This document shows positions 1 to 55,356 of a stretch of DNA of 55,356 bases, one piece after another. Source of the DNA: Anaerolineales bacterium (lineage in GTDB: Bacteria; Chloroflexota; Anaerolineae; Anaerolineales; Villigracilaceae); NCBI GenBank assembly GCA_016789365.1, contig JAEURH010000007.1, positions 1-55,356 of the forward strand. The letters run 5' to 3'. The notes under the pieces are model-generated. The model worked only from the letters and a program-made list of their open reading frames with translations, had not been told where the DNA came from and searched no databases. Every line of letters begins with the position of its first letter. The first letter of the stretch is position 1. The translations under genes and the position numbers were made by a program.

Positions 1-329
1 GCTTTATATGTATCACTTGAAATTAACGCATCTGGAAAGTTTTTATGAATAGAATGAATCACAGGAATGACTCGTTCTAATTCTTCACTTACAGTCACAG
101 GCTGGGAGCCAGGTCTTGTAGATTCTCCCCCGATGTCTAAGATGTCAGCACCAGAATCAAGCATCCACTTAGATTGAAGCGTTGCATTGCCCTCACCCCT
201 AGCCCCTCTCCCAAAATCGGGAGAGGGGGATAAGAGTCCATCACCAGAAAATGAATCGGGAGTCACATTCAAGATTCCCATAATGTAGGTACGCTTGCCC
301 CAATCAAATGTGAACTTCCCGATTTGCAT
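1..329 (-). CDS. folP: Dihydropteroate synthase, N-terminal part (runs off the window)
   Basis: Condenses 6-hydroxymethyl-dihydropterin diphosphate with p-aminobenzoate in folate synthesis. The visible 109 codons show the first family signature (GILNVTPDSFSGDG, about residues 18-31) and the second one (DILDIGGESTRPG, about 61-73). The ATG at 329 is preceded by CAGGT on the minus strand. Between the two signatures the reading frame carries about 14 extra residues rich in Ser, Pro, Gly and Arg, encoded by a palindromic repeat at 190-230. This repeat also occurs between genes in this window (3337-3414). The insertion follows the flexible substrate loop and keeps the frame, so the enzyme may still work. 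The C-terminal half lies outside the window. Confidence 0.93.
   Translation of the reverse strand, partial: MQIGKFTFDWGKRTYIMGILNVTPDSFSGDGLLSPSPDFGRGARGEGNATLQSKWMLDSGADILDIGGESTRPGSQPVTVSEELERVIPVIHSIHKNFPDALISSDTYK
190..230. repeat. Palindromic repeat inserted in frame inside folP
   Basis: The 10-bp stem CCCCTCTCCC (203-212) pairs with GGGAGAGGGG (219-228) around a 6-nt loop. The left flank CCCTCACCCCTAG matches the left end of the intergenic element at 3337-3414. It lies wholly within the folP reading frame and adds no stop codon. Confidence 0.85.
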
Positions 330-330
330 T

Positions 331-362
331 TTTACCTGTGTACTTGTTTACCTGTTTACTTA
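331..362. repeat. Short dispersed repeat in the folP leader
   Basis: On the minus strand this stretch reads as near-repeats of CAGGTAAACAAGTA, ending just before the folP start, and it supplies the CAGGT that may serve as ribosome-binding site. A second copy with about 24 of 27 matching positions lies on the plus strand at 1244-1270. Confidence 0.55.
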
Positions 363-782
363 AGGTATTTGGTCTAACGGACGAGCCAGCCATGCTTCGG
401 CTTCGTTGATGTCTGTAAAAATTTTCATGGCAGAGGCAAGCCCAGTTTCAGCCAATGCCGCCACTTTGCGAATGCCATCAGCCACGCTTTCATTTTCAAC
501 CACCACTGCCACGCGAATATTTCTTGCAGAAGGGTCGCTGTTGGCATCCACTGCAAAGCGAATGGATTGCTCAGGAAATTCTTTTACCTGACGCAAATCA
601 TATAAATTGCGGGTGCGGCGGTCTGAGCCGAGTAAATGTTCAAGCGCGAATTCGTGCCAGTGTTTCATGGTGGTATCTGAAAGGTCGGTGAAAGTTAAGG
701 TCATGCCGCCATCGCCACGACGAATGACAGAATAGCCAACGCCTTCAGTGGGTGTCCAGTTTAGTGGTTTGATTTCGGTCAT
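360..782 (-). CDS. SpoIIAA/STAS-like hypothetical protein
   Basis: A 140-residue soluble protein. The C-terminal half (VRVAVVVEN-type strand, then a helix, then KIFTDINEAEAWL near the end) resembles the SpoIIAA-like STAS/SEC14-type fold, in which the last strand-helix usually reads 'F.d..eA..WL'. I chose the ATG at 782 because AGGAG lies 7 nt upstream. A longer reading frame begins further upstream but has no ribosome-binding site. The gene stands alone between folP and a repeat-rich gap. No catalytic residues are visible and the function is unknown. Confidence 0.7.
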   Translation of the reverse strand: MTEIKPLNWTPTEGVGYSVIRRGDGGMTLTFTDLSDTTMKHWHEFALEHLLGSDRRTRNLYDLRQVKEFPEQSIRFAVDANSDPSARNIRVAVVVENESVADGIRKVAALAETGLASAMKIFTDINEAEAWLARPLDQIP

Positions 783-884
783 CGGTTTTCTCCTATTTGA
801 TGTTGTGATTATAAAACATTTATACACAAAGGACACGAAGTACACCAAGAGAGTTGTTTATTAACCTTAGAGTCATTTGTGTTT

Positions 885-1024
885 GGGAGTGTCTAATTTT
901 GTGGGCTTTTAAAAAATTTAACCACAGAGCGCACAGAGAACACGGAGAAAAACTTTTGAAATCTCTGTGAACTCAGTGTTCTCTGTGGTGAAAGGTTCTT
1001 TAGCCCTCTCTTTTAGACACTCCC
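885..1024. mobile_element. 140-bp MITE-like element with 12-bp terminal inverted repeats
   Basis: The ends are perfect 12-bp inverted repeats, GGGAGTGTCTAA (885-896) and TTAGACACTCCC (1013-1024). Imperfect complementarity continues inward over roughly 60 bp on each side, including a pair of ACCACAGAG arms. The element is bracketed by identical 8-bp direct repeats TTGTGTTT (877-884 and 1025-1032), the mark of a transposase-mediated insertion. It has no coding capacity. Eight-bp duplications and GGG-type ends would suit an IS256/Mutator-like transposase, but that assignment is inference. Confidence 0.82.
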
Positions 1025-1040
1025 TTGTGTTTAAGTTATT

Positions 1041-1068
1041 TTGCTTTTTTGAAATCACATGCTATAAT
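1041..1068 (+). promoter_or_regulatory. Promoter of tRNA-Val
   Basis: A perfect -10 TATAAT (1063-1068) lies 16 nt after a -35-like TTGCTT (1041-1046). The tRNA starts 12 nt downstream of the -10. Confidence 0.6.
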
Positions 1069-1079
1069 GCAAATCCCTC

Positions 1080-1153
1080 GGGCGCTTAGCTCAGTTGGTT
1101 AGAGCGTCTCGTTTACACCGAGAAGGTCGGGGGTTCGAGTCCCTCAGCGCCCA
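1080..1153 (+). tRNA. tRNA-Val (anticodon UAC)
   Basis: A full cloverleaf can be drawn. The acceptor stem GGGCGCT/AGCGCCC closes it, the D-arm contains AGCTCAGTTGGTTAGAGC, the anticodon stem TCTCG/CGAGA encloses a loop reading TTTACAC with anticodon TAC, and the T-arm contains GGTTCGAGTCC. The discriminator base is A1153. CCA is not encoded. A short palindromic terminator follows. Confidence 0.95.
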
Positions 1154-1156
1154 CAC

Positions 1157-1190
1157 AGTCACTTCATTATAATGAAGTGACTTTTATCTT
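1157..1190 (+). terminator. Terminator after tRNA-Val
   Basis: A perfect 26-nt palindrome (1157-1182, arms AGTCACTTCATT) is followed by TTTTATCTT, directly downstream of the tRNA. Confidence 0.75.
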
Positions 1191-1201
1191 AAAAGATATA
1201 T

Positions 1202-1233
1202 GGGGTTCGAGCGCTTCACAGTCAGCGCCCACA
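1202..1233 (+). pseudogene. Degenerate duplicate of the tRNA-Val 3' end
   Basis: The segment repeats GGGGTTCGAG and TCAGCGCCCACA from the T-arm and acceptor of the tRNA 50 bp upstream, but with about 10 nt between them in place of TCCC. It cannot fold as a tRNA. It could be the scar of an element that once integrated at the tRNA 3' end, or a local duplication. Confidence 0.45.
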
Positions 1234-1272
1234 GTGATTGGATACAGGTAGACAAGTAAACAGGTAAGAAGT

Positions 1273-1305
1273 AAAAAGAGACTGTCAAATTGACAGTCTC
1301 TTTTT
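1273..1305. terminator. Bidirectional terminator between tRNA-Val and the SDR gene
   Basis: A long hairpin with arms AGAGACTGTCAA/TTGACAGTCTCT is flanked by an A-run on the left and a T-run on the right. It can therefore stop transcription from both sides. It abuts the stop codon of the minus-strand SDR gene. Confidence 0.8.
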
Positions 1306-1974
1306 TTAATATAAGGGTATTCTCGCTCCACTAATTTTCTCTGCTTCATCTGAAAACAAATACTGCATTGTAGAGACAATCTCCGCAGGCGTAGTACCTT
1401 TGCCTTTATTTTCTACATCAATGGCTTTGACCTGAATAACATTGGCTGTCACTTTATATTCTTTCAATTCATTTGCCAAACTCAAAACCATATTTTCTTG
1501 TGCGGCTTTGGCGGCTGTGTAAACGCCAGATTTTCCAGGCGGGTTTGTGACTGTAGAAGCAGAGACGATAATTACTCGTCCCCAATTGTTGCCAGATAAA
1601 GGCTTTGATAACGATTTGAATAAATTAAACGTGGAACGAACATGCTGATTGAGCATAAATTCAAAATCATCGTATGACGTATCAGTAAATGTTTTGCCGC
1701 CGACCCATCCGCCGATGAGATGGAATAAAGCGTGGATACTGCCGAATTTGGAAAGAGCAGTTTGAACAGAGTCCTGAAGCGCGTTTGCATTCGTTAAGTC
1801 AAGGGCTTGGGTTAAGAATCGATTGCTTTGCAAATTTAAGTCTTTTACTAATGAATCTAATTTATTTTGATTTGTTCCCATCAAAATTAAATTATGACCT
1901 TGCATTGCAAAAACTTTGGAGGTTAAACTTCCAAGCACACCAGTTGCGCCCGTGATGATGATATTTTTATTCAT
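1306..1974 (-). CDS. Short-chain dehydrogenase/reductase in the riboflavin-type operon
   Basis: A 222-residue classical SDR. It has the N-terminal dinucleotide-binding TGATGVLG, an NxxG-type region after strand 4, and the catalytic Ser (VSAS) with YTAAK as the Tyr-Lys pair. The ATG at 1974 is preceded by GGGAAG, 3 nt away, and overlaps the end of the GTP cyclohydrolase II gene by 8 nt, so the two are probably translationally coupled. The substrate is unknown. Position as third gene of a riboflavin-type operon suggests a related reduction, but this is inference. Confidence 0.85.
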   Translation of the reverse strand: MNKNIIITGATGVLGSLTSKVFAMQGHNLILMGTNQNKLDSLVKDLNLQSNRFLTQALDLTNANALQDSVQTALSKFGSIHALFHLIGGWVGGKTFTDTSYDDFEFMLNQHVRSTFNLFKSLSKPLSGNNWGRVIIVSASTVTNPPGKSGVYTAAKAAQENMVLSLANELKEYKVTANVIQVKAIDVENKGKGTTPAEIVSTMQYLFSDEAEKISGARIPLY

Positions 1975-2632
1975 TCGCTTCCCAGTGAAAATCAATCAGA
2001 TGACCAGACTTTGCGACTTTGGTTTTCAAGTAAGCGCGATTGTGTTTGTTGGTTGGCAAAATATGTGGCAAACGTTCGGTGACGTTGATGCCATGCGATT
2101 TTAATTGCTCAATTTTTTTCGGGTTGTTGGTCATTAAACGAACTGAATTAACTTTTAATGCTTTCAACATTTCTGCCGCAATGGTGTAATCACGTTCATC
2201 ATCACGAAAACCTAAAGCAACATTTGCTTCAACTGTATCCAAACCTTGGTCTTGCAAACTATAAGCGCGGATTTTATTTGTTAAACCAATACCACGACCT
2301 TCTTGACGAAGATACAAAACAACGCCTTGTTTCATTTTATTTATTTTTTTCAAAGCATGTTCTAATTGGTCACGACAATCACAGCGATACGAACCCATCA
2401 CATCGCCTGTTAAACATTCGGAATGTAAACGTACTGGCACATTTTCAGCACTCAAAATATCACCTTTGAAAATGGCAACGTGTTCTTTGTTATCCAAGTT
2501 ATTTGAAAAAGCGACGATGTGAAAATCACCAAAGCGCGTGGGCAAATCGGCAATCGCTTCAATACGCACCGATAATTGACTTAAATCTTCTTGAATCAAA
2601 AGTTGTACTTTTTCATGTGTTGTGGTCGTCAT
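1967..2632 (-). CDS. ribA: GTP cyclohydrolase II
   Basis: Opens the imidazole ring of GTP to give 2,5-diamino-6-ribosylamino-4(3H)-pyrimidinone 5'-phosphate, the first step of riboflavin synthesis. The 221 residues show the zinc-binding region (SECLTGDVMGSYRCDC) and the LRQEGRGIGL signature, then TNNPKK. No DHBP synthase domain (RibB) is fused. GAGG lies 7 nt upstream of the ATG. It is the middle gene of a minus-strand operon, 10 nt after the reductase gene. Confidence 0.93.
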   Translation of the reverse strand: MTTTTHEKVQLLIQEDLSQLSVRIEAIADLPTRFGDFHIVAFSNNLDNKEHVAIFKGDILSAENVPVRLHSECLTGDVMGSYRCDCRDQLEHALKKINKMKQGVVLYLRQEGRGIGLTNKIRAYSLQDQGLDTVEANVALGFRDDERDYTIAAEMLKALKVNSVRLMTNNPKKIEQLKSHGINVTERLPHILPTNKHNRAYLKTKVAKSGHLIDFHWEANE

Positions 2633-2642
2633 AGTGTTACCT

Positions 2643-3323
2643 CTACAAAAATTTATATCGAAGAATTACGCCGCCGTCTTCCCATTGTTTAACATCTGTT
2701 AACTTTAACGACAAGGCTTGCTCACGAGTTAATCCAAGTCCATCTGCAAGTGTTGGTGAATATGCGCCGCCAAAAATCATCGGCGCAATATACATCATCA
2801 ATTCATCTACCAAACCCAAACGCATCAGTTCAAAATTAATGGTGCCGCCACCTTCTACCATTAAAGAATCAACACCAATTTTTTTCAAGGTGTGCATCAT
2901 GTTTGTTAAATCAACTTGTGCAGAATTTTCAACAAACACTTCAACACCATGAGCGCGTAATTGTTCAATTTGGCTTATAGATGTTTGCGATGTCGTAAAT
3001 ATTACCACCTGCGCAGGTCCAACCTTAATAAAGTCTGAGTCTAATGAAATATTTATATTGGATGCCACACCAATTTTTATAGGATTTTCTGACCGACCTT
3101 GCTTGATTCTATTTTGACGTAACGCCTCATTCTTGACCGTCAACTTGGGTGCTTCACCTGATAAAGTTTTCCCACCGACAAGGATTGCATCCACGCTTGC
3201 TCGCAATTCATCAACCCGCGCTTTATCTTTGGCTGACGAAATAAGAGAACCTTTGCGTTCAAAGGTATCAATCTTTCCGTCTGCCGTCATAGCGACGTTG
3301 ATAAAGGTATAGGGTCTGTTCAT
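2643..3323 (-). CDS. RibD C-terminal-type reductase (diaminopyrimidine phosphate reductase)
   Basis: A 226-residue protein of the RibD_C / dihydrofolate-reductase-like family, matching the stand-alone archaeal/fungal-type enzyme that reduces the ribosylamino-pyrimidine phosphate with NADPH. Visible marks are the N-terminal VAMTADGKID, a DAILVGGKTL segment and the VEGGGTINFEL nucleotide-binding turn. The zinc deaminase domain that normally precedes this domain in bacterial RibD is missing. It is the first gene of the operon with ribA and an SDR. No FMN riboswitch is visible upstream; the gap is filled by a palindromic repeat. Confidence 0.85.
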   Translation of the reverse strand: MNRPYTFINVAMTADGKIDTFERKGSLISSAKDKARVDELRASVDAILVGGKTLSGEAPKLTVKNEALRQNRIKQGRSENPIKIGVASNINISLDSDFIKVGPAQVVIFTTSQTSISQIEQLRAHGVEVFVENSAQVDLTNMMHTLKKIGVDSLMVEGGGTINFELMRLGLVDELMMYIAPMIFGGAYSPTLADGLGLTREQALSLKLTDVKQWEDGGVILRYKFL

Positions 3324-3336
3324 AATTTTGTTTATT

Positions 3337-3414
3337 CCCTCACCCTAACCCTCTCCCACAAGGGAGAGGGGATTCGACTCCCTTCTCCAACGGGAGAAGG
3401 GCTGGGGATGAGGG
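3337..3414. repeat. Intergenic double-hairpin repeat (same family as inside folP)
   Basis: Two consecutive hairpins, CCCTCTCCC/GGGAGAGGG (3349-3370) and CCCTTCTCC/GGAGAAGGG (3380-3401), sit within near-complementary outer ends CCCTCACCCT and GGGGATGAGGG. The element ends 2 nt before the stop codon of the neighbouring peptidase gene. Confidence 0.8.
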
Positions 3415-3416
3415 AA

Positions 3417-4979
3417 CTAATACGAACCCAAAAAGTATTTCCTCAACAAATCACTAATATTCACATTCACAATCTCTCTTTGCAATGCAAAAAAATCTGC
3501 GCCTGTGGCGTGACCATAAGCATATCTCCTTACATATTCTTGCAGAAATTTAGAGAAATTTCCATGCCCCATTCGTTCACGCAATTCATTGAGGAAAAGT
3601 GCACCCTGAAAATAGACAGCATTGGTATAAGTGCGGAAAGACCCGCCGTTATAAATATTCGTATCCACATACCCTGTGGGGTTAAAGTAATTGACGCGGA
3701 ATTGCCACCACCAACTGATATTGGCAGGATAATTATTTTCGTAGAAAATTCTCTCGCTGTAAGTAGAAAGTGCTTCATCTAACCACGGCTCCATAGCATG
3801 GTCATTGCCTACGAGGCTATACCACCATTGATGCGCTACTTCATGGACTCCGATGGTGGCCAAATTGCTTCTTGCCGTTCCGTTATATTGACTATAAAAA
3901 TCTGTGGCGAGGAAAATCAAACCATCATATTCCATGCCATCATCCATATCGGTTTGGACGATGGTGAGGGCTTGGTGTGGGTATGGACCAAATTGTTGAG
4001 AGAAAGTATTAATTGCTTGTGCGGCGTAAGTGGCAACACCTTCCGCACCTGTTTTATATCCGCCAGCAAAATAATAGGAGCGAATCACTACATTGCCTGC
4101 GGATGTTTCATGCACCAGAAATTCATTGCTTGCGGATAATGCCAATGTGCGTGCACCGTATAGACGATAACGCGTCCATTCGCCATTTGATTCGGGTGAT
4201 GCACCTACTGCTAACGTCACACCTGACCCTGCTTTGATATTTAATTCAATATCGGATGAATCGTAAACAAGATTCTCTCCCCACGGCATGGAGTCATGCA
4301 AAATCCATCCGCCACGATATGGGACAATAAACGGATACCAATCTACTAAATTAATTTGATTAAAGTCATAGCCAAACACATCATTTGCTGATTTTTGGGG
4401 AATGTTCAAACTGAAATTCATTACGAGTGTTGTTGCAGAACCAGCGGATAAAGGTTGTGGCAGGTTGAGTGTGAGTCTTTGTCCGCTTAAGGTGTATGAA
4501 GATATCGTGGTGTTATCTTGTGTAATTGTATTCAGTGAAAATGCTCTATTGTATAAATTCGGCGGAACGGCTAACACCAATTCAGATAAATTTACGCCAG
4601 TGTTGTTGTAATAACGTATCGTTTGGTCAACGGCGATGGTTTTATTTGAAAAATTCAAAGTTGCATAAAGAATGTAATTTGTGCGTGAAGAGTTTGAAGG
4701 TAAATCGGAGGTTGGGGGAACAGAACCAGTTGTCGCTGTAGGTTGAGGCGTGAGCGTTTGTGTTGGCGTTGAAGTTATCGTTGGGCTTATCGTAAATGTT
4801 GGTATCGGCGTGTCCGTCGAATCAGATGGTTGAAACGGCGTGGAGGTTGAATCTACATCTGGTTTGTTGATAGCAACTTGCGCGAACGAAAGTGGTGTGG
4901 GTGTTGGCGCGGCAAGAGGTGCAGTGCAAGCGAAAAGGAAAATAGAAAGTAAAAAATAAAATTTAAAACGTGAAATCAT
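3417..4979 (-). CDS. M1-family-like metallopeptidase lipoprotein (second of a tandem pair)
   Basis: A 520-residue exported protein. A hydrophobic N-terminus ends in a lipobox-like FACT (Cys near 18), followed by a Pro/Thr/Ser-rich linker to about residue 98. A beta-rich domain and a gluzincin core follow: DDGMEYDG near 346-353 takes the place of the GxMEN loop, and HEVAH (379-383) with Glu402 in LDEALSTYSE provides the zinc ligands and catalytic Glu. It should be a membrane-anchored zinc aminopeptidase-like enzyme at the cell surface. Its ATG overlaps the TGA of the upstream paralogue by 4 nt, so the pair is coupled. The substrate is unknown. Confidence 0.85.
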   Translation of the reverse strand: MISRFKFYFLLSIFLFACTAPLAAPTPTPLSFAQVAINKPDVDSTSTPFQPSDSTDTPIPTFTISPTITSTPTQTLTPQPTATTGSVPPTSDLPSNSSRTNYILYATLNFSNKTIAVDQTIRYYNNTGVNLSELVLAVPPNLYNRAFSLNTITQDNTTISSYTLSGQRLTLNLPQPLSAGSATTLVMNFSLNIPQKSANDVFGYDFNQINLVDWYPFIVPYRGGWILHDSMPWGENLVYDSSDIELNIKAGSGVTLAVGASPESNGEWTRYRLYGARTLALSASNEFLVHETSAGNVVIRSYYFAGGYKTGAEGVATYAAQAINTFSQQFGPYPHQALTIVQTDMDDGMEYDGLIFLATDFYSQYNGTARSNLATIGVHEVAHQWWYSLVGNDHAMEPWLDEALSTYSERIFYENNYPANISWWWQFRVNYFNPTGYVDTNIYNGGSFRTYTNAVYFQGALFLNELRERMGHGNFSKFLQEYVRRYAYGHATGADFFALQREIVNVNISDLLRKYFLGSY

Positions 4980-6460
4980 TGATAAACGCTACGGAAATAT
5001 TGGTTGATTAAATCTGAAATATCGGTACTGGTGTGTGAACGCAAAATACGGAAGAAATCATTGGCTGTGATAATTTTCCCGCGGCCTTGATTCAAATAAT
5101 CTTGAATGAATGTGAAGAAGGCTTCATCACCGATTCGTAAGCGTGTGTTTTCAAGAAATTTTGCGCCTTGAAAATATGTGGCATTGGTATATGGACGAAA
5201 CCCCTGCCCTTCGTAAATTGGAATATCTACAAAGCCTTCGGGTTTATAAAAATCAATGCGATACAACCACCACCAACTAACCAAATCAGGGTGCACGCTT
5301 TCGTAATAAATTCTTTCGCTATATGTGGCGAGTGCTTCATCTACCCAGGGTTGCAAGGCTTGGTCGCTAGCAACTTGCTCAAACCACCATTGATGCGCGG
5401 TTTCATGCACAGCAACAAATGTTAAATAATTTGCAGGTGTGCCATCATATAAGTTATAAAAATCTTTGCTGAGATAATAAAACGCAGAATATTCCATGCC
5501 GTCGTTAAAGTCACCCATCACAATCGCCAAACTTTTGTGCGGATATGTTCCAAAGCGTTGTGAAAAAACTTGCATGGCTTCTACGGTTGCTTGTAATGCC
5601 GCTTGCCCGCCACGCTCGTTAAATGGAAAATAATAACTTGTTAAAGTTACGTCGCCGAGTTGTGTGGTGGATGTTTGAAAATCACGGCTGGCGGATAATG
5701 CAAATGTTCTTGCTGAATTAATTTTATAAGTAATAGAGCCATCGGCTTGTGTTTCAGGAAAACCACTAGATGCAACAATTGGCGCGGAGGCTGGGTCTGC
5801 AAACGTGAGTCTTACTTCATAATCCGCCGCATCATAGACTAAGTGTTCACCGTAATACCACGGCTCATGCAGAATCCACTCCCCATTTGTGTTTGGTGCA
5901 ACAAATGGATACCAGTTTGTTAAATTAATTTGTCTGCTGGTGTAGCCGTAAATGCGCGGGCGTGAAATGCTTGGGTCTTCTTGTTCGGCAAACGGAAGTG
6001 CTAATGAATATTGAATATCAATTTCAATTGTTTCATTGGGCGCAAGAAAAAATGAAAGCGGAATATCGAGTCTTTGATTGGTAATTGAGTAATTGGTAAT
6101 TGCTTCACCATTAATTGAAATACTTGTTAAATTAAAACTTCCTTGCCATAAATTTGGCACAATCGCAATCACTAAGTTATTTAATTGATTTCCAGTTAAG
6201 TTCGGATACAAAATTTTTTGATTCACGCTCACCGTTTTTGCGTTGTAATCCATCAAAACATCTAAGGTGTAGATGGCTCTCTCAAGTGCAGGAACAACCG
6301 TCGCCGTAGGAAGAGGCGTTTCGGTTGGAATTGCAGGGGTGTCTGTGACGGGCAATTCCACAAACACAGGTTCTGTTGCAGTGGGAACATCCGCAACTTG
6401 ATTTGAAGCGCAAGCAGTCATCAAAAGTATGACGAAGAATATATAAATTTTGTTTCGCAT
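4976..6460 (-). CDS. M1-family-like metallopeptidase lipoprotein (first of a tandem pair)
   Basis: A 494-residue paralogue of the next gene. A signal peptide with lipobox MTAC (Cys 17) and a Pro/Thr-rich linker lead into the same beta-domain plus gluzincin core. The zinc site reads HETAH (352-356) with Glu375 in VDEALATYSE. GMEYS stands at the GxMEN position. Both copies keep all metal ligands, so both are probably active. They follow a hairpin repeat and precede the riboflavin-type operon on the same strand. Duplication followed by divergence of specificity is the simplest reading. Confidence 0.85.
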   Translation of the reverse strand: MRNKIYIFFVILLMTACASNQVADVPTATEPVFVELPVTDTPAIPTETPLPTATVVPALERAIYTLDVLMDYNAKTVSVNQKILYPNLTGNQLNNLVIAIVPNLWQGSFNLTSISINGEAITNYSITNQRLDIPLSFFLAPNETIEIDIQYSLALPFAEQEDPSISRPRIYGYTSRQINLTNWYPFVAPNTNGEWILHEPWYYGEHLVYDAADYEVRLTFADPASAPIVASSGFPETQADGSITYKINSARTFALSASRDFQTSTTQLGDVTLTSYYFPFNERGGQAALQATVEAMQVFSQRFGTYPHKSLAIVMGDFNDGMEYSAFYYLSKDFYNLYDGTPANYLTFVAVHETAHQWWFEQVASDQALQPWVDEALATYSERIYYESVHPDLVSWWWLYRIDFYKPEGFVDIPIYEGQGFRPYTNATYFQGAKFLENTRLRIGDEAFFTFIQDYLNQGRGKIITANDFFRILRSHTSTDISDLINQYFRSVYQ

Positions 6461-6489
6461 GGACGCAATTCTACCTTAACAAAAAAAGA

Positions 6490-6542
6490 GTGCGTCGCGC
6501 TTATAAGGTTAGAAAATTCTTAACCTGTTCGGCGCGACGCAC
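6490..6542. repeat. Hairpin repeat, GTGCGTCGCGC family (copy 1)
   Basis: Perfect 11-bp arms GTGCGTCGCGC (6490-6500) and GCGCGACGCAC (6532-6542) enclose a loop that has its own AGGTTA/TAACCT arms. A second copy lies at 31579-31632. It may act as terminator or mRNA stabiliser between two minus-strand genes. Confidence 0.75.
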
Positions 6543-6561
6543 CCAGTTTATAAGTTGAAAT

Positions 6562-7002
6562 TTAACCTTCTAATTTTTTCTTCAATGCCGCTAAGGTTGC
6601 ATCATATCCAGCAATCATTTGTTTTTTCATCATATCTTCCATGCCTGGCACAGATGGCATTCCAGCGGGCATCAAATTTGCTTCGGTTTGCATAATCACT
6701 TTTGTGCCTTTGCCTTCTGGCTCAAGGATAAATGTGCTAATCACATCAGATGCGGGTGGTGCGGCATACGTTTTTGTTCCGAAAATTTTGTTTTGTTCAA
6801 ATGCAATCACTTCGGATGTAATTGTATTTTGTACACCGTTCATTGCTTTGACTGTGGTTTTGATTTTTGTCCCCAACTTGATGGGTCCATCCGCTTCAAC
6901 ACTGACGACGTATTCGTTTTTTAAGCTATCGAGGCTTGATACATACGAAAAGATTTTTTCTGGTGAAGCGTTGATGGTTGTGGAAGTTTCGATAAGTGCC
7001 AT
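6562..7002 (-). CDS. SRPBCC-family (START-like) protein
   Basis: A 146-residue protein with the ligand-binding SRPBCC pattern: an N-terminal strand (TSTTINASPEKIFSYVSSLDSL), a run of beta strands, and a long C-terminal amphipathic helix (MIAGYDATLAALKKKLEG). This family binds hydrophobic ligands or acts as a cyclase/dehydratase, and no specific ligand can be read here. The ATG at 7002 has AAGGAG 8 nt upstream; a longer upstream frame overlaps the metal-permease gene and lacks a start signal. It follows the metal ABC permease on the same strand with a short gap, so it may be co-transcribed. Confidence 0.8.
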   Translation of the reverse strand: MALIETSTTINASPEKIFSYVSSLDSLKNEYVVSVEADGPIKLGTKIKTTVKAMNGVQNTITSEVIAFEQNKIFGTKTYAAPPASDVISTFILEPEGKGTKVIMQTEANLMPAGMPSVPGMEDMMKKQMIAGYDATLAALKKKLEG

Positions 7003-7030
7003 AATTTTTTCTCCTTGTGAATTATTTTTA

Positions 7031-7858
7031 TTATATAGACTTGGTGCGTTTCCACAAGAACCCAAGTATGAATAAGAAGGTAGCCGTTAGTACTATGGCT
7101 GAACCAGAAGCAATGCTGAAATAATAAGAAAGATATAAACCAACCACGCTTGAAAATGATGCAATGCCTGCGGCGAGAATCATCATTACAGGTAGGCGAT
7201 GCGTGAGCATAGATGCGGTTGCGGCGGGTGTGACCAACATAGCAACCATCAATGCTACGCCGACGGTTTGTAATGAGACAGCCACTGTCACGGCGATAAG
7301 AATCAGCAGAAGGTTATTGAGCAGGTTGACGGGAAGTCGAAGCGTGAGGGCAAGAATAGGGTCAAAAGATATGGTTGTAAATTCTTTATAGAATGCAATC
7401 ACAATCAATAAAATAATTCCGCCGAAAATCAAAATCAGCCACAAACTTTGGGTTGAAACACCAAGCACATCGCCAAATAAAAAGTGACTCAAATCTACTG
7501 CATAACTGCGGACGGTTGAAATCAAAGCAATGCCAAGTGCAAACATGCCTGCAAAAATAATGCCGATGGCGGTATCTTCTTTTAATTGTGCTTGTTTGCT
7601 GATGGCTCCAATGCCTAATGATGCAACGATGGCTGTGCCTAATGCCCACCAAAATAATACTTCGCGTGCATTGCCTGAAATTAAATATCCTAAAGCAATG
7701 CCGGGCAAAATGGTGTGGGCAAGTGCATCGCCGAAAAATGCCATGCCACGTAAGACAACAAACGTTCCAATCACTGCACAGACGATGCCGACCATCACTG
7801 CCGCAATCATGCCGCGAAGCATAAATTCATAAGAAAGTGGTTCGAGTAAAAAAGACAT
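7031..7858 (-). CDS. Zinc/manganese ABC transporter permease
   Basis: A 275-residue integral membrane protein of the ABC-3 (ZnuB/MntB) family with about eight hydrophobic segments. It includes the conserved early segment VLRGMAFFGDALAHTILPG and the later VGVALMVAMLVTPAATA. It forms the channel for the metal delivered by the binding protein at 9135-10073 and is driven by the ATPase at 8319-9125. It is separated from that ATPase gene by a four-helix-bundle gene and two repeats, an unusual break in an otherwise compact operon. The start has no clear ribosome-binding site because a repeat lies just upstream. Confidence 0.92.
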   Translation of the reverse strand: MSFLLEPLSYEFMLRGMIAAVMVGIVCAVIGTFVVLRGMAFFGDALAHTILPGIALGYLISGNAREVLFWWALGTAIVASLGIGAISKQAQLKEDTAIGIIFAGMFALGIALISTVRSYAVDLSHFLFGDVLGVSTQSLWLILIFGGIILLIVIAFYKEFTTISFDPILALTLRLPVNLLNNLLLILIAVTVAVSLQTVGVALMVAMLVTPAATASMLTHRLPVMMILAAGIASFSSVVGLYLSYYFSIASGSAIVLTATFLFILGFLWKRTKSI

Positions 7859-7861
7859 TGT

Positions 7862-7904
7862 TGATTTGTAATTTACGATTTTGGATTTACGATTTACGAT
7901 TGCG
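7862..7904. repeat. AATCGTAAATC-family repeat overlapping the end of the four-helix gene
   Basis: On the minus strand the unit AATCGTAAATC recurs in slightly varied form. The last codons of the four-helix gene (NRKS, stop) are encoded by this repeat. An inverted copy lies at 8295-8330 on the other side of the gene, and a third copy is at 26415-26447. Confidence 0.7.
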
Positions 7905-8243
7905 GAGGGTTCGGAGAGAGGCGACAGTCATGGCGAGGATTTCATCCGTTTCTTTATAAATATTTTTGATTTGTTCTTCTGGGATAATTTCAGATTCTAC
8001 TAAAAGTTCAAGCCAATATTCTGTTTCATCGGCTTCCTCTTCAACAATTTTCATTTTGTTTATCATGTCTGGTGTGGATTTTGCTCGACATGCCGCTCTA
8101 TAGTTTGCACCAATTGAAGTTCCTGAACGAATAAGTTGTTTTCCAATAACGTCACTTGCTAAGGAGCGTGGCAACTTTTCAACCTTTTTGATAATAGCAA
8201 CAGCCAGTTTCTTTGTTCGCTCTTTGAAAATTTTCTCATCCAT
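7887..8243 (-). CDS. Four-helix-bundle (S23/IVP-like) protein
   Basis: A 118-residue all-helical protein of the S23 / 'four helix bundle' family. The typical pattern is visible: IGKQLIRSGTSIGANYRAACRAKS, then an Asp/Glu-rich helix with EEADETEYWLELL. Relatives are encoded in intervening sequences of 23S rRNA genes, as free-standing genes and as accessory proteins (Avd) of diversity-generating retroelements. No rRNA or reverse transcriptase is present here. The ATG at 8243 has AGGAGAG 4 nt upstream. The gene splits a Zn/Mn ABC operon and is flanked by inverted copies of one repeat family, which suggests it arrived as a cassette. Confidence 0.9.
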   Translation of the reverse strand: MDEKIFKERTKKLAVAIIKKVEKLPRSLASDVIGKQLIRSGTSIGANYRAACRAKSTPDMINKMKIVEEEADETEYWLELLVESEIIPEEQIKNIYKETDEILAMTVASLRTLRNRKS

Positions 8244-8294
8244 CTTGCTCTCCTAGCGCTAGACTATAAAAATATAGAAGAATTTACAACCATC

Positions 8295-8330
8295 TAATCG
8301 TAAATCGTCATTCGTAAATCAAAAATCGTG
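8295..8330. repeat. AATCGTAAATC-family repeat overlapping the ABC ATPase stop
   Basis: Repeats of TAATCGTAAATCG and TCGTAAATCAAAAATCG. The TGA of the ABC ATPase gene (8319-8321) lies within it. It is in the opposite orientation to the copy at 7862-7904. Confidence 0.7.
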
Positions 8331-9125
8331 TTCTTCATCACAGCATGAATCATCTAAAGCCAAAAGATTTTCTTCACCATGAACAGAACGTAATCTTGCG
8401 CCGTATGCTTGTAATAAGTTTTCTGTTTTCATCACAGATGATGGCTTATCAAAGGCAATGATTTTATGATTCAATAACATAATCCTATCAAAATGACGCG
8501 AGGCTTGTTCAAGGTCGTGTGTTGCGACCATGACAGTCACATTTTGACCTTTAAGCGTATCTAGCAAATCGAGCAGGCTTTCTTGAGCAGGCGTATCTAA
8601 ACCCGTGAGTGGTTCATCCATTAACATCAACTCGGCTTCCTGAGCCAGTGCCCGTGCAATAAACATGCGTTGTTGTTGACCACCCGAGAGTTGATTGATT
8701 TGTCTTTTGGATAAATCATTCAATTGCACAGTTTCCAACACATGATTTACAAAATCCCAATCTTTTTTACTTGGCAATTTAAACAAACCAAGTTTGGCAT
8801 TCCGCCCCATCATCACCACATCCGCCACATTGACTGGGAAACTCCAATCCACTTGTGAGCGTTGCGGAATATAAGCAATACACTGATGCACCAATGGATT
8901 AGAACCAGAAATTTTTACTTCACCTTGATTTGGTTGTAAAACTCCAGCCACCACTTTAAACAAAGTGCTTTTGCCTGCGCCATTGGGTCCAACAACTGCT
9001 ACACGTTCGCCAACATGCAAATGAAAATTTATATCTTCCAATGCAATGCGTCCGTTATAACGCACCGAAAGATTTTGCACATTGAGAATCGGTTTATCGG
9101 TTTGATGAATAACTTGTGGATACAT
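8319..9125 (-). CDS. Zinc/manganese ABC transporter ATP-binding protein
   Basis: A 268-residue ATPase of the ZnuC/MntB type. It has Walker A GPNGAGKS, Q-loop IPQRSQ, signature LSGGQQQR, Walker B LMLMDEP and the switch His in VATHD. The C-terminus carries a short Cys/Asp/Glu/His tail (DDSCCDEEHDF) that could bind metal; part of this tail is encoded by a repeat. I prefer the ATG at 9125; an in-frame TTG lies two codons upstream at 9131. It starts 10 nt after the binding-protein gene. Confidence 0.93.
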   Translation of the reverse strand: MYPQVIHQTDKPILNVQNLSVRYNGRIALEDINFHLHVGERVAVVGPNGAGKSTLFKVVAGVLQPNQGEVKISGSNPLVHQCIAYIPQRSQVDWSFPVNVADVVMMGRNAKLGLFKLPSKKDWDFVNHVLETVQLNDLSKRQINQLSGGQQQRMFIARALAQEAELMLMDEPLTGLDTPAQESLLDLLDTLKGQNVTVMVATHDLEQASRHFDRIMLLNHKIIAFDKPSSVMKTENLLQAYGARLRSVHGEENLLALDDSCCDEEHDF

Positions 9126-9134
9126 AATCAAATT

Positions 9135-10073
9135 TTACTTCAAAGCATCTACAATGAGATTTACATTATGTCTCATCATATCCAAATATGTTTCAGCAGG
9201 TGCGCCATTGGTTAAAGACTCAAGATGTAAATCATTCACAATCTTCACATTTGTTTCTTCAGAAATTTGTTCGGCAAGTGTCGCATTTTCAACATCACTT
9301 AAAAAGATAGCAGGCACACCACTCGCTTTAATTTCATCAATCAATTGCGCCATTTGTTGTGCAGACGATTGCGCATTTGTGCTAGCACTTGGCAAAATTG
9401 TCCCAACCACTTCAAAGCCATAACGCTCTGCAAAATAATTTAATGCTTCGTGATTAGTCACTAACAATTTTCTTTCAGCAGGAATTTGATTCACTTGCTC
9501 TACAATCCAAGCATCTAATTCTTTTAATTGATTGATATATGCTTCTGCATTTTTTTCGTAAACTTCTTTTCCATCTGGGTCAACTTGAATGAATCCATCA
9601 CGGATATTTTCTACATAGGTGATGACGAGATTCGGGTCAAGCCACATATGCGGATTACCCGCTTCATGTTCGTGACCTTCACCTGATTCTGCTTCGTCAG
9701 CATGGTCATTATCTTCATGCGGAGTTAAACCAGAGGTCGCTTCTACAATAATTCTTTCACCGCCTGCATTTTCAAGCAATGACTCAATAAAATGCTCATA
9801 TTCAAGTCCATTCAAAATTAACAAATTGCTATCTGCAATTTTTGTTATATCCGATGGAACAGGTTGATACGCATGTGGGTCAGCACCGATGGGTAACAAT
9901 GAATCAACTTGCACACGGTCTCCAGCCACGTTTTGAGCAATATCTGCCAGTACAGATGTCGAAGCGAGAACTGTCAAAGAGTTTGAGTTTGCTTGTGGGG
10001 CAGACCCGCACGAAGTCAAGAAAAGAAGCGTGAGAATATTAAATCTGATAATGGTATTGAAAATCTTTTTCAT
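9135..10073 (-). CDS. Zinc-type metal ABC transporter substrate-binding lipoprotein
   Basis: A 312-residue cluster A-I (ZnuA/AdcA-like) binding protein. A signal peptide ends in a lipobox (FLTSCGS). Metal-ligand regions are visible around the PHAYQPVPSD loop, the NPHMWLDP segment and the TNHEALNYFAERYG segment. Between the first two lies a His/Asp/Glu-rich stretch (about residues 119-142), typical of zinc rather than manganese binding. It is the first gene of the transporter operon. A near-perfect copy of the Fur-family operator found before the regulator overlaps its start codon, so it is probably repressed by that regulator. Confidence 0.93.
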   Translation of the reverse strand: MKKIFNTIIRFNILTLLFLTSCGSAPQANSNSLTVLASTSVLADIAQNVAGDRVQVDSLLPIGADPHAYQPVPSDITKIADSNLLILNGLEYEHFIESLLENAGGERIIVEATSGLTPHEDNDHADEAESGEGHEHEAGNPHMWLDPNLVITYVENIRDGFIQVDPDGKEVYEKNAEAYINQLKELDAWIVEQVNQIPAERKLLVTNHEALNYFAERYGFEVVGTILPSASTNAQSSAQQMAQLIDEIKASGVPAIFLSDVENATLAEQISEETNVKIVNDLHLESLTNGAPAETYLDMMRHNVNLIVDALK

Positions 10074-10074
10074 T
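10056..10074 (-). promoter_or_regulatory. Predicted Zur/Fur operator over the start codon of the binding-protein gene
   Basis: The plus strand reads ATTGAAAATCTTTTTCATT. It matches 17 of 19 positions of the palindrome before the Fur-family gene (10625-10643). Because the site covers the first codons (MKKIF), part of the match could be chance. Confidence 0.5.
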
Positions 10075-10131
10075 TAGAAATCCTGTTTTTTATCCCTCGC
10101 TTTTGGCAAGGGATTTGATTTTTCATGTTCT

Positions 10132-10198
10132 CGACGGGTCTCAGACCCGTCGAAGCCTTACTATTGTTTTTGCTCTTGACGGGTCTTAGACCCGTCAA
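10132..10198. repeat. Two perfect palindromes, GACGGGTCT family
   Basis: A 21-nt palindrome (10132-10152) and a 23-nt palindrome (10176-10198) share the arms GACGGGTCT/AGACCCGTC. They lie between the Fur-family gene and the metal transporter operon, both on the minus strand, and may attenuate read-through. Confidence 0.75.
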
Positions 10199-10204
10199 AA
10201 CGCA

Positions 10205-10621
10205 TTATTTGCAATTTACACACAACCCAAACAACTGCAACCAATGTTCTTTGATTTGATAGCCTGTTTTACGCGAAATATTTTTTGTGAGCGAATCTAA
10301 ATCATCGCCATCAAAAAATTCAACTTGACCACAATTTTGACAAAGCAATAAATGTTGATGACCGATGCCTGCCGAAATAAAAGCCTGACATCCGATTGGC
10401 TGATGCACGCGTTGAATAAGATGCAGTTCTTCTAATTTTTCTAGCGTGCGATACACAGTGACCAAACCCAACGCGCGATATTTTTTGCGGGCTTTGTCAT
10501 ACACTTCGATTGGGGTTAACGCATGAGTAGAACCATACACCGTATCCACCACTGCGCGTCGAGCAGAAGTGATGCGATAGCCATTTTCTTGCAATTGAGA
10601 AATCCAAATTTCGGTAGTCAT
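10205..10621 (-). CDS. Fur-family metalloregulator, probably Zur
   Basis: A 138-residue Fur-superfamily repressor. The N-terminal winged helix contains GYRITSARRAV and the recognition region LGLVTVYRTLEKLEEL. The C-terminal dimer domain has HQHLLLCQNCGQVEFFD and a final CVNC, the two CxxC pairs of a structural zinc site. The neighbouring zinc-type ABC operon suggests it senses zinc. The ATG at 10621 is used because the upstream in-frame TTG falls inside a perfect 19-bp palindrome that looks like its own operator, implying autoregulation. Confidence 0.9.
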   Translation of the reverse strand: MTTEIWISQLQENGYRITSARRAVVDTVYGSTHALTPIEVYDKARKKYRALGLVTVYRTLEKLEELHLIQRVHQPIGCQAFISAGIGHQHLLLCQNCGQVEFFDGDDLDSLTKNISRKTGYQIKEHWLQLFGLCVNCK

Positions 10622-10624
10622 ATT

Positions 10625-10643
10625 ATTGAAAATCGTTTTCAAT
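10625..10643 (-). promoter_or_regulatory. Fur/Zur-type operator upstream of the regulator gene
   Basis: ATTGAAAATCGTTTTCAAT is a perfect 8-3-8 inverted repeat. It ends 4 nt before the regulator's ATG, and a near copy overlaps the metal-binding-protein start. Spacing and symmetry fit Fur-family dimer sites. Confidence 0.7.
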
Positions 10644-10699
10644 AAGTATAAACGGGAAAATTTGAAGAGTCAAGGCGAGTTTATATGAAGATGTTGGTT

Positions 10700-10747
10700 A
10701 GTCCGCTTTAGCGGACTTTGTAATACTAGCGCGGACGTTTACGTCCG
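10700..10747. repeat. Pair of short palindromes with TTTA loops
   Basis: AGTCCGCTTTAGCGGACT (10700-10717) and CGGACGTTTACGTCCG (10732-10747) both have a TTTA centre. They lie between the exporter gene and the regulator. Confidence 0.65.
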
Positions 10748-10758
10748 TGCGGGCATAG

Positions 10759-13245
10759 TTACCTCCACACCCACTGCGGATTAAACCCTTTTACATTCAA
10801 TTCTTGAATTTCCAATGTTTCAATTTCTAAAATCCGTAATTCAGATTCAAATGGGAAAACATCCAAGGCATAAATTTCATATAACAAATATTTTCCATCA
10901 GGCGACCAATTCAAACTGGCGTGTAAAACATCGGGGTCATTGGTAATCATTTTGGCATCACTGCCATCGGCGTTCATTAACCAAATTTGGTCACCGCGTG
11001 GGATAGATAAATCTCTGCGAACCACTGCGATCATTTCTCCATTGGGCGACCACGACGCGAGAATATTTTCCATGGCATCGTTTGGATTCAAATGATATGT
11101 TTTTTCAGTTTCAATATCATACAAAAATAATTGAGTCACAAATTGGTCATGCCGAATGACGACATCGCGTAATAAAATCTTTTTGCTATTCGGCGACCAC
11201 ATCACTGCGCCGCCTAAAATATTTTCAATCAAACGGGTTTCGCCGTTTTCAAAATTATATAAACGAATGCCTTCAGGCGTGGCATAACTTAACCATTCAC
11301 CATTCGGTGACCAACGCGCGTTGCCACCGGGCAATTGTGATTCTTGAAACACAGGTGCTTCTTCGTTTGTCGTAATATCAATCCACCACAAAGTTGAAAA
11401 CCCGCTGGCGTTGCCATCAAAACTGATGTGTTCGTAAATAATTTTATTTCCATCAGGCGACCAAACCATGCCCGAACATGTCGCATTTTCACACGAAGAT
11501 ATTTTTTTATTTTCGCCACTTTCCAAATTCATTAACCAAATTTCATTTTCGATATTGCTATTTTGAATCACATAAGCAACATCCATTTGATTTGGGGCGA
11601 TTGCAAACTCAACCACATTTTCATCACTGATTAAACTAGATTTTTTATTTTGATATAAAAATAATTCTTTGACTCGATTCTGATTCTCAGCTAGATACAA
11701 AATCCCCGCTTCATTTACTGACATTTGAGTTGGTACTGTAAACCCAACATTATCTTTCGCCCGAACCACTGCCGCCCACGTCAATGCCGCACCTAAGAAT
11801 AAAACTATAAGTGCAGAAACAACTGGCAGGGAAGTAGCGAAGCGGTCTAAGAATCCGATGCGGTCAAATATGCGGCGACTGTTCACCATCAACAGACCAA
11901 TCACAATTAAAACAATCGCTAATCCCAAACTAAATGAAAGAATCAAAGTGAGACCAAGAAAAATGCGATTGATAGCAACTGCTACGAGAAGAATTGCAAT
12001 CGCATCGGGACATGGCACAAGCCCGCCACTGATGCCGAGTGCAATCAATGAACGCCATGTGATTGTTTCTGGAACATCATGTGTGTGCATTTTCCCATCA
12101 CCGTGATGATGAAGATTTGTATTTGGCTTTTGAATTTTGATATCGCCAGATATTTTTTTATTGGCTGAAATAGGCGTAAGTGAAATTTTATTTTTTGTTT
12201 CTTTTGGTTTTCGCCAAACTTGAATGCGTTGCCATAATAAATAAAATCCCAAACCGAGAATTAACACGCCTGAAAGAATTTCAAGAAATGGAATGATTGT
12301 GGTTGGCAAAATATATTGCGACGCGGCGAGCGTGATAACGCCCATCAGAAAAACGGACCCTGTGTGCGTGAGCGTGACCACTGTGCCAAGCACAACCGCA
12401 TGAAATGATGTGCCACGCGAACCAACTAAATATGCCGCGACGACAGTTTTGCCATGACCTGGTGTGAGCGCGTGCAATGCACCAAGTGCTAAAGCAATAA
12501 ATAATGCGACGATATAAAATAGAAAAGATAATTCGGGATTACGAACTAAATCGAGCAAAATTTCTTGCGGACTTCTTTCTTGCAATTCAGGCACAAGTTC
12601 TTCCGCCGTTTCGGTGACAAAATCTTTTTGCTGACCAAGCGGCAAGGCTGGCGTGCCACTATCCCATGCAGTGATGAGTTGCGCTGGGTCGGGCATTAAG
12701 TTTTTATCTTTGATAATGTCTATGGTTAAGATGTGGCTTTTTTGCAATGGGAATAGAAAAGCAGAGTTTTCTTCAGCAGTGACATAAAACCAATTAATGG
12801 ATTTGGCTTGTTCCATATCATTTTGAATCACCAAGCGTTGCACATTGCCTTCGTTTTGATTCCATGTGGCTGAAAAATAAAAATGAATGCTCTCTTCGCC
12901 TGCTTGAAATTTTGCTAAATCCGCAGGTATTTGCATAGATTCAAGTTGCAGTGGAAGCGGTTTATCTTCTAATGAAGCGGTGAGAAATGGGATATAGGTA
13001 TTTCCCCAATTTTCGGATTCGGTTGGGTTGATGATTCCATCTTTATCAAGGTCTGCTTGACTCCAGATGAAGTTGACGAGCAACGGACCAGGTTTTATTT
13101 CCCATTCAATTTGTAAATCCGTTTGCTGAATAGTGACGCGAATGTTATGCGCGAACAAATCCGCTGGGTGGGCGTGGGCTGTGCGAACAGGAATCGCAGA
13201 TAAAAATAAAAGCAATAAAATGATTTTGAGAATATGTTTTTTCAA
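10759..13245 (-). CDS. Nickel/cobalt-type exporter fused to a C-terminal beta-propeller
   Basis: An 828-residue fusion. After a signal peptide (mature start near HAHPADLF) comes a beta-rich extracytoplasmic domain with an EF-hand-like DLDKDGIINPTE (about 65-76). Then follows an RcnA/NicO-type membrane domain with two signature halves, ALHALTPGHGK (about 256-266) and GGLVPCPDA (about 407-415), split by a His-rich loop (HHHGDGKMHTHD). Residues from about 505 to the end form a TolB/WD40-like propeller with repeated WSPDG/WSPNG motifs. A propeller fused to an efflux permease is unusual. I chose the TTG at 13245 (AAGAG upstream), since the longer frame starts inside a palindromic repeat. The metal is inferred from family and neighbours. 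Confidence 0.85.
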   Translation of the reverse strand: MKKHILKIILLLLFLSAIPVRTAHAHPADLFAHNIRVTIQQTDLQIEWEIKPGPLLVNFIWSQADLDKDGIINPTESENWGNTYIPFLTASLEDKPLPLQLESMQIPADLAKFQAGEESIHFYFSATWNQNEGNVQRLVIQNDMEQAKSINWFYVTAEENSAFLFPLQKSHILTIDIIKDKNLMPDPAQLITAWDSGTPALPLGQQKDFVTETAEELVPELQERSPQEILLDLVRNPELSFLFYIVALFIALALGALHALTPGHGKTVVAAYLVGSRGTSFHAVVLGTVVTLTHTGSVFLMGVITLAASQYILPTTIIPFLEILSGVLILGLGFYLLWQRIQVWRKPKETKNKISLTPISANKKISGDIKIQKPNTNLHHHGDGKMHTHDVPETITWRSLIALGISGGLVPCPDAIAILLVAVAINRIFLGLTLILSFSLGLAIVLIVIGLLMVNSRRIFDRIGFLDRFATSLPVVSALIVLFLGAALTWAAVVRAKDNVGFTVPTQMSVNEAGILYLAENQNRVKELFLYQNKKSSLISDENVVEFAIAPNQMDVAYVIQNSNIENEIWLMNLESGENKKISSCENATCSGMVWSPDGNKIIYEHISFDGNASGFSTLWWIDITTNEEAPVFQESQLPGGNARWSPNGEWLSYATPEGIRLYNFENGETRLIENILGGAVMWSPNSKKILLRDVVIRHDQFVTQLFLYDIETEKTYHLNPNDAMENILASWSPNGEMIAVVRRDLSIPRGDQIWLMNADGSDAKMITNDPDVLHASLNWSPDGKYLLYEIYALDVFPFESELRILEIETLEIQELNVKGFNPQWVWR

Positions 13246-13270
13246 GTGAACTCTTTTAATATCAGAAATT

Positions 13271-13345
13271 CGGTGGTCGAGTAGGCGGCGGATCTTAATT
13301 TGGACTTCGTCTTGCTCGACCATCGCCGCCGTACCGAGACCACCA
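13271..13345. repeat. Inverted-repeat element, GGTGGTC...GACCACC family
   Basis: The ends CGGTGGTCGAGTA and TACCGAGACCACC, with inner GGCGGCG/CGCCGCC arms, fold into one long hairpin. This repeat creates a misleading N-terminal extension of the exporter reading frame. Confidence 0.7.
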
Positions 13346-13388
13346 GTAAAAGATAATTTTAATTAATTTTGAGATTGCTTCGTCGCCT

Positions 13389-13430
13389 TGGTCTCGATAC
13401 ATGCCGCGCTTCGCTTGGCATACTCGACCA
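13389..13430. repeat. Inverted repeat, TGGTCTCGATAC...TACTCGACCA
   Basis: The ends TGGTCTCGATAC and TACTCGACCA enclose a short GC-rich palindromic core (GCCGCGCTTCGCTTGGC). It sits 26 nt before the end of the neighbouring propeller gene. Confidence 0.6.
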
Positions 13431-13456
13431 GCGGCTCCTCGCAACGACATGATGAT

Positions 13457-14824
13457 TTACGGAAGCCACTTCGGCAAAATGCCATTTGTTAAAAATTTTG
13501 GCGCATCAAAACCATCTTGCCAATATCCAATTTCAGGTGCATTCACGCCTTTCAAACGAAATTGCTGAAAGACCAACGTGCTTCCCCATGGGTCCCATTG
13601 CGGAGCGTTATAAGTATATTCAGGTTCATCAGCAACCAAAATACCATCTAAGCGGGCGGGATTAAACATCCACAACACCTGAGCAGGTTGCGATTCGCTC
13701 AAACGAAATCCCATCACAGCGCGTTCTTCAAGTGATGACCATGCCAAAGAATAATATCCATAATCTTGGTCATCATTCTCGCCGATTAAAGTTGTCGTTT
13801 CATTCAATGTCAAATCCGCCAAGCGGACTTGCGAGCGAAATCCTTGCTGCGTTTGGCGAATGATTGTAAACATAAACTTTGTCGAATCAGGAGACCATAC
13901 AACAGGTCCGCCAGTGTTGGATGGAAAAACAAATTGCTGATTGGTAGATAAATCATATAAATTAATTAAATCTGCCAAGCCATCAAACGAAATTAACTTT
14001 TTAGAATCAGGTGACCATGACGGGTTATATCCCAACACTTGTTGGTCTGCATACACGGGGTTATTCGCGCCCGTTTGTAAATTCAATAACCACACACGTG
14101 GCGAACCATACGGAATATCAGGCGTTGGTCCTGCTGATTCACGCGAGTAAGCAACGTACTTTGCATCGGGCGAAATCGAAGGCACGGTACACCTATCAAA
14201 TTCACAGTCAAGCAGAAGCGATTGTTTACTTCCATCACGATTCACTTTCCACAAATCCACGCCGCCGTTTTCATTCAATGTTGTAAACACAACAAAGTCG
14301 CCATTCCCCGCCGCATCAAAAGATAAAACTTTTATATCTTCACTCGTTAATCGTTTTGGTTCATTGCCATTCAAATCAATTGCCCACACGCCACTTTGAT
14401 TCGCATCCGTGAGCATGTATGCAATCATCGGCTCGCGCACATGAAAGTTCCAACTTTTAGATTTTTTTATTTCATCGCCATTCGATGTAATCACACCTGC
14501 GCTTATCGTCAATGTGTAATTTGTATTTAATGCAAACGGTTTAAGCGGAACAAAATATAATGTGCGTTCATCAGCCCATTCCAAATACCCTTCATGCACA
14601 GGATTTAATGTGATGAGGTCAAATGCCATTTCAGTATTTACGGATTCAGAAAATGTGATTTGAATTTTTTGATACGGGCTGACCGCTTCATTTTCTTGTG
14701 TCAAGTTGACTCTTGCAATGACGCCTCTGTTCTCACCGATGAAGATGGTAATGCCCACCAATGCCAATAAAATCAGCAAAACGCTGATGGCGACTTTATC
14801 AAATGAAAGATTTGTTGTTTTCAT
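13457..14824 (-). CDS. Membrane-anchored Ig-like and TolB-type beta-propeller protein
   Basis: A 455-residue protein with one N-terminal transmembrane helix (about 11-31), an SbsA/Big_5-type Ig-like domain (about 38-128, with VSPYQKIQITFSESV and LNTNYTLTIS), and a TolB-like propeller to the end with WSPDSKK and SPDAKYVAYS blades. It probably sits on the outer face of the membrane as a binding or scaffold protein; no catalytic motif is visible. Its propeller resembles the one fused to the exporter just downstream, so the two genes may have exchanged or duplicated this domain. A palindrome-rich gap follows on both sides. Confidence 0.8.
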   Translation of the reverse strand: MKTTNLSFDKVAISVLLILLALVGITIFIGENRGVIARVNLTQENEAVSPYQKIQITFSESVNTEMAFDLITLNPVHEGYLEWADERTLYFVPLKPFALNTNYTLTISAGVITSNGDEIKKSKSWNFHVREPMIAYMLTDANQSGVWAIDLNGNEPKRLTSEDIKVLSFDAAGNGDFVVFTTLNENGGVDLWKVNRDGSKQSLLLDCEFDRCTVPSISPDAKYVAYSRESAGPTPDIPYGSPRVWLLNLQTGANNPVYADQQVLGYNPSWSPDSKKLISFDGLADLINLYDLSTNQQFVFPSNTGGPVVWSPDSTKFMFTIIRQTQQGFRSQVRLADLTLNETTTLIGENDDQDYGYYSLAWSSLEERAVMGFRLSESQPAQVLWMFNPARLDGILVADEPEYTYNAPQWDPWGSTLVFQQFRLKGVNAPEIGYWQDGFDAPKFLTNGILPKWLP

Positions 14825-14843
14825 AATTTTGTATAGTGTGCTA

Positions 14844-14992
14844 ATCCCGAAGGGATGGCATGATTATAGAAAGAATTTAAGATTTACAAAATCCCGTAGG
14901 GATGACATAGATTTGAAAACTTATGACACCCCTTCGGGGTTGAATTTCATTTGTCCTATTTTCTATAATCGTTTGACCCCTACGGGGTCATA
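14844..14992. repeat. Compound palindromic element with four small hairpins
   Basis: Four short hairpins (ATCCCGAAGGGAT, ATCCCGTAGGGAT, ACCCCTTCGGGGT, GACCCCTACGGGGTC) occur here. Outer arms GATTATAGAAA (14862-14872) and TTTCTATAATC (14960-14970) can close most of the element. It fills the whole gap between two minus-strand genes. Confidence 0.75.
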
Positions 14993-15009
14993 AGTAATTC
15001 AACGTTATT

Positions 15010-15750
15010 TTACGGAAACAAATACGGTCTTTCAGGCACTGGAACTTCTTGCACAGACTCAGCCACAATCAGCGGAACATTTCTATCATCAATCACAACC
15101 GCTTCAATCGTGCCTTTCACTTGCACCCACGAATCTTGTTCAAGTGAAGTTAAATCATTCCATTGCACAGGCATCGCAATTGCAAAACCATCCGCCGCAC
15201 AACATGAGACTACAAACCTGCTAACGTAAAATTGATTTTCGCCTAAGGCTTCGTCAAAATATACAAAGCCAATCACCGAGGCTTGTTGACCAGAAAACTG
15301 AGCAACGTCACTGTTGTAATTAAATAACTTCAACCAATCTAAAATATTTCGTTCTTCTGATTCTGTTTCAAATAACTGAGCCGATGATTCCGCGCTGACC
15401 AATGGCGCATTGGTGTTCAAGCCTTTGCTGGTAAATGCAGATGAATCTAATGGGCGGGGCGGAATCAAAACGCCAATTAACAATGGAATCAACATCACCC
15501 ACAGCCCTATTGGTGAATGTTGATGCTCGTGATGATGCTCATGTTCATCATCTTCTGCGCGTGAACGGCGTACTTCGGCGAAAACGGTCTGCGCCAAAAT
15601 GGCAAGGAATAAAATCCCAAACAATGTTAATGGAATAAAACGGGCATTGATATACCAAGTGAGTTGCCCGTTAATGGCTTTGGATGCAAAGAAGATGCAC
15701 AAGCCTAAGAGAATTAATCCTTGTAAAGAACGTGTGAGGCGGTGGGGCAT
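15010..15750 (-). CDS. TIGR03943/DUF1980-like membrane protein (YcgQ type)
   Basis: A 246-residue protein with three or so N-terminal hydrophobic segments split by a His/Glu/Asp-rich cytoplasmic loop (DDEHEHHHEHQH, about 67-78), and a C-terminal soluble domain containing VSCCAADGFA and a conserved VKGTIE strand. This family is nearly always paired with a UPF0718/YcgR permease, which here lies directly upstream in the same operon. The His-rich loop and the neighbourhood suggest a metal-related task, but the substrate is not established. The ATG at 15750 is preceded by GGAGAAAAA. Confidence 0.82.
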   Translation of the reverse strand: MPHRLTRSLQGLILLGLCIFFASKAINGQLTWYINARFIPLTLFGILFLAILAQTVFAEVRRSRAEDDEHEHHHEHQHSPIGLWVMLIPLLIGVLIPPRPLDSSAFTSKGLNTNAPLVSAESSAQLFETESEERNILDWLKLFNYNSDVAQFSGQQASVIGFVYFDEALGENQFYVSRFVVSCCAADGFAIAMPVQWNDLTSLEQDSWVQVKGTIEAVVIDDRNVPLIVAESVQEVPVPERPYLFP

Positions 15751-15762
15751 TTTTTCTCCATA

Positions 15763-15849
15763 GTGTCACTCTGAGCGAAGCGAAGAGTCTCTAAAATAAT
15801 CTTCGTGATTCTTCGCCACGAAGAACAAGAGCGTGGCTCAGAATGACAC
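15763..15849. repeat. GTCA-TGAGC family palindromic repeat (copy 1)
   Basis: The ends GTGTCACTCTGAGC and GCTCAGAATGACAC are inverted, with internal CTTCG-rich hairpins. Related copies are at 21794-21875 and 31678-31761. It fills the gap between the permease and YcgQ-type genes. Confidence 0.8.
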
Positions 15850-15850
15850 G

Positions 15851-16858
15851 TCATTTTCCTAAATAATTAAACAACAATCCTGCTAACATGCTCATCATCA
15901 ATGGGATGGCGACAATATAAAACACAGCACGGCGTTTGAAAACTTGCGTGTACATCATCACGCTTTTAATATCAACCATTGGACCAAACACTAAAAATGA
16001 AAGAATTGATCCAAAACTAAATGTGCCAACAAACCCCAATGCTACAAATGAATCAACCGTTGAACAAATGGAAAGTAACACTGCTAACGTCAACATCACC
16101 AACACGGAGAGAATCGGTCCGCTACCGATGGCGAGCAAAGTGGATTGTGAAATAAAAGTCTGCAAAGCGGCGGCAAGTGTTGTGCCTAATACAAGATAAC
16201 GTCCCATGTCAAAAAATTCATCCACAGTAATCAAAAAGGCTTGCCGAATTTTTTCTATCACAGATAAATCTTTATAAGAATGTGTGTGTTCATGTGAATC
16301 CAAAACAGTTTGTAAAACATTGCTTGAATCTTTTTCAATCGAAAATACCAACCCAACCGTAACAGCAATGATGAAGCTAAGAAAAAATCTCCAGAACAGC
16401 ATATCCGCCCACCCGAAGGCTGAAGCGGTGCTGAATAGCACAATCGGATTCAATACAGGCGCGGCAAGTAGAAATGAAATCCCCGCCGAAAGCGGTAATC
16501 CTTTTTTGAATAATCGGCGAGTCAATGGAACGACTCCACATTCGCAAACTGGAAAAATGATTCCCATCAACGAACCGCTGACGGATGCTGCGACGGGACG
16601 CTTCGAAACCCAACGGGCAATTTGGTCGCGGTCTAAGAAAACTTCGACTAAACCCGAAGCAAGTGTGCCGAGTAATAAATATGGCACTGCTTCGACGAAG
16701 ATGCCAAGAAAAACGGTTGCAAAGACGTTAAGCCTATCCGCTAGCCATGAAAAAAATGTTGCAGGAATCATGCTTGACGCTGTAATGATTAAGACAGCGA
16801 CTGCAATGATGATAATTAAATTTTTGGATGGGCGTGTGGGTGATGTTGTGTTTTGCAC
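15851..16858 (-). CDS. UPF0718/YcgR-type permease
   Basis: A 335-residue integral membrane protein with about nine hydrophobic segments. It has the two family signatures: PVCECGVVPLTRRLFKKGLP (about 113-132) in the first half and SICSTVDSFVALGF (about 254-267) in the second. The conserved Cys residues (PVCECG) suggest metal or metalloid handling, as in related ArsP-like permeases. The start codon is GTG at 16858. It precedes the YcgQ-type gene on the same strand and probably forms a complex with that product. Confidence 0.87.
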   Translation of the reverse strand: MQNTTSPTRPSKNLIIIIAVAVLIITASSMIPATFFSWLADRLNVFATVFLGIFVEAVPYLLLGTLASGLVEVFLDRDQIARWVSKRPVAASVSGSLMGIIFPVCECGVVPLTRRLFKKGLPLSAGISFLLAAPVLNPIVLFSTASAFGWADMLFWRFFLSFIIAVTVGLVFSIEKDSSNVLQTVLDSHEHTHSYKDLSVIEKIRQAFLITVDEFFDMGRYLVLGTTLAAALQTFISQSTLLAIGSGPILSVLVMLTLAVLLSICSTVDSFVALGFVGTFSFGSILSFLVFGPMVDIKSVMMYTQVFKRRAVFYIVAIPLMMSMLAGLLFNYLGK

Positions 16859-16935
16859 GCGAAGATTATAACGATGAAATATGAGGGTTTGTTAAAAATA
16901 AAAAGGCTTTAAATATCCTAGATTTAATAAACTCT

Positions 16936-16972
16936 TTGGTGAATAAAAATTGCAGAGTATAATTCCTTATAC
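16936..16972 (+). promoter_or_regulatory. Promoter of the restriction-modification operon with an overlapping palindrome
   Basis: -35 TTGGTG (16936-16941), a 16-nt spacer and -10 TATAAT (16958-16963). The inverted repeat GTATAA-TTCC-TTATAC (16957-16972) covers the -10 and could be an operator that times endonuclease expression. Confidence 0.5.
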
Positions 16973-17004
16973 TATAGGTCAGGTAAATAACAAAGGCGAT
17001 TATT

Positions 17005-18309
17005 ATGGATAATCAAAACTCATTTTTATCTAATAAAGTTGGTCATTGGATTTCGGAACAAACTGGCAATAGCTATATTGTTTCAGGTTCTGATAATGAA
17101 TCTGAGTTAATAAAAACTCTAATCGAAAACGTATATACTTATGATTATCCTTCTAATGTATTAGAAGCCGAAAAGAAAAGACTAAGAGGACTAATATTAG
17201 CTTCTGCTTTTGATTTATTGGTTTCAGCTGAGTATTTTAAATCTGTGGGGCACAGTGGTTGGGTTTATTGCCCATTTCCAGATAACAATCCTTATATCTA
17301 TTATCCATATACAAATATTTGCCCACGATGTGTAGTTTCTAATGGTTTTCATTTCCATAAAGCAAACAAACCACCATCTGGAAGTATAGGTGCAATTACT
17401 TCTAAATTGCTTGGCATGTTTCTAGGGGCTTTATTTAAGAAACATGGTAGCGATATTGAGATTCGGAAAGGCTCAGAACCTGTTGATACCATTTTTATTG
17501 ATAAAACCAAAAAACCAGAAATTTATCTTTTTGCAGAGGTGAAATCAGCACCACTTCTAACATTGCCCTTAGCAATGAAAACTGAGAAAATGACCCAAGA
17601 AGAGGATAATACTGCAAAAGCTTTAATTTCACATGAAAGTGTAAATATTGCCCAGCTTTACAGTAAACCCTTAGAATTATTTATTCCAATACGAGATGCT
17701 AAATCTCATTCAGGCTGGCAAGTTAAAGTATATTCAATTGGCTCTAAAGAAAATGAAAAAGATAGCGAATGGGCTTACAAGGGCATAATTAAATTGCTTA
17801 AGACTGACAAGGACTTTTTTTCAACTTATGCCAAATTTTGGATAGAAGCGATGAACGAATATGAAAGTAATAATGAGGGTAAGCAACCTATTTTTTGGCT
17901 AACAAATGCTTGCGGGCAACCTGTTCCTAGACCAGAAAGTTGGCCTAGGCGTGCAAGTGGTGCTGGTTATGAGTCGGTTTCAGATGGAAAAACTAGTGTT
18001 GGGATGGATAGAACAGACGATATTAAGAAGGCAACTTATCAAGTATTGAAATTAGGTGCAGAAGGTAAGCCAGCTATAGATAAGATTTATTTGGTTGGTA
18101 TAGTGTCAAATATTCATGCTGTGAGGCACTTTGATGAGTATCTTACTAATCTAAAAGATATTATCTGGACACGAGATGAATCTGGTACTATAACTAACGC
18201 CTCACAACTTGATCCCAATACAGAGTTTTATAATTTGTTTGACGGTATAATCTCACTTACAAATACAGTTGCAAGAAACTCTTGGATAAAGAAAACTTTT
18301 GATTTTTAA
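17005..18309 (+). CDS. Probable type II restriction endonuclease (PD-(D/E)XK)
   Basis: A 434-residue protein that I assign as the endonuclease of the operon. A PD-(D/E)XK-like core is visible as PVD (159-161), 16 residues, then AEVK (177-180). Before it stands a likely zinc ribbon: Cys89, CPRC (106-109) and HFH near 116-118. I do not recognise a named subfamily or a recognition site. The gene is visibly richer in A+T than its flanks and is followed after 2 nt by the cytosine methyltransferase, as expected for a transferred R-M module. AAAGG lies 8 nt before the ATG. Confidence 0.72.
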   Translation: MDNQNSFLSNKVGHWISEQTGNSYIVSGSDNESELIKTLIENVYTYDYPSNVLEAEKKRLRGLILASAFDLLVSAEYFKSVGHSGWVYCPFPDNNPYIYYPYTNICPRCVVSNGFHFHKANKPPSGSIGAITSKLLGMFLGALFKKHGSDIEIRKGSEPVDTIFIDKTKKPEIYLFAEVKSAPLLTLPLAMKTEKMTQEEDNTAKALISHESVNIAQLYSKPLELFIPIRDAKSHSGWQVKVYSIGSKENEKDSEWAYKGIIKLLKTDKDFFSTYAKFWIEAMNEYESNNEGKQPIFWLTNACGQPVPRPESWPRRASGAGYESVSDGKTSVGMDRTDDIKKATYQVLKLGAEGKPAIDKIYLVGIVSNIHAVRHFDEYLTNLKDIIWTRDESGTITNASQLDPNTEFYNLFDGIISLTNTVARNSWIKKTFDF

Positions 18310-18311
18310 TT

Positions 18312-19472
18312 ATGAAAGCATATAACCATATTACTCGCCGAGTTGGAAAAGACGTACAAGAGAGAATTGATGCGTTGAAAATAGGGCAAAAAATGCAAGA
18401 TCTGCCTGAGCATCTTTGGCATAAAAGCTTTAAGTTTTATGTCAAAGAAGACCCTACCCGAGTTGGGGGACCAAACTTACGTATGATACGACTAGATCCA
18501 AATAAACCCTCCTTGACAGTAACAGCATTTATTTTCAATAAATTTGTACATCCATACGAAAACCGTTTTATTACCCCCCGGGAGGCTGCTAGACTTCAAG
18601 GTTTTCCAGATGACCTTGAATTTAAGGGTAGTTTAACCAGTACTCAATTACAAATTGGTAATGCTGTACCAATTCAACTAGGACAAGCGGTTTTTGAATC
18701 TATATTACAACATGCTAAAAAGAAATTTCCTGAAAAAAAAGAATTTCATGCCCTTAGTCTATTTAGCGGTGCTGGAGGCTTAGATATTGCTGCGATTATG
18801 GCAAAGTCTAAAAACTCTAAATGGAAGACATTTGCTTCATTGGAATGGGATAAAGATTGCTGTGAGACTTTATCTTCTTATTCAAAAAATGAATCGGAAA
18901 TTCTCAATTTGGACATTGCTTCTGTAAAAGATGCTAGTAAATTTTGTGAATCTCTAGGCATTAATAAAGCAAATGTCTCTCTGGTATATGGCGGGCCTCC
19001 TTGCCAATCTTTTAGTCAGGCAGGCAAACAAAAAGGGTTTTCAGATCCTAGGGGACAGATGATAGGTGAGTTCCTTAGATTTGTGGAACAAATCTCACCA
19101 ACTTATTTTGTTATGGAAAATGTAAAAGGACTAGCTGGAGTAAATAAAGGTAAGTTACTCGAAGAAATATTAGATAACATGAAGCAACTTGGATATAATG
19201 TTGATTACGGGTTACTTAATGCTGCTGATTTTGGAGCATCTCAATTAAGGAAACGATTGTTTTTTATTGGAACTAAGAAAGAATTTGGAAAAGCAACTTT
19301 GCCTCACCCTACTTACGCTCCTGAACCTAACTTAATTTTTCACAATAAATATAAAACTGTTAATGACGCTTTTGCTGGACTACCACCTTGTGAAGTAAGT
19401 CAAGGGAAGAATATTGATAAGACCACCCAAGAAAAAGTCTTAGGAAACTATCAGCCTTATATGGTTAAGTAA
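18312..19472 (+). CDS. Circularly permuted DNA (cytosine-5) methyltransferase
   Basis: A 386-residue C5-MTase with all key motifs but in permuted order. Motif IX (KPSLTVT, 65-71) and motif X (FITPREAARLQGFP, 86-99, with QIGNAVP at 114-120) come first. Then follow motif I (LFSGAGGL, 150-157), IV (GGPPCQSFS with catalytic Cys231), VI (MENV, 268-271) and VIII (QLRKRLFFIG). The chain ends soon after with NYQPYMVK, which in an ordinary enzyme would run straight into the present N-terminus (KAYNHITRRV). The break therefore falls inside the target-recognition region. M.BssHII is the known precedent for permuted order. It should protect the site cut by the upstream enzyme. Confidence 0.92.
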   Translation: MKAYNHITRRVGKDVQERIDALKIGQKMQDLPEHLWHKSFKFYVKEDPTRVGGPNLRMIRLDPNKPSLTVTAFIFNKFVHPYENRFITPREAARLQGFPDDLEFKGSLTSTQLQIGNAVPIQLGQAVFESILQHAKKKFPEKKEFHALSLFSGAGGLDIAAIMAKSKNSKWKTFASLEWDKDCCETLSSYSKNESEILNLDIASVKDASKFCESLGINKANVSLVYGGPPCQSFSQAGKQKGFSDPRGQMIGEFLRFVEQISPTYFVMENVKGLAGVNKGKLLEEILDNMKQLGYNVDYGLLNAADFGASQLRKRLFFIGTKKEFGKATLPHPTYAPEPNLIFHNKYKTVNDAFAGLPPCEVSQGKNIDKTTQEKVLGNYQPYMVK

Positions 19473-19497
19473 TAAATTTTAAATTCTAAAAGAATAG

Positions 19498-19527
19498 AGA
19501 GGCTCTTGAATTAATCCAAGAGCCTCT
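19498..19527. terminator. Terminator between the methyltransferase and STAS genes
   Basis: Perfect 11-bp arms AGAGGCTCTTG/CAAGAGCCTCT enclose an 8-nt loop. It lies between convergent genes, with A-rich sequence on the left and TTTAC on the right. Confidence 0.7.
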
Positions 19528-19533
19528 TTACAT

Positions 19534-19935
19534 TCAAAATGATTTAATTGCCGCATCCAAATCTTTATACACTTCCAAAAATTGTTTCAAGCCAACCACT
19601 TCCAAAACTTGCTCCACCGCAGGTTGCGGATTTAACAACTTAACATGCTCTTTTGCCGAAGTATCTTGTTTCGGATTCAATGAACGAAAGACAGGTCTGC
19701 CACCATCTTTGGTTTGAGTCATCTGCCCAGAAAAAATCCGTGCAATGGTATGCAATGCCATTAATCCAGCACTGCTGACGTACGGTACTTTTTCAAGGTC
19801 AAGCACCAAATGACGTGCGCCGTCATTGTAGGCTTCTTGGGCTTTGTCAATAATGGTCGTGTAGTTAGAAGCATCAATCTCACCCATTAAGTGCATGATG
19901 GTTACTTGCTCTTGTTTTGAAAATGTAATTTGCAT
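19534..19935 (-). CDS. STAS-domain protein (anti-sigma factor antagonist-like)
   Basis: A 133-residue protein with a SpoIIAA-type STAS fold: an N-terminal strand pair ending in GEIDASNYT, the strand LVLDLEKVPYVSSAGL with the phosphorylatable Ser at the start of the helix, and a C-terminal helix. About 25 extra residues (QMTQTKDGGRPVFRSLNPKQDT) interrupt the fold between helix and strand. The neighbouring paralogue at 21369-21773 shares this insert. It probably acts in a partner-switching phosphorylation circuit, although no kinase is visible nearby. GGAG lies 5 nt before the ATG. Confidence 0.87.
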   Translation of the reverse strand: MQITFSKQEQVTIMHLMGEIDASNYTTIIDKAQEAYNDGARHLVLDLEKVPYVSSAGLMALHTIARIFSGQMTQTKDGGRPVFRSLNPKQDTSAKEHVKLLNPQPAVEQVLEVVGLKQFLEVYKDLDAAIKSF

Positions 19936-19953
19936 AAAAACTCCAATTGATTA

Positions 19954-20022
19954 AACACGAAGTACACTATGGTCACTAAGGTTTGAAGCATTAAAACTTT
20001 GTGTACTTCGTGTCCTTAGTGT
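19954..20022. repeat. ACACGAAGTACAC inverted repeat
   Basis: Perfect arms ACACGAAGTACAC (19955-19967) and GTGTACTTCGTGT (20001-20013), extended by CACTAAGG/CCTTAGTG. Related words (GGACACGAAGTACACC) occur near 828-843. Confidence 0.75.
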
Positions 20023-20036
20023 TAAAAAAATATTCT

Positions 20037-21317
20037 TTACCTGAAATTAAATTCCTCAAAATGAATATTGCCCGCTGACACGCCTGCTTCTAAAAATGCT
20101 TGTTCAAAGGCTTGAATCATCGGGAATGGTCCACACATGTAAACATGATGTTTGCTTAAATCGCCGCCTGCGTTTTTGAGGATTTCATCTACCTTCAACG
20201 AACCATGAATAGATGAAAACCGAATTTTTGATTTAAGTTTTGGATGCGCTTTGGCAATCGTATTAATTTCATCTGCAAACACCGCTTCTTCTGGATGCCT
20301 GACTGTGTAATAAAAATGAACGTCATGCTTCAATTCATCATTTTTCAAAGCCCGCAAGAAAGAGAGAAACGGTGTAATGCCAATTCCGCCTGCTACCCAA
20401 ATTTGCTTTTCGCCACCAGATTTGTAATTGAAGAGTCCATACGCGCCTTCAATAATTGCATCGGAACCCTCTTTAAGGTTATCGAAAAGATGACGCGTGT
20501 AATCCCCTGATGCCTTAATTGTGAGGCGAATTACACCTTCATGTGGCGCACTTGAAATCGTAAATGGATGCGATTCACTCAAAATTTTATCGCCTGAAAA
20601 TCTTACAAACATAAATTGACCAGCATGAACATGTTTAATCGGCTCGCCTTTGGCACGCAAAGTCACTTCGGTGGTTGAGCCGTTGGGATGTTTAACGGCT
20701 TCTACTGTATAAGGAACATACTTCTTGAAAAACCTGCCGAACACTTCGGTATAAAGATATGAACCGATTCCAAGAAAGACAAAAATTTGATTCCAATTAA
20801 TAGCAGGGGTAGAAGGCGCATTGACCGTGATGGAATGCACATATCCTAAAATAAAAAAGATACCAATAAAACCATGCAATCTTTTCCAACCCTCGTACGT
20901 TTGCCCTGTTAATTTACTTAAGAAAGGAATACGAGGCGCGAGCGTTGGTAACACAATTGCCACAAAACCTAAAAATGCTGTAATCCCTAAATAATTTCCA
21001 AGACCAAAACCTGCAATGTTAATCGGCACAATGAAGATATGCACAAACAACAACAAAAATGCAGAAGTTGAAGTGCGACGATGAGTCTGATACATCTTAT
21101 CCAACCCGCCAAAGAATGGCTCTGCCCAACGCGGGCGCGTAGATAAAAATAACGAAAACGACATTAGCACAATCATCAACGAGCCAATAATCATGCCGAC
21201 GTGATAACGTGCATAATTTTCAACATCAGTTGGTTGTGGCGGTAAAAGAATCCAAACCAAGATTGTTACAATCACTAATGCAATAAAAATTATGTTACCG
21301 AGGTTGTTTCGTTTCAT
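20037..21317 (-). CDS. Ferric-reductase-like transmembrane flavocytochrome
   Basis: About 426 residues. The N-terminal half has six or so transmembrane helices with paired His residues for heme b (THRRTSTSAFLLLFVH and RLHGFIGIFFILGYVHS). The C-terminal half is a ferredoxin-NADP+-reductase-like unit with FAD-binding SHPFTISS, an NAD(P)-binding GGIGITPFLSFLR and the terminal CGPFPM motif. It should move electrons from cytosolic NAD(P)H across the membrane to an outside acceptor such as Fe(III) or oxygen. I chose the ATG at 21317 because AGGTGA is well spaced; GTG at 21326 and ATG at 21323 are also in frame. It lies between two STAS genes on the same strand. Confidence 0.87.
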   Translation of the reverse strand: MKRNNLGNIIFIALVIVTILVWILLPPQPTDVENYARYHVGMIIGSLMIVLMSFSLFLSTRPRWAEPFFGGLDKMYQTHRRTSTSAFLLLFVHIFIVPINIAGFGLGNYLGITAFLGFVAIVLPTLAPRIPFLSKLTGQTYEGWKRLHGFIGIFFILGYVHSITVNAPSTPAINWNQIFVFLGIGSYLYTEVFGRFFKKYVPYTVEAVKHPNGSTTEVTLRAKGEPIKHVHAGQFMFVRFSGDKILSESHPFTISSAPHEGVIRLTIKASGDYTRHLFDNLKEGSDAIIEGAYGLFNYKSGGEKQIWVAGGIGITPFLSFLRALKNDELKHDVHFYYTVRHPEEAVFADEINTIAKAHPKLKSKIRFSSIHGSLKVDEILKNAGGDLSKHHVYMCGPFPMIQAFEQAFLEAGVSAGNIHFEEFNFR

Positions 21318-21339
21318 TTTCATCACCTATTATCATGTA

Positions 21340-21367
21340 GTAGGGGCACAATATATTGTGCCCCTAC
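21340..21367. repeat. Perfect 28-nt palindrome
   Basis: A perfect self-complementary sequence with arms GTAGGGGCACAATA. It occupies the gap between the STAS gene and the flavocytochrome gene. Confidence 0.75.
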
Positions 21368-21368
21368 A

Positions 21369-21773
21369 TTAAAAAGAATCAATCGCTTTTTGCTTATCAG
21401 TAAAAATTTCAAAAAATGTTGAAAAGCCGACCATCTCCAACACATTCAAAACTTCTGGGCGTGGATTCAGCAACTTGACATTTTTTTGCACGCCACTTTC
21501 ACGGGTGCGGTCAACCGATTTTAATGTTGACCAACCTTGTTCGGTATCGGGTAACTTTTCACCTTTTGAAAGCAACGCCATAAAATGCAACGCCACCAAT
21601 CCTGCGCTAGAAATATAATGTAGTTCACTTAAATCCAAAACTATATTTTTCGCGCCTGCGTTATATATTTCTTGCGCTTTTGAAATCAAATTCTGATAAG
21701 ACTGCCCATCCAACTCGCCGCTCACTTTGATAAGCGTTACATCTTTTTCTTTAGAAACATCAATGTTCAACAT
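21369..21773 (-). CDS. STAS-domain protein (second paralogue)
   Basis: A 134-residue paralogue of the STAS protein at 19534-19935, with the same architecture. It has GELDGQSYQNL, the phospho-acceptor motif YISSAGLVALHFM, the same type of insert before VKLLNPRPEV, and an FE.F.D.Q.AI.SF ending. GAGGAG precedes the ATG by 7 nt. It is the upstream member of a STAS-flavocytochrome-STAS run on one strand, so the three could be co-expressed. Which kinase or phosphatase acts on it cannot be told from the sequence. Confidence 0.87.
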   Translation of the reverse strand: MLNIDVSKEKDVTLIKVSGELDGQSYQNLISKAQEIYNAGAKNIVLDLSELHYISSAGLVALHFMALLSKGEKLPDTEQGWSTLKSVDRTRESGVQKNVKLLNPRPEVLNVLEMVGFSTFFEIFTDKQKAIDSF

Positions 21774-21793
21774 AGTAATCTCCTCATTATGTT

Positions 21794-21875
21794 GTCATGC
21801 TGAGCGTAGTGAAGCATCTCTACCACCAAAGGCGAGACTCTTCGCTACAAAAGCAAGAGCGCGGCTCAGAGTGAC
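21794..21875. repeat. GTCA-TGAGC family palindromic repeat (copy 2)
   Basis: The ends GTCATGCTGAGC and GCTCAGAGTGAC are inverted, with a CGCTACAAAAGCAAGAGCG interior. It belongs to the same family as 15763-15849 and 31678-31761. Confidence 0.8.
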
Positions 21876-21886
21876 ATGATATTCAA

Positions 21887-23107
21887 TTATAAACCTGCTT
21901 TTCTTTGCAAACGCGCCAAACGATGGTCAATTTCGCCCAGCCAATGTTTGCGAATGTAGGCTGGCAAATCTGCTTTTTCAATTTCCGCACGCGCCATGTT
22001 TGCCCACTCCAATGCACTTTTCACATCGCGCAATTTATGCTCATAATATTTGGATAATTCAATTTGAGCATAGACATGATGTTTACTTGCCGCTTCTTGC
22101 CATAACTTGACTGCTTGATTTATATCTCCGCGCCGTTTTTGTAAGATAGACAACCGCTTCACTGCTACTGGGAAATCTGATTCTTGTAACCCCAACTCGA
22201 GACCTCGCTCATACAGCCTTGCCGCCTCATCCCAATGATTCAAATCCTCAAATAATTTTCCCAACGCAATAAAATCTAAACCATGTTCAATTTTTCCATT
22301 GTATGGATTATCCAACAATTCGCTGACGTGCCCCAACAAAGCCGCCATTGCGACAACATCCATCGCATTGTGATAAAACACGCCTGCCAAAGGATTTGCA
22401 TCGCCTGTTCTTAAATAATCAAAATACAGCCAAGGGATTTCATAGCCCGGCACTTCATCTGATGAGCGAGTGAAGCCTAGCACATGCTCTTCGAGATATT
22501 TCAAAGCGCGAGAAGGTAATCTATCTCGCCATAATCTTCGGGCAAGCGGGAGTAAATCTATATGAGCATAATTCTTAAATGGAACAGGAATACGATGCAA
22601 TGAATAACGAGTAACAAGCAATGGTGCATCAAAAGATTTGCCGTTAAACGTCACCAAGCCTTCACACGGCGCAAGGAAATGAATCAGCGCTTCGAGCATG
22701 GCTGGCTCTTCGGCGGGGTCACGCATAAAAAATTGCTTGAGCACAAATTTGCCATCAATGAATCTAGCAACGCCTACTAAAAAAGCATAAGTGCCTGTTC
22801 CACCTGAAACACCTGATGTTTCTGTATCTAAAAATGCGAACTTCGTAATGGGTAATTGATTAATTCTTTCATCTTTTGTAATTTGAGAAATAATAGAAAG
22901 CGGAAAGTGTGAATGTGATGAAACTTTTCCATGCAAATAGGTTTCGTCAAAGATTTGTTCTTTGATGAAAGCGTCGCCTAGTGATGTGGGGAACAAACTC
23001 CCAGCCAAGATTGATTCGATAGAAGAGTGGACAGGTTTGGGCGGGGTTGGAAGCGTGTTCGCCGTCTTTACGCCTAGTGACTTTAATTTATCTGCAAGCG
23101 ATGCCAT
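21887..23107 (-). CDS. YprB-like RNase H-fold exonuclease with TPR tail
   Basis: A 406-residue protein. Residues about 90-265 match the YprB/RNase_H_2 family of DEDD-type exonucleases, with FLDTETSG as the first acidic motif, LVTFNGKSFDAPLL as the second, and the later NAMDVVAMAAL. The rest (about 285-395) is helical with TPR-like pairs (DFIALGKLFEDLNHWDEAARLYERGL). Its natural substrate is not known; relatives are predicted to act on nucleic acid 3' ends. It lies between a repeat and the sortase gene on the same strand and may be transcribed with the latter. Confidence 0.82.
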   Translation of the reverse strand: MASLADKLKSLGVKTANTLPTPPKPVHSSIESILAGSLFPTSLGDAFIKEQIFDETYLHGKVSSHSHFPLSIISQITKDERINQLPITKFAFLDTETSGVSGGTGTYAFLVGVARFIDGKFVLKQFFMRDPAEEPAMLEALIHFLAPCEGLVTFNGKSFDAPLLVTRYSLHRIPVPFKNYAHIDLLPLARRLWRDRLPSRALKYLEEHVLGFTRSSDEVPGYEIPWLYFDYLRTGDANPLAGVFYHNAMDVVAMAALLGHVSELLDNPYNGKIEHGLDFIALGKLFEDLNHWDEAARLYERGLELGLQESDFPVAVKRLSILQKRRGDINQAVKLWQEAASKHHVYAQIELSKYYEHKLRDVKSALEWANMARAEIEKADLPAYIRKHWLGEIDHRLARLQRKAGL

Positions 23108-23128
23108 GCAGGGTATTTTATCTTATCT

Positions 23129-23779
23129 CTATATATCTAAAATATTTTGTTTCAAAAATTTAATTTGGGCTCTGTTTAATGGCTTGGCGATGATGAATAA
23201 CCTGCCCCAACTTAGGTTGCCATCTTTTTCGATGCAGGTTTGTAAGGTGACGTGATGCTCGCCGCGATAAACTTTGTTGAAGAGACCTTCGGCAGTTAAA
23301 AATTCTTCGGTTTCTACATTGATGAAATTGCTGTATGGGCTGAGCGGGTTGGTGGCTTTGTATTGCAAAATTTCTTCTACAATAAAATTTTTGGTATGAC
23401 CATTGCCATAAACAAGCTTGATAACATCACCCGCTTTGAGTTCTGAAAAATTTGCGCCCGCTAAATAGTTGTGGGCAAGCAAACCAATATTGCCGACTTC
23501 GCTAGCAATGCTGAATTGTGTGATGGTATTTGCTTCGGAAGAAACATAAGCGGGATTGCCATACGGTTGTTGAATGATAGGATATGCCATTACACCACTC
23601 ACATAAATACCACGCAGGGCTTTGGGGTTGCCGTCTTCGACTGATTCAATAAATGAAGATATTGTTGGAATGATGTTAGGTGATTCGTCTGCGCGGGCTG
23701 GGGTGATGGGGAATAATGAAAGGACGAAAACACTTAACAATGCAACAAATAATATTTGTTTTTTGATTCTGGATGCCAT
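23129..23779 (-). CDS. Sortase under tandem c-di-GMP riboswitches
   Basis: A 216-residue sortase-fold transpeptidase. A signal peptide or anchor (about 8-30, ending PARA) precedes the sortase domain. The catalytic His is His103 (GLLAHNYLAG), the Cys is Cys182 (HVTLQTC) and the Arg is Arg193 (WGRLFIIA). It should cleave a sorting signal on surface proteins and attach them to another polymer. No LPXTG-like substrate is visible in the window. I chose the ATG at 23779, with AAGGAG 6 nt upstream; the 8-codon longer frame has no such site. Two c-di-GMP-I aptamers in its leader imply expression tied to the sessile/motile switch. Confidence 0.88.
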   Translation of the reverse strand: MASRIKKQILFVALLSVFVLSLFPITPARADESPNIIPTISSFIESVEDGNPKALRGIYVSGVMAYPIIQQPYGNPAYVSSEANTITQFSIASEVGNIGLLAHNYLAGANFSELKAGDVIKLVYGNGHTKNFIVEEILQYKATNPLSPYSNFINVETEEFLTAEGLFNKVYRGEHHVTLQTCIEKDGNLSWGRLFIIAKPLNRAQIKFLKQNILDI

Positions 23780-23823
23780 ATAAAACTCCTTGCTTGCGAG
23801 CATCCAGTATTTGGAGGCTCGTT

Positions 23824-23909
23824 TTCGGTGGCTTGGCAGTCGTGACCGTTGTCGGTTTTAGACCCATAGCTTTGCGTCGCTGCCTTTCGGCAGGTTTGCC
23901 ATTGTCGGA
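23824..23909 (-). ncRNA. c-di-GMP-I (GEMM-I) riboswitch, gene-proximal aptamer
   Basis: On the minus strand the order of conserved blocks is GGCAAACC, a P2 hairpin CTGCC-GAAA-GGCAG with the docking GAAA tetraloop, GCGACGCAAAGC, GGGTCTAA, a variable hairpin arm, and GGTCACGACTGCCAAGCCACC. This matches the GEMM-I aptamer. It ends about 45 nt before the sortase start. A CTCC just after the aptamer could pair with the GGAG of the ribosome-binding site, so control of translation is possible. Confidence 0.88.
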
Positions 23910-23931
23910 ACGATTCCGTGTTGTAAGGTGC

Positions 23932-23963
23932 AAAAAAAAACAGGCTTGACATTTGCCAAGCCC
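23932..23963 (-). terminator. Intrinsic terminator between the two riboswitches
   Basis: On the minus strand a GGCTTG/CAAGCC hairpin is followed by GTTTTTTTTT. It lies directly after the distal aptamer and before the proximal one, as expected for an expression platform of the first riboswitch. Confidence 0.8.
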
Positions 23964-24010
23964 GCAGGAAAACAAAACTATATTTAATAATGAAAGCAGT
24001 GATGTTGTCT

Positions 24011-24098
24011 TCGGCGGCTTGGCGACCATGGTTGTTTTCACAACTTTAGGCCCATTAGCTTTGCGTCGCTGGCTTTCGCCAGGTTTGCTATTATCGGA
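24011..24098 (-). ncRNA. c-di-GMP-I (GEMM-I) riboswitch, distal aptamer
   Basis: The minus strand shows AGCAAACC, P2 hairpin CTGGC-GAAA-GCCAG, GCGACGCAAAGC, GGGCCTAAAG, a P3 arm GTTG/CAAC and GGTCGCCAAGCCGCC. The layout is the same as in the proximal copy, with different stem sequences that keep their pairing. A TATACT (-10-like) lies just upstream at about 24112-24117. Confidence 0.88.
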
Positions 24099-24204
24099 TT
24101 TCTGCGGTTAGTATATACCCAAAGGCATAAATTTCGGCTTTCATTTTGGTAATGTCACTTATTATTTTTGTTAGGGTTATACTCATGCTACACTTACACT
24201 CTTT

Positions 24205-25617
24205 ATGAAAAAACATCTCCCTTATTGGTTAAAACTTTTATACGGCTCAGGTGATTTAGGCTTATCGGGCATTGGCATGATGCGTTCTATTTTTTATGCC
24301 ATTTACTTGACTGATGTTGTCGGCATAGAACCGCGCCTTGCTTCGTTAGGTGCTTTGGTTGGTATTGTTTGGGATGCAATCAATGACCCAATTATTGGCA
24401 CATTAAGCGATAGAGTGAAATCAAAACTTGGTCGGAGGCGACCATTTTTGTTATGGTTTGCTTTTCCATTTGGATTAAGTTTTGTGATGTTATGGTCGGC
24501 ACCAAATTGGGAAAGCCAAATTGGTTTGTTAATTTATGTCACACTCGCGTTTATGATTTCGGATACGTTAACAACTTTGGTAGCAGTGCCGTATCTTTCA
24601 TTAACGCCCGAACTCACGCAAGATTATGATGAACGAACTTCGCTTTCGAGTTTTCGTTCGGTCTTTCAATTAATTGCCGCAATGGCGGTGGTTGTGACTG
24701 CGCCGATGATTGTGGATGCCGTGATATTAAATGGAGGAAGCCAACAACAAGGATTTATGACTGCTGGCGCAATTTTTGGTGCAATTGGTTCGCTTCCACT
24801 TTTCTTGATAGGTGTTTTCGTCCGAGAGAAATTTGCCTCGCGTGAAGAAGAGTCGCTTCCATTTCGTGAGAGTCTGAAAATGGCTTGGGAGAATGTCCCA
24901 TTTCGTTACGCGGCAGGAATTTATATGTTCAACTGGTCAGCAGTGGATATGGTCGCAATTGCTTTCCCATTCTTTCTTTTATATTGGATAGCACAAGGCG
25001 ATTTGTTAGCCAATATTAACTTCTTTGGAATCAACCTTGCACTTGAATCTGCATTTTTCGGAATCATGATGTCGGTTTGTATTTTGTTTATTCCGTTTTG
25101 GTTATGGATGGCAAAAAGACTCAACAAAATTAAAGCCTATATTATCGGCATGATTTGCTGGGTTGTGGCTGAAGTTTTAATTTTCACCATTCAACCAGGT
25201 GAAATTAATTATTTACTATGGATTGCTGCCTTTGCAGGAGTTGGTGTCTCTGCCGCATATATTTTGCCCGACTCCATTTTGCCCGATGTGATTGAATGGG
25301 ATGAATTGCGTACCAACCGCAGGCAAGAAGGTGTGTATTACGGCATCCGCACTTTGATTCGCAAATTGACAGGTGCAGGTGTGATATTTGTGACTTTGCA
25401 AATTTTAGGTTGGTCTGGTTATGTTGCCCCACCAGAAGGTGCAATTCAATTCACACAACCTGATTCTGCTTTGTTTATGATTCGTCTCATGGTTTCTTTA
25501 ATTGGGGCAGTTATAGTCTCTGGCACAATTTTATTAGCATGGTCATATCCATTGACCAGAGAAAAGTATGACCGAATCAAAAAATTGTTAGCAATTCGTA
25601 GAAGTAGGCAAACTTAA
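24205..25617 (+). CDS. GPH-family (MelB-like) sugar:cation symporter
   Basis: A 470-residue MFS transporter with twelve predicted membrane helices. The glycoside-pentoside-hexuronide family marks are visible: an N-terminal LLYGSGDLGLS, the cytoplasmic loop DAINDPIIGTLSDRVKSKLGRRRPF, and the mid-chain YLSLTPELTQDYDERTSLSSFR. It probably imports a glycoside coupled to Na+ or H+. The exact sugar cannot be read. It is divergent from the riboswitch-sortase unit and separated from it by the riboswitch region. No clear ribosome-binding site precedes the ATG. Confidence 0.88.
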   Translation: MKKHLPYWLKLLYGSGDLGLSGIGMMRSIFYAIYLTDVVGIEPRLASLGALVGIVWDAINDPIIGTLSDRVKSKLGRRRPFLLWFAFPFGLSFVMLWSAPNWESQIGLLIYVTLAFMISDTLTTLVAVPYLSLTPELTQDYDERTSLSSFRSVFQLIAAMAVVVTAPMIVDAVILNGGSQQQGFMTAGAIFGAIGSLPLFLIGVFVREKFASREEESLPFRESLKMAWENVPFRYAAGIYMFNWSAVDMVAIAFPFFLLYWIAQGDLLANINFFGINLALESAFFGIMMSVCILFIPFWLWMAKRLNKIKAYIIGMICWVVAEVLIFTIQPGEINYLLWIAAFAGVGVSAAYILPDSILPDVIEWDELRTNRRQEGVYYGIRTLIRKLTGAGVIFVTLQILGWSGYVAPPEGAIQFTQPDSALFMIRLMVSLIGAVIVSGTILLAWSYPLTREKYDRIKKLLAIRRSRQT

Positions 25618-25660
25618 TTTATAAAAATTAATTAGTATGTAAATAAAACTAAGATTAATT

Positions 25661-26278
25661 TTATGGGGTAAAAGACATCGTTTTTAGTATTCTCTCAAAA
25701 ACTACTACAGTTTCAGGAGCAAGTTCAGAGGCTTTCATCAACCCATACATTGGACCCATGCTAATTATCGTATCCCCATTTTGGATAAAAACACTAAACG
25801 GACCGCCTGTTTCAATATAAAAGGGGATGCTAGTCTTAATAGCAGGTTGTCCATCAACTGTGAAATACTCTCCTAAATCTGATTCTGATATATTCGGTTG
25901 AGGTGTCTTTTTAGTCCATCTCCCAGTAAATTCTTTCAGAAGAAATTCATTAAGAGAAAGTTGATTAGGATTTGGTAATACATACAATATCATTCCTTGA
26001 TAGCCATATCCATCAATTTGTGCAAATTGAACCGACAAATGATTGTACTGTTCGCCTCTATCGTTACCTACACTTATAGATAAAGTCTGCGGAGCATAAG
26101 TAAATGAATATCCAACTTCGTCATCTGCAAAGCGGTATTGTCCATTTTCCAATATTTCTGGGGTTATAGAAGGTTTGGGATGTTGGTAAGGCGGAGCACT
26201 TACAGGTTTTATGTTCCAAGTACTTAATAATACAAATAGAATAACAGTCACTACAATTACCATAATACTTTTTTTCAT
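25661..26278 (-). CDS. Hypothetical exported or membrane-anchored protein
   Basis: A 205-residue protein with one N-terminal hydrophobic helix (about 4-22), a Pro-rich linker, and a beta-rich domain (YRFADDEVGYSFTYAPQTLSISVG; a later DGQPAIKTSIPFYIETGG; and a terminal FERILKTMSFTP). The pattern resembles PsbP/DUF-type small beta-sandwich domains in which the last helix leads into 'IL.T..F', but I cannot name a family. I chose the ATG at 26278, with AAGGAG 4 nt upstream. It is A+T-rich and transcribed toward the symporter gene. Confidence 0.65.
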   Translation of the reverse strand: MKKSIMVIVVTVILFVLLSTWNIKPVSAPPYQHPKPSITPEILENGQYRFADDEVGYSFTYAPQTLSISVGNDRGEQYNHLSVQFAQIDGYGYQGMILYVLPNPNQLSLNEFLLKEFTGRWTKKTPQPNISESDLGEYFTVDGQPAIKTSIPFYIETGGPFSVFIQNGDTIISMGPMYGLMKASELAPETVVVFERILKTMSFTP

Positions 26279-26381
26279 ATAACTCCTTTTATTTGCACGT
26301 TGCATTATACAGAAAACTATTAACTTAAATTCTTAAAAACATGAAAGGTAACAATTTTGAAAAGTTAAAGTAATAAAACCA

Positions 26382-26413
26382 AAACGTGGAAAGCGCATAA
26401 CGCCTCCACGTTT
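26382..26413 (-). terminator. Probable terminator after mcmA
   Basis: Arms AAACGTGGA/TCCACGTTT enclose a 14-nt loop and are followed on the minus strand by TTGGTTTTATTAC. It lies downstream of the mutase gene. Confidence 0.6.
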
Positions 26414-26414
26414 C

Positions 26415-26447
26415 AATCGTAAATCAAAAATCGTCAATCGCAAATCG
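26415..26447. repeat. AATCGTAAATC-family repeat abutting the mcmA stop
   Basis: Repeats of AATCGTAAATC, AAATCGTCAATCG and CAAATCGT end exactly at the stop codon of the mutase gene (26448-26450). It has the same orientation as the copy at 8295-8330. Confidence 0.65.
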
Positions 26448-28127
26448 TTAAATCATCGTTGGTTCTTCGTATTTCCCAAATACTTTCGTCATCACACCAA
26501 TCATTTCGCCTAAAGTGCAATACGCGCGCACACAATCCATAATGTAAGGCATGGTATTTTCTGTGCCTTCACTTGCGATTCGTAAAGCATCTAATGTCTG
26601 ACCGACTCTACCAGAGTCACGCGTCTTTTTCACTTCTTGAATACGTTTGACTTGCCGACTAAACCCATTCGGGTCCATTTCCAAAATGGGAATTCTCAGC
26701 GGTTTATTTTCTGCATAGGCATTGATACCGACAATTTTTCTTATATTCGTATCAATCTCTCTTTGATAACGATAAGCCGCATCAGAAATTTCACTTTGCA
26801 TGAATCCTTTTTCAATCGATGGAATCACGCCGCCTAAATCTTGAATACGTTGGAAGTAAGCATAGGCATCTTTTTCCATACGATTGGTTTGTGACTCTAC
26901 AAAATAACTTCCGCCTAATGGATCCACAGTATTTGCAACACCAGATTCTTCAGCAATGATTTGTTGAGTTCGTAAAGCAATTGTCACCGAATGTTCGGAA
27001 GGCAAGGCTAAGGCTTCATCCATTGAATTGGTATGTAAAGATTGTGTTCCGCCTAATACAGCCGCAAGTGCTTGAATTGCAACACGGACAACATTATTTT
27101 CAGGTTGTTGAGCAGTTAACGAAACACCAGCAGTTTGTGTATGGAATCTCATCAACCATGATTTTGGATTCTTCGCTTTGAAAGTTTCTCGCATTTCACG
27201 CGCCCAAATTCTACGAGCGGCTCTGTATTTTGCAATCTCTTCAAAGAAATCGTTATGTGCATTGAAGAAGAAAGATAACCTCGGAGCAAATTCGTCAACA
27301 TCCATGCCGCGTGCGATTCCCCAACGCACATATTCCATGCCATCTGCTAATGTAAATGCTAATTCTTGTGCAGCGGTTGAACCCGCTTCGCGGATGTGAT
27401 AGCCTGAAATTGAAATCGTATTCCATTGTGGAACTTGTTTTGAGCCAAACTCCATTGTATCTACAACGAGTCGCATAGATGGTTCAGGCGGGAAGATAAA
27501 TTCTTTTTGTGCAATAAATTCTTTTAGAATATCGTTTTGTAATGTGCCACGTAATTGGTCTAATCTCACGCCTTGTTTTTCTGCGGCACATAAATACATT
27601 GCCCAAATAATTGCGGCTGGAGAATTAATCGTCATGCTTGATGAAACTTTATCTAATGGAATGCCATCTAATAAAATTTCCATATCTTTCAAAGAAGAAA
27701 TTGCAACTCCACATTTTCCGAATTCACCGAGTGCTTCAGGTTGGTCAGTGTCATAACCCATCAAAGTGGCTAGGTCGAAGGCAATGCTCAAACCTGTTTG
27801 ACCCTGTTCAAGTAAGTATTTGAAGCGTGCATTTGTCTCTTCTGCTGTGCCGAAACCTGCAAACATTCTCATCGTCCACAATTTGGAGCGATGAAGAGTC
27901 GGATGTACGCCGCGTGTATAAGGATAGTCACCAGGCAGACTTAAGTCTGAAGCGTAATCCATATCCGCAATATCAAGCGGCGTATAGAGTCGATTAATCG
28001 GTTCAGAAGAAGTTGTGATAAATTCATCGGCTCGTTCTGGCAATTGACTCAACGCTTTTTTGAGAGACGTCTCTTCCCACGTGGAAAGTTGTTTCTTTAA
28101 TTCTTCAAGTTTTTTCTTATCGTACAT
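26448..28127 (-). CDS. mcmA: Methylmalonyl-CoA mutase, N-terminal (large-domain) subunit
   Basis: Interconverts methylmalonyl-CoA and succinyl-CoA with adenosylcobalamin. The 559 residues cover the substrate-binding TIM barrel: [30 protein letters not shown] (in two parts here), [15 protein letters not shown], and [22 protein letters not shown] with the catalytic His. The cobalamin-binding domain (DxHxxG) is absent, as in organisms where it is a separate small protein; that partner is not in the window. AAGGAG precedes the ATG by 7 nt. It stands alone, divergent from DUF3090. Confidence 0.92.
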
Positions 28128-28155
28128 GGCAACTCCTTTGATGAGATGTTTGAAT

Positions 28156-28161
28156 TATAAT
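28156..28161 (+). promoter_or_regulatory. -10 box of the DUF3090 gene
   Basis: A perfect TATAAT lies 18 nt before the ATG at 28180, implying a leader of only about a dozen nucleotides. No good -35 is seen. Confidence 0.4.
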
Positions 28162-28179
28162 ACTTGAAAGGTTAAACCT

Positions 28180-28707
28180 ATGCCACGTTTTGAAATTGAT
28201 GTTGACCCATGTGACCACATTACTGCTGATGCGATTGGAAAGCCTGGTCAGCGTGTGTTTTATTTGCAAGCCTATCAGGATACGCGCACGATTACGATTA
28301 TTATTGAAAAAGCGCAATTGATTTCGTTGGCTGTTGGTGTTGAACAATTTTTAGGTCAGTTGAGTCAACAAAACCCTGATTTAGAAGAAGCGTCTGGCGA
28401 TTATGTTGAAGATGCTATGAGAATCAACCCGCCAGTTGACCCGTTGTATCGTGCTGGTGAAATTGGGCTTGGTTATGATAAAGACCGTGATTTGGTTGTA
28501 GTATTTACAAAAGAATTATTGACGGAAGATGCTGAACCAGAATCAGCCGCGCAAGTTCGTTTTTGGGCAACGCGTACACAAATGCGTCGCCTCGCACGTT
28601 GGGGACAAGATGTTACATCACGCGGCAGACCGATTTGTCCACAGTGTGGTCAGCCGATGGAACCCGAAGGGCATTTTTGTCCGAAGAAGAATGGGCATTT
28701 AAGATAA
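28180..28707 (+). CDS. DUF3090-family protein
   Basis: A 175-residue conserved protein. The family hallmarks are the start MPRFEIDVDPCDHITADAIGKPGQRVF (in two parts here), EKAQLISLAVGVEQ, and a C-terminal zinc-ribbon-like CPQCGQPMEPEGHFCPKKNGH. The Cys pairs and His suggest bound zinc. The biochemical role is unknown. In Actinobacteriota and Chloroflexota this family commonly neighbours SCO1664-family genes, and that linkage is seen here two genes downstream. It begins a three-gene plus-strand run divergent from the mutase. Confidence 0.9.
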   Translation: MPRFEIDVDPCDHITADAIGKPGQRVFYLQAYQDTRTITIIIEKAQLISLAVGVEQFLGQLSQQNPDLEEASGDYVEDAMRINPPVDPLYRAGEIGLGYDKDRDLVVVFTKELLTEDAEPESAAQVRFWATRTQMRRLARWGQDVTSRGRPICPQCGQPMEPEGHFCPKKNGHLR

Positions 28708-28714
28708 GTTACAG

Positions 28715-28756
28715 GTTACAAGTTGAAGGTTGCAGGTTTAATTTTCAACTTGTAAC
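28715..28756. repeat. GTTACAAGTTGAA inverted repeat
   Basis: Perfect 13-bp arms GTTACAAGTTGAA (28715-28727) and TTCAACTTGTAAC (28744-28756) lie between the DUF3090 and TPR genes. Confidence 0.75.
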
Positions 28757-28779
28757 ATTCAACTTTCAACTTTTGACGA

Positions 28780-29268
28780 ATGAATAAACAAGAAAAACTT
28801 TCCCATGCAATTAAGTTAAGAGAATCAGGAAAACAAGAAGAAGCGCGAGATGCTCTGCTTCAACTTCATGCTGAATTTCCTGACGATGCACAAGTCAATT
28901 ATCAATGTGCATGGATTCATGATGCGCTTGGTTTAGAAAAAGAAGCCATTCCATTTTATGAAAAAGCTATATCAGCAGGTTTACAAGGTGATGATTTAAG
29001 AAACGCCTTACTTGGTATGGGCAGTACGTATCGTTGTATTGGTGAATATCAAAAAGCAAAAGAAACATTTGAAATTGCTTTAGAAAAATTCCCTGAAGGC
29101 AATGAATTCAAAGTATTTCTTTCTATGGTGTATTACAACTTAAAAGAACATTCAAAAGCGATGGAAATACTTTTGAACACAGTCCTTGAAACATCGAAAG
29201 ACGAAAATGTAAATCAATATCACCGTGCTATAAAGTTTTATGCCGACAAACTCGACGAGACATGGTAA
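28780..29268 (+). CDS. Tetratricopeptide-repeat protein
   Basis: A 162-residue helical protein made of about three TPR units (QVNYQCAWIHDALGLEKEAIPFYEKAI; then GMGSTYRCIGEYQKAKETFEIAL; then FLSMVYYNLKEHSKAMEILL, each split from its neighbours). It is probably a small protein-binding scaffold, and the partner is unknown. It overlaps the SCO1664-family gene by 7 nt, so the two are likely coupled, and it follows DUF3090 across a palindromic gap. There is no signal peptide, so a cytoplasmic location is expected. Confidence 0.85.
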   Translation: MNKQEKLSHAIKLRESGKQEEARDALLQLHAEFPDDAQVNYQCAWIHDALGLEKEAIPFYEKAISAGLQGDDLRNALLGMGSTYRCIGEYQKAKETFEIALEKFPEGNEFKVFLSMVYYNLKEHSKAMEILLNTVLETSKDENVNQYHRAIKFYADKLDETW

Positions 29269-29963
29269 CAAACGAAATTCAAACTGCATTAACAAATGGT
29301 GATTACAAACTCAAGGGTCAATTTATGCTTGGGTCAAATTACACTTTTCTTGTTGATGTCCAATACGAAGATAAAATTTATCAAGCAGTTTATAAACCGA
29401 GTCGTGGCGAGCAACCACTTTGGGATTTTCCTGAAAACACACTCGCCTTGCGCGAAGTCGCCGCCTATCAATTAAGTGAAATATTAAATTTGCACATCGT
29501 TCCATTTACAGTCTATCGTGATGATGGTCCGCATGGTGCAGGTTCACTGCAACAATATATTGAATATGATATTGAATATCATTATTTCAATTTCAGCGAA
29601 GAAGATAAAGAAAAACTTCGTCCCGTTGTATTTTTTGATTTACTCGCCAACAATGCTGATAGAAAAGGTGGTCATGTTTTTTTTGAAGATGAAACACAAA
29701 AACTTTTTGCCATTGACCATGGCATTTGTTTTCATCAAGAAGATAAACTCCGCACCGTGTTATGGGATTTTGCTGGAGAAAATATTCCAGATGAATTTCT
29801 CGCGCCTCTTTCTTTAACTTCAACTTGGTCTGACGTTCTTCAACCTTATCTTAGCCCCAGCGAAATCCGCGCATTGATTCGGCGTGCGGATAAATTATGT
29901 AAAACAAAAATATTCCCTTATCCGTTACAAGGACGTAGGGCGTATCCATATCCACCAATATAA
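29262..29963 (+). CDS. SCO1664-family protein
   Basis: A 233-residue protein matching the SCO1664 family, which looks like a reduced PI3/4-kinase-type fold. An N-terminal strand-loop (YKLKGQFMLGSNYTFLV) leads to the Lys in AVYKPSRGEQPLWDFP, then VVFFDLLANNADRKGGHVF (NADRK resembling a catalytic N/D pair) and an acidic FAIDHG motif like the kinase DxG. Kinase activity is inferred from these motifs and not proven. The genomic link to DUF3090 is conserved in other phyla, which suggests a shared pathway. Confidence 0.85.
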   Translation: MVTNEIQTALTNGDYKLKGQFMLGSNYTFLVDVQYEDKIYQAVYKPSRGEQPLWDFPENTLALREVAAYQLSEILNLHIVPFTVYRDDGPHGAGSLQQYIEYDIEYHYFNFSEEDKEKLRPVVFFDLLANNADRKGGHVFFEDETQKLFAIDHGICFHQEDKLRTVLWDFAGENIPDEFLAPLSLTSTWSDVLQPYLSPSEIRALIRRADKLCKTKIFPYPLQGRRAYPYPPI

Positions 29964-29970
29964 AAATCAT

Positions 29971-30064
29971 GTCATTGCGAGCCACGTTCTTGTTCTTTGT
30001 GGCGAAGCAATCTCCAACACAATCATAAGATTGCTTCGTCGGGCAAAGCCCTCCTCGCAATGAC
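29971..30064. repeat. GTCATTGCGAG family palindromic repeat
   Basis: Ends GTCATTGCGAG (29971-29981) and CTCGCAATGAC (30054-30064) are perfect inverted repeats. Inner arms GCGAAGCAATCT and AGATTGCTTCGTC pair as well. It ends 13 nt before the next start codon. Confidence 0.8.
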
Positions 30065-30077
30065 ATAAGGAGAATCT

Positions 30078-31112
30078 ATGCACTACAAACTCGCACTCAT
30101 CGGTTTTGGAAATGTAGCCCGTTCGTTGGCTAGATTATTAATTCGTAAGCAAGATGTTTTGAAATCAAAACATGACATTACCTTTTCATTCACAGGTATT
30201 TCTACTGGCAGACATGGATTTGCAGTAAATCCAAATGGGTTAGATATTCAAAAAGCATTAGAACTCGTTGAAAGTGGAAAAGACATCTTTCCTCTTTCTT
30301 CTTTCAATGTGCAAGATTCATTATCTGTAATTGAACATTCCCAAGCGAATCTGATGTTTGAAAACTCCCCCGTCAACACACAGACTGGTCAACCTGCATT
30401 AGACCATATCCGCACGGCATTAAATTTTGGAATGCATGCGATTACTGCGAATAAAGGTCCAGTTGTGCATGGATATAGAGAATTAACAAAGTTAGCAGAA
30501 TCAAAAGGAAAAAAGTTTCGGTTTGAATCCACTGTTTTGGGTGGCGCACCAGTTTTCAGTGTGATGCGAGAAGCGTTTCCACTTGCGGATTTGGAATCCT
30601 TTAAGGGAATCTTCAATGCCACGACAAATATCATTTTGTCACGCATGGAAAATGGCGAGTCATATCAAGACGCAGTCAAATATTGTCAATCGATTGGAGT
30701 GGCAGAAACTGACCCGACCAATGATGTGGATGGTTGGGATGCGGCGATTAAAGTTGCCGCGTTGGTGACTGTGCTCTGGGATACGCCCATCACGCCACAA
30801 GAAATAAACCCAATTGGCATTCGTGGAATCACACCTGACATGATTCAAAAAGCCAAAGCGGAAAACAAAAGATATAAATTAGTTTGTTCTGCTGAAAAAG
30901 TTGGTGACAAAATCAATGCCAGTGTTTCCCCACAATTGGTTGATTCAACCTCGCCTTTGTATGGCATGATGAATTCAAGCACAGGTGTTACATTTAGAAC
31001 CGATGTGATTTTGGATTATTCAATTACATTATCTGAAAAGCCCGGCATGTTGGGCGGACCTGTCGAAACGGCTTATGGTTTGTTTGCGGATTTTGTGAAT
31101 GTAGTGAAATAA
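30078..31112 (+). CDS. Homoserine dehydrogenase-like protein
   Basis: A 344-residue NAD(P)-dependent dehydrogenase. It has the nucleotide-binding LIGFGNVARS (about 6-15), the family ITANKGPV (about 122-129) and the substrate-binding ESTVLGGAPVF and GIFNATTNIILSRM. The acidic DPTNDVDGWDAAIK supplies the catalytic Lys region. It lacks the C-terminal ACT regulatory domain of standard homoserine dehydrogenases, so it may be feedback-insensitive or act on a related substrate. AAGGAG lies 7 nt upstream, partly in the end of a palindromic repeat. Confidence 0.85.
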   Translation: MHYKLALIGFGNVARSLARLLIRKQDVLKSKHDITFSFTGISTGRHGFAVNPNGLDIQKALELVESGKDIFPLSSFNVQDSLSVIEHSQANLMFENSPVNTQTGQPALDHIRTALNFGMHAITANKGPVVHGYRELTKLAESKGKKFRFESTVLGGAPVFSVMREAFPLADLESFKGIFNATTNIILSRMENGESYQDAVKYCQSIGVAETDPTNDVDGWDAAIKVAALVTVLWDTPITPQEINPIGIRGITPDMIQKAKAENKRYKLVCSAEKVGDKINASVSPQLVDSTSPLYGMMNSSTGVTFRTDVILDYSITLSEKPGMLGGPVETAYGLFADFVNVVK

Positions 31113-31117
31113 TTTGG

Positions 31118-31188
31118 GGACGCGGATAAACGCTGAAAACGCGGATTTTTTTAATCCTTTCCGAGTAAATCTGCGTTCATCAGCGTCC
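31118..31188. repeat. GGACGC...GCGTCC inverted repeat
   Basis: Outer arms GGACGC (31118-31123) and GCGTCC (31183-31188) with inner AAACGCGGATTT/AAATCTGCGTT complementarity. It fills the gap between two convergent genes and carries an internal T-run. Confidence 0.65.
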
Positions 31189-31192
31189 TATT

Positions 31193-31540
31193 TTAAAACA
31201 CCAAAACTGCAATCAACCCCAAAATCGCAGGGACTGCTTGAATATAAAAAATTCTTTTGCTCACAGTCAATGCGCCGAAGATGCCAGCAATAATCACACA
31301 AACTAAGAAAAATATTTTGACTGAATCATCGGTAAACAAACTCCAGATTAATCCAGCCGCGAGGAAGCCGTTATATAAACCTTGATTCATCGCCAATGTT
31401 TTGGATGATTTAGCTTGTTCTTCCGTCATGCGGAAAGATTTCATACCGCGCGGTTTGTCCCATAGGAACATTTCGAGGTATAAAAATCCTAAATGTAACA
31501 AAGCAACAATAATAATAAGAATGGTGGAAATTAGATTCAT
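31193..31540 (-). CDS. DUF1304-family membrane protein
   Basis: A 115-residue protein with four predicted transmembrane helices and the DUF1304 signature HLGFLYLEMFLWDKPRG, followed by AMNQGLYNGFLAAGL. The function of the family is unknown. The ATG at 31540 has AAAGGAG 5 nt upstream; a longer upstream frame runs through a hairpin repeat and is not used. It is a single minus-strand gene between hom-like and radA. Confidence 0.87.
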   Translation of the reverse strand: MNLISTILIIIVALLHLGFLYLEMFLWDKPRGMKSFRMTEEQAKSSKTLAMNQGLYNGFLAAGLIWSLFTDDSVKIFFLVCVIIAGIFGALTVSKRIFYIQAVPAILGLIAVLVF

Positions 31541-31578
31541 GGCTTCTCCTTTAATAAATAAAGTATAGCAGGGAAAGG

Positions 31579-31632
31579 GTGCGTCGCGCTTGACTCGTGA
31601 GGAATCTTCTAAATTCTTAGAGCGCGACGCAC
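31579..31632. repeat. Hairpin repeat, GTGCGTCGCGC family (copy 2)
   Basis: Perfect 12-bp arms GTGCGTCGCGCT (31579-31590) and AGCGCGACGCAC (31621-31632). The arm sequence is the same as at 6490-6542, but the loop differs. Confidence 0.75.
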
Positions 31633-31677
31633 TCCGGTCAACAAAACAGAACAAAAATTCTGATATACTGCGTTTAT

Positions 31678-31761
31678 GTCACCCTGAGCGAATGCGAAGG
31701 GTCTCTAAGATAATCTCAGAGATTCTTCGCCACAAAGAGCAAGAGCGTGGCTCAGAATGAC
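31678..31761. repeat. GTCA-TGAGC family palindromic repeat (copy 3)
   Basis: Ends GTCACCCTGAGC and GCTCAGAATGAC with an internal CTCTAAGATAATCTCAGAG hairpin. It lies 13 nt before radA and so probably forms its 5' leader. Confidence 0.8.
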
Positions 31762-31774
31762 ATAAGAGGAAACA

Positions 31775-33166
31775 ATGGCAAAAACAAAAACACATACACG
31801 ATTTGTCTGCCAACAATGTGGACGAGTATCAGCAAGTTATATGGGCAAGTGTCCGCAATGTGGCGCGTTTGATAGCATGGTCGAAGAAATTGTGCATGAC
31901 GAACCTGCGGCGAAAAAAGGCGCATCCAATGTTCGGGGATTGACAGGGCGTTCGGAGCCGCAACCAATTTCAAAAGTCGGAGGCGAAGCGGAAGACAGAG
32001 TTCATCTACCCATTGGCGAGTTTGCGCGCGTGCTCGGTGGCGGAATCGTCTCAGGCTCAATCGTCTTAGTGGGCGGCGACCCAGGAATCGGCAAATCAAC
32101 TTTGATGTTGCAAATGGCGATGGAGATGGCGAGGGTGCAACGTGTGTTGTATGTTTCGGGCGAAGAGTCTGAACGGCAAATCAAAATGCGCGCGGTGCGA
32201 TTGAATGATAAAAAACTGCCAGATAATTTGATGTTGGTGACGGAAACGAATCTTGAAATTATTTTGAGTCATGTACACGCTTCAAAACCTGACCTGTTAA
32301 TTGTTGACTCCATCCAAACAGTTTATTTAACCGAATTAGATTCATCGGCGGGTTCAGTTTCACAAGTTCGTGAATGTTCATCACAGTTAAGAGAATTAGC
32401 AAAATCAACTGGCGTTTCAGTGTTTATGATTGGGCATGTGACCAAAGAAGGCAACATTGCGGGTCCGCGTGTGTTGGAACATATTGTTGATACAGTTTTA
32501 TATTTAGAAGGTGACCGTTTTCAAGCCTATCGTTTGTTGCGTTCAGTGAAGAATCGTTTTGGTGCTACATCGGAAGTGGGTGTGTTTGAAATGCGCGAAG
32601 GCGGATTAAGTGAAGTGACGAATCCATCTGAAGCATTTTTAGCGGAGAGATTAATCAATGCGGCAGGTTCATCCATTGCAGTGACAATGGAAGGCACACG
32701 ACCTATTCTCGTAGAAATTCAAGGCTTAACATCACCAACTCAATTTGGAAATGCACGTCGCACAGCCAATGGCGTGGACTTCAATCGTTTGTTATTAATC
32801 ACGGCAGTATTAACTCGCCGTGTTGGATTAAAACTTGCCGAGCAAGATGTTTTTGTAAACGTAGTCGGTGGTATTCAAATTGATGAACCCGCCGCAGATT
32901 TAGCCATCGCCGCCGCCATTGCATCATCATGGAAAGATTTACCTGTGAAAGCAGATGTCGTTTTCATCGGTGAAATCGGCTTGGCTGGTGAGTTGCGAAT
33001 GCCAAGTCAAATGGTGGCGCGATTAAGAGAAGCACAAAAGTTAGGTTTCAAAACTGCCATTGTTCCAAAGGCTTTAAGAAAGGGTGAAGAATATCCCAAA
33101 GGAATTGAGATTGTGGAAGTTCGTTCACTTGACCAAGCACTTGATGCCGCAATAAAGAAAAGTTAA
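31775..33166 (+). CDS. radA: DNA repair protein RadA
   Basis: A RecA-like helicase that promotes branch migration in recombinational repair. The 463 residues show the N-terminal C4 zinc finger (CQQCG and CPQCG, about 12-30), Walker A GGDPGIGKST (about 99-108), Walker B LLIVDSIQ, the RadA-specific KNRFG motif, and a Lon-like C-terminal domain. All are complete. It is on the plus strand with a palindromic repeat as leader. AGAGGA lies about 6 nt upstream of the ATG. Confidence 0.96.
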   Translation: MAKTKTHTRFVCQQCGRVSASYMGKCPQCGAFDSMVEEIVHDEPAAKKGASNVRGLTGRSEPQPISKVGGEAEDRVHLPIGEFARVLGGGIVSGSIVLVGGDPGIGKSTLMLQMAMEMARVQRVLYVSGEESERQIKMRAVRLNDKKLPDNLMLVTETNLEIILSHVHASKPDLLIVDSIQTVYLTELDSSAGSVSQVRECSSQLRELAKSTGVSVFMIGHVTKEGNIAGPRVLEHIVDTVLYLEGDRFQAYRLLRSVKNRFGATSEVGVFEMREGGLSEVTNPSEAFLAERLINAAGSSIAVTMEGTRPILVEIQGLTSPTQFGNARRTANGVDFNRLLLITAVLTRRVGLKLAEQDVFVNVVGGIQIDEPAADLAIAAAIASSWKDLPVKADVVFIGEIGLAGELRMPSQMVARLREAQKLGFKTAIVPKALRKGEEYPKGIEIVEVRSLDQALDAAIKKS

Positions 33167-33172
33167 AACTTA

Positions 33173-33231
33173 TCCGCAGATTACACATATTGAACAGATT
33201 TTTTCTGCGAAATCAGCGAAATCTGCGGATT
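33173..33231. repeat. ATCCGCAGATT inverted repeat
   Basis: Perfect arms ATCCGCAGATT (33173-33183) and AATCTGCGGAT (33221-33231) enclose further CTGCG words. It lies between radA and the DUF2277 gene. Confidence 0.7.
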
Positions 33232-33247
33232 GATTTAGGAGTAAATG

Positions 33248-33457
33248 ATGTGCAGAAGTATTAAACCCTTACGAAATATGGACCATCCCGTCACTGAACA
33301 AGAGATTCAAGAAGCGGCTTTGCAATATGTGAGAAAAGTCAGTGGATATCGAAAACCGTCAAAGGTTAATGAGGAAGCATTTAATAAGGCGATTGAGGAA
33401 GTTGCTGAGTCCACGAGGAAGATGTTGGAAATCTTGATTTTGAAAACAAACCAATAA
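33248..33457 (+). CDS. DUF2277-family protein
   Basis: A 69-residue conserved protein beginning MCRSIKPLRN, as the family does, with the core ALQYVRKVSGYRKPS and a helical C-terminus. I chose the second ATG (33248) since AGGAG is then 6 nt upstream and the family starts MCRSIK; ATG at 33245 is in frame. It may bind metal or a cofactor through the early Cys, but the function is unknown. Confidence 0.85.
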   Translation: MCRSIKPLRNMDHPVTEQEIQEAALQYVRKVSGYRKPSKVNEEAFNKAIEEVAESTRKMLEILILKTNQ

Positions 33458-33467
33458 TAAATTTCTT

Positions 33468-34271
33468 ATGTTAAACGATAAACTAGAATTACCTAAAGAA
33501 CTTGAGCCATTTAGACAAAATATTGAATCAACGATAAAGCCTTTTATTAAAATCAATGCAAAAAGGAATGATAAGTTAAGCTTGCTTCAAAGTAAATTTG
33601 GTGGTTTTCCATATTTACCTAAAAATTTTCAATATCCTAAAGATATGGAAAATCAGCCAATGTTTTTACTTGCTCAACTTAACTTTAGTGAAATACCAAC
33701 ACTTGATACATTTCCATCTCATGGGTTATTGCAATTTTATATTTCAGGAAATGAAACTTCTGCCTATGGAATTAATTTTGATAATTTAAGTGAACAAAAG
33801 AATTTCAGAATTCAATTTTTTTCTGAAGTTGAAAGTGATGAGTCTAAATTAATCACTAATTTTGATTTCTTACCTAATTTTGAATACACTCCTTTAGTAC
33901 ATAAATCTTACTCATTGATTTTCTCAGTATTAACCGAACCTATACCAACATGTGACACTGATTTCCATTCAAAAGTATTTGAAGAAGAAAATGTTTTGTC
34001 ACATGAAAACGAAGATAAGATTTTTGAAATATATACTGACCTGTTTAGGTCTGAAGGTCATAAAATTGGCGGCTATCCATTTTTTACCCAAAATGATCCT
34101 AGAGATAGTTTAATAAGTTATGAAGATCAAATTTTACTTTTCCAAATGGATAGTGATGAAAAAGCAGGAATTAACTGGGGAGACTCTGGCGTCAGTAATT
34201 TTTTTATTGCAAAAACCGATTTACAAACGTTAGATTTTTCAAGAGTTTCATATAATTGGGATTGCCTTTAG
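33468..34271 (+). CDS. DUF1963 (YwqG-like) protein
   Basis: A 267-residue protein of the YwqG/DUF1963 family. Conserved parts include SKFGGFPYLPKNFQYP near residue 45, MFLLAQLNFSEIP, HGLLQFYI and the C-terminal HKIGGYPFFTQNDPR and WGDSGVSNFFI. Its biological role is unknown. The gene is clearly richer in A+T than its neighbours, which may point to recent acquisition. It starts 10 nt after the DUF2277 gene and lacks a strong ribosome-binding site. Confidence 0.85.
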   Translation: MLNDKLELPKELEPFRQNIESTIKPFIKINAKRNDKLSLLQSKFGGFPYLPKNFQYPKDMENQPMFLLAQLNFSEIPTLDTFPSHGLLQFYISGNETSAYGINFDNLSEQKNFRIQFFSEVESDESKLITNFDFLPNFEYTPLVHKSYSLIFSVLTEPIPTCDTDFHSKVFEEENVLSHENEDKIFEIYTDLFRSEGHKIGGYPFFTQNDPRDSLISYEDQILLFQMDSDEKAGINWGDSGVSNFFIAKTDLQTLDFSRVSYNWDCL

Positions 34272-34285
34272 ATTAGGAGAATACC

Positions 34286-34723
34286 ATGCCCCTTGACCCA
34301 AAATACAACCAACTCAACCGTGAATCTACAGAACGAATCAAAAAATTAGCCGCCAGCCTCACAGATGAACAAATGCAAACCAAAGTCGGCGAGCATTGGA
34401 CAGTTGCGATTGCACTCGTCCACTTGGCGTTTTGGGATAGGCGCGTGTTAGCCACTTTGGAAGAAACTGCGAAAAATAAAAAATTGTCAGTGATAGAAGT
34501 GGAAACTGTTGTTAATGATTTATCTTTGCCAATTTGGGAAACTGTCCCTGCCAAAGATGCCGTCAAACTTGCTATTGAAACTGCCGAAAAGTTAGATAAT
34601 CAACTCGAAAATTTTCCAAAAGATTTATTGGAAGAAATGTATGAGCATAACAAAAGACTCGTCGTCCGCGCTTTGCATCGGAACGAGCATTTGGATGAGG
34701 TTGAAGCGGCGTTGAAGAACTGA
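34286..34723 (+). CDS. DinB/maleylpyruvate isomerase N-terminal-like protein
   Basis: A 145-residue four-helix protein of the DinB-like superfamily. The first helix pair holds SLTDEQMQTKVGEHWTVAIALVHLAFWDRR (in two parts here), giving His residues typical of the metal site, and the final helix ends in HNKRLVVRALHRNEHLDEVEAAL with the third His set. It is probably a thiol-dependent or metal-binding enzyme of unknown substrate. AGGAG lies upstream of the ATG. Its stop codon is the first base triplet of an inverted repeat. Confidence 0.78.
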   Translation: MPLDPKYNQLNRESTERIKKLAASLTDEQMQTKVGEHWTVAIALVHLAFWDRRVLATLEETAKNKKLSVIEVETVVNDLSLPIWETVPAKDAVKLAIETAEKLDNQLENFPKDLLEEMYEHNKRLVVRALHRNEHLDEVEAALKN

Positions 34724-34781
34724 CCGCAGACCGCGGACGGTAGACCATGAAAAGCGGTCAGCGGTCTGTCGTCTGCGGTCA
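34721..34781. repeat. TGACCGCAGAC inverted repeat starting at a stop codon
   Basis: Arms TGACCGCAGAC (34721-34731) and GTCTGCGGTCA (34771-34781) are perfect, with inner GCGGTCAGCGGTC words. The left arm's TGA is the stop codon of the DinB-like gene. Confidence 0.75.
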
Positions 34782-34856
34782 AATACCATACTACAGTAGG
34801 GGAAGGAATTACAACTTTTTTCCACTCGGGGCGTATAGTTTGGCAGGAGCAATAAC

Positions 34857-35708
34857 ATGAACACCAAATTTATCTCAGCATTTTTAGTGCTTGCACTCGC
34901 AAGTATGGCTTGTGGATTTAACATTAACCTACCTAAACAATCCGAGCCAATTCCTACCGAAACCAAAGACATCAACGTCCCATACCCCTCTTCGTCAGAA
35001 GAAGTGAATCTCAAACTTTCTTTCGGAGCAGGTGAATTAAATCTTTCCCCCGGCGCAAATGACCTTGTCAATGGCACTGCCACTTACAACTACGCAGAAT
35101 TTGAACCAGACATTGTTACTGACAAAGGGTATATTGAAATCAATATGGGCGATAGTGACTTTAGAGTATTCCCAACTTTTGATGAAATCGAAAACACTTG
35201 GGATTTCAAACTTGGTGATGAACCAATGAATCTACGCATTGATTCAGGAGCCTATCAAGGGAGATTTGAATTAGGTGGCTTGTCATTAACCAATCTGGAT
35301 ATCAAAGATGGCGCGGCAGATGTAAAGTTATCTTTCTCTGAGTTAAACAAAGTGGAAATGACTCAATTCAATTACTCAACAGGCGCAAGCAATGTCAAAC
35401 TCACTGGGCTTGCCAATGCAAACTTTAGAGTCTTCGATTTTGATTCAGGTGCAGGTGATTACACCTTAGATTTTTCTGGTGAACTGCAACGTGATGCCAC
35501 CGTCACAATTTCATCGGGGCTTAGCAATGTCATTGTGATTGTTCCACAAGGTCTCAATGCCATTGTCACTGTTGAAGGCGGCGCATTAAACGTCAATGCA
35601 GATTCAGGTTGGAGTCAAAATGGAAGCGTCTATCGTCAAAATGGCGAAGGTCCCACACTGACAATCATCATTGATATGGGCGCAGGCAATCTCACACTTA
35701 CAGATTAA
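34857..35708 (+). CDS. Toast-rack-type lipoprotein
   Basis: A 283-residue exported protein. The signal peptide ends in a lipobox (SMACGF, Cys near 20), then an Asn/Pro/Thr linker, then a regular beta-structure made of short repeated strands (LKLSFGAGELNLSPGA, GAADVKLSFSELN, GASNVKLTGL, GAGDYTLDFSG, GAGNLTLTD). This is the toast-rack / DUF2154-like stacked-strand fold found next to LiaF-type proteins. It is probably attached to the outer face of the membrane. The partner is unknown. A strong terminator follows. Confidence 0.83.
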   Translation: MNTKFISAFLVLALASMACGFNINLPKQSEPIPTETKDINVPYPSSSEEVNLKLSFGAGELNLSPGANDLVNGTATYNYAEFEPDIVTDKGYIEINMGDSDFRVFPTFDEIENTWDFKLGDEPMNLRIDSGAYQGRFELGGLSLTNLDIKDGAADVKLSFSELNKVEMTQFNYSTGASNVKLTGLANANFRVFDFDSGAGDYTLDFSGELQRDATVTISSGLSNVIVIVPQGLNAIVTVEGGALNVNADSGWSQNGSVYRQNGEGPTLTIIIDMGAGNLTLTD

Positions 35709-35727
35709 AAATTTAAAATGATTTCTT

Positions 35728-35781
35728 AACCTCTCGGATATGTGTACCCAGAATGGGTATAATACCGAGAGGTTTTTTTAT
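35728..35781 (+). terminator. Strong intrinsic terminator after the toast-rack gene
   Basis: Outer arms AACCTCTCGG (35728-35737) and CCGAGAGGTT (35765-35774), an inner TACCCA/TGGGTA hairpin and a run of T after the stem. It separates the housekeeping region from the glycan cluster. Confidence 0.88.
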
Positions 35782-35783
35782 TA

Positions 35784-37337
35784 ATGAAATACATTAACAT
35801 CAAAGATTTTTATTGGATGATTCCATCCGCGCTACTATTTGGCGCATTACTAGCATTAATCCAAAATGGCGGTTGGGTAAGTTTTTCTTTCCTCTTTCTT
35901 CTTTCATTTATTATTTTAACTATCACAACTCGTTGGGCAAGTAATTACAAAACACTTGCTATCATCGTTGCATTCGCATTCATCTTCCGTTTTGGTGGCG
36001 GGGTTGCAACCTACCTCACGCTTCCAATTTATGGTTATGCAGATGACGAAGAACAAAAGGCTGGCTTTACTTATACCGATGCGTATCGCCGCGACACACA
36101 GGCTTGGGAATTATCGCAATCGAATCAACCGATTCTCAATGCCTTCAACGAGAAATTTGCTTACGACCAATACGGCGGGCTTCTCGCGTTCAGCGCGTTT
36201 ATCTATCGTTATCTTTCACTTGACGAACATCGTGTTTTATTACTTGTTCTAATTTCCGCTTTGATGGGAACATTAGCGATTCCATTTTTATACAAATCTG
36301 CAAATTTGTTATGGGATGAAAAAATCGCTTCGGCTTCGACCTTCATCTTGGCACTGTACCCCGAAAACATTTTACTCGCTGGAAGCGCCATGCGCGAACC
36401 GTATCTACTAGCGTTTAGCGCCTTTGCATTATGGGGTTTTGCTAGTTGGCAAAAAGATAAAAATAAAAAACTTTTAACATGGCTTGCGATTGGAATTGTA
36501 GGCATGTTGCTCGTTTCACCCTCAATTGCATTAGTGACTTTAATCATCTTAGCAGGTTGGTATTATTTCGATAACGGGCGTGGTCAAGTTTCGTGGTGGA
36601 TGATTCTCATTGTCATCATTATCTTTTTACTTGGTTTGTTTATCCTTTCTTCTGCATTAACACGCGGAAATTTAACAGGTGATTCTCCGTTGGCAGTGAT
36701 TAATAACTTCATCCGCGAATCATTGAAGTGGAATGTGTTCAAAATAGAACGAGGTTCTGGCTGGGTGCAAAAATTGTTTGAAGAAATGCCCGCATGGTTA
36801 CAACTGCCGTTTGTGATGGTGTATGGTTTTCTTCAACCTGTTCTACCAGCCATTTTGATTTACCCCACTACCATTGTTTGGAAAACCATAGGCATATTGC
36901 GTTCTGTCGGGTGGTATGCACTGATTCCGTTAATGATTCTGTCTCCGTTAGCAGGAGCAGGCATCGGTCAAGAAAAGAAGCGGAAAGTCATCTTGTGGTT
37001 AAGTTTTATTGTTTGGGCGTGGATTCTGTTCACTGCCTTACGCGGCGGCGGCGACCAATGGGATAATCCACGTTATCGTTCAATTTTGTTTTTGTGGCAA
37101 GCGCTTTTGGCAGGGCATGTGTGGGTGTGGTGGCGCGAAACAAAAAATGCGTGGTTGCCGCGTGTGCTGTTGATGGAATTGATTTTAGTTTTGGTATTCG
37201 GGAATTGGTATTTGGAAAGATATATATATATAGGTTTTGAATTGTCATTTCAACAAATGGTAGCAATTATTTTCGGCGCATGGGTTTTGATTTTGGCTTG
37301 GGGCATTTGGCGAGACCGTGCGCAACATCGTGTATAA
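35784..37337 (+). CDS. GT-C-type integral membrane glycosyltransferase-like protein
   Basis: A 517-residue protein with about twelve hydrophobic segments and a long early extracytoplasmic loop containing acidic residues (YADDEEQKAGFTYTDAYRRD), a layout typical of PMT/ArnT-like GT-C enzymes that use polyprenyl-phosphate sugars. No single diagnostic motif fixes the family. It begins right after the terminator and leads into gmd, so it is probably the first gene of the surface-glycan cluster, or a lone gene with its own promoter. Confidence 0.65.
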   Translation: MKYINIKDFYWMIPSALLFGALLALIQNGGWVSFSFLFLLSFIILTITTRWASNYKTLAIIVAFAFIFRFGGGVATYLTLPIYGYADDEEQKAGFTYTDAYRRDTQAWELSQSNQPILNAFNEKFAYDQYGGLLAFSAFIYRYLSLDEHRVLLLVLISALMGTLAIPFLYKSANLLWDEKIASASTFILALYPENILLAGSAMREPYLLAFSAFALWGFASWQKDKNKKLLTWLAIGIVGMLLVSPSIALVTLIILAGWYYFDNGRGQVSWWMILIVIIIFLLGLFILSSALTRGNLTGDSPLAVINNFIRESLKWNVFKIERGSGWVQKLFEEMPAWLQLPFVMVYGFLQPVLPAILIYPTTIVWKTIGILRSVGWYALIPLMILSPLAGAGIGQEKKRKVILWLSFIVWAWILFTALRGGGDQWDNPRYRSILFLWQALLAGHVWVWWRETKNAWLPRVLLMELILVLVFGNWYLERYIYIGFELSFQQMVAIIFGAWVLILAWGIWRDRAQHRV

Positions 37338-37351
37338 TTCAGCGACTGAAT
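37333..37351 (+). promoter_or_regulatory. gmd promoter with ATTCAG-CGA-CTGAAT palindrome
   Basis: -10 TATAAT (37333-37338) is directly overlapped by the palindrome ATTCAGCGACTGAAT (37337-37351). The same palindrome stands at the same place relative to the -10 boxes at 44291 and 47424. No convincing -35 is seen. Confidence 0.6.
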
Positions 37352-37356
37352 TTTGA

Positions 37357-38331
<975 letters not shown>

Positions 38332-38350
38332 ACCCAACTTCCCCTTAAGT

Positions 38351-40207
38351 ATGAAGCGTTTTATAGAAAAAGTTCAAGAAACAATATCTCATCCTGCTGT
38401 TCCATTTTGGCTAGCAGGGTTGGGAGGACTTTTCTATTTAATACAAGGCTTGATATATGCTCATACCACCGTCACCAGTTTAGATGAAGGCGCGTATTTG
38501 CTAAAAGGAATTTTATTTGCGCGCGGCTTGTACGAACCGTTTGAGCCGTATGGTCCGCTCACCAACAAAGCACCGTTTGCATTCTTAATTCCAGGCTTTG
38601 CCGAATATGTTTTTGGCGCAGGCTTACGAACTGGCAGATATTTCTTTTTATTCATCGGTTTGTTAACTTTACTCGGCACATGGATTGTTGTTCGGCGTTG
38701 GAGCAATGTTTGGTTTGCGGCGGGCGCAGTGTGGGTGTTTGCACTCAGCCCCATGATTATCAAATTGCATGTCCGCACTGTATCGCAAGTTTTAATTGCC
38801 TGTATGTTAGTGTGGATGTGTGTTTTTGTTGTGCAAAAATATAGCAAACCATGGCACATTATCGCTGGTGCATTGTTAGCTGCCTTAGCAGTGATGACCC
38901 GTCAAAACATGGCGCCTATTCTTTTATTTGTTGTTTTATACGTTTTTTGGCAACATGGAAAAGAAAAAGGAATCTTAGCCTTATTAGTCGGCGGATTGTT
39001 TTTTTTAGCGGTTCATGCTTATTATTGGCCCCACATCTTACAAATTTGGGCGCCGTGGTTTCCTGAAAACCTCACTCCATTTTTAGACCCATTTCGTTTA
39101 CCCAAAGACGCACAAGCAGTTTGGGACCCCACCATTGATTTCCCAAACCGTGTGAATGCTTTTTATCAAGGCATTCGCTATCACTTCATCCCAATTATCG
39201 GAAGTATCTTCGCTTTATTTTTCTGGCGTGAAATAAAACAATCACAAGATTCATTCCGCGCTTTTGTGTTTTTATCAGTTTCATATTTTAGTTTATGGCT
39301 GTTACATGCTTGGGCATCACTTGCCAGTGAATATGAAAGTTATAGTTGTGTGTTTTGTTTTTCAAATTACCTCGGATTTTTCGACCCGCTCGGTATTTTA
39401 TTGTTCGCCATCGTTTTTGCTTCACTTAAAGAATTTTCACTTGCCCGTTGGATAGCAATTCTCATCATCCCATTTATTTTATTGACTTCAATTGGAATGG
39501 GATTTTCAAACTTTGAAAACGTCACCGCTTCTTTAACGGACCTGCGGCTTGTACCGCGCATTCGCGCCGGGCAGTTTCTTCCCGTATTCATTTCTCTTGA
39601 AGATGCCCTCAAATACGGATTAAATTTTGAGCCAGTTCAAATTAAACGCGCCGTTGGTGCAGGCTTTGGTTTTTTACTCGGTTTTCTAACCATCACAATT
39701 GCTTATTTTATTTGGCGAAAAAAGAAAAATAATTTCTCGCTCACTTTAATGAATTTGTTTTTGATAATCGGCTTTGTATTATCTCCGCTTTTACATCTTG
39801 GCGAAAGCAAATTAGATTGCCGCACAGACATCATTCTCGCCAACGAGCAAGTTGGTGAATATCTTGCAAGCATCATCCCAACCGATAGTCTGGTATATTG
39901 GGATGGCGGATTATCGTTTGTGCCAATGGTATATGTTTCAAACGCTAAAATTTTCCCCGCCCAAATTAATGATGGCTACGCCTATCGTCGTGGCGGAGAT
40001 GCAGATATGCTAAACCGCTTCGGCTACTGGAATAGTGTTTCATTAGTCGAATGGCGAGATAGCGCTGATATATTTATCATCGAAGAAAAACGTTTTGAGA
40101 GTTGGAAAGCATACCTAACCCCAACCAATTTTACAGAATTTACCCCACCGCCCGTCGCCCCCTCTTGCATTGACGGCGAGGGCTTAAGGATTTTTCAAAG
40201 AAAATGA
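38351..40207 (+). CDS. GT39/ArnT-like membrane glycosyltransferase
   Basis: A 618-residue protein with about twelve transmembrane segments. The first outside loop holds SLDEGAYLLKGILFARG, matching the catalytic Asp-Glu region of PMT/ArnT-type GT-C enzymes, and a C-terminal periplasmic domain (after about 500) follows. It should transfer a sugar from a polyprenyl-phosphate donor on the outer face. It overlaps the GT2 gene by 4 nt; that GT2 enzyme could make its lipid-linked donor. Confidence 0.78.
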   Translation: MKRFIEKVQETISHPAVPFWLAGLGGLFYLIQGLIYAHTTVTSLDEGAYLLKGILFARGLYEPFEPYGPLTNKAPFAFLIPGFAEYVFGAGLRTGRYFFLFIGLLTLLGTWIVVRRWSNVWFAAGAVWVFALSPMIIKLHVRTVSQVLIACMLVWMCVFVVQKYSKPWHIIAGALLAALAVMTRQNMAPILLFVVLYVFWQHGKEKGILALLVGGLFFLAVHAYYWPHILQIWAPWFPENLTPFLDPFRLPKDAQAVWDPTIDFPNRVNAFYQGIRYHFIPIIGSIFALFFWREIKQSQDSFRAFVFLSVSYFSLWLLHAWASLASEYESYSCVFCFSNYLGFFDPLGILLFAIVFASLKEFSLARWIAILIIPFILLTSIGMGFSNFENVTASLTDLRLVPRIRAGQFLPVFISLEDALKYGLNFEPVQIKRAVGAGFGFLLGFLTITIAYFIWRKKKNNFSLTLMNLFLIIGFVLSPLLHLGESKLDCRTDIILANEQVGEYLASIIPTDSLVYWDGGLSFVPMVYVSNAKIFPAQINDGYAYRRGGDADMLNRFGYWNSVSLVEWRDSADIFIIEEKRFESWKAYLTPTNFTEFTPPPVAPSCIDGEGLRIFQRK

Positions 40208-41154
40208 ACTTATCAATTGTCATACCCGTTTATAACGAACATGCCAACTTGCCCATGTTATTTGAGGCGATTTATAACACCATGAAAAATATCAATCAAT
40301 CATGGGAAGTCGTCTTTGTAGATGATGGCAGTGCCGATAACAGCCTTGAGATTCTACAAAGTTATGCTCAAAAAGACCCAGAGCATATTCGAGTCGTTTC
40401 CTTTCGGCGCAATTTTGGTCAAACCGCCGCCATTGCCGCAGGCATTGACTACTCCGTAGGTGACATCATCGTTTTACTTGATGCTGACATGCAAAACGAC
40501 CCAGCCGACATTCCGCTATTACTTGCCAAACTAGAAGAAGGGTACGACCTCGTCAGTGGTTGGCGCAAAATTCGTAAAGATAATGCACTCACTCGTAACT
40601 TCCCCTCAATGATTGCAAACAAAATCATCTCATGGGTCACAGGCGTTCACTTACATGATTATGGATGCACCCTCAAAGCCTATCGCCGCGAAGTGTTAGA
40701 AGGTTTTCGTTTATACGGAGAAATGCACCGCTTCATCCCCGTATATGCTAGTTCTGTCGGCGCAAAGATTACCGAAATGCCCGTCAATCATCACCCACGT
40801 CGCTTTGGAAAAACCAAATACGGCATGGAAAGAACCGTCAAAGTCATCTTAGATTTATTCACCGTAAAATTTCTTGTCTCATATTCCGCCAAACCGATTT
40901 ACGTTTTTGGTAGCGCGGGTGGCTTTCTAATTTTATTGAGTGCAATCTCTCTTGGGTATCTTTTTGTAAGGCGAGTATTTTTTGAAGTAGCAATTTCTAC
41001 TTCTCCACTACTGCCAATGACGGCTATGTTTTTTATACTAGGCTTTCAATCTATTCTGATGGGCTTAATTGCTGAAATGCTCGTGCGCACTTATCACGAA
41101 TCGCAACGTAAACCCACTTACACCATTCGCAAAAAAATTAATATCAACGAATAA
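40204..41154 (+). CDS. GT2 glycosyltransferase (polyprenyl-phosphate type)
   Basis: A 316-residue DPM1/ArnC-like enzyme. The GT-A domain shows VIPVYNEHANL (about 6-16), FVDDGSADNSLEIL and LLDADMQNDPADIP (DxD region), and PVNHHPRRFGKTKYG. Two C-terminal transmembrane helices follow (about 233-255 and 270-295). It should transfer a sugar from a nucleotide to a polyprenyl phosphate at the inner face. The start overlaps the upstream stop as ATGA, so the two are coupled. Confidence 0.92.
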   Translation: MNLSIVIPVYNEHANLPMLFEAIYNTMKNINQSWEVVFVDDGSADNSLEILQSYAQKDPEHIRVVSFRRNFGQTAAIAAGIDYSVGDIIVLLDADMQNDPADIPLLLAKLEEGYDLVSGWRKIRKDNALTRNFPSMIANKIISWVTGVHLHDYGCTLKAYRREVLEGFRLYGEMHRFIPVYASSVGAKITEMPVNHHPRRFGKTKYGMERTVKVILDLFTVKFLVSYSAKPIYVFGSAGGFLILLSAISLGYLFVRRVFFEVAISTSPLLPMTAMFFILGFQSILMGLIAEMLVRTYHESQRKPTYTIRKKININE

Positions 41155-41158
41155 ACTT

Positions 41159-42058
41159 GTGAATCCAAAGAACGAAAGAATTCAAAATGTATGGCGGCTA
41201 GCAGGCACACTGCTCGCATTAATTTTGCTCGCCATATTAATCCGCGAAGAAAGCGGCGCAGAAATTATCTCGGCGCTCAAAAGCATCCAACCGCTTTATT
41301 TCATCTTAGGCATTTTCGTCATGCTTGTCTCACGCATGTTTGTCATTTTACGCTGGCACATTCTTCTACGCTCAGCCCAAGTTGAGATTCCATTTTTACG
41401 AACCGCCATGCTTACATTTACTGGATTATTCTCATCAAACTTTTTGCCGACCACCATTGGCGGTGATGTTGTTCGATTAACAGGTGCAATGCAATTAGGA
41501 TATGACCGCGCCGTTTGCCTTGCTTCACTTGTGGCTGATAGATTAATCGGTATGGCAGGTATGCTCTTCGCGCTTCCCTTCGGACTTATACCTGTGTTCT
41601 CCAACCCCAACAGCCTGCAAGCCCTAACGATTGCTCCGCTTATCGAAAAAATACGCGCCTTTATTCAACGCACCTTAAATGCTTTTTCCATTTGGCTCAA
41701 AAAACCCAAAGCGCTAATCTCTTCGCTCTTCTTTACTTTTGTAAACATGGCTTGCATTTTTGCCGCTATTTACCTGCTTGCCGAAGGCATGAGCGACCAT
41801 CTCTCCTATTGGCTCATTGCAGGTTTATGGAGTCTGACTTACTTCGTCACCCTTATCCCTATTTCAATTAATGGCTTTGGCGTGCAAGAGCTTTCACTTA
41901 CCTTTTTACTTTCTAACATTGGCGGTTTAAGCAACGCCGAAAGTTTAACCATTGCTATTCTCATTAGAATTTTGTTTATCATCACCAGCCTACCAGGCGC
42001 CTTCTTTTTACCTTCCATCCTTGCCGCCATGAATAACAAACAAGAGCCGCCAGCCTAA
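41159..42058 (+). CDS. Lysylphosphatidylglycerol synthase TM-like (UPF0104) membrane protein
   Basis: A protein of about 299 residues with eight or so membrane helices and the UPF0104/AglD family marks FSSNFLPTTIGGDVVR (about 89-104), ASLVADRLIGM and PISINGFGVQELSL. Members act as lipid-linked-sugar flippase or transferase membrane modules. The aminoacyl-transferase domain is absent. I chose the GTG at 41159, right after the GT2 stop. A frame open further upstream would overlap GT2 by about 90 nt. Confidence 0.83.
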   Translation: MNPKNERIQNVWRLAGTLLALILLAILIREESGAEIISALKSIQPLYFILGIFVMLVSRMFVILRWHILLRSAQVEIPFLRTAMLTFTGLFSSNFLPTTIGGDVVRLTGAMQLGYDRAVCLASLVADRLIGMAGMLFALPFGLIPVFSNPNSLQALTIAPLIEKIRAFIQRTLNAFSIWLKKPKALISSLFFTFVNMACIFAAIYLLAEGMSDHLSYWLIAGLWSLTYFVTLIPISINGFGVQELSLTFLLSNIGGLSNAESLTIAILIRILFIITSLPGAFFLPSILAAMNNKQEPPA

Positions 42059-42062
42059 CCTT

Positions 42063-43196
42063 ATGAAAATTCTCGTCATTATTTACGAATTCCCACCCAT
42101 TGGCGGCGGCGGCGGTAGAGCGGCGTATGATATTTGCAAAGCACTTGCCTCACGCGGATATGATGTGACTGTGTTAACTGCTCACATGCAAGGCTTGCCT
42201 AAAAAAGAAATACAAGATGGAATTCATCTTGTCCGTGTTCCTTCTTTGCGCACAGAGCCTTTTGTAGCAAGTTTTACTACCATGCTGGCGTTTATTTTAG
42301 TGGGCTTTTGGGTTGGCTTAGGTTTAATTTTATTTCATCGCCCGCATTTGATTCATACTCACTTTGCAGTTCCCTCTGGCGCATTAGCATGGATGCTTTC
42401 TGTAATCACAGGGATTCCATATATTCTCACTGCCCATCTTGGCGATGTGCCAGGTGGCGTTCCTGAAAAAACAGGCAGTTGGTTTCGTTGGTTAGAACCG
42501 TTCACCAAACCCATTTGGAAACATGCCAAAAAAGTTGTTGCCGTGAGCGAATTTACTCGTCAGTTAGCATTGAAACATTATGATGTAAATATTCGCGTGA
42601 TTCCAAACGGGGCGGATGTATTACATTTGATTCCCACCCCGCTTGAAATAAATCAACCTCCGCGCCTCATTTTTGCGGGGAGGTTTGTTACTCAAAAGAA
42701 TCCGCTTGCTATCGTGCGAATCCTTTCTCACCTAAAAGATTTAGATTGGACGTGTGCCATGCTGGGAGATGGTCCCATGTTCAATGAAGTAAAACAAGAA
42801 ATTGAAAAACATAACATGCAAACAGGATTTTATTTATCTGGCTGGGTTACACCACAAGATGTGATAAAAGAGTTTTCTAAAAGTGACATTCTATTTATGC
42901 CTTCACTTTCTGAAGGCTTACCTGTGGTGGGTGTGCAAGCATTGGCAAAGGGGTTGGCAATCGTAGCCAGCGATATTGGCGGATTTTTGGATTTGGTTGA
43001 CCACGAAAAAAATGGTTACTTAATTGAAGTGCAAAACGAAGAAGTGTTTGCGCGGGTAATCCAAAATTTAATTTCAAACCCAAGTCAATTAAAACAATTT
43101 CGTGAAGCAAGTTTAGAAAAAGCAAAAAAATTTGATATTCAAAAAATTGCCAATGAATATGAACAAATGATACGAGATGTTTCTGATGCCAAATAA
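42063..43196 (+). CDS. GT4-family glycosyltransferase
   Basis: A 377-residue GT-B enzyme. The N-terminal domain begins with a Gly-rich acceptor loop (EFPPIGGGGGRAAYDICKAL), followed by HTHFAVPSGALAWML. The linker VIPNGADV leads to the donor domain with FAGRFVTQKNP, LSGWVTPQDVI and the EX7E-like FMPSLSEGLPVVGVQALAKG. It should be a cytoplasmic sugar transferase in glycan assembly. The acceptor and donor are unknown. It starts 4 nt after the flippase-like gene. Confidence 0.9.
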   Translation: MKILVIIYEFPPIGGGGGRAAYDICKALASRGYDVTVLTAHMQGLPKKEIQDGIHLVRVPSLRTEPFVASFTTMLAFILVGFWVGLGLILFHRPHLIHTHFAVPSGALAWMLSVITGIPYILTAHLGDVPGGVPEKTGSWFRWLEPFTKPIWKHAKKVVAVSEFTRQLALKHYDVNIRVIPNGADVLHLIPTPLEINQPPRLIFAGRFVTQKNPLAIVRILSHLKDLDWTCAMLGDGPMFNEVKQEIEKHNMQTGFYLSGWVTPQDVIKEFSKSDILFMPSLSEGLPVVGVQALAKGLAIVASDIGGFLDLVDHEKNGYLIEVQNEEVFARVIQNLISNPSQLKQFREASLEKAKKFDIQKIANEYEQMIRDVSDAK

Positions 43197-44250
43197 AGTG
43201 ATTGCCACAGTAGTTGGTGCGCGCCCGCAATTTATAAAAGCGGCACCTGTTTCACGCGCCTTAAAAGATTCATTTCAAGAAATTTTAATTCATACAGGGC
43301 AACATTATGATTATGGCATGTCAGATGTTTTTTTTGAAGAAATGGAAATGCAAAAACCAAATTTCCATCTTGGCATTGGTGGTGGAAACCATAGCGAGCA
43401 AACAGGCAAAATGTTAATTGAACTTGAAAAAGTTCTTAATACAATCAAACCTAACATCTTACTTGTTTATGGCGACACAAACTCCACGCTAGCAGGTGCG
43501 CTCTCCGCGGCAAAAACAAATATCCCCGTCGCGCATATTGAAGCGGGTTTACGTTCATATAACCGCACCATGCCAGAAGAAATCAATCGTGTGCTAACAG
43601 ACCACATCTCAACATTTTTATTTTGCCCAACCGATGTTGCAATTAAAAATTTAGCAAAAGAAGGTATCACCAACGGCGTACATCAAGCAGGAGATGTGAT
43701 GTTTGACGCGCTTCTTCATAACCTGACGCTTGCTCGCAAAAAATCAGACATTTTATTTCGCCTCAACATTGCAAAAAGTGAATACGCACTTGCTACCATT
43801 CATCGCGCCGCCAATACTGATGACAAAGAAAAACTAAAATCTATTTTAGATGGCTTGGCTAGTTTAGAAACAAAAGTTATCTTGCCACTTCACCCACGTA
43901 CAAGCAAGATGATGAATGAATGGAATTTATCGGTTAACAAAAACATTGATTTAATCGAACCCATTGGATATTTTGACATGCTCATCTTACAAGAAAATGC
44001 AAATTGCATTCTGACAGATTCTGGCGGCGTGCAAAAAGAAGCATATCTTTTAGGTGTGCGTTGCATTACCTTGCGTGAAGAAACAGAATGGGTGGAAACA
44101 GTAGAAGCAGGTTGGAATATATTAGTGGGAGCAAATTCACAATTAATTCGAGACAGTTTTGTAAATTGGTTTCCAAAAACAGAGCGTATAAAATTTTATG
44201 GAAACGGCGATGCCTCAGTAAAAATTGCCGAAATTTTGAAGCAAATTTAA
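43186..44250 (+). CDS. Non-hydrolysing UDP-GlcNAc-type 2-epimerase (WecB/WbpI-like)
   Basis: About 354 residues of the UDP-N-acetylglucosamine 2-epimerase family. It has VVGARPQFIKAAPVSRAL (about 7-24), TGQHYDYGMSD, YGDTNSTLAGALSA, HIEAGLRSYNRTMPEE, TIHRAANTDD and LTDSGGVQKEAYLLG. WecB makes UDP-ManNAc, while WbpI epimerises the diacetamido-uronic acid made by WbpB/D/E-type enzymes. Since homologues of those three follow, the WbpI role is at least as likely. I prefer the ATG at 43186 over the one at 43177. It overlaps the GT4 gene. Confidence 0.9.
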   Translation: MPNKVIATVVGARPQFIKAAPVSRALKDSFQEILIHTGQHYDYGMSDVFFEEMEMQKPNFHLGIGGGNHSEQTGKMLIELEKVLNTIKPNILLVYGDTNSTLAGALSAAKTNIPVAHIEAGLRSYNRTMPEEINRVLTDHISTFLFCPTDVAIKNLAKEGITNGVHQAGDVMFDALLHNLTLARKKSDILFRLNIAKSEYALATIHRAANTDDKEKLKSILDGLASLETKVILPLHPRTSKMMNEWNLSVNKNIDLIEPIGYFDMLILQENANCILTDSGGVQKEAYLLGVRCITLREETEWVETVEAGWNILVGANSQLIRDSFVNWFPKTERIKFYGNGDASVKIAEILKQI

Positions 44251-44267
44251 TTTTGTAAAATCCTAAC

Positions 44268-44309
44268 TTGACAGGGAGGTATTTCTGTGCGAGAATTCAA
44301 AAACTGAAT
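44268..44309 (+). promoter_or_regulatory. Promoter of the regulator gene with palindrome (module copy 1)
   Basis: -35 TTGACA (44268-44273), a 17-nt spacer, extended -10 TGC-GAGAAT (44288-44296), overlapped by ATTCAAAAACTGAAT (44295-44309). The sequence from GTGCGAGAATTCA onward is almost identical to 47420-47449. The start codon follows without a Shine-Dalgarno. Confidence 0.72.
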
Positions 44310-44318
44310 GCTCAAACT

Positions 44319-44795
44319 ATGACCGAAGTCAAAAACCACGAATACGCTTTATTGAATGAAATTGCCAACGATTCGCTTGTAACCCAAGCGAATTTATCTG
44401 ACCGTTTAGGCATTGCGGTGGGCAGTGTCAATTGGTATATCAAACGTTTAATCACACGTGGCTGGGTGAAAGTTTCTCACTTAGACCGTACTCGTTTGAA
44501 ATACGACCTCACCTCAGAAGGCATGAAGGTTTTTACCCAACGCGCTCTTTCGTATGCCAAAGATTCTTTGAAAGTGTATACCCAATTCCGTGAGAAGGCA
44601 CGCGCCTTAGCACTTGAACTGAAACAACAAGATGTTAAAAAAGTTTACTTGAATGGCAATGACGAAATGATGGATATTCTGCGCCTCACTTGCATTGAAG
44701 CAGGCATTCAAATTAGCGATTTACCAGAAGATATTATTTTGGAATCGAAAGGGCAAGAGTATCAAGTAAGGCATCGGAACGGAAATCATGCCTAA
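44319..44795 (+). CDS. Winged-helix regulator of the glycan cluster
   Basis: About 158 residues. The N-terminal 75 form a MarR-like winged helix (HEYALLNEIANDSLVTQANLSDRLGIAVGSVNWYIKRL, here joined from two helices, then the wing KVSHLDRTRLKYDLTSEG), as in EPS-associated MarR-like regulators. The C-terminal part (VKKVYLNGNDEMMDILRLTCIEAGIQI) looks like a small alpha/beta sensor and I do not recognise it. The promoter before it and two others in the cluster share a 15-bp palindrome, a plausible binding site. I chose the ATG at 44319; an in-frame TTG at 44268 coincides with the -35 box. Confidence 0.82.
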   Translation: MTEVKNHEYALLNEIANDSLVTQANLSDRLGIAVGSVNWYIKRLITRGWVKVSHLDRTRLKYDLTSEGMKVFTQRALSYAKDSLKVYTQFREKARALALELKQQDVKKVYLNGNDEMMDILRLTCIEAGIQISDLPEDIILESKGQEYQVRHRNGNHA

Positions 44796-45729
44796 GAATT
44801 TTGCAATTATCGGCGTTGGTGGTTATATTGCTCCACGTCATTTGCAAGCGATACAAGATACTGGCAATCGTTTGCTTGCGGCAGTAGACCCAAAAGATTC
44901 TGTGGGAATTTTAGATAAATATTCTTACGATGTTAAATTTTTTACCGAAATCGAACGCTTTGATAGACATTTAGAAAAATTACGACGGGGAGCAGAATCA
45001 GAACGCATCCACTTTGTTTCAATTTGTTCGCCGAACTACTTGCATGATGCTCACTGCCGGCTTGCTCTGCGTGTGGGAGCAGATGTAATTTGCGAAAAAC
45101 CTTTAGTGATTAACCCCTGGAATTTTGATGCACTTGAAGAATTAGAAAATGAAACCAGCCATCGTATTTACACCGTTTTGCAATTGCGAGTTCACCCCGA
45201 ATTAATCAAATTGAAAGAATCGTTGCAAAATGCAAACACAAAACATGAAGTGCAATTAACCTACATCACCAGCCGTGGACCTTGGTATCAAGTTTCGTGG
45301 AAGGGGCAAAATGATAAGTCGGGCGGAGTAGCCACGAATATCGGCGTGCATTTTTTTGATTTGTTATTATGGCTGTTTGGTTCGATGCAAGGCATAAAAG
45401 TCTATTATTCAGATGACAATCGCATGTCTGGCTTTATTGAGTTAGAACGCGCAAACGTAAAATGGTTTTTATCGGTAGATAAAAATGATTTGCCAGAATC
45501 ATCAAAAGCAAGTAACAAAACAACATTTCGTTCGATTACCGTAGATGGTAAAGAAATTGAATTTTCAGAAGGCTTTACAGATTTACACACAAAAGTCTAT
45601 CAAGAAACATTAGCAGGTCGCGGATTTGGAATCTCCGATGCCAGACCTTCAATTGAATTAACTTATAAAATTCGCACGGCTAAAATTTCACAAAAAGATT
45701 CTTTAGTACATCCATTATTGAAAAAATAA
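44788..45729 (+). CDS. Gfo/Idh/MocA-family oxidase, WbpB/WlbA-like
   Basis: A 313-residue NAD-dependent sugar oxidoreductase. It has [16 protein letters not shown] (about 7-22), [25 protein letters not shown] (the EKP motif) and [15 protein letters not shown] with the catalytic His/Asp. The start and the NYLHD segment fit the WlbA/WbpB type, which oxidises UDP-GlcNAcA at C3. Downstream genes match WbpD and WbpE, the next partners. It overlaps the regulator gene by 8 nt. Confidence 0.88.
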
Positions 45730-45730
45730 A

Positions 45731-46306
45731 ATGACAGATTATTTCGTTCACGAATCCAGTTATATAGATGAAGGTGCTGAAATTGGTGCAGGCACAAAGA
45801 TATGGCATTTTTGTCACGTTATGCCACGCGCCAAAATTGGCGAACGTTGTAACATTGGTCAAAATGTTTTGGTTTCATCAGATGTGACGATTGGTAATAA
45901 TGTAAAAATTCAAAACAATGTTTCACTTTATACAGGCGTGACAATTGAAGATGATGTTTTTCTCGGACCTTCCATGGTTTTCACAAACGTTATCAATCCA
46001 CGCAGTCATGTTAATCGCAAAGATGAATATCAAAAAACGTTAGTTCGCAAAGGTGCCTCTATTGGTGCAAATGCGACGATTGTTTGTGGCACAACATTGG
46101 GTCAATATTGTTTTGTGGGTGCAGGTGCGGTTGTCACAAAAAATGTGCCAGATTACGCACTTGTATATGGAACGCCTGCAAAAATTAAAGGTTGGATGTG
46201 CCAATGTGGTGAGCAAATCAAATTTGATAACGAACGCGCAACTTGCATCAAGTGTGGAAAAAATTATATGAAACAGAATCAAGTTGTGGTCGAGAAAGAA
46301 GCGTAA
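45731..46306 (+). CDS. WbpD/WlbB-like hexapeptide N-acetyltransferase
   Basis: A 191-residue left-handed beta-helix acetyltransferase. Hexapeptide turns run from about residue 12 to 140 ([20 protein letters not shown], then [19 protein letters not shown]). [14 protein letters not shown] is typical of the UDP-2-acetamido-3-amino-dideoxy-glucuronate N-acetyltransferase. The C-terminal tail carries a small CxxC pair set (CQCG and CIKCG) that may bind zinc. It should acetylate the 3-amino group made by the next gene's product. Confidence 0.9.
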
Positions 46307-47404
46307 ATGATTCCATTAGTTGATTTAACCGCGCAATATCATTCCATCAAAAAAGAAATTGATTCGGCTGTCTTATCCACTTTGGAGTCAGGTCATTTTA
46401 TTTTGGGACCAAAAGTGACAAAGTTTGAAGAAGATATTGCATCGCTTCTTAATTTGGACTTTGCAGTTGGTCTTGCTTCGGGAACAGATGCTTTGGTTTT
46501 AGCATTGCGCGCACTAGACATTGGCGCTGGCGATGAAGTGATTATTCCTGCTTATACTTTTTTTGCAACGGCTGGCACGGTGATGAGCGTGGGCGCAAAA
46601 CCTGTCATGGTTGATATTGACCCACAGACTTATCAGATTGATGTGAACAAAATTGAAGTGGCGATTACATCAAAAACAAAAGCGATTATTCCTGTGCATT
46701 TATATGGTCATCCTGCTGAGATGAATCCGATTTTGGAAATTGCGCGCAAACATAATTTGAAAGTGATTGAAGATAACGCGCAAGGGTTTGGCGCGGAATA
46801 TTTAGGAAAGAAAACAGGCTCGTTTGGCGATATTGGTTGTTTGAGTTTTTTCCCAACAAAAAATTTAGGCGCATTTGGTGATGGTGGCATGGTTGTAACA
46901 AATGATTCTAAGTTAGCAGAACGAATGCGAATGTTGCGAACACACGGCTGGAAGAAAAAATATTATTCAGAAGAAGTAGGTTACAACAGCCGTTTAGATG
47001 CAATTCAAGCGGCGATTTTGCAAGCCAAACTTCCACATCTTGATTCATGGAATGATAAACGCCGTGAATTAGCAAAACGATATAACGAACATCTTGCGTC
47101 TTTGGATATTGTCACACCACTTGAAAAAGAATGGGCGAAACACGTCTATCATTTGTATATTATCCGCTCTGAAAAGCGTGATGCTTTGCAAAAATTCTTA
47201 AAAGAAAAAGGCATTGCTTCGGAAGTGTATTATCCAATACCGCCACATCTTTCAGAGCCGTGTAAGAAGTTTGGTTACAAAGAAGGGGATTTCCCTTTTG
47301 CTGAACAGGCATCTCAAGAAACACTGGCTTTGCCTTTGTACCCTGAATTGACGGAAGGTCAACAGGATGAGGTGATTGGGGCGGTGAAAGCGTTTGTGGG
47401 TTGA
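46307..47404 (+). CDS. DegT/DnrJ/EryC1 aminotransferase, WbpE-like
   Basis: A 365-residue PLP-dependent sugar aminotransferase. The family marks are GTDALVLALRAL (about 59-70), VIIPAYTFFATAGTV, IEDNAQGFGAEYLGKKTGS, FFPTKNLGAFGDGG with the PLP-binding Lys, and YNSRLDAIQAAILQAKL. In the WbpB/E/D pathway it would aminate the 3-keto sugar. It starts directly at the stop of the acetyltransferase gene. Its last codons overlap the next promoter by 4 nt. Confidence 0.9.
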   Translation: MIPLVDLTAQYHSIKKEIDSAVLSTLESGHFILGPKVTKFEEDIASLLNLDFAVGLASGTDALVLALRALDIGAGDEVIIPAYTFFATAGTVMSVGAKPVMVDIDPQTYQIDVNKIEVAITSKTKAIIPVHLYGHPAEMNPILEIARKHNLKVIEDNAQGFGAEYLGKKTGSFGDIGCLSFFPTKNLGAFGDGGMVVTNDSKLAERMRMLRTHGWKKKYYSEEVGYNSRLDAIQAAILQAKLPHLDSWNDKRRELAKRYNEHLASLDIVTPLEKEWAKHVYHLYIIRSEKRDALQKFLKEKGIASEVYYPIPPHLSEPCKKFGYKEGDFPFAEQASQETLALPLYPELTEGQQDEVIGAVKAFVG

Positions 47405-47442
47405 CAGAATCTCGCTCCCGTGCGAGAATTCAGAAACTGAAT
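47401..47442 (+). promoter_or_regulatory. Promoter of the cytidylyltransferase operon with palindrome (module copy 2)
   Basis: -35 TTGACA (47401-47406), a 17-nt spacer, extended -10 TGC-GAGAAT (47421-47429), overlapped by the perfect palindrome ATTCAGAAACTGAAT (47428-47442). It has the same spacing as copy 1. It starts inside the stop codon of the previous gene, so it is an internal promoter. Confidence 0.72.
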
Positions 47443-47448
47443 GCTCAA

Positions 47449-48108
47449 ATGGATATTAAGGTCTTTATTCAAGCGCGGATGAGTTCTTCCCGCTTTCCTG
47501 GTAAAGTGCTTGCCCCGGTCAATGGCAAACCGATGATTGCAAGAGTGATTGAGTGCATAAAACGTGAGTTTAATGAAACCTCAATCATTGTCGCTACCAG
47601 TAATGAAATATCTGATGACCCGCTGGCTTTGTATGTGCAATCTTTAGGAATAAAAGTATTTCGTGGTTCATTAGAAAATGTTTTTGGCAGATTTCAGTCT
47701 TGTTTGCAAGAAAACCCGTGCGATTGGTTTTTTCGCATCAGTGCTGATAGCCCGTTGTTGAATAGTAAGATATTGAAAACAATGACTTCGTATGTAGATG
47801 AATCATTGGATTTGATTACGAATGTGCAAAAAAGAACCTTTCCACATGGTCACAGTGTTGAGTTGTTGAATGCAAAGTCATTTAGCAAAATAGATTCAAA
47901 TAGATTATCCGATAGTGACTGCGAGCATGTTACTAAGTTTTATTATACTCACGTGGGCGAGTATAAGATTTTGAACCTTGAAAATATAGATGCTGATTAC
48001 TCGAAATTAAATTTTGTTGTGGATACTTTCGGTGATTTACAGCGTGTAGAAGAAATGGAATCAAAAGTTAATTATGATTTTCTTCCGCAGGTGAAAGTGA
48101 CCGAATGA
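47449..48108 (+). CDS. SpsF-like cytidylyltransferase-family protein
   Basis: About 219 residues with the nucleotidyl-transferase start IQARMSSSRFPGKVLAPVNG (about 6-25), where RxSSxRxPGKxL binds the nucleotide, and FFRISADSPLLN with the metal-binding Asp. This is the CMP-sugar synthetase-like (SpsF/NeuA-related) family. With a NeuB-like synthase further down it may activate a nonulosonic acid. I chose the ATG at 47449; a longer in-frame TTG start lies on the -35 box. It overlaps the next gene as ATGA. Confidence 0.83.
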   Translation: MDIKVFIQARMSSSRFPGKVLAPVNGKPMIARVIECIKREFNETSIIVATSNEISDDPLALYVQSLGIKVFRGSLENVFGRFQSCLQENPCDWFFRISADSPLLNSKILKTMTSYVDESLDLITNVQKRTFPHGHSVELLNAKSFSKIDSNRLSDSDCEHVTKFYYTHVGEYKILNLENIDADYSKLNFVVDTFGDLQRVEEMESKVNYDFLPQVKVTE

Positions 48109-49109
48109 AGAAAATTGGCGTAGCGGTAGTTGGTTTGGGAATCGGCGAGCGGCATTTGCGTGCATATCATCGAGACACTCGATGTCAGGTTCGTTGGGTG
48201 TTAGACCATGACAAGGTCAAAGCGAAGAATTTGGCTGATGAAACAGGAGCAGGTGTAGCGTCAGGGTATGAGGCGGTTTTGAAAGATGAAGATGTGCAAA
48301 TCATCTCCATCGCCTCTTTTGATGATGACCATGCTAGTCAAATTATTCAGGCAATCAACGCTGGTAAACATGTTTTTGTTGAAAAGCCTTTATGCCAAAC
48401 GATAGAACAATTGCAAGAGATTCAAAAAGTTTGGTCGAAACAAAATGGAAAGATAAAACTCGCTTCTAATTTGATTTTACGAGCAACGCCAGTGTATCAA
48501 TGGTTGAAAGAAAAAATTGACGCTGGAGAATTTGGAAAGATTTATTCTTTTGATGGTGAATATTTATACGGACGTTTACATAAGATAACTGACGGTTGGC
48601 GCAATGTCGTTGAAAATTATTCAGTGATGGAAGGCGGTGGTGTGCATTTGATTGATTTGATGTTGTGGATAATCAATGAACGCCCACAAAATGTTTTTTC
48701 AATGGGTAATCGTATTTCAACCGAAGGTACAAAATTTCGTTATAACGATTTTGTGGCATCTACTATGCAAATGGAATCAGGTTTGGTGGCGCGCATTACA
48801 GCAAATTTTGGAAGTGTGCATCGGCATCAACATGTGGTGCGGGTGTTTGGAACAAAAGGAACGTTTATTTACGATGATATGGGTGCGCGTGTACATTGGA
48901 CGCGCGATGAAGATAAAAAAGCAGAAATGTTAAATATGCCCACACTGCCAGCAGATAAAGGTGATTTGATACCTGATTTTGTTTCGGCAGTGTTAGAAGA
49001 TAAAAATATCAATCAACAAACTCAAGCCGCGTTTGACGGATTAAGCGTCAGCGCCGCATGTGACCGCGCTTTGATAACAAAAAGATTGGAGACAATAAAA
49101 TATTTATGA
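48105..49109 (+). CDS. Gfo/Idh/MocA-family oxidoreductase
   Basis: A 334-residue NAD(P)-dependent sugar oxidoreductase. It has VVGLGIGERHLRAYHRD (about 8-24), ISIASFDDDHASQII, FVEKPLCQT (EKP motif) and MEGGGVHLIDLMLWI with the catalytic His. It differs clearly from the WbpB-like protein upstream, so it probably handles a different sugar. Both ends overlap their neighbours by 4 nt (ATGA), which indicates translational coupling within the operon. The substrate is not readable from the sequence. Confidence 0.87.
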   Translation: MKKIGVAVVGLGIGERHLRAYHRDTRCQVRWVLDHDKVKAKNLADETGAGVASGYEAVLKDEDVQIISIASFDDDHASQIIQAINAGKHVFVEKPLCQTIEQLQEIQKVWSKQNGKIKLASNLILRATPVYQWLKEKIDAGEFGKIYSFDGEYLYGRLHKITDGWRNVVENYSVMEGGGVHLIDLMLWIINERPQNVFSMGNRISTEGTKFRYNDFVASTMQMESGLVARITANFGSVHRHQHVVRVFGTKGTFIYDDMGARVHWTRDEDKKAEMLNMPTLPADKGDLIPDFVSAVLEDKNINQQTQAAFDGLSVSAACDRALITKRLETIKYL

Positions 49110-50257
49110 CAACTCGAAACCTTCCGTTTGGTAAACCGTGGATTGGTGATGAAGAAAAGAATGCAGTCTTAGAAGTTTTGGCTGGTGATGTATTAACACA
49201 TGGTCCGCAAAGCAAAGCCTTTGAAGAAGAATTTGCTGAATACATGGGTGGCGGATATTGTGTATCTGTCAGTTCTGGTATGGCGGCATTACATTTAAGT
49301 TATTTAGAAATGGGAATCGGCGCAGGGGATGAAGTGATTGTGCCAGCCGAAACGCATGTAGCAACGGCTCATGCTGTTGAAATGGTTGGGGCGAAACCAG
49401 TGTTTTTAGATTGTGAACCAACTACGGGCAATATTGATGCGTCTAAATTAGAAAGCCTTATCACAAAGAAAACAAAAGCCATCAGCATGGTTCATTTTCT
49501 TGGCGTGCCATGTGAAATGGATGCGATTATGAAAATTGCCGATAAACATGGTTTGAAAGTAATTGAAGATTGTGCTTTGGCAATTGGTTCTCGTTATAAA
49601 GGTACACATGTCGGTTTGATTGGTGATACAGGCTGTTACTCGTTTTATCCAGTCAAACATATTACAACAGGTGATGGTGGCATGTTTGTCACCAAACATA
49701 AAGAGGTTGCGGCGCGTGTTTCAAAAATTCGCGGCTTTTATGTAGATAAAACATTTGCAGAACGCACTATCCCCGGTATGTATGACACGCTTGGGGTTGG
49801 TTTGAACTATCGCATGAGTGACATCAATGCTTCGATTGGTCGCCAACAATTAAAACGTATGGGTGTGATTCGTGAAAAACGTGAGGCAAATTTCACTACT
49901 TTGAAATCAGGTCTCTCAAATATTTCTGGCATTTCCATTTTAGATTCTCAAAATAAAGATGCTATCTCTAGTTTTTATTGTTTGAGCGTTGTGTTAGAAA
50001 AACCATTAGATGCGAAGCGAATTGAAATTGTAAAAAAATTAAATGCGGCAGGCGTTGGTACAAGCGTGTATTATCCGCAACCTGTGCCACGCATGTCTTA
50101 TTATCAAAATAAATATGGATATAACGCGGCGGATTTCGCTGGCGCGGAACGAATCAGCGACCAATCTATTGCTTTGCCTGTTGGACCGCATCTGACGACC
50201 GACGACATGGTCTATATTTCCCAAACCTTTTCTTCCATTTTGAAGGAGTTAAACTAA
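49106..50257 (+). CDS. DegT/DnrJ/EryC1 aminotransferase (second)
   Basis: A 383-residue PLP-dependent aminotransferase. It has VSSGMAALHLSYLEMGIGAG (about 56-75), VIVPAETHVATAHAVE, IEDCALAIGSRYKGTHVG, FYPVKHITTGDGGM with the PLP Lys, and YRMSDINASIGRQQLKRM. The fold and motifs are complete. It probably adds an amino group to a keto-sugar that is then acetylated by the GNAT protein two genes on. It overlaps the upstream gene by 4 nt and the downstream start by one base (TAATG). Confidence 0.9.
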   Translation: MTTRNLPFGKPWIGDEEKNAVLEVLAGDVLTHGPQSKAFEEEFAEYMGGGYCVSVSSGMAALHLSYLEMGIGAGDEVIVPAETHVATAHAVEMVGAKPVFLDCEPTTGNIDASKLESLITKKTKAISMVHFLGVPCEMDAIMKIADKHGLKVIEDCALAIGSRYKGTHVGLIGDTGCYSFYPVKHITTGDGGMFVTKHKEVAARVSKIRGFYVDKTFAERTIPGMYDTLGVGLNYRMSDINASIGRQQLKRMGVIREKREANFTTLKSGLSNISGISILDSQNKDAISSFYCLSVVLEKPLDAKRIEIVKKLNAAGVGTSVYYPQPVPRMSYYQNKYGYNAADFAGAERISDQSIALPVGPHLTTDDMVYISQTFSSILKELN

Positions 50258-51315
50258 TGACAGTTGAATTAATCCCCCTAAAAGATAGGCGTATTGCCAT
50301 CATCGGTGGCGCAGGTTTTATTGGTCATAATCTTGCGCTTGCCTTAAAGTCAAAAGGTGCGCAAGTTGAAATTATTGACGGTTTACAAGTAAACAATTTG
50401 CTTGCTTACACCTCAGCAGATGCGGCTAGTAACCCGAATCGTGATTTGTATGTGAAAGTGATTAATCAACGTTTGGAATTATTGCGTGAAGCGGGAATTC
50501 CTTTGCATGTGCAAGATGCGAGAGATTATCATGCTTTGTCGCGCTTGTTGACTCAAATTAACCCACAGGTCATTATTCACCTCGCGGCAATTTCTCATGC
50601 GGGTAAATCGAACAAAGACCCATACAGCACCTTTGACCATAGCCTGCGAACCTTAGAAAACGCTTTAGATAATGCGCGTGGAAAAGTAGAACATTTTATT
50701 TTCCTTTCTTCTAGCATGGTCTATGGAAACTTCTTGACCGAAGAAGTAGAAGAAACTCATCCACTTGACCCAATCGGAATTTATGGAGCATTAAAAGTGG
50801 CTGGCGAAAAAATGGTAATTGCCTATCAACAAGTGTTTGATTTGCCATACACCATTATTCGCCCTTCGGCTTTGTATGGACCTCGTTGCGTTAGCCGCCG
50901 TGTCGGGCAAATCTTCATTGAAAGCGCTATGAAAGGTGGAGTTTTGAAGATTGATGGCGATGGTAGTGAAAAACTCGACTTCACCTATATTGAAGATTTG
51001 ACGAATGGTATTGAAAGAGTGATTCAACATCCAAATTCACGCAATCAAATCTTTAATATGACGTATGGTAAATCACGTTCTATCAATGATTTAGTTGGCA
51101 TTATCAAAGAACATTTCCCCGAAGCACCTGTGGAATTTGTTCAACGTGATAATCTCATGCCTTTCCGCGGCACATTAAGTGTGAAAAAGTTGGATGACTT
51201 GATTGGTTACAAACCTACGAATCCAATTGACATTGGTTTTCCGAAATACATTAACTGGTACAAAGAACTTGACCCCAGCGGAAAGTTTTGGATGGATATT
51301 AAGGTCAGTGGATGA
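50257..51315 (+). CDS. Extended SDR nucleotide-sugar epimerase/dehydratase
   Basis: A 352-residue NAD-dependent enzyme of the extended SDR family. It has IIGGAGFIGHNLALAL (about 14-29), VIIHLAAISHAG (about 108-119), FLSSSMVYGN, YGALKVAGEKM (catalytic Tyr-Lys) and the RPSALYGPRC substrate loop. It probably epimerises or dehydrates a nucleotide sugar for the operon's product. The precise reaction cannot be assigned. Start and stop overlap neighbours, consistent with coupling. Confidence 0.87.
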   Translation: MTVELIPLKDRRIAIIGGAGFIGHNLALALKSKGAQVEIIDGLQVNNLLAYTSADAASNPNRDLYVKVINQRLELLREAGIPLHVQDARDYHALSRLLTQINPQVIIHLAAISHAGKSNKDPYSTFDHSLRTLENALDNARGKVEHFIFLSSSMVYGNFLTEEVEETHPLDPIGIYGALKVAGEKMVIAYQQVFDLPYTIIRPSALYGPRCVSRRVGQIFIESAMKGGVLKIDGDGSEKLDFTYIEDLTNGIERVIQHPNSRNQIFNMTYGKSRSINDLVGIIKEHFPEAPVEFVQRDNLMPFRGTLSVKKLDDLIGYKPTNPIDIGFPKYINWYKELDPSGKFWMDIKVSG

Positions 51316-52019
51316 AGTTTGTAAGTGACACATGGTTGAGCGAAGTCTTTGGATACGATGTTTTCAAAGTAAATCTTGAAAACTCAAAAAATATTTTTCC
51401 AAAAGAACTTCCAAAACGTGCATTTTATTATGCCAAAGTGCCAGTGACTGCGGTTTCACAAGTTGGTGATTTAACAAACGCTGGCTTTCGCGTCATTGAC
51501 GTGAACGTTACTTTTGAACGTAAGCCGCAAGCAATTGCATCAAATGGAAATATCATTATCCGTGACGTAAAGCCTGAAGATGAAATAGATGTCTTGAAAA
51601 TTGCTGAAAGTTCTTTTGTATATTCACGTTTTCATCTTGACCCTCACGTTTCAAAAGAACTTGCAGACAAAATTAAGCGAGAATGGATTGCTAACTACAT
51701 CCGTAAACAAAGAGGCGAAAGACTTCTCGTGGCTGAGATAAATGATAAACCTGTAGGTTTTTTAGCAGAACTCGTTACAAATGAAAAAGTTGGCGTAATT
51801 GACTTAATTGGCGTTGATAAAAATATGCAAGGACAAGGCATTGGCAAACGGCTGGTTCAATTTCATATTAGTGACGCCATGAAAAAATACACAGGTCTGC
51901 TTGTGGGCACACAAATTGCAAACATTCCATCTATGCGGCTATATCAAACCTGCGGATATGAAATTTCAAATTCAACTTATGTGTTGCACGCGCATGTTAA
52001 TGAAGGCAAAGTAATTTAA
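51312..52019 (+). CDS. GNAT-family N-acetyltransferase, WecD-like layout
   Basis: A 235-residue protein. The N-terminal 75 residues are a family-specific helper domain (WLSEVFGYDVFKVNLEN, RAFYYAKVPV, GFRVIDVNVTFER), as in WecD and related amino-sugar acetyltransferases. The GNAT core follows with LIGVDKNMQGQGIGKRLVQF (about 177-196), where Q/RxxGxG/A binds acetyl-CoA. It likely acetylates the amino group put on by the aminotransferase encoded upstream. It overlaps the upstream gene by 4 nt and the next start by one base. Confidence 0.88.
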   Translation: MKFVSDTWLSEVFGYDVFKVNLENSKNIFPKELPKRAFYYAKVPVTAVSQVGDLTNAGFRVIDVNVTFERKPQAIASNGNIIIRDVKPEDEIDVLKIAESSFVYSRFHLDPHVSKELADKIKREWIANYIRKQRGERLLVAEINDKPVGFLAELVTNEKVGVIDLIGVDKNMQGQGIGKRLVQFHISDAMKKYTGLLVGTQIANIPSMRLYQTCGYEISNSTYVLHAHVNEGKVI

Positions 52020-53029
52020 TGAAAATCAAAAATCGTGATTTGACTCGTGAAAGAATATTAATTGCTGAAATTGGCAACAACCACGAAGGCGATTCAAAAC
52101 TTGCTATTGACTTGGCGCATGCTGCTGTTGAATCTGGCGCTGATGTTGTAAAAGTGCAATTGATTAATCCAGAGCGTTTGGTAAACATCAGCCAAACCCA
52201 ACGTATTGAACAACTCACGCGCTTTCGTTTGCCTATGCAAACCTTTGAAGAGATGGCACAAATTGCTCATGCAAAAGGCGCGTTATTTATGGCATCTGCT
52301 TTTGATGTGGATTCACTTGAAGAAATTAATCCATTGCTTGATGGAATCAAAATTGCATCAGGTGATTTAGATTTTCATCCATTACTTATCAAAGCCGCAT
52401 CTCTTAATAAACCGATGATTCTTTCAACAGGCATGAGTACATTAAAAGAGATAAAAACATCAGTGGATGTTATCGCTTCTTCTCTTAATTCAGGCTTGGT
52501 TGCTGACCAGTTAGCATTGCTTCACTGCGTGAGTTTGTATCCTGCTTCGTTAGCAGATGCAAACTTAAATGTGATTCAAACTTTGCAAAAAGAATTTAAT
52601 TTAACAGTTGGTTATTCAGACCATACACTTGGTATCGAAGCCGCAGTTGCTTCATTAAGTGTAGGTGCAAGAATTATCGAAAAGCATTTCACACTTGATA
52701 AAACACGCACAACATTTCGTGACCATGCTTTATCCGCAGACCCTGCTGACATGCGCCGCATTGCGGATGTGATACATCAATACGATGCCATGCTTGGCTC
52801 AGGCGAGAAAAATATCTCCGAAGCAGAAACAAGCATGGGCGAAGTAGCGAGGCGTAGTATCGTTGCCGCAAAAGATTTATCCGCAGGAATCATCTTGAGT
52901 GAATCAGATTTTGATTGCATTCGTCCGCGCAATGGATTGCCACCTTATGAAATTTCATCTTTGATTGGCAAAAAATTAAAAACATCATTAAAACGCCATG
53001 ATGTTTTCTTGAAAGAGCATGTGGAGTAA
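52019..53029 (+). CDS. NeuB-family nonulosonic (sialic) acid synthase
   Basis: A 336-residue enzyme that condenses phosphoenolpyruvate with an acetamido-hexose to give a nine-carbon sugar acid. The TIM-barrel part shows LIAEIGNNHEGDSKLAIDL (about 14-32), FMASAFDVDSLEEI, IKIASGDLDFHPLL, ILSTGMSTLKEI, HCVSLYPA, YSDHTLGIEAAVASLSVGA and IIEKHFTLDK. A C-terminal antifreeze-like (SAF) domain (about 275-336) includes RRSIVAAKDLSAG and RPRNGLPP. Motifs are complete. Whether the product is legionaminic, pseudaminic or sialic acid cannot be decided. Confidence 0.92.
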   Translation: MKIKNRDLTRERILIAEIGNNHEGDSKLAIDLAHAAVESGADVVKVQLINPERLVNISQTQRIEQLTRFRLPMQTFEEMAQIAHAKGALFMASAFDVDSLEEINPLLDGIKIASGDLDFHPLLIKAASLNKPMILSTGMSTLKEIKTSVDVIASSLNSGLVADQLALLHCVSLYPASLADANLNVIQTLQKEFNLTVGYSDHTLGIEAAVASLSVGARIIEKHFTLDKTRTTFRDHALSADPADMRRIADVIHQYDAMLGSGEKNISEAETSMGEVARRSIVAAKDLSAGIILSESDFDCIRPRNGLPPYEISSLIGKKLKTSLKRHDVFLKEHVE

Positions 53030-53031
53030 TT

Positions 53032-54861
53032 ATGTGTGGCATTGCTGGCTATTACGGAACGAATACGATTGCAGAAGAAAAAATAAATTTGTGTCTTAAG
53101 TTAATGGGGCAACGCGGACCAGACCAAACCGAATATCGTCATTTTGCAAATGGCGAGAATAATACTTATTTGTTATTTGCCCGCCTCGCCATTATTGATT
53201 TGGATGAACGCGCCAATCAACCATTTCATTCAGAAAACAAATGGATGATTTTCAACGGCGAAATGTATAATTATTTAGAACGCCGTGCTGAGTTGCAAGC
53301 CAAAGGCATTGCATTCAAAACAGAATCAGATACCGAAGTGATGTTGAAATCATTGCATCACGATGGTTTATCTTCATTAGATAAATGCGAAGGTATGTGG
53401 GCATTTGCAATGTATGACGAAAAAGACGGCTCGCTCACCTTATGCCGTGACCGTTTTGGTGAAAAGCCTTTATATCTATATAAAGATTCAACAGGTTTGT
53501 ATTTTGGTTCAGAAATTAAATTTATTACCGCATTGCTTGGCAAAAAACTTGAAATTAATTATGACCATATTTACCGTTATTTAGTGAACGGATATAAATC
53601 TTTATACAAAGGCGGTCAGAACTTTTTCAAAGGAATTACTGAGTTACCTTCTGGTTCAACGCTTTCTATTCAAAAAGATAAAAAAGAAAAGCAAGAAAAA
53701 TATTGGTCTCCATTGATTCAACAAAATGATTCGATGACCTATCAAGAAGCAGTAGATTGCACACGTGAAAAATTGATCCGTTCTGTTGAACTACGTTTGC
53801 GTGCCGATGTGCCACTGGCATTTTGTATGAGCGGTGGCGTGGATTCAAACTCACTCATCAGCATTGCCAAACGAATTTTTAATTATGATGTGCATGGCTT
53901 CACTATTGTCAATACCGATGCGCGTTATGAAGAGCAAGATATGATTGAACTTGCTGTTAAAGAATTAAACATTCGGCACACGCCTATCACAGTGGATACA
54001 AGTGATTTCCTTTCCAAACTTCGCAAACTTGTTCGCTATCACGATGCGCCCGTTTACACCATTTCATATTACGCCCATTGGATGTTAGCCGAAAGCATTC
54101 ATAATCATGGGTATCGCATTTCGGTCAGTGGCACAGCGGCAGATGAAATTTTTACAGGCTATTACGACCATCATCTTGCTTATCTCTATGAAATTCAAAA
54201 TGATAAAACACTACATGCAAAATCATTACAAGCATGGGAACAACATATCAAACCGATTGTACGAAATCCATTTTTGAGCGACCCCGATTTGTTTATTAAA
54301 GATAAAACATTCCGCGACCATATTTATTTGGATGCAGACCGCTTCGCCTCTTTCTTAACTGGAAGTTGGTCTGAGCCATTCGGCGAGCAACACTACACTG
54401 ATAGTTTGTTACGCAACCGCATGTTAAACGAAATGTTCCATGAGGCTGTACCTGTTATTTTGCATGAAGATGATTTGAATTCAATGTATTACTCAGTTGA
54501 GAATCGCTCTCCATTTTTGGATAGAGATTTATTTGAATTTGCAAACAGCATTCCCTCACGCCATTTGATTCAAGATGGCAGAGCCAAATCCGTTTTGCGT
54601 GAAGCCATGCGTGGTATTGCTCCTGATGCCATTGTAGAGAATCGCCGAAAAGTTGGCTTCAACGCGCCCATCTTCTCATTTTTAGATGTGAACGATAAAT
54701 CCACTCGCGATACTTTACTTGAAGATAGCCCTGTCTTTGAACATATCAAGAAAGATAAAATTAAAACTTTGCTTTCAAAAGAAAACTTACCAAACAGCGA
54801 AAGTAAATTTTTGTTCAACTTTTTGAACACCAAATTATTTTTAGAAGAATTTGAGGCGTGA
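53032..54861 (+). CDS. asnB: Asparagine synthase (glutamine-hydrolysing) family protein
   Basis: A 609-residue class II amidotransferase. Cys2 follows the start (MCGIAGYYG) and is the glutaminase nucleophile; RGPDQTEYR and FNGEMYNYLERR complete that domain. The synthetase domain has the ATP-pyrophosphatase loop MSGGVDSNSL (about 264-273) and SVENRSPFLDRDLFEF. In glycan clusters such enzymes often amidate a uronic acid rather than make asparagine, which would fit the diacetamido-uronic acid genes upstream; this is inference. It starts 2 nt after the synthase gene. Confidence 0.9.
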   Translation: MCGIAGYYGTNTIAEEKINLCLKLMGQRGPDQTEYRHFANGENNTYLLFARLAIIDLDERANQPFHSENKWMIFNGEMYNYLERRAELQAKGIAFKTESDTEVMLKSLHHDGLSSLDKCEGMWAFAMYDEKDGSLTLCRDRFGEKPLYLYKDSTGLYFGSEIKFITALLGKKLEINYDHIYRYLVNGYKSLYKGGQNFFKGITELPSGSTLSIQKDKKEKQEKYWSPLIQQNDSMTYQEAVDCTREKLIRSVELRLRADVPLAFCMSGGVDSNSLISIAKRIFNYDVHGFTIVNTDARYEEQDMIELAVKELNIRHTPITVDTSDFLSKLRKLVRYHDAPVYTISYYAHWMLAESIHNHGYRISVSGTAADEIFTGYYDHHLAYLYEIQNDKTLHAKSLQAWEQHIKPIVRNPFLSDPDLFIKDKTFRDHIYLDADRFASFLTGSWSEPFGEQHYTDSLLRNRMLNEMFHEAVPVILHEDDLNSMYYSVENRSPFLDRDLFEFANSIPSRHLIQDGRAKSVLREAMRGIAPDAIVENRRKVGFNAPIFSFLDVNDKSTRDTLLEDSPVFEHIKKDKIKTLLSKENLPNSESKFLFNFLNTKLFLEEFEA

Positions 54862-54868
54862 AATCAAA

Positions 54869-55356
54869 ATGATAGCATCAGAAAAAGAAATTAAAGCACA
54901 AGAAAAAGAATATTATCAATCTCTTGATGAGTTTGTGCAGTTATGCAATGAAATGATTGATAAAGGATTGGCATATTGGGTTGTGGTGTTAAGCCATGAG
55001 TTATATCGTTTCCTGTATCCTGTAGAACCTTATGCAAAATTTACGCCAGATAACCCTGTTGAATTTGTCAATGGTCACATTAAAAAATTGATTTCTTCTG
55101 CTAAAAATGTACTGGATACTATTCATCCTTATTCATTTGACTTAAACAATTTTACAGATATTCGTAAAGAGTCTGATGTATTGGGGCAATCGACATCAGA
55201 CTTATATGCCGATATGTGGCGCAACTTTGACTCAATGACTTTAGTTGAAGAAAGCCTGCAATTGGTCAAACGCCGCTTGCCAGATGACCTTATCGAAAAA
55301 GATATTCTTGGCAAAGATGTTTTAGATATGGGATGTGGCTCTGGCAGATATTCCAT
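54869..55356 (+). CDS. SAM-dependent methyltransferase, N-terminal part (runs off the window)
   Basis: The frame from ATG at 54869 stays open to the end, giving 162 codons. An N-terminal helical region (about 1-140) precedes the SAM-binding motif I, VLDMGCGSGRYS, at about residues 152-163. The rest of the Rossmann domain lies beyond the window. It starts 7 nt after asnB and continues the operon, so it may methylate a sugar or the glycan chain end. Confidence 0.82.
   Translation, partial: MIASEKEIKAQEKEYYQSLDEFVQLCNEMIDKGLAYWVVVLSHELYRFLYPVEPYAKFTPDNPVEFVNGHIKKLISSAKNVLDTIHPYSFDLNNFTDIRKESDVLGQSTSDLYADMWRNFDSMTLVEESLQLVKRRLPDDLIEKDILGKDVLDMGCGSGRYS

Follow-up and report, generated by a model that had tools for sequence, protein, structure and literature searches.

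The window, a stretch of 55,356 nucleotides from an Anaerolineales bacterium (contig JAEURH010000007.1), carries on its minus strand a sortase gene preceded by two c-di-GMP-I riboswitch aptamers. The features of the gene and its leader that were recognised by profile are as follows.

23129..23779, minus strand: sortase gene, 216 aa, with His103, Cys182 and Arg193 (open reading frame, profiles, alignment)
23824..23910, minus strand: proximal c-di-GMP-I aptamer (cmscan with RF01051, 80.2 bits, E 3.2e-14)
24010..24099, minus strand: distal (first transcribed) c-di-GMP-I aptamer (cmscan with RF01051, 70.8 bits, E 6.1e-12)

The sortase reading frame starts at the ATG at 23779, which is preceded by AAGGAG and lies 44 nt from the proximal aptamer. 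A sequence-only reading of this DNA had named a sortase as the riboswitch target, and profile searches bear this out: the protein passes Pfam Sortase (PF04203) narrowly, with 26.7 bits against a cut-off of 26.6, and the NCBIfam family sortase_YLP (NF053836) widely, with 225.1 bits against 125. His103, Cys182 and Arg193, which we take to be the active-site motif of sortases, are invariant in all 16 aligned homologues. The AlphaFold model of the protein is weak (pLDDT 55.6), so we give its structural matches (50 PDB matches listed, all sortases, none with E ≤ 0.001) a supporting role only. Searching PDB sequences with this family's profile gave four hits, with no sortase among them. The proteins that the sortase would anchor belong to the part of the model that we infer.

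Five PF04203 matches are found in the window's genome, and none of the other four sortase-domain genes shares its contig with an RF01051 match. Sortase domains within very long frames (2923 and 2498 aa) occur in the same genome at C332:39134-39535 and C374:10557-10958, on contigs without an RF01051 match. Next to the window's sortase gene, an RNase H-like gene follows on the minus strand (21887-23107) and a divergent MFS transporter lies on the plus strand (24205-25617); judged over short flanks, the former is found again at 29 and the latter at 28 of 76 sortase loci. Paired adjacent sortase genes are seen at loci L085, L086 and L076, and in L086 and L076 c-di-GMP-I aptamers precede only one of the two genes.

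The tandem c-di-GMP-I aptamers had likewise been proposed from the letters, with an Infernal search of the minus strand against RF01051 as the check. That search returned two complete aptamers, both covering model positions 1-87 and both scoring above the gathering score of 35. A promoter scan of the same strand reported no sigma-70-like promoter; a TATACT at 24110-24115 (minus), some 10 nt ahead of the distal aptamer, is a possible -10 box that is absent from the scan output.

RF01051 has three matches in the window's genome. The third is a single aptamer on another contig (L001; C111, 1501-1588 minus, 83 bits), whose selectivity base is G and whose terminator arm is, by eye, complementary to the aptamer 3' strand. 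Downstream of it are a secreted-looking 119-aa protein that belongs to no clear family, as well as a signal peptidase I (TIGR02228, 63.8 bits), and the start of the pair at L027 resembles this arrangement.

To place the leader among relatives, sortase homologues were sought in genomes of the family: 68 of 150 were positive, and all 79 listed loci were taken and scanned with Rfam, counting aptamers within 750 nt upstream of each gene. Two c-di-GMP-I aptamers precede 50 of these genes, one precedes 11 and none precedes 18, four of which (L061, L081, L101 and L107) have at most 252 nt of upstream sequence. For some of the relatives' aptamers the best score comes from the sister model RF03167 rather than RF01051, and the distal aptamer of L063 (1092-1225) has a long extra hairpin inserted, still matching RF03167 at 71.2 bits. 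Many of the compared genomes are incomplete, and that of the window is 86% complete. A search for named relatives gave three loci, of which L115 shows both aptamers; two Thermanaerothrix loci show, by eye, no c-di-GMP-I-like block in 600 upstream bases. Across the order, RF01051 matches in 213 of 400 genomes, and among the best 30 loci of that search (L004-L033) the downstream reading frame matches sortase in 10.

Terminator and distal aptamer

Between the two aptamers lies a hairpin with the form of an intrinsic terminator, one arm of which is complementary to the distal aptamer.

23940..23965, minus strand: intrinsic terminator stem-loop, 11 pairs (6 G-C) with a U-rich tail (terminator scan, -17.2 kcal/mol)
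23932..23940, minus strand: U9 tract of the terminator (sequence)
24016..24023, minus strand: strand A, GCCAAGCC, the distal aptamer 3' strand, complementary to the terminator 5' arm (sequence and co-variation)
23955..23962, minus strand: strand T, GGCUUGGC, the terminator 5' arm, alternative partner of strand A (sequence and co-variation)

A terminator at this place had been claimed from the sequence, and the comparison agrees: a terminator-like hairpin lies between the aptamers in 50 of 50 pairs, by a rule of our own making that has no shuffle control. Terminator-like sites in 23000-24400 number two against a shuffle mean of 1.7, which is no excess, and the case for the hairpin at 23965-23940 is therefore made by its strength and by its reappearance in relatives.

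Strands A and T were compared across relatives by anchoring each on adjacent conserved bases, independently of the other, which could be done in 48 of the 50 pairs (L060 and L075 have no anchor). At the four variable positions, 160 of 192 base pairs are Watson-Crick against a permuted mean of 126.8 (reached in 0 of 5000 permutations, kinship ignored). Counting only the 17 distinct combinations, the figure is 50 of 68 against 40.8 (10 of 5000, kinship again ignored). The exchanges run from G-C to A-U at two positions and from C-G to U-A at a third, with 16 mismatches in 192, and clear A:T pairing is missing in three of the 50 pairs (L060, L072 and L075). Folding follows the same alternation. 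For a transcript ending at the terminator 5' arm the best fold contains the A:T antiterminator (-42.9 kcal/mol), and for a stretch that reaches the U tract the terminator is preferred (-48.5 against -46.7 kcal/mol with A:T forced).

From this wiring, the distal aptamer would act on transcription. With no ligand, GCCAAGCC would pair with GGCUUGGC and transcription would continue; with ligand, GCCAAGCC would be retained in the aptamer, the terminator would form and transcription would stop.

Probable clamp on codons 2-4 and proximal aptamer

The sequence-only reading had placed the second control step at a CTCC that would mask the ribosome-binding site. The CTCC is present, but a masking role for it is less likely: CTCC over GGAG amounts to four pairs and is not conserved at that place, being missing directly after GAGC in several relatives (e.g. 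L042, L046, L049 and L052-L057). A longer, co-varying pairing involves the start of the gene instead, and the proximal expression platform is probably a leader hairpin with codons 2-4, here called the clamp.

23800..23807, minus strand: clamp strand S, CUGGAUGC, complementary to codons 2-4 (sequence and co-variation)
23769..23776, minus strand: codons 2-4 strand, GCAUCCAG, the clamp 3' side (sequence and co-variation)
23786..23791, minus strand: ribosome-binding site AAGGAG, in the clamp loop (sequence)
23909..23913, minus strand: P1 5' strand, UCGUU (sequence, folding)
23819..23823, minus strand: P1 3' strand, AACGA (sequence, folding)
23817..23821, minus strand: CGAGC, shared by P1 and a competing anti-clamp hairpin (sequence)
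23797..23801, minus strand: GCUCG, partner of CGAGC, overlapping the clamp strand (sequence)

The loop closed by CUGGAUGC:GCAUCCAG contains both the ribosome-binding site and the start codon. The pairing was scored with anchors independent of the start sequence, which gave 56 of the 61 aptamer-led loci (no anchor in L074, L083, L094, L099 and L102). Watson-Crick pairs make up 230 of 280 against 171.3 on permutation (0 of 5000, kinship ignored), and 93 of 140 against 62.9 over 28 distinct combinations (0 of 5000, kinship ignored). Matched changes include UGGGU/ACCCA in L047, UGAGC/GCUCA in L077, L079, L080 and L086, UGAGU/ACUCA in L070 and UUGGU/ACCAA in L087.

The clamp is nearly confined to genes with aptamers. 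By our clamp rule it is found in 50 of 61 aptamer-led genes and in two of 15 aptamer-less ones, one of which (L101) is cut by a contig end. The rule fails in 11 of the 61; start codons were assigned by rule, and L062, L083 and L085, which look mis-started by eye, were kept as misses. Tested against shuffled leaders, 46 of the 61 loci reach p 0.05, and 31 reach 0.01. Pairing scores average 19.7, compared with 14.0 for a stretch deeper in the gene, and when leaders are combined with the start regions of other loci, 192 of 1664 combinations score as well as a leader's own. Together with the distal terminator, the co-varying clamp supports the proposed order of transcription, then translation.

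A third strand competes with both the aptamer and the clamp, and so ligand should favour the clamp. Two wirings of this competition are seen. In the window's genus, the strand just 3' of P1 (CGAGC) pairs with GCUCG over the clamp strand, and of 53 loci examined, 29 have GAGC:GCUC or longer as their best 3'-side pairing. In other genera, the clamp strand continues into GCCUUUAUC, which is complementary to GAUAAAGGC of the aptamer 5' strand; pairing of this type reaches at least 8 pairs in 17 of the 53 loci, and matched changes are seen in it, for example GAUAAGGGC/GCCCUUAUC and GACAAAGGC/GCCUUUGUC. In both wirings, a ligand-held aptamer is predicted to free the clamp strand. With no ligand, CGAGC would pair with GCUCG, so that the clamp strand is occupied and the start is free. 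With ligand, P1 would be stabilised and the clamp strand released, and CUGGAUGC would then pair with codons 2-4, enclosing the ribosome-binding site and the start codon. The first codons of an enzyme would thus become part of an RNA switch.

Folding with the aptamer held agrees in sign with a ligand-favoured clamp, without deciding it. In 14 of 53 loci clamp probability increases by more than 0.2; in the other 39 the change is no greater than 0.2, and no locus shows a drop beyond that size. In the window clamp probability goes from 0.26 to 0.98, and the unpaired probability of the start region changes from 0.52 to 0.41 only. The absence of any fall by this measure bears on an opposite reading, in which the proximal aptamer is an ON switch: GCCACC at the aptamer 3' end would, without ligand, pair with the ribosome-binding site and the start codon, and ligand would free both. 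Such a pairing does appear in the minimum-energy fold of 23925-23760; the stretch from P1 with 30 nt of coding sequence folds as P1 and clamp instead, and we consider an ON switch very unlikely.

The clamp is also predicted to be probable (above 0.5) without a held aptamer in 40 of the 53 loci, so an ON state would need kinetics or ribosomes. This stability, and the single aptamer in 11 of the 79 relatives' genes, would fit an arrangement in which regulation falls to the distal riboswitch alone, with a relic copy as the proximal aptamer and a ligand-independent brake on translation as the clamp. We regard this as the most improbable of the explanations weighed: the proximal aptamer retains its score, the clamp keeps to aptamer-led genes, the competing strand recurs, and several single-aptamer genes (e.g. 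L071, L084 and L087) retain the clamp and have no terminator.

Ligand base and cyclic-dinucleotide synthases

The base before GCAAACC, presumably position 20 of Vc2, differs between the two aptamers.

24089, minus strand: RF01051 model position 11, mapped to Vc2 position 20; A in the distal aptamer (cmscan alignment)
23900, minus strand: G at the mapped Vc2 G20 position, in the proximal aptamer (alignment and sequence)

The claim that both aptamers are of the c-di-GMP-I type thus stands for their RF01051 class and needs amending for the distal one, which has A rather than G at this position and so may not be a plain c-di-GMP sensor. In Vc2 numbering, position 20 is G in the c-di-GMP type and A in the cGAMP type. 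The base is described as a selectivity factor and no hard filter (PMC9262584). Among the 50 pairs, the distal base is G in 24, A in 17 and C in 9, and the proximal base is G in 40, C in 8 and A in 2. All 17 pairs with a distal A have a proximal G (Fisher p 0.0002, kinship ignored). Both aptamers have C in six pairs (L049, L051-L054 and L056).

This asymmetry raises the alternative of a two-ligand NOR gate, in which the A20 distal aptamer responds to 3',3'-cGAMP, or to both dinucleotides, by ending transcription, and the G20 proximal aptamer to c-di-GMP by blocking translation, either signal being enough to silence the sortase. One sortase gene would then integrate two cyclic dinucleotides at two expression levels. 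The window itself has the A/G arrangement, and precedents exist for an effect of the base: in Geobacter, a cGAMP riboswitch became one for c-di-GMP when the A at nucleotide 20 was replaced by G (PMC6456294), and a Desulfobacca A variant bound c-AMP-GMP better (PMC9481103). Against this, in Cd1, where G11 corresponds to Vc2 G20, neither G11A nor G11C had a large effect (PMC9262584), so base 20 is no hard filter, and C also occurs at this base among the 50 pairs, in distal and in proximal aptamers.

The synthases encoded by these genomes were also compared. No Hypr-type cGAMP synthase was seen among the readable GGDEF domains, all of which keep Asp where Hypr has Ser; the residue could be read in 11 of the 16 hits that the window's genome gave and, for G087 and G292, in 23 of 30 domains retrieved out of 33 hits, the remaining ones being degenerate-looking or unmatched by the motif used. 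A SMODS nucleotidyltransferase was found in one of 14 genomes, G087, which has an A/G pair, and was not found in the other 13, the window's genome included. cGAMP is therefore possible as a ligand, yet unsupported by the synthases, and we think the NOR gate unlikely. The recurrent A/G pair offers a natural test of how ligand preference is divided between aptamer copies.

Proposed double OFF switch and known systems

Our preferred interpretation, which we hold to be likely, is a tandem, bi-mechanism, double OFF riboswitch on the sortase gene, acting at transcription and then at translation. The two aptamers, the terminator, both co-varying pairings and their recurrence at sortase genes come directly from sequence and comparison. 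OFF with ligand at both steps, a direction that the sequence-only reading had left unstated, is what the wiring predicts, and we infer from it the direction in cells, as well as a c-di-GMP-type dinucleotide as the ligand.

Such a device, a recurrent RNA element, would place sortase expression in Anaerolineales under c-di-GMP-type signalling. Related genera seem to have wired one logic in two different ways, and this makes the evolution of expression platforms testable. A literature search found no paper joining a tandem c-di-GMP-I riboswitch, a sortase and Chloroflexi or Anaerolineae. A 2025 survey reports c-di-GMP riboswitches as enriched in tandem, and the word sortase does not occur in the main text of that survey (PMC12452182).

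Tandem c-di-GMP-I riboswitches are well represented, with 347 doublets and 12 triplets in one survey (PMC9481103) and the triple-tandem Bc3-5 described elsewhere (PMC4759541). They share with the window the aptamer class and the placement of the tandem before one gene; the sections cited treat them as pseudo-cooperative and name no sortase, whereas the second platform here looks translational (PMC9481103, PMC4759541). Bi-mechanism tandems are a named class, illustrated with SAM riboswitches, and the authors left some tandems unchecked for it (PMC9481103). The window would offer a c-di-GMP-I case of this class. The SAM-II/SAM-V and mixed SAM-II doublets have the same layout, with a first aptamer and terminator and a second aptamer acting on translation of one gene, but a different ligand class (PMC9481103).

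For the separate steps, the closest likenesses are single aptamers. In Cd1, the transcriptional OFF switch of C. difficile, the terminator 5' arm is shared by the 3' arm and the aptamer 3' strand, and the same strand order is seen here, although Cd1 is a single aptamer on flagellar genes rather than a tandem on a sortase (PMC9262584). In the translational OFF switch Vc2, the stability of P1 is the switching element before translation, as we propose for the proximal aptamer; the anti-clamp strand and the coding-region clamp of the window go unmentioned for Vc2 in the sections cited (PMC9262584). Bc1 shows that one c-di-GMP-I leader can touch both transcription and translation, as predicted here, but it has a single aptamer with two terminators and is reported to be incoherent and unresponsive to c-di-GMP (PMC11218506). 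The Geobacter cGAMP (GEMM-Ib) riboswitches, for which tandem cases are mentioned, have A at nucleotide 20 like the distal aptamer, but they are activating, whereas the system in the window is predicted to be OFF with ligand and occurs where no Hypr GGDEF was seen (PMC6456294).
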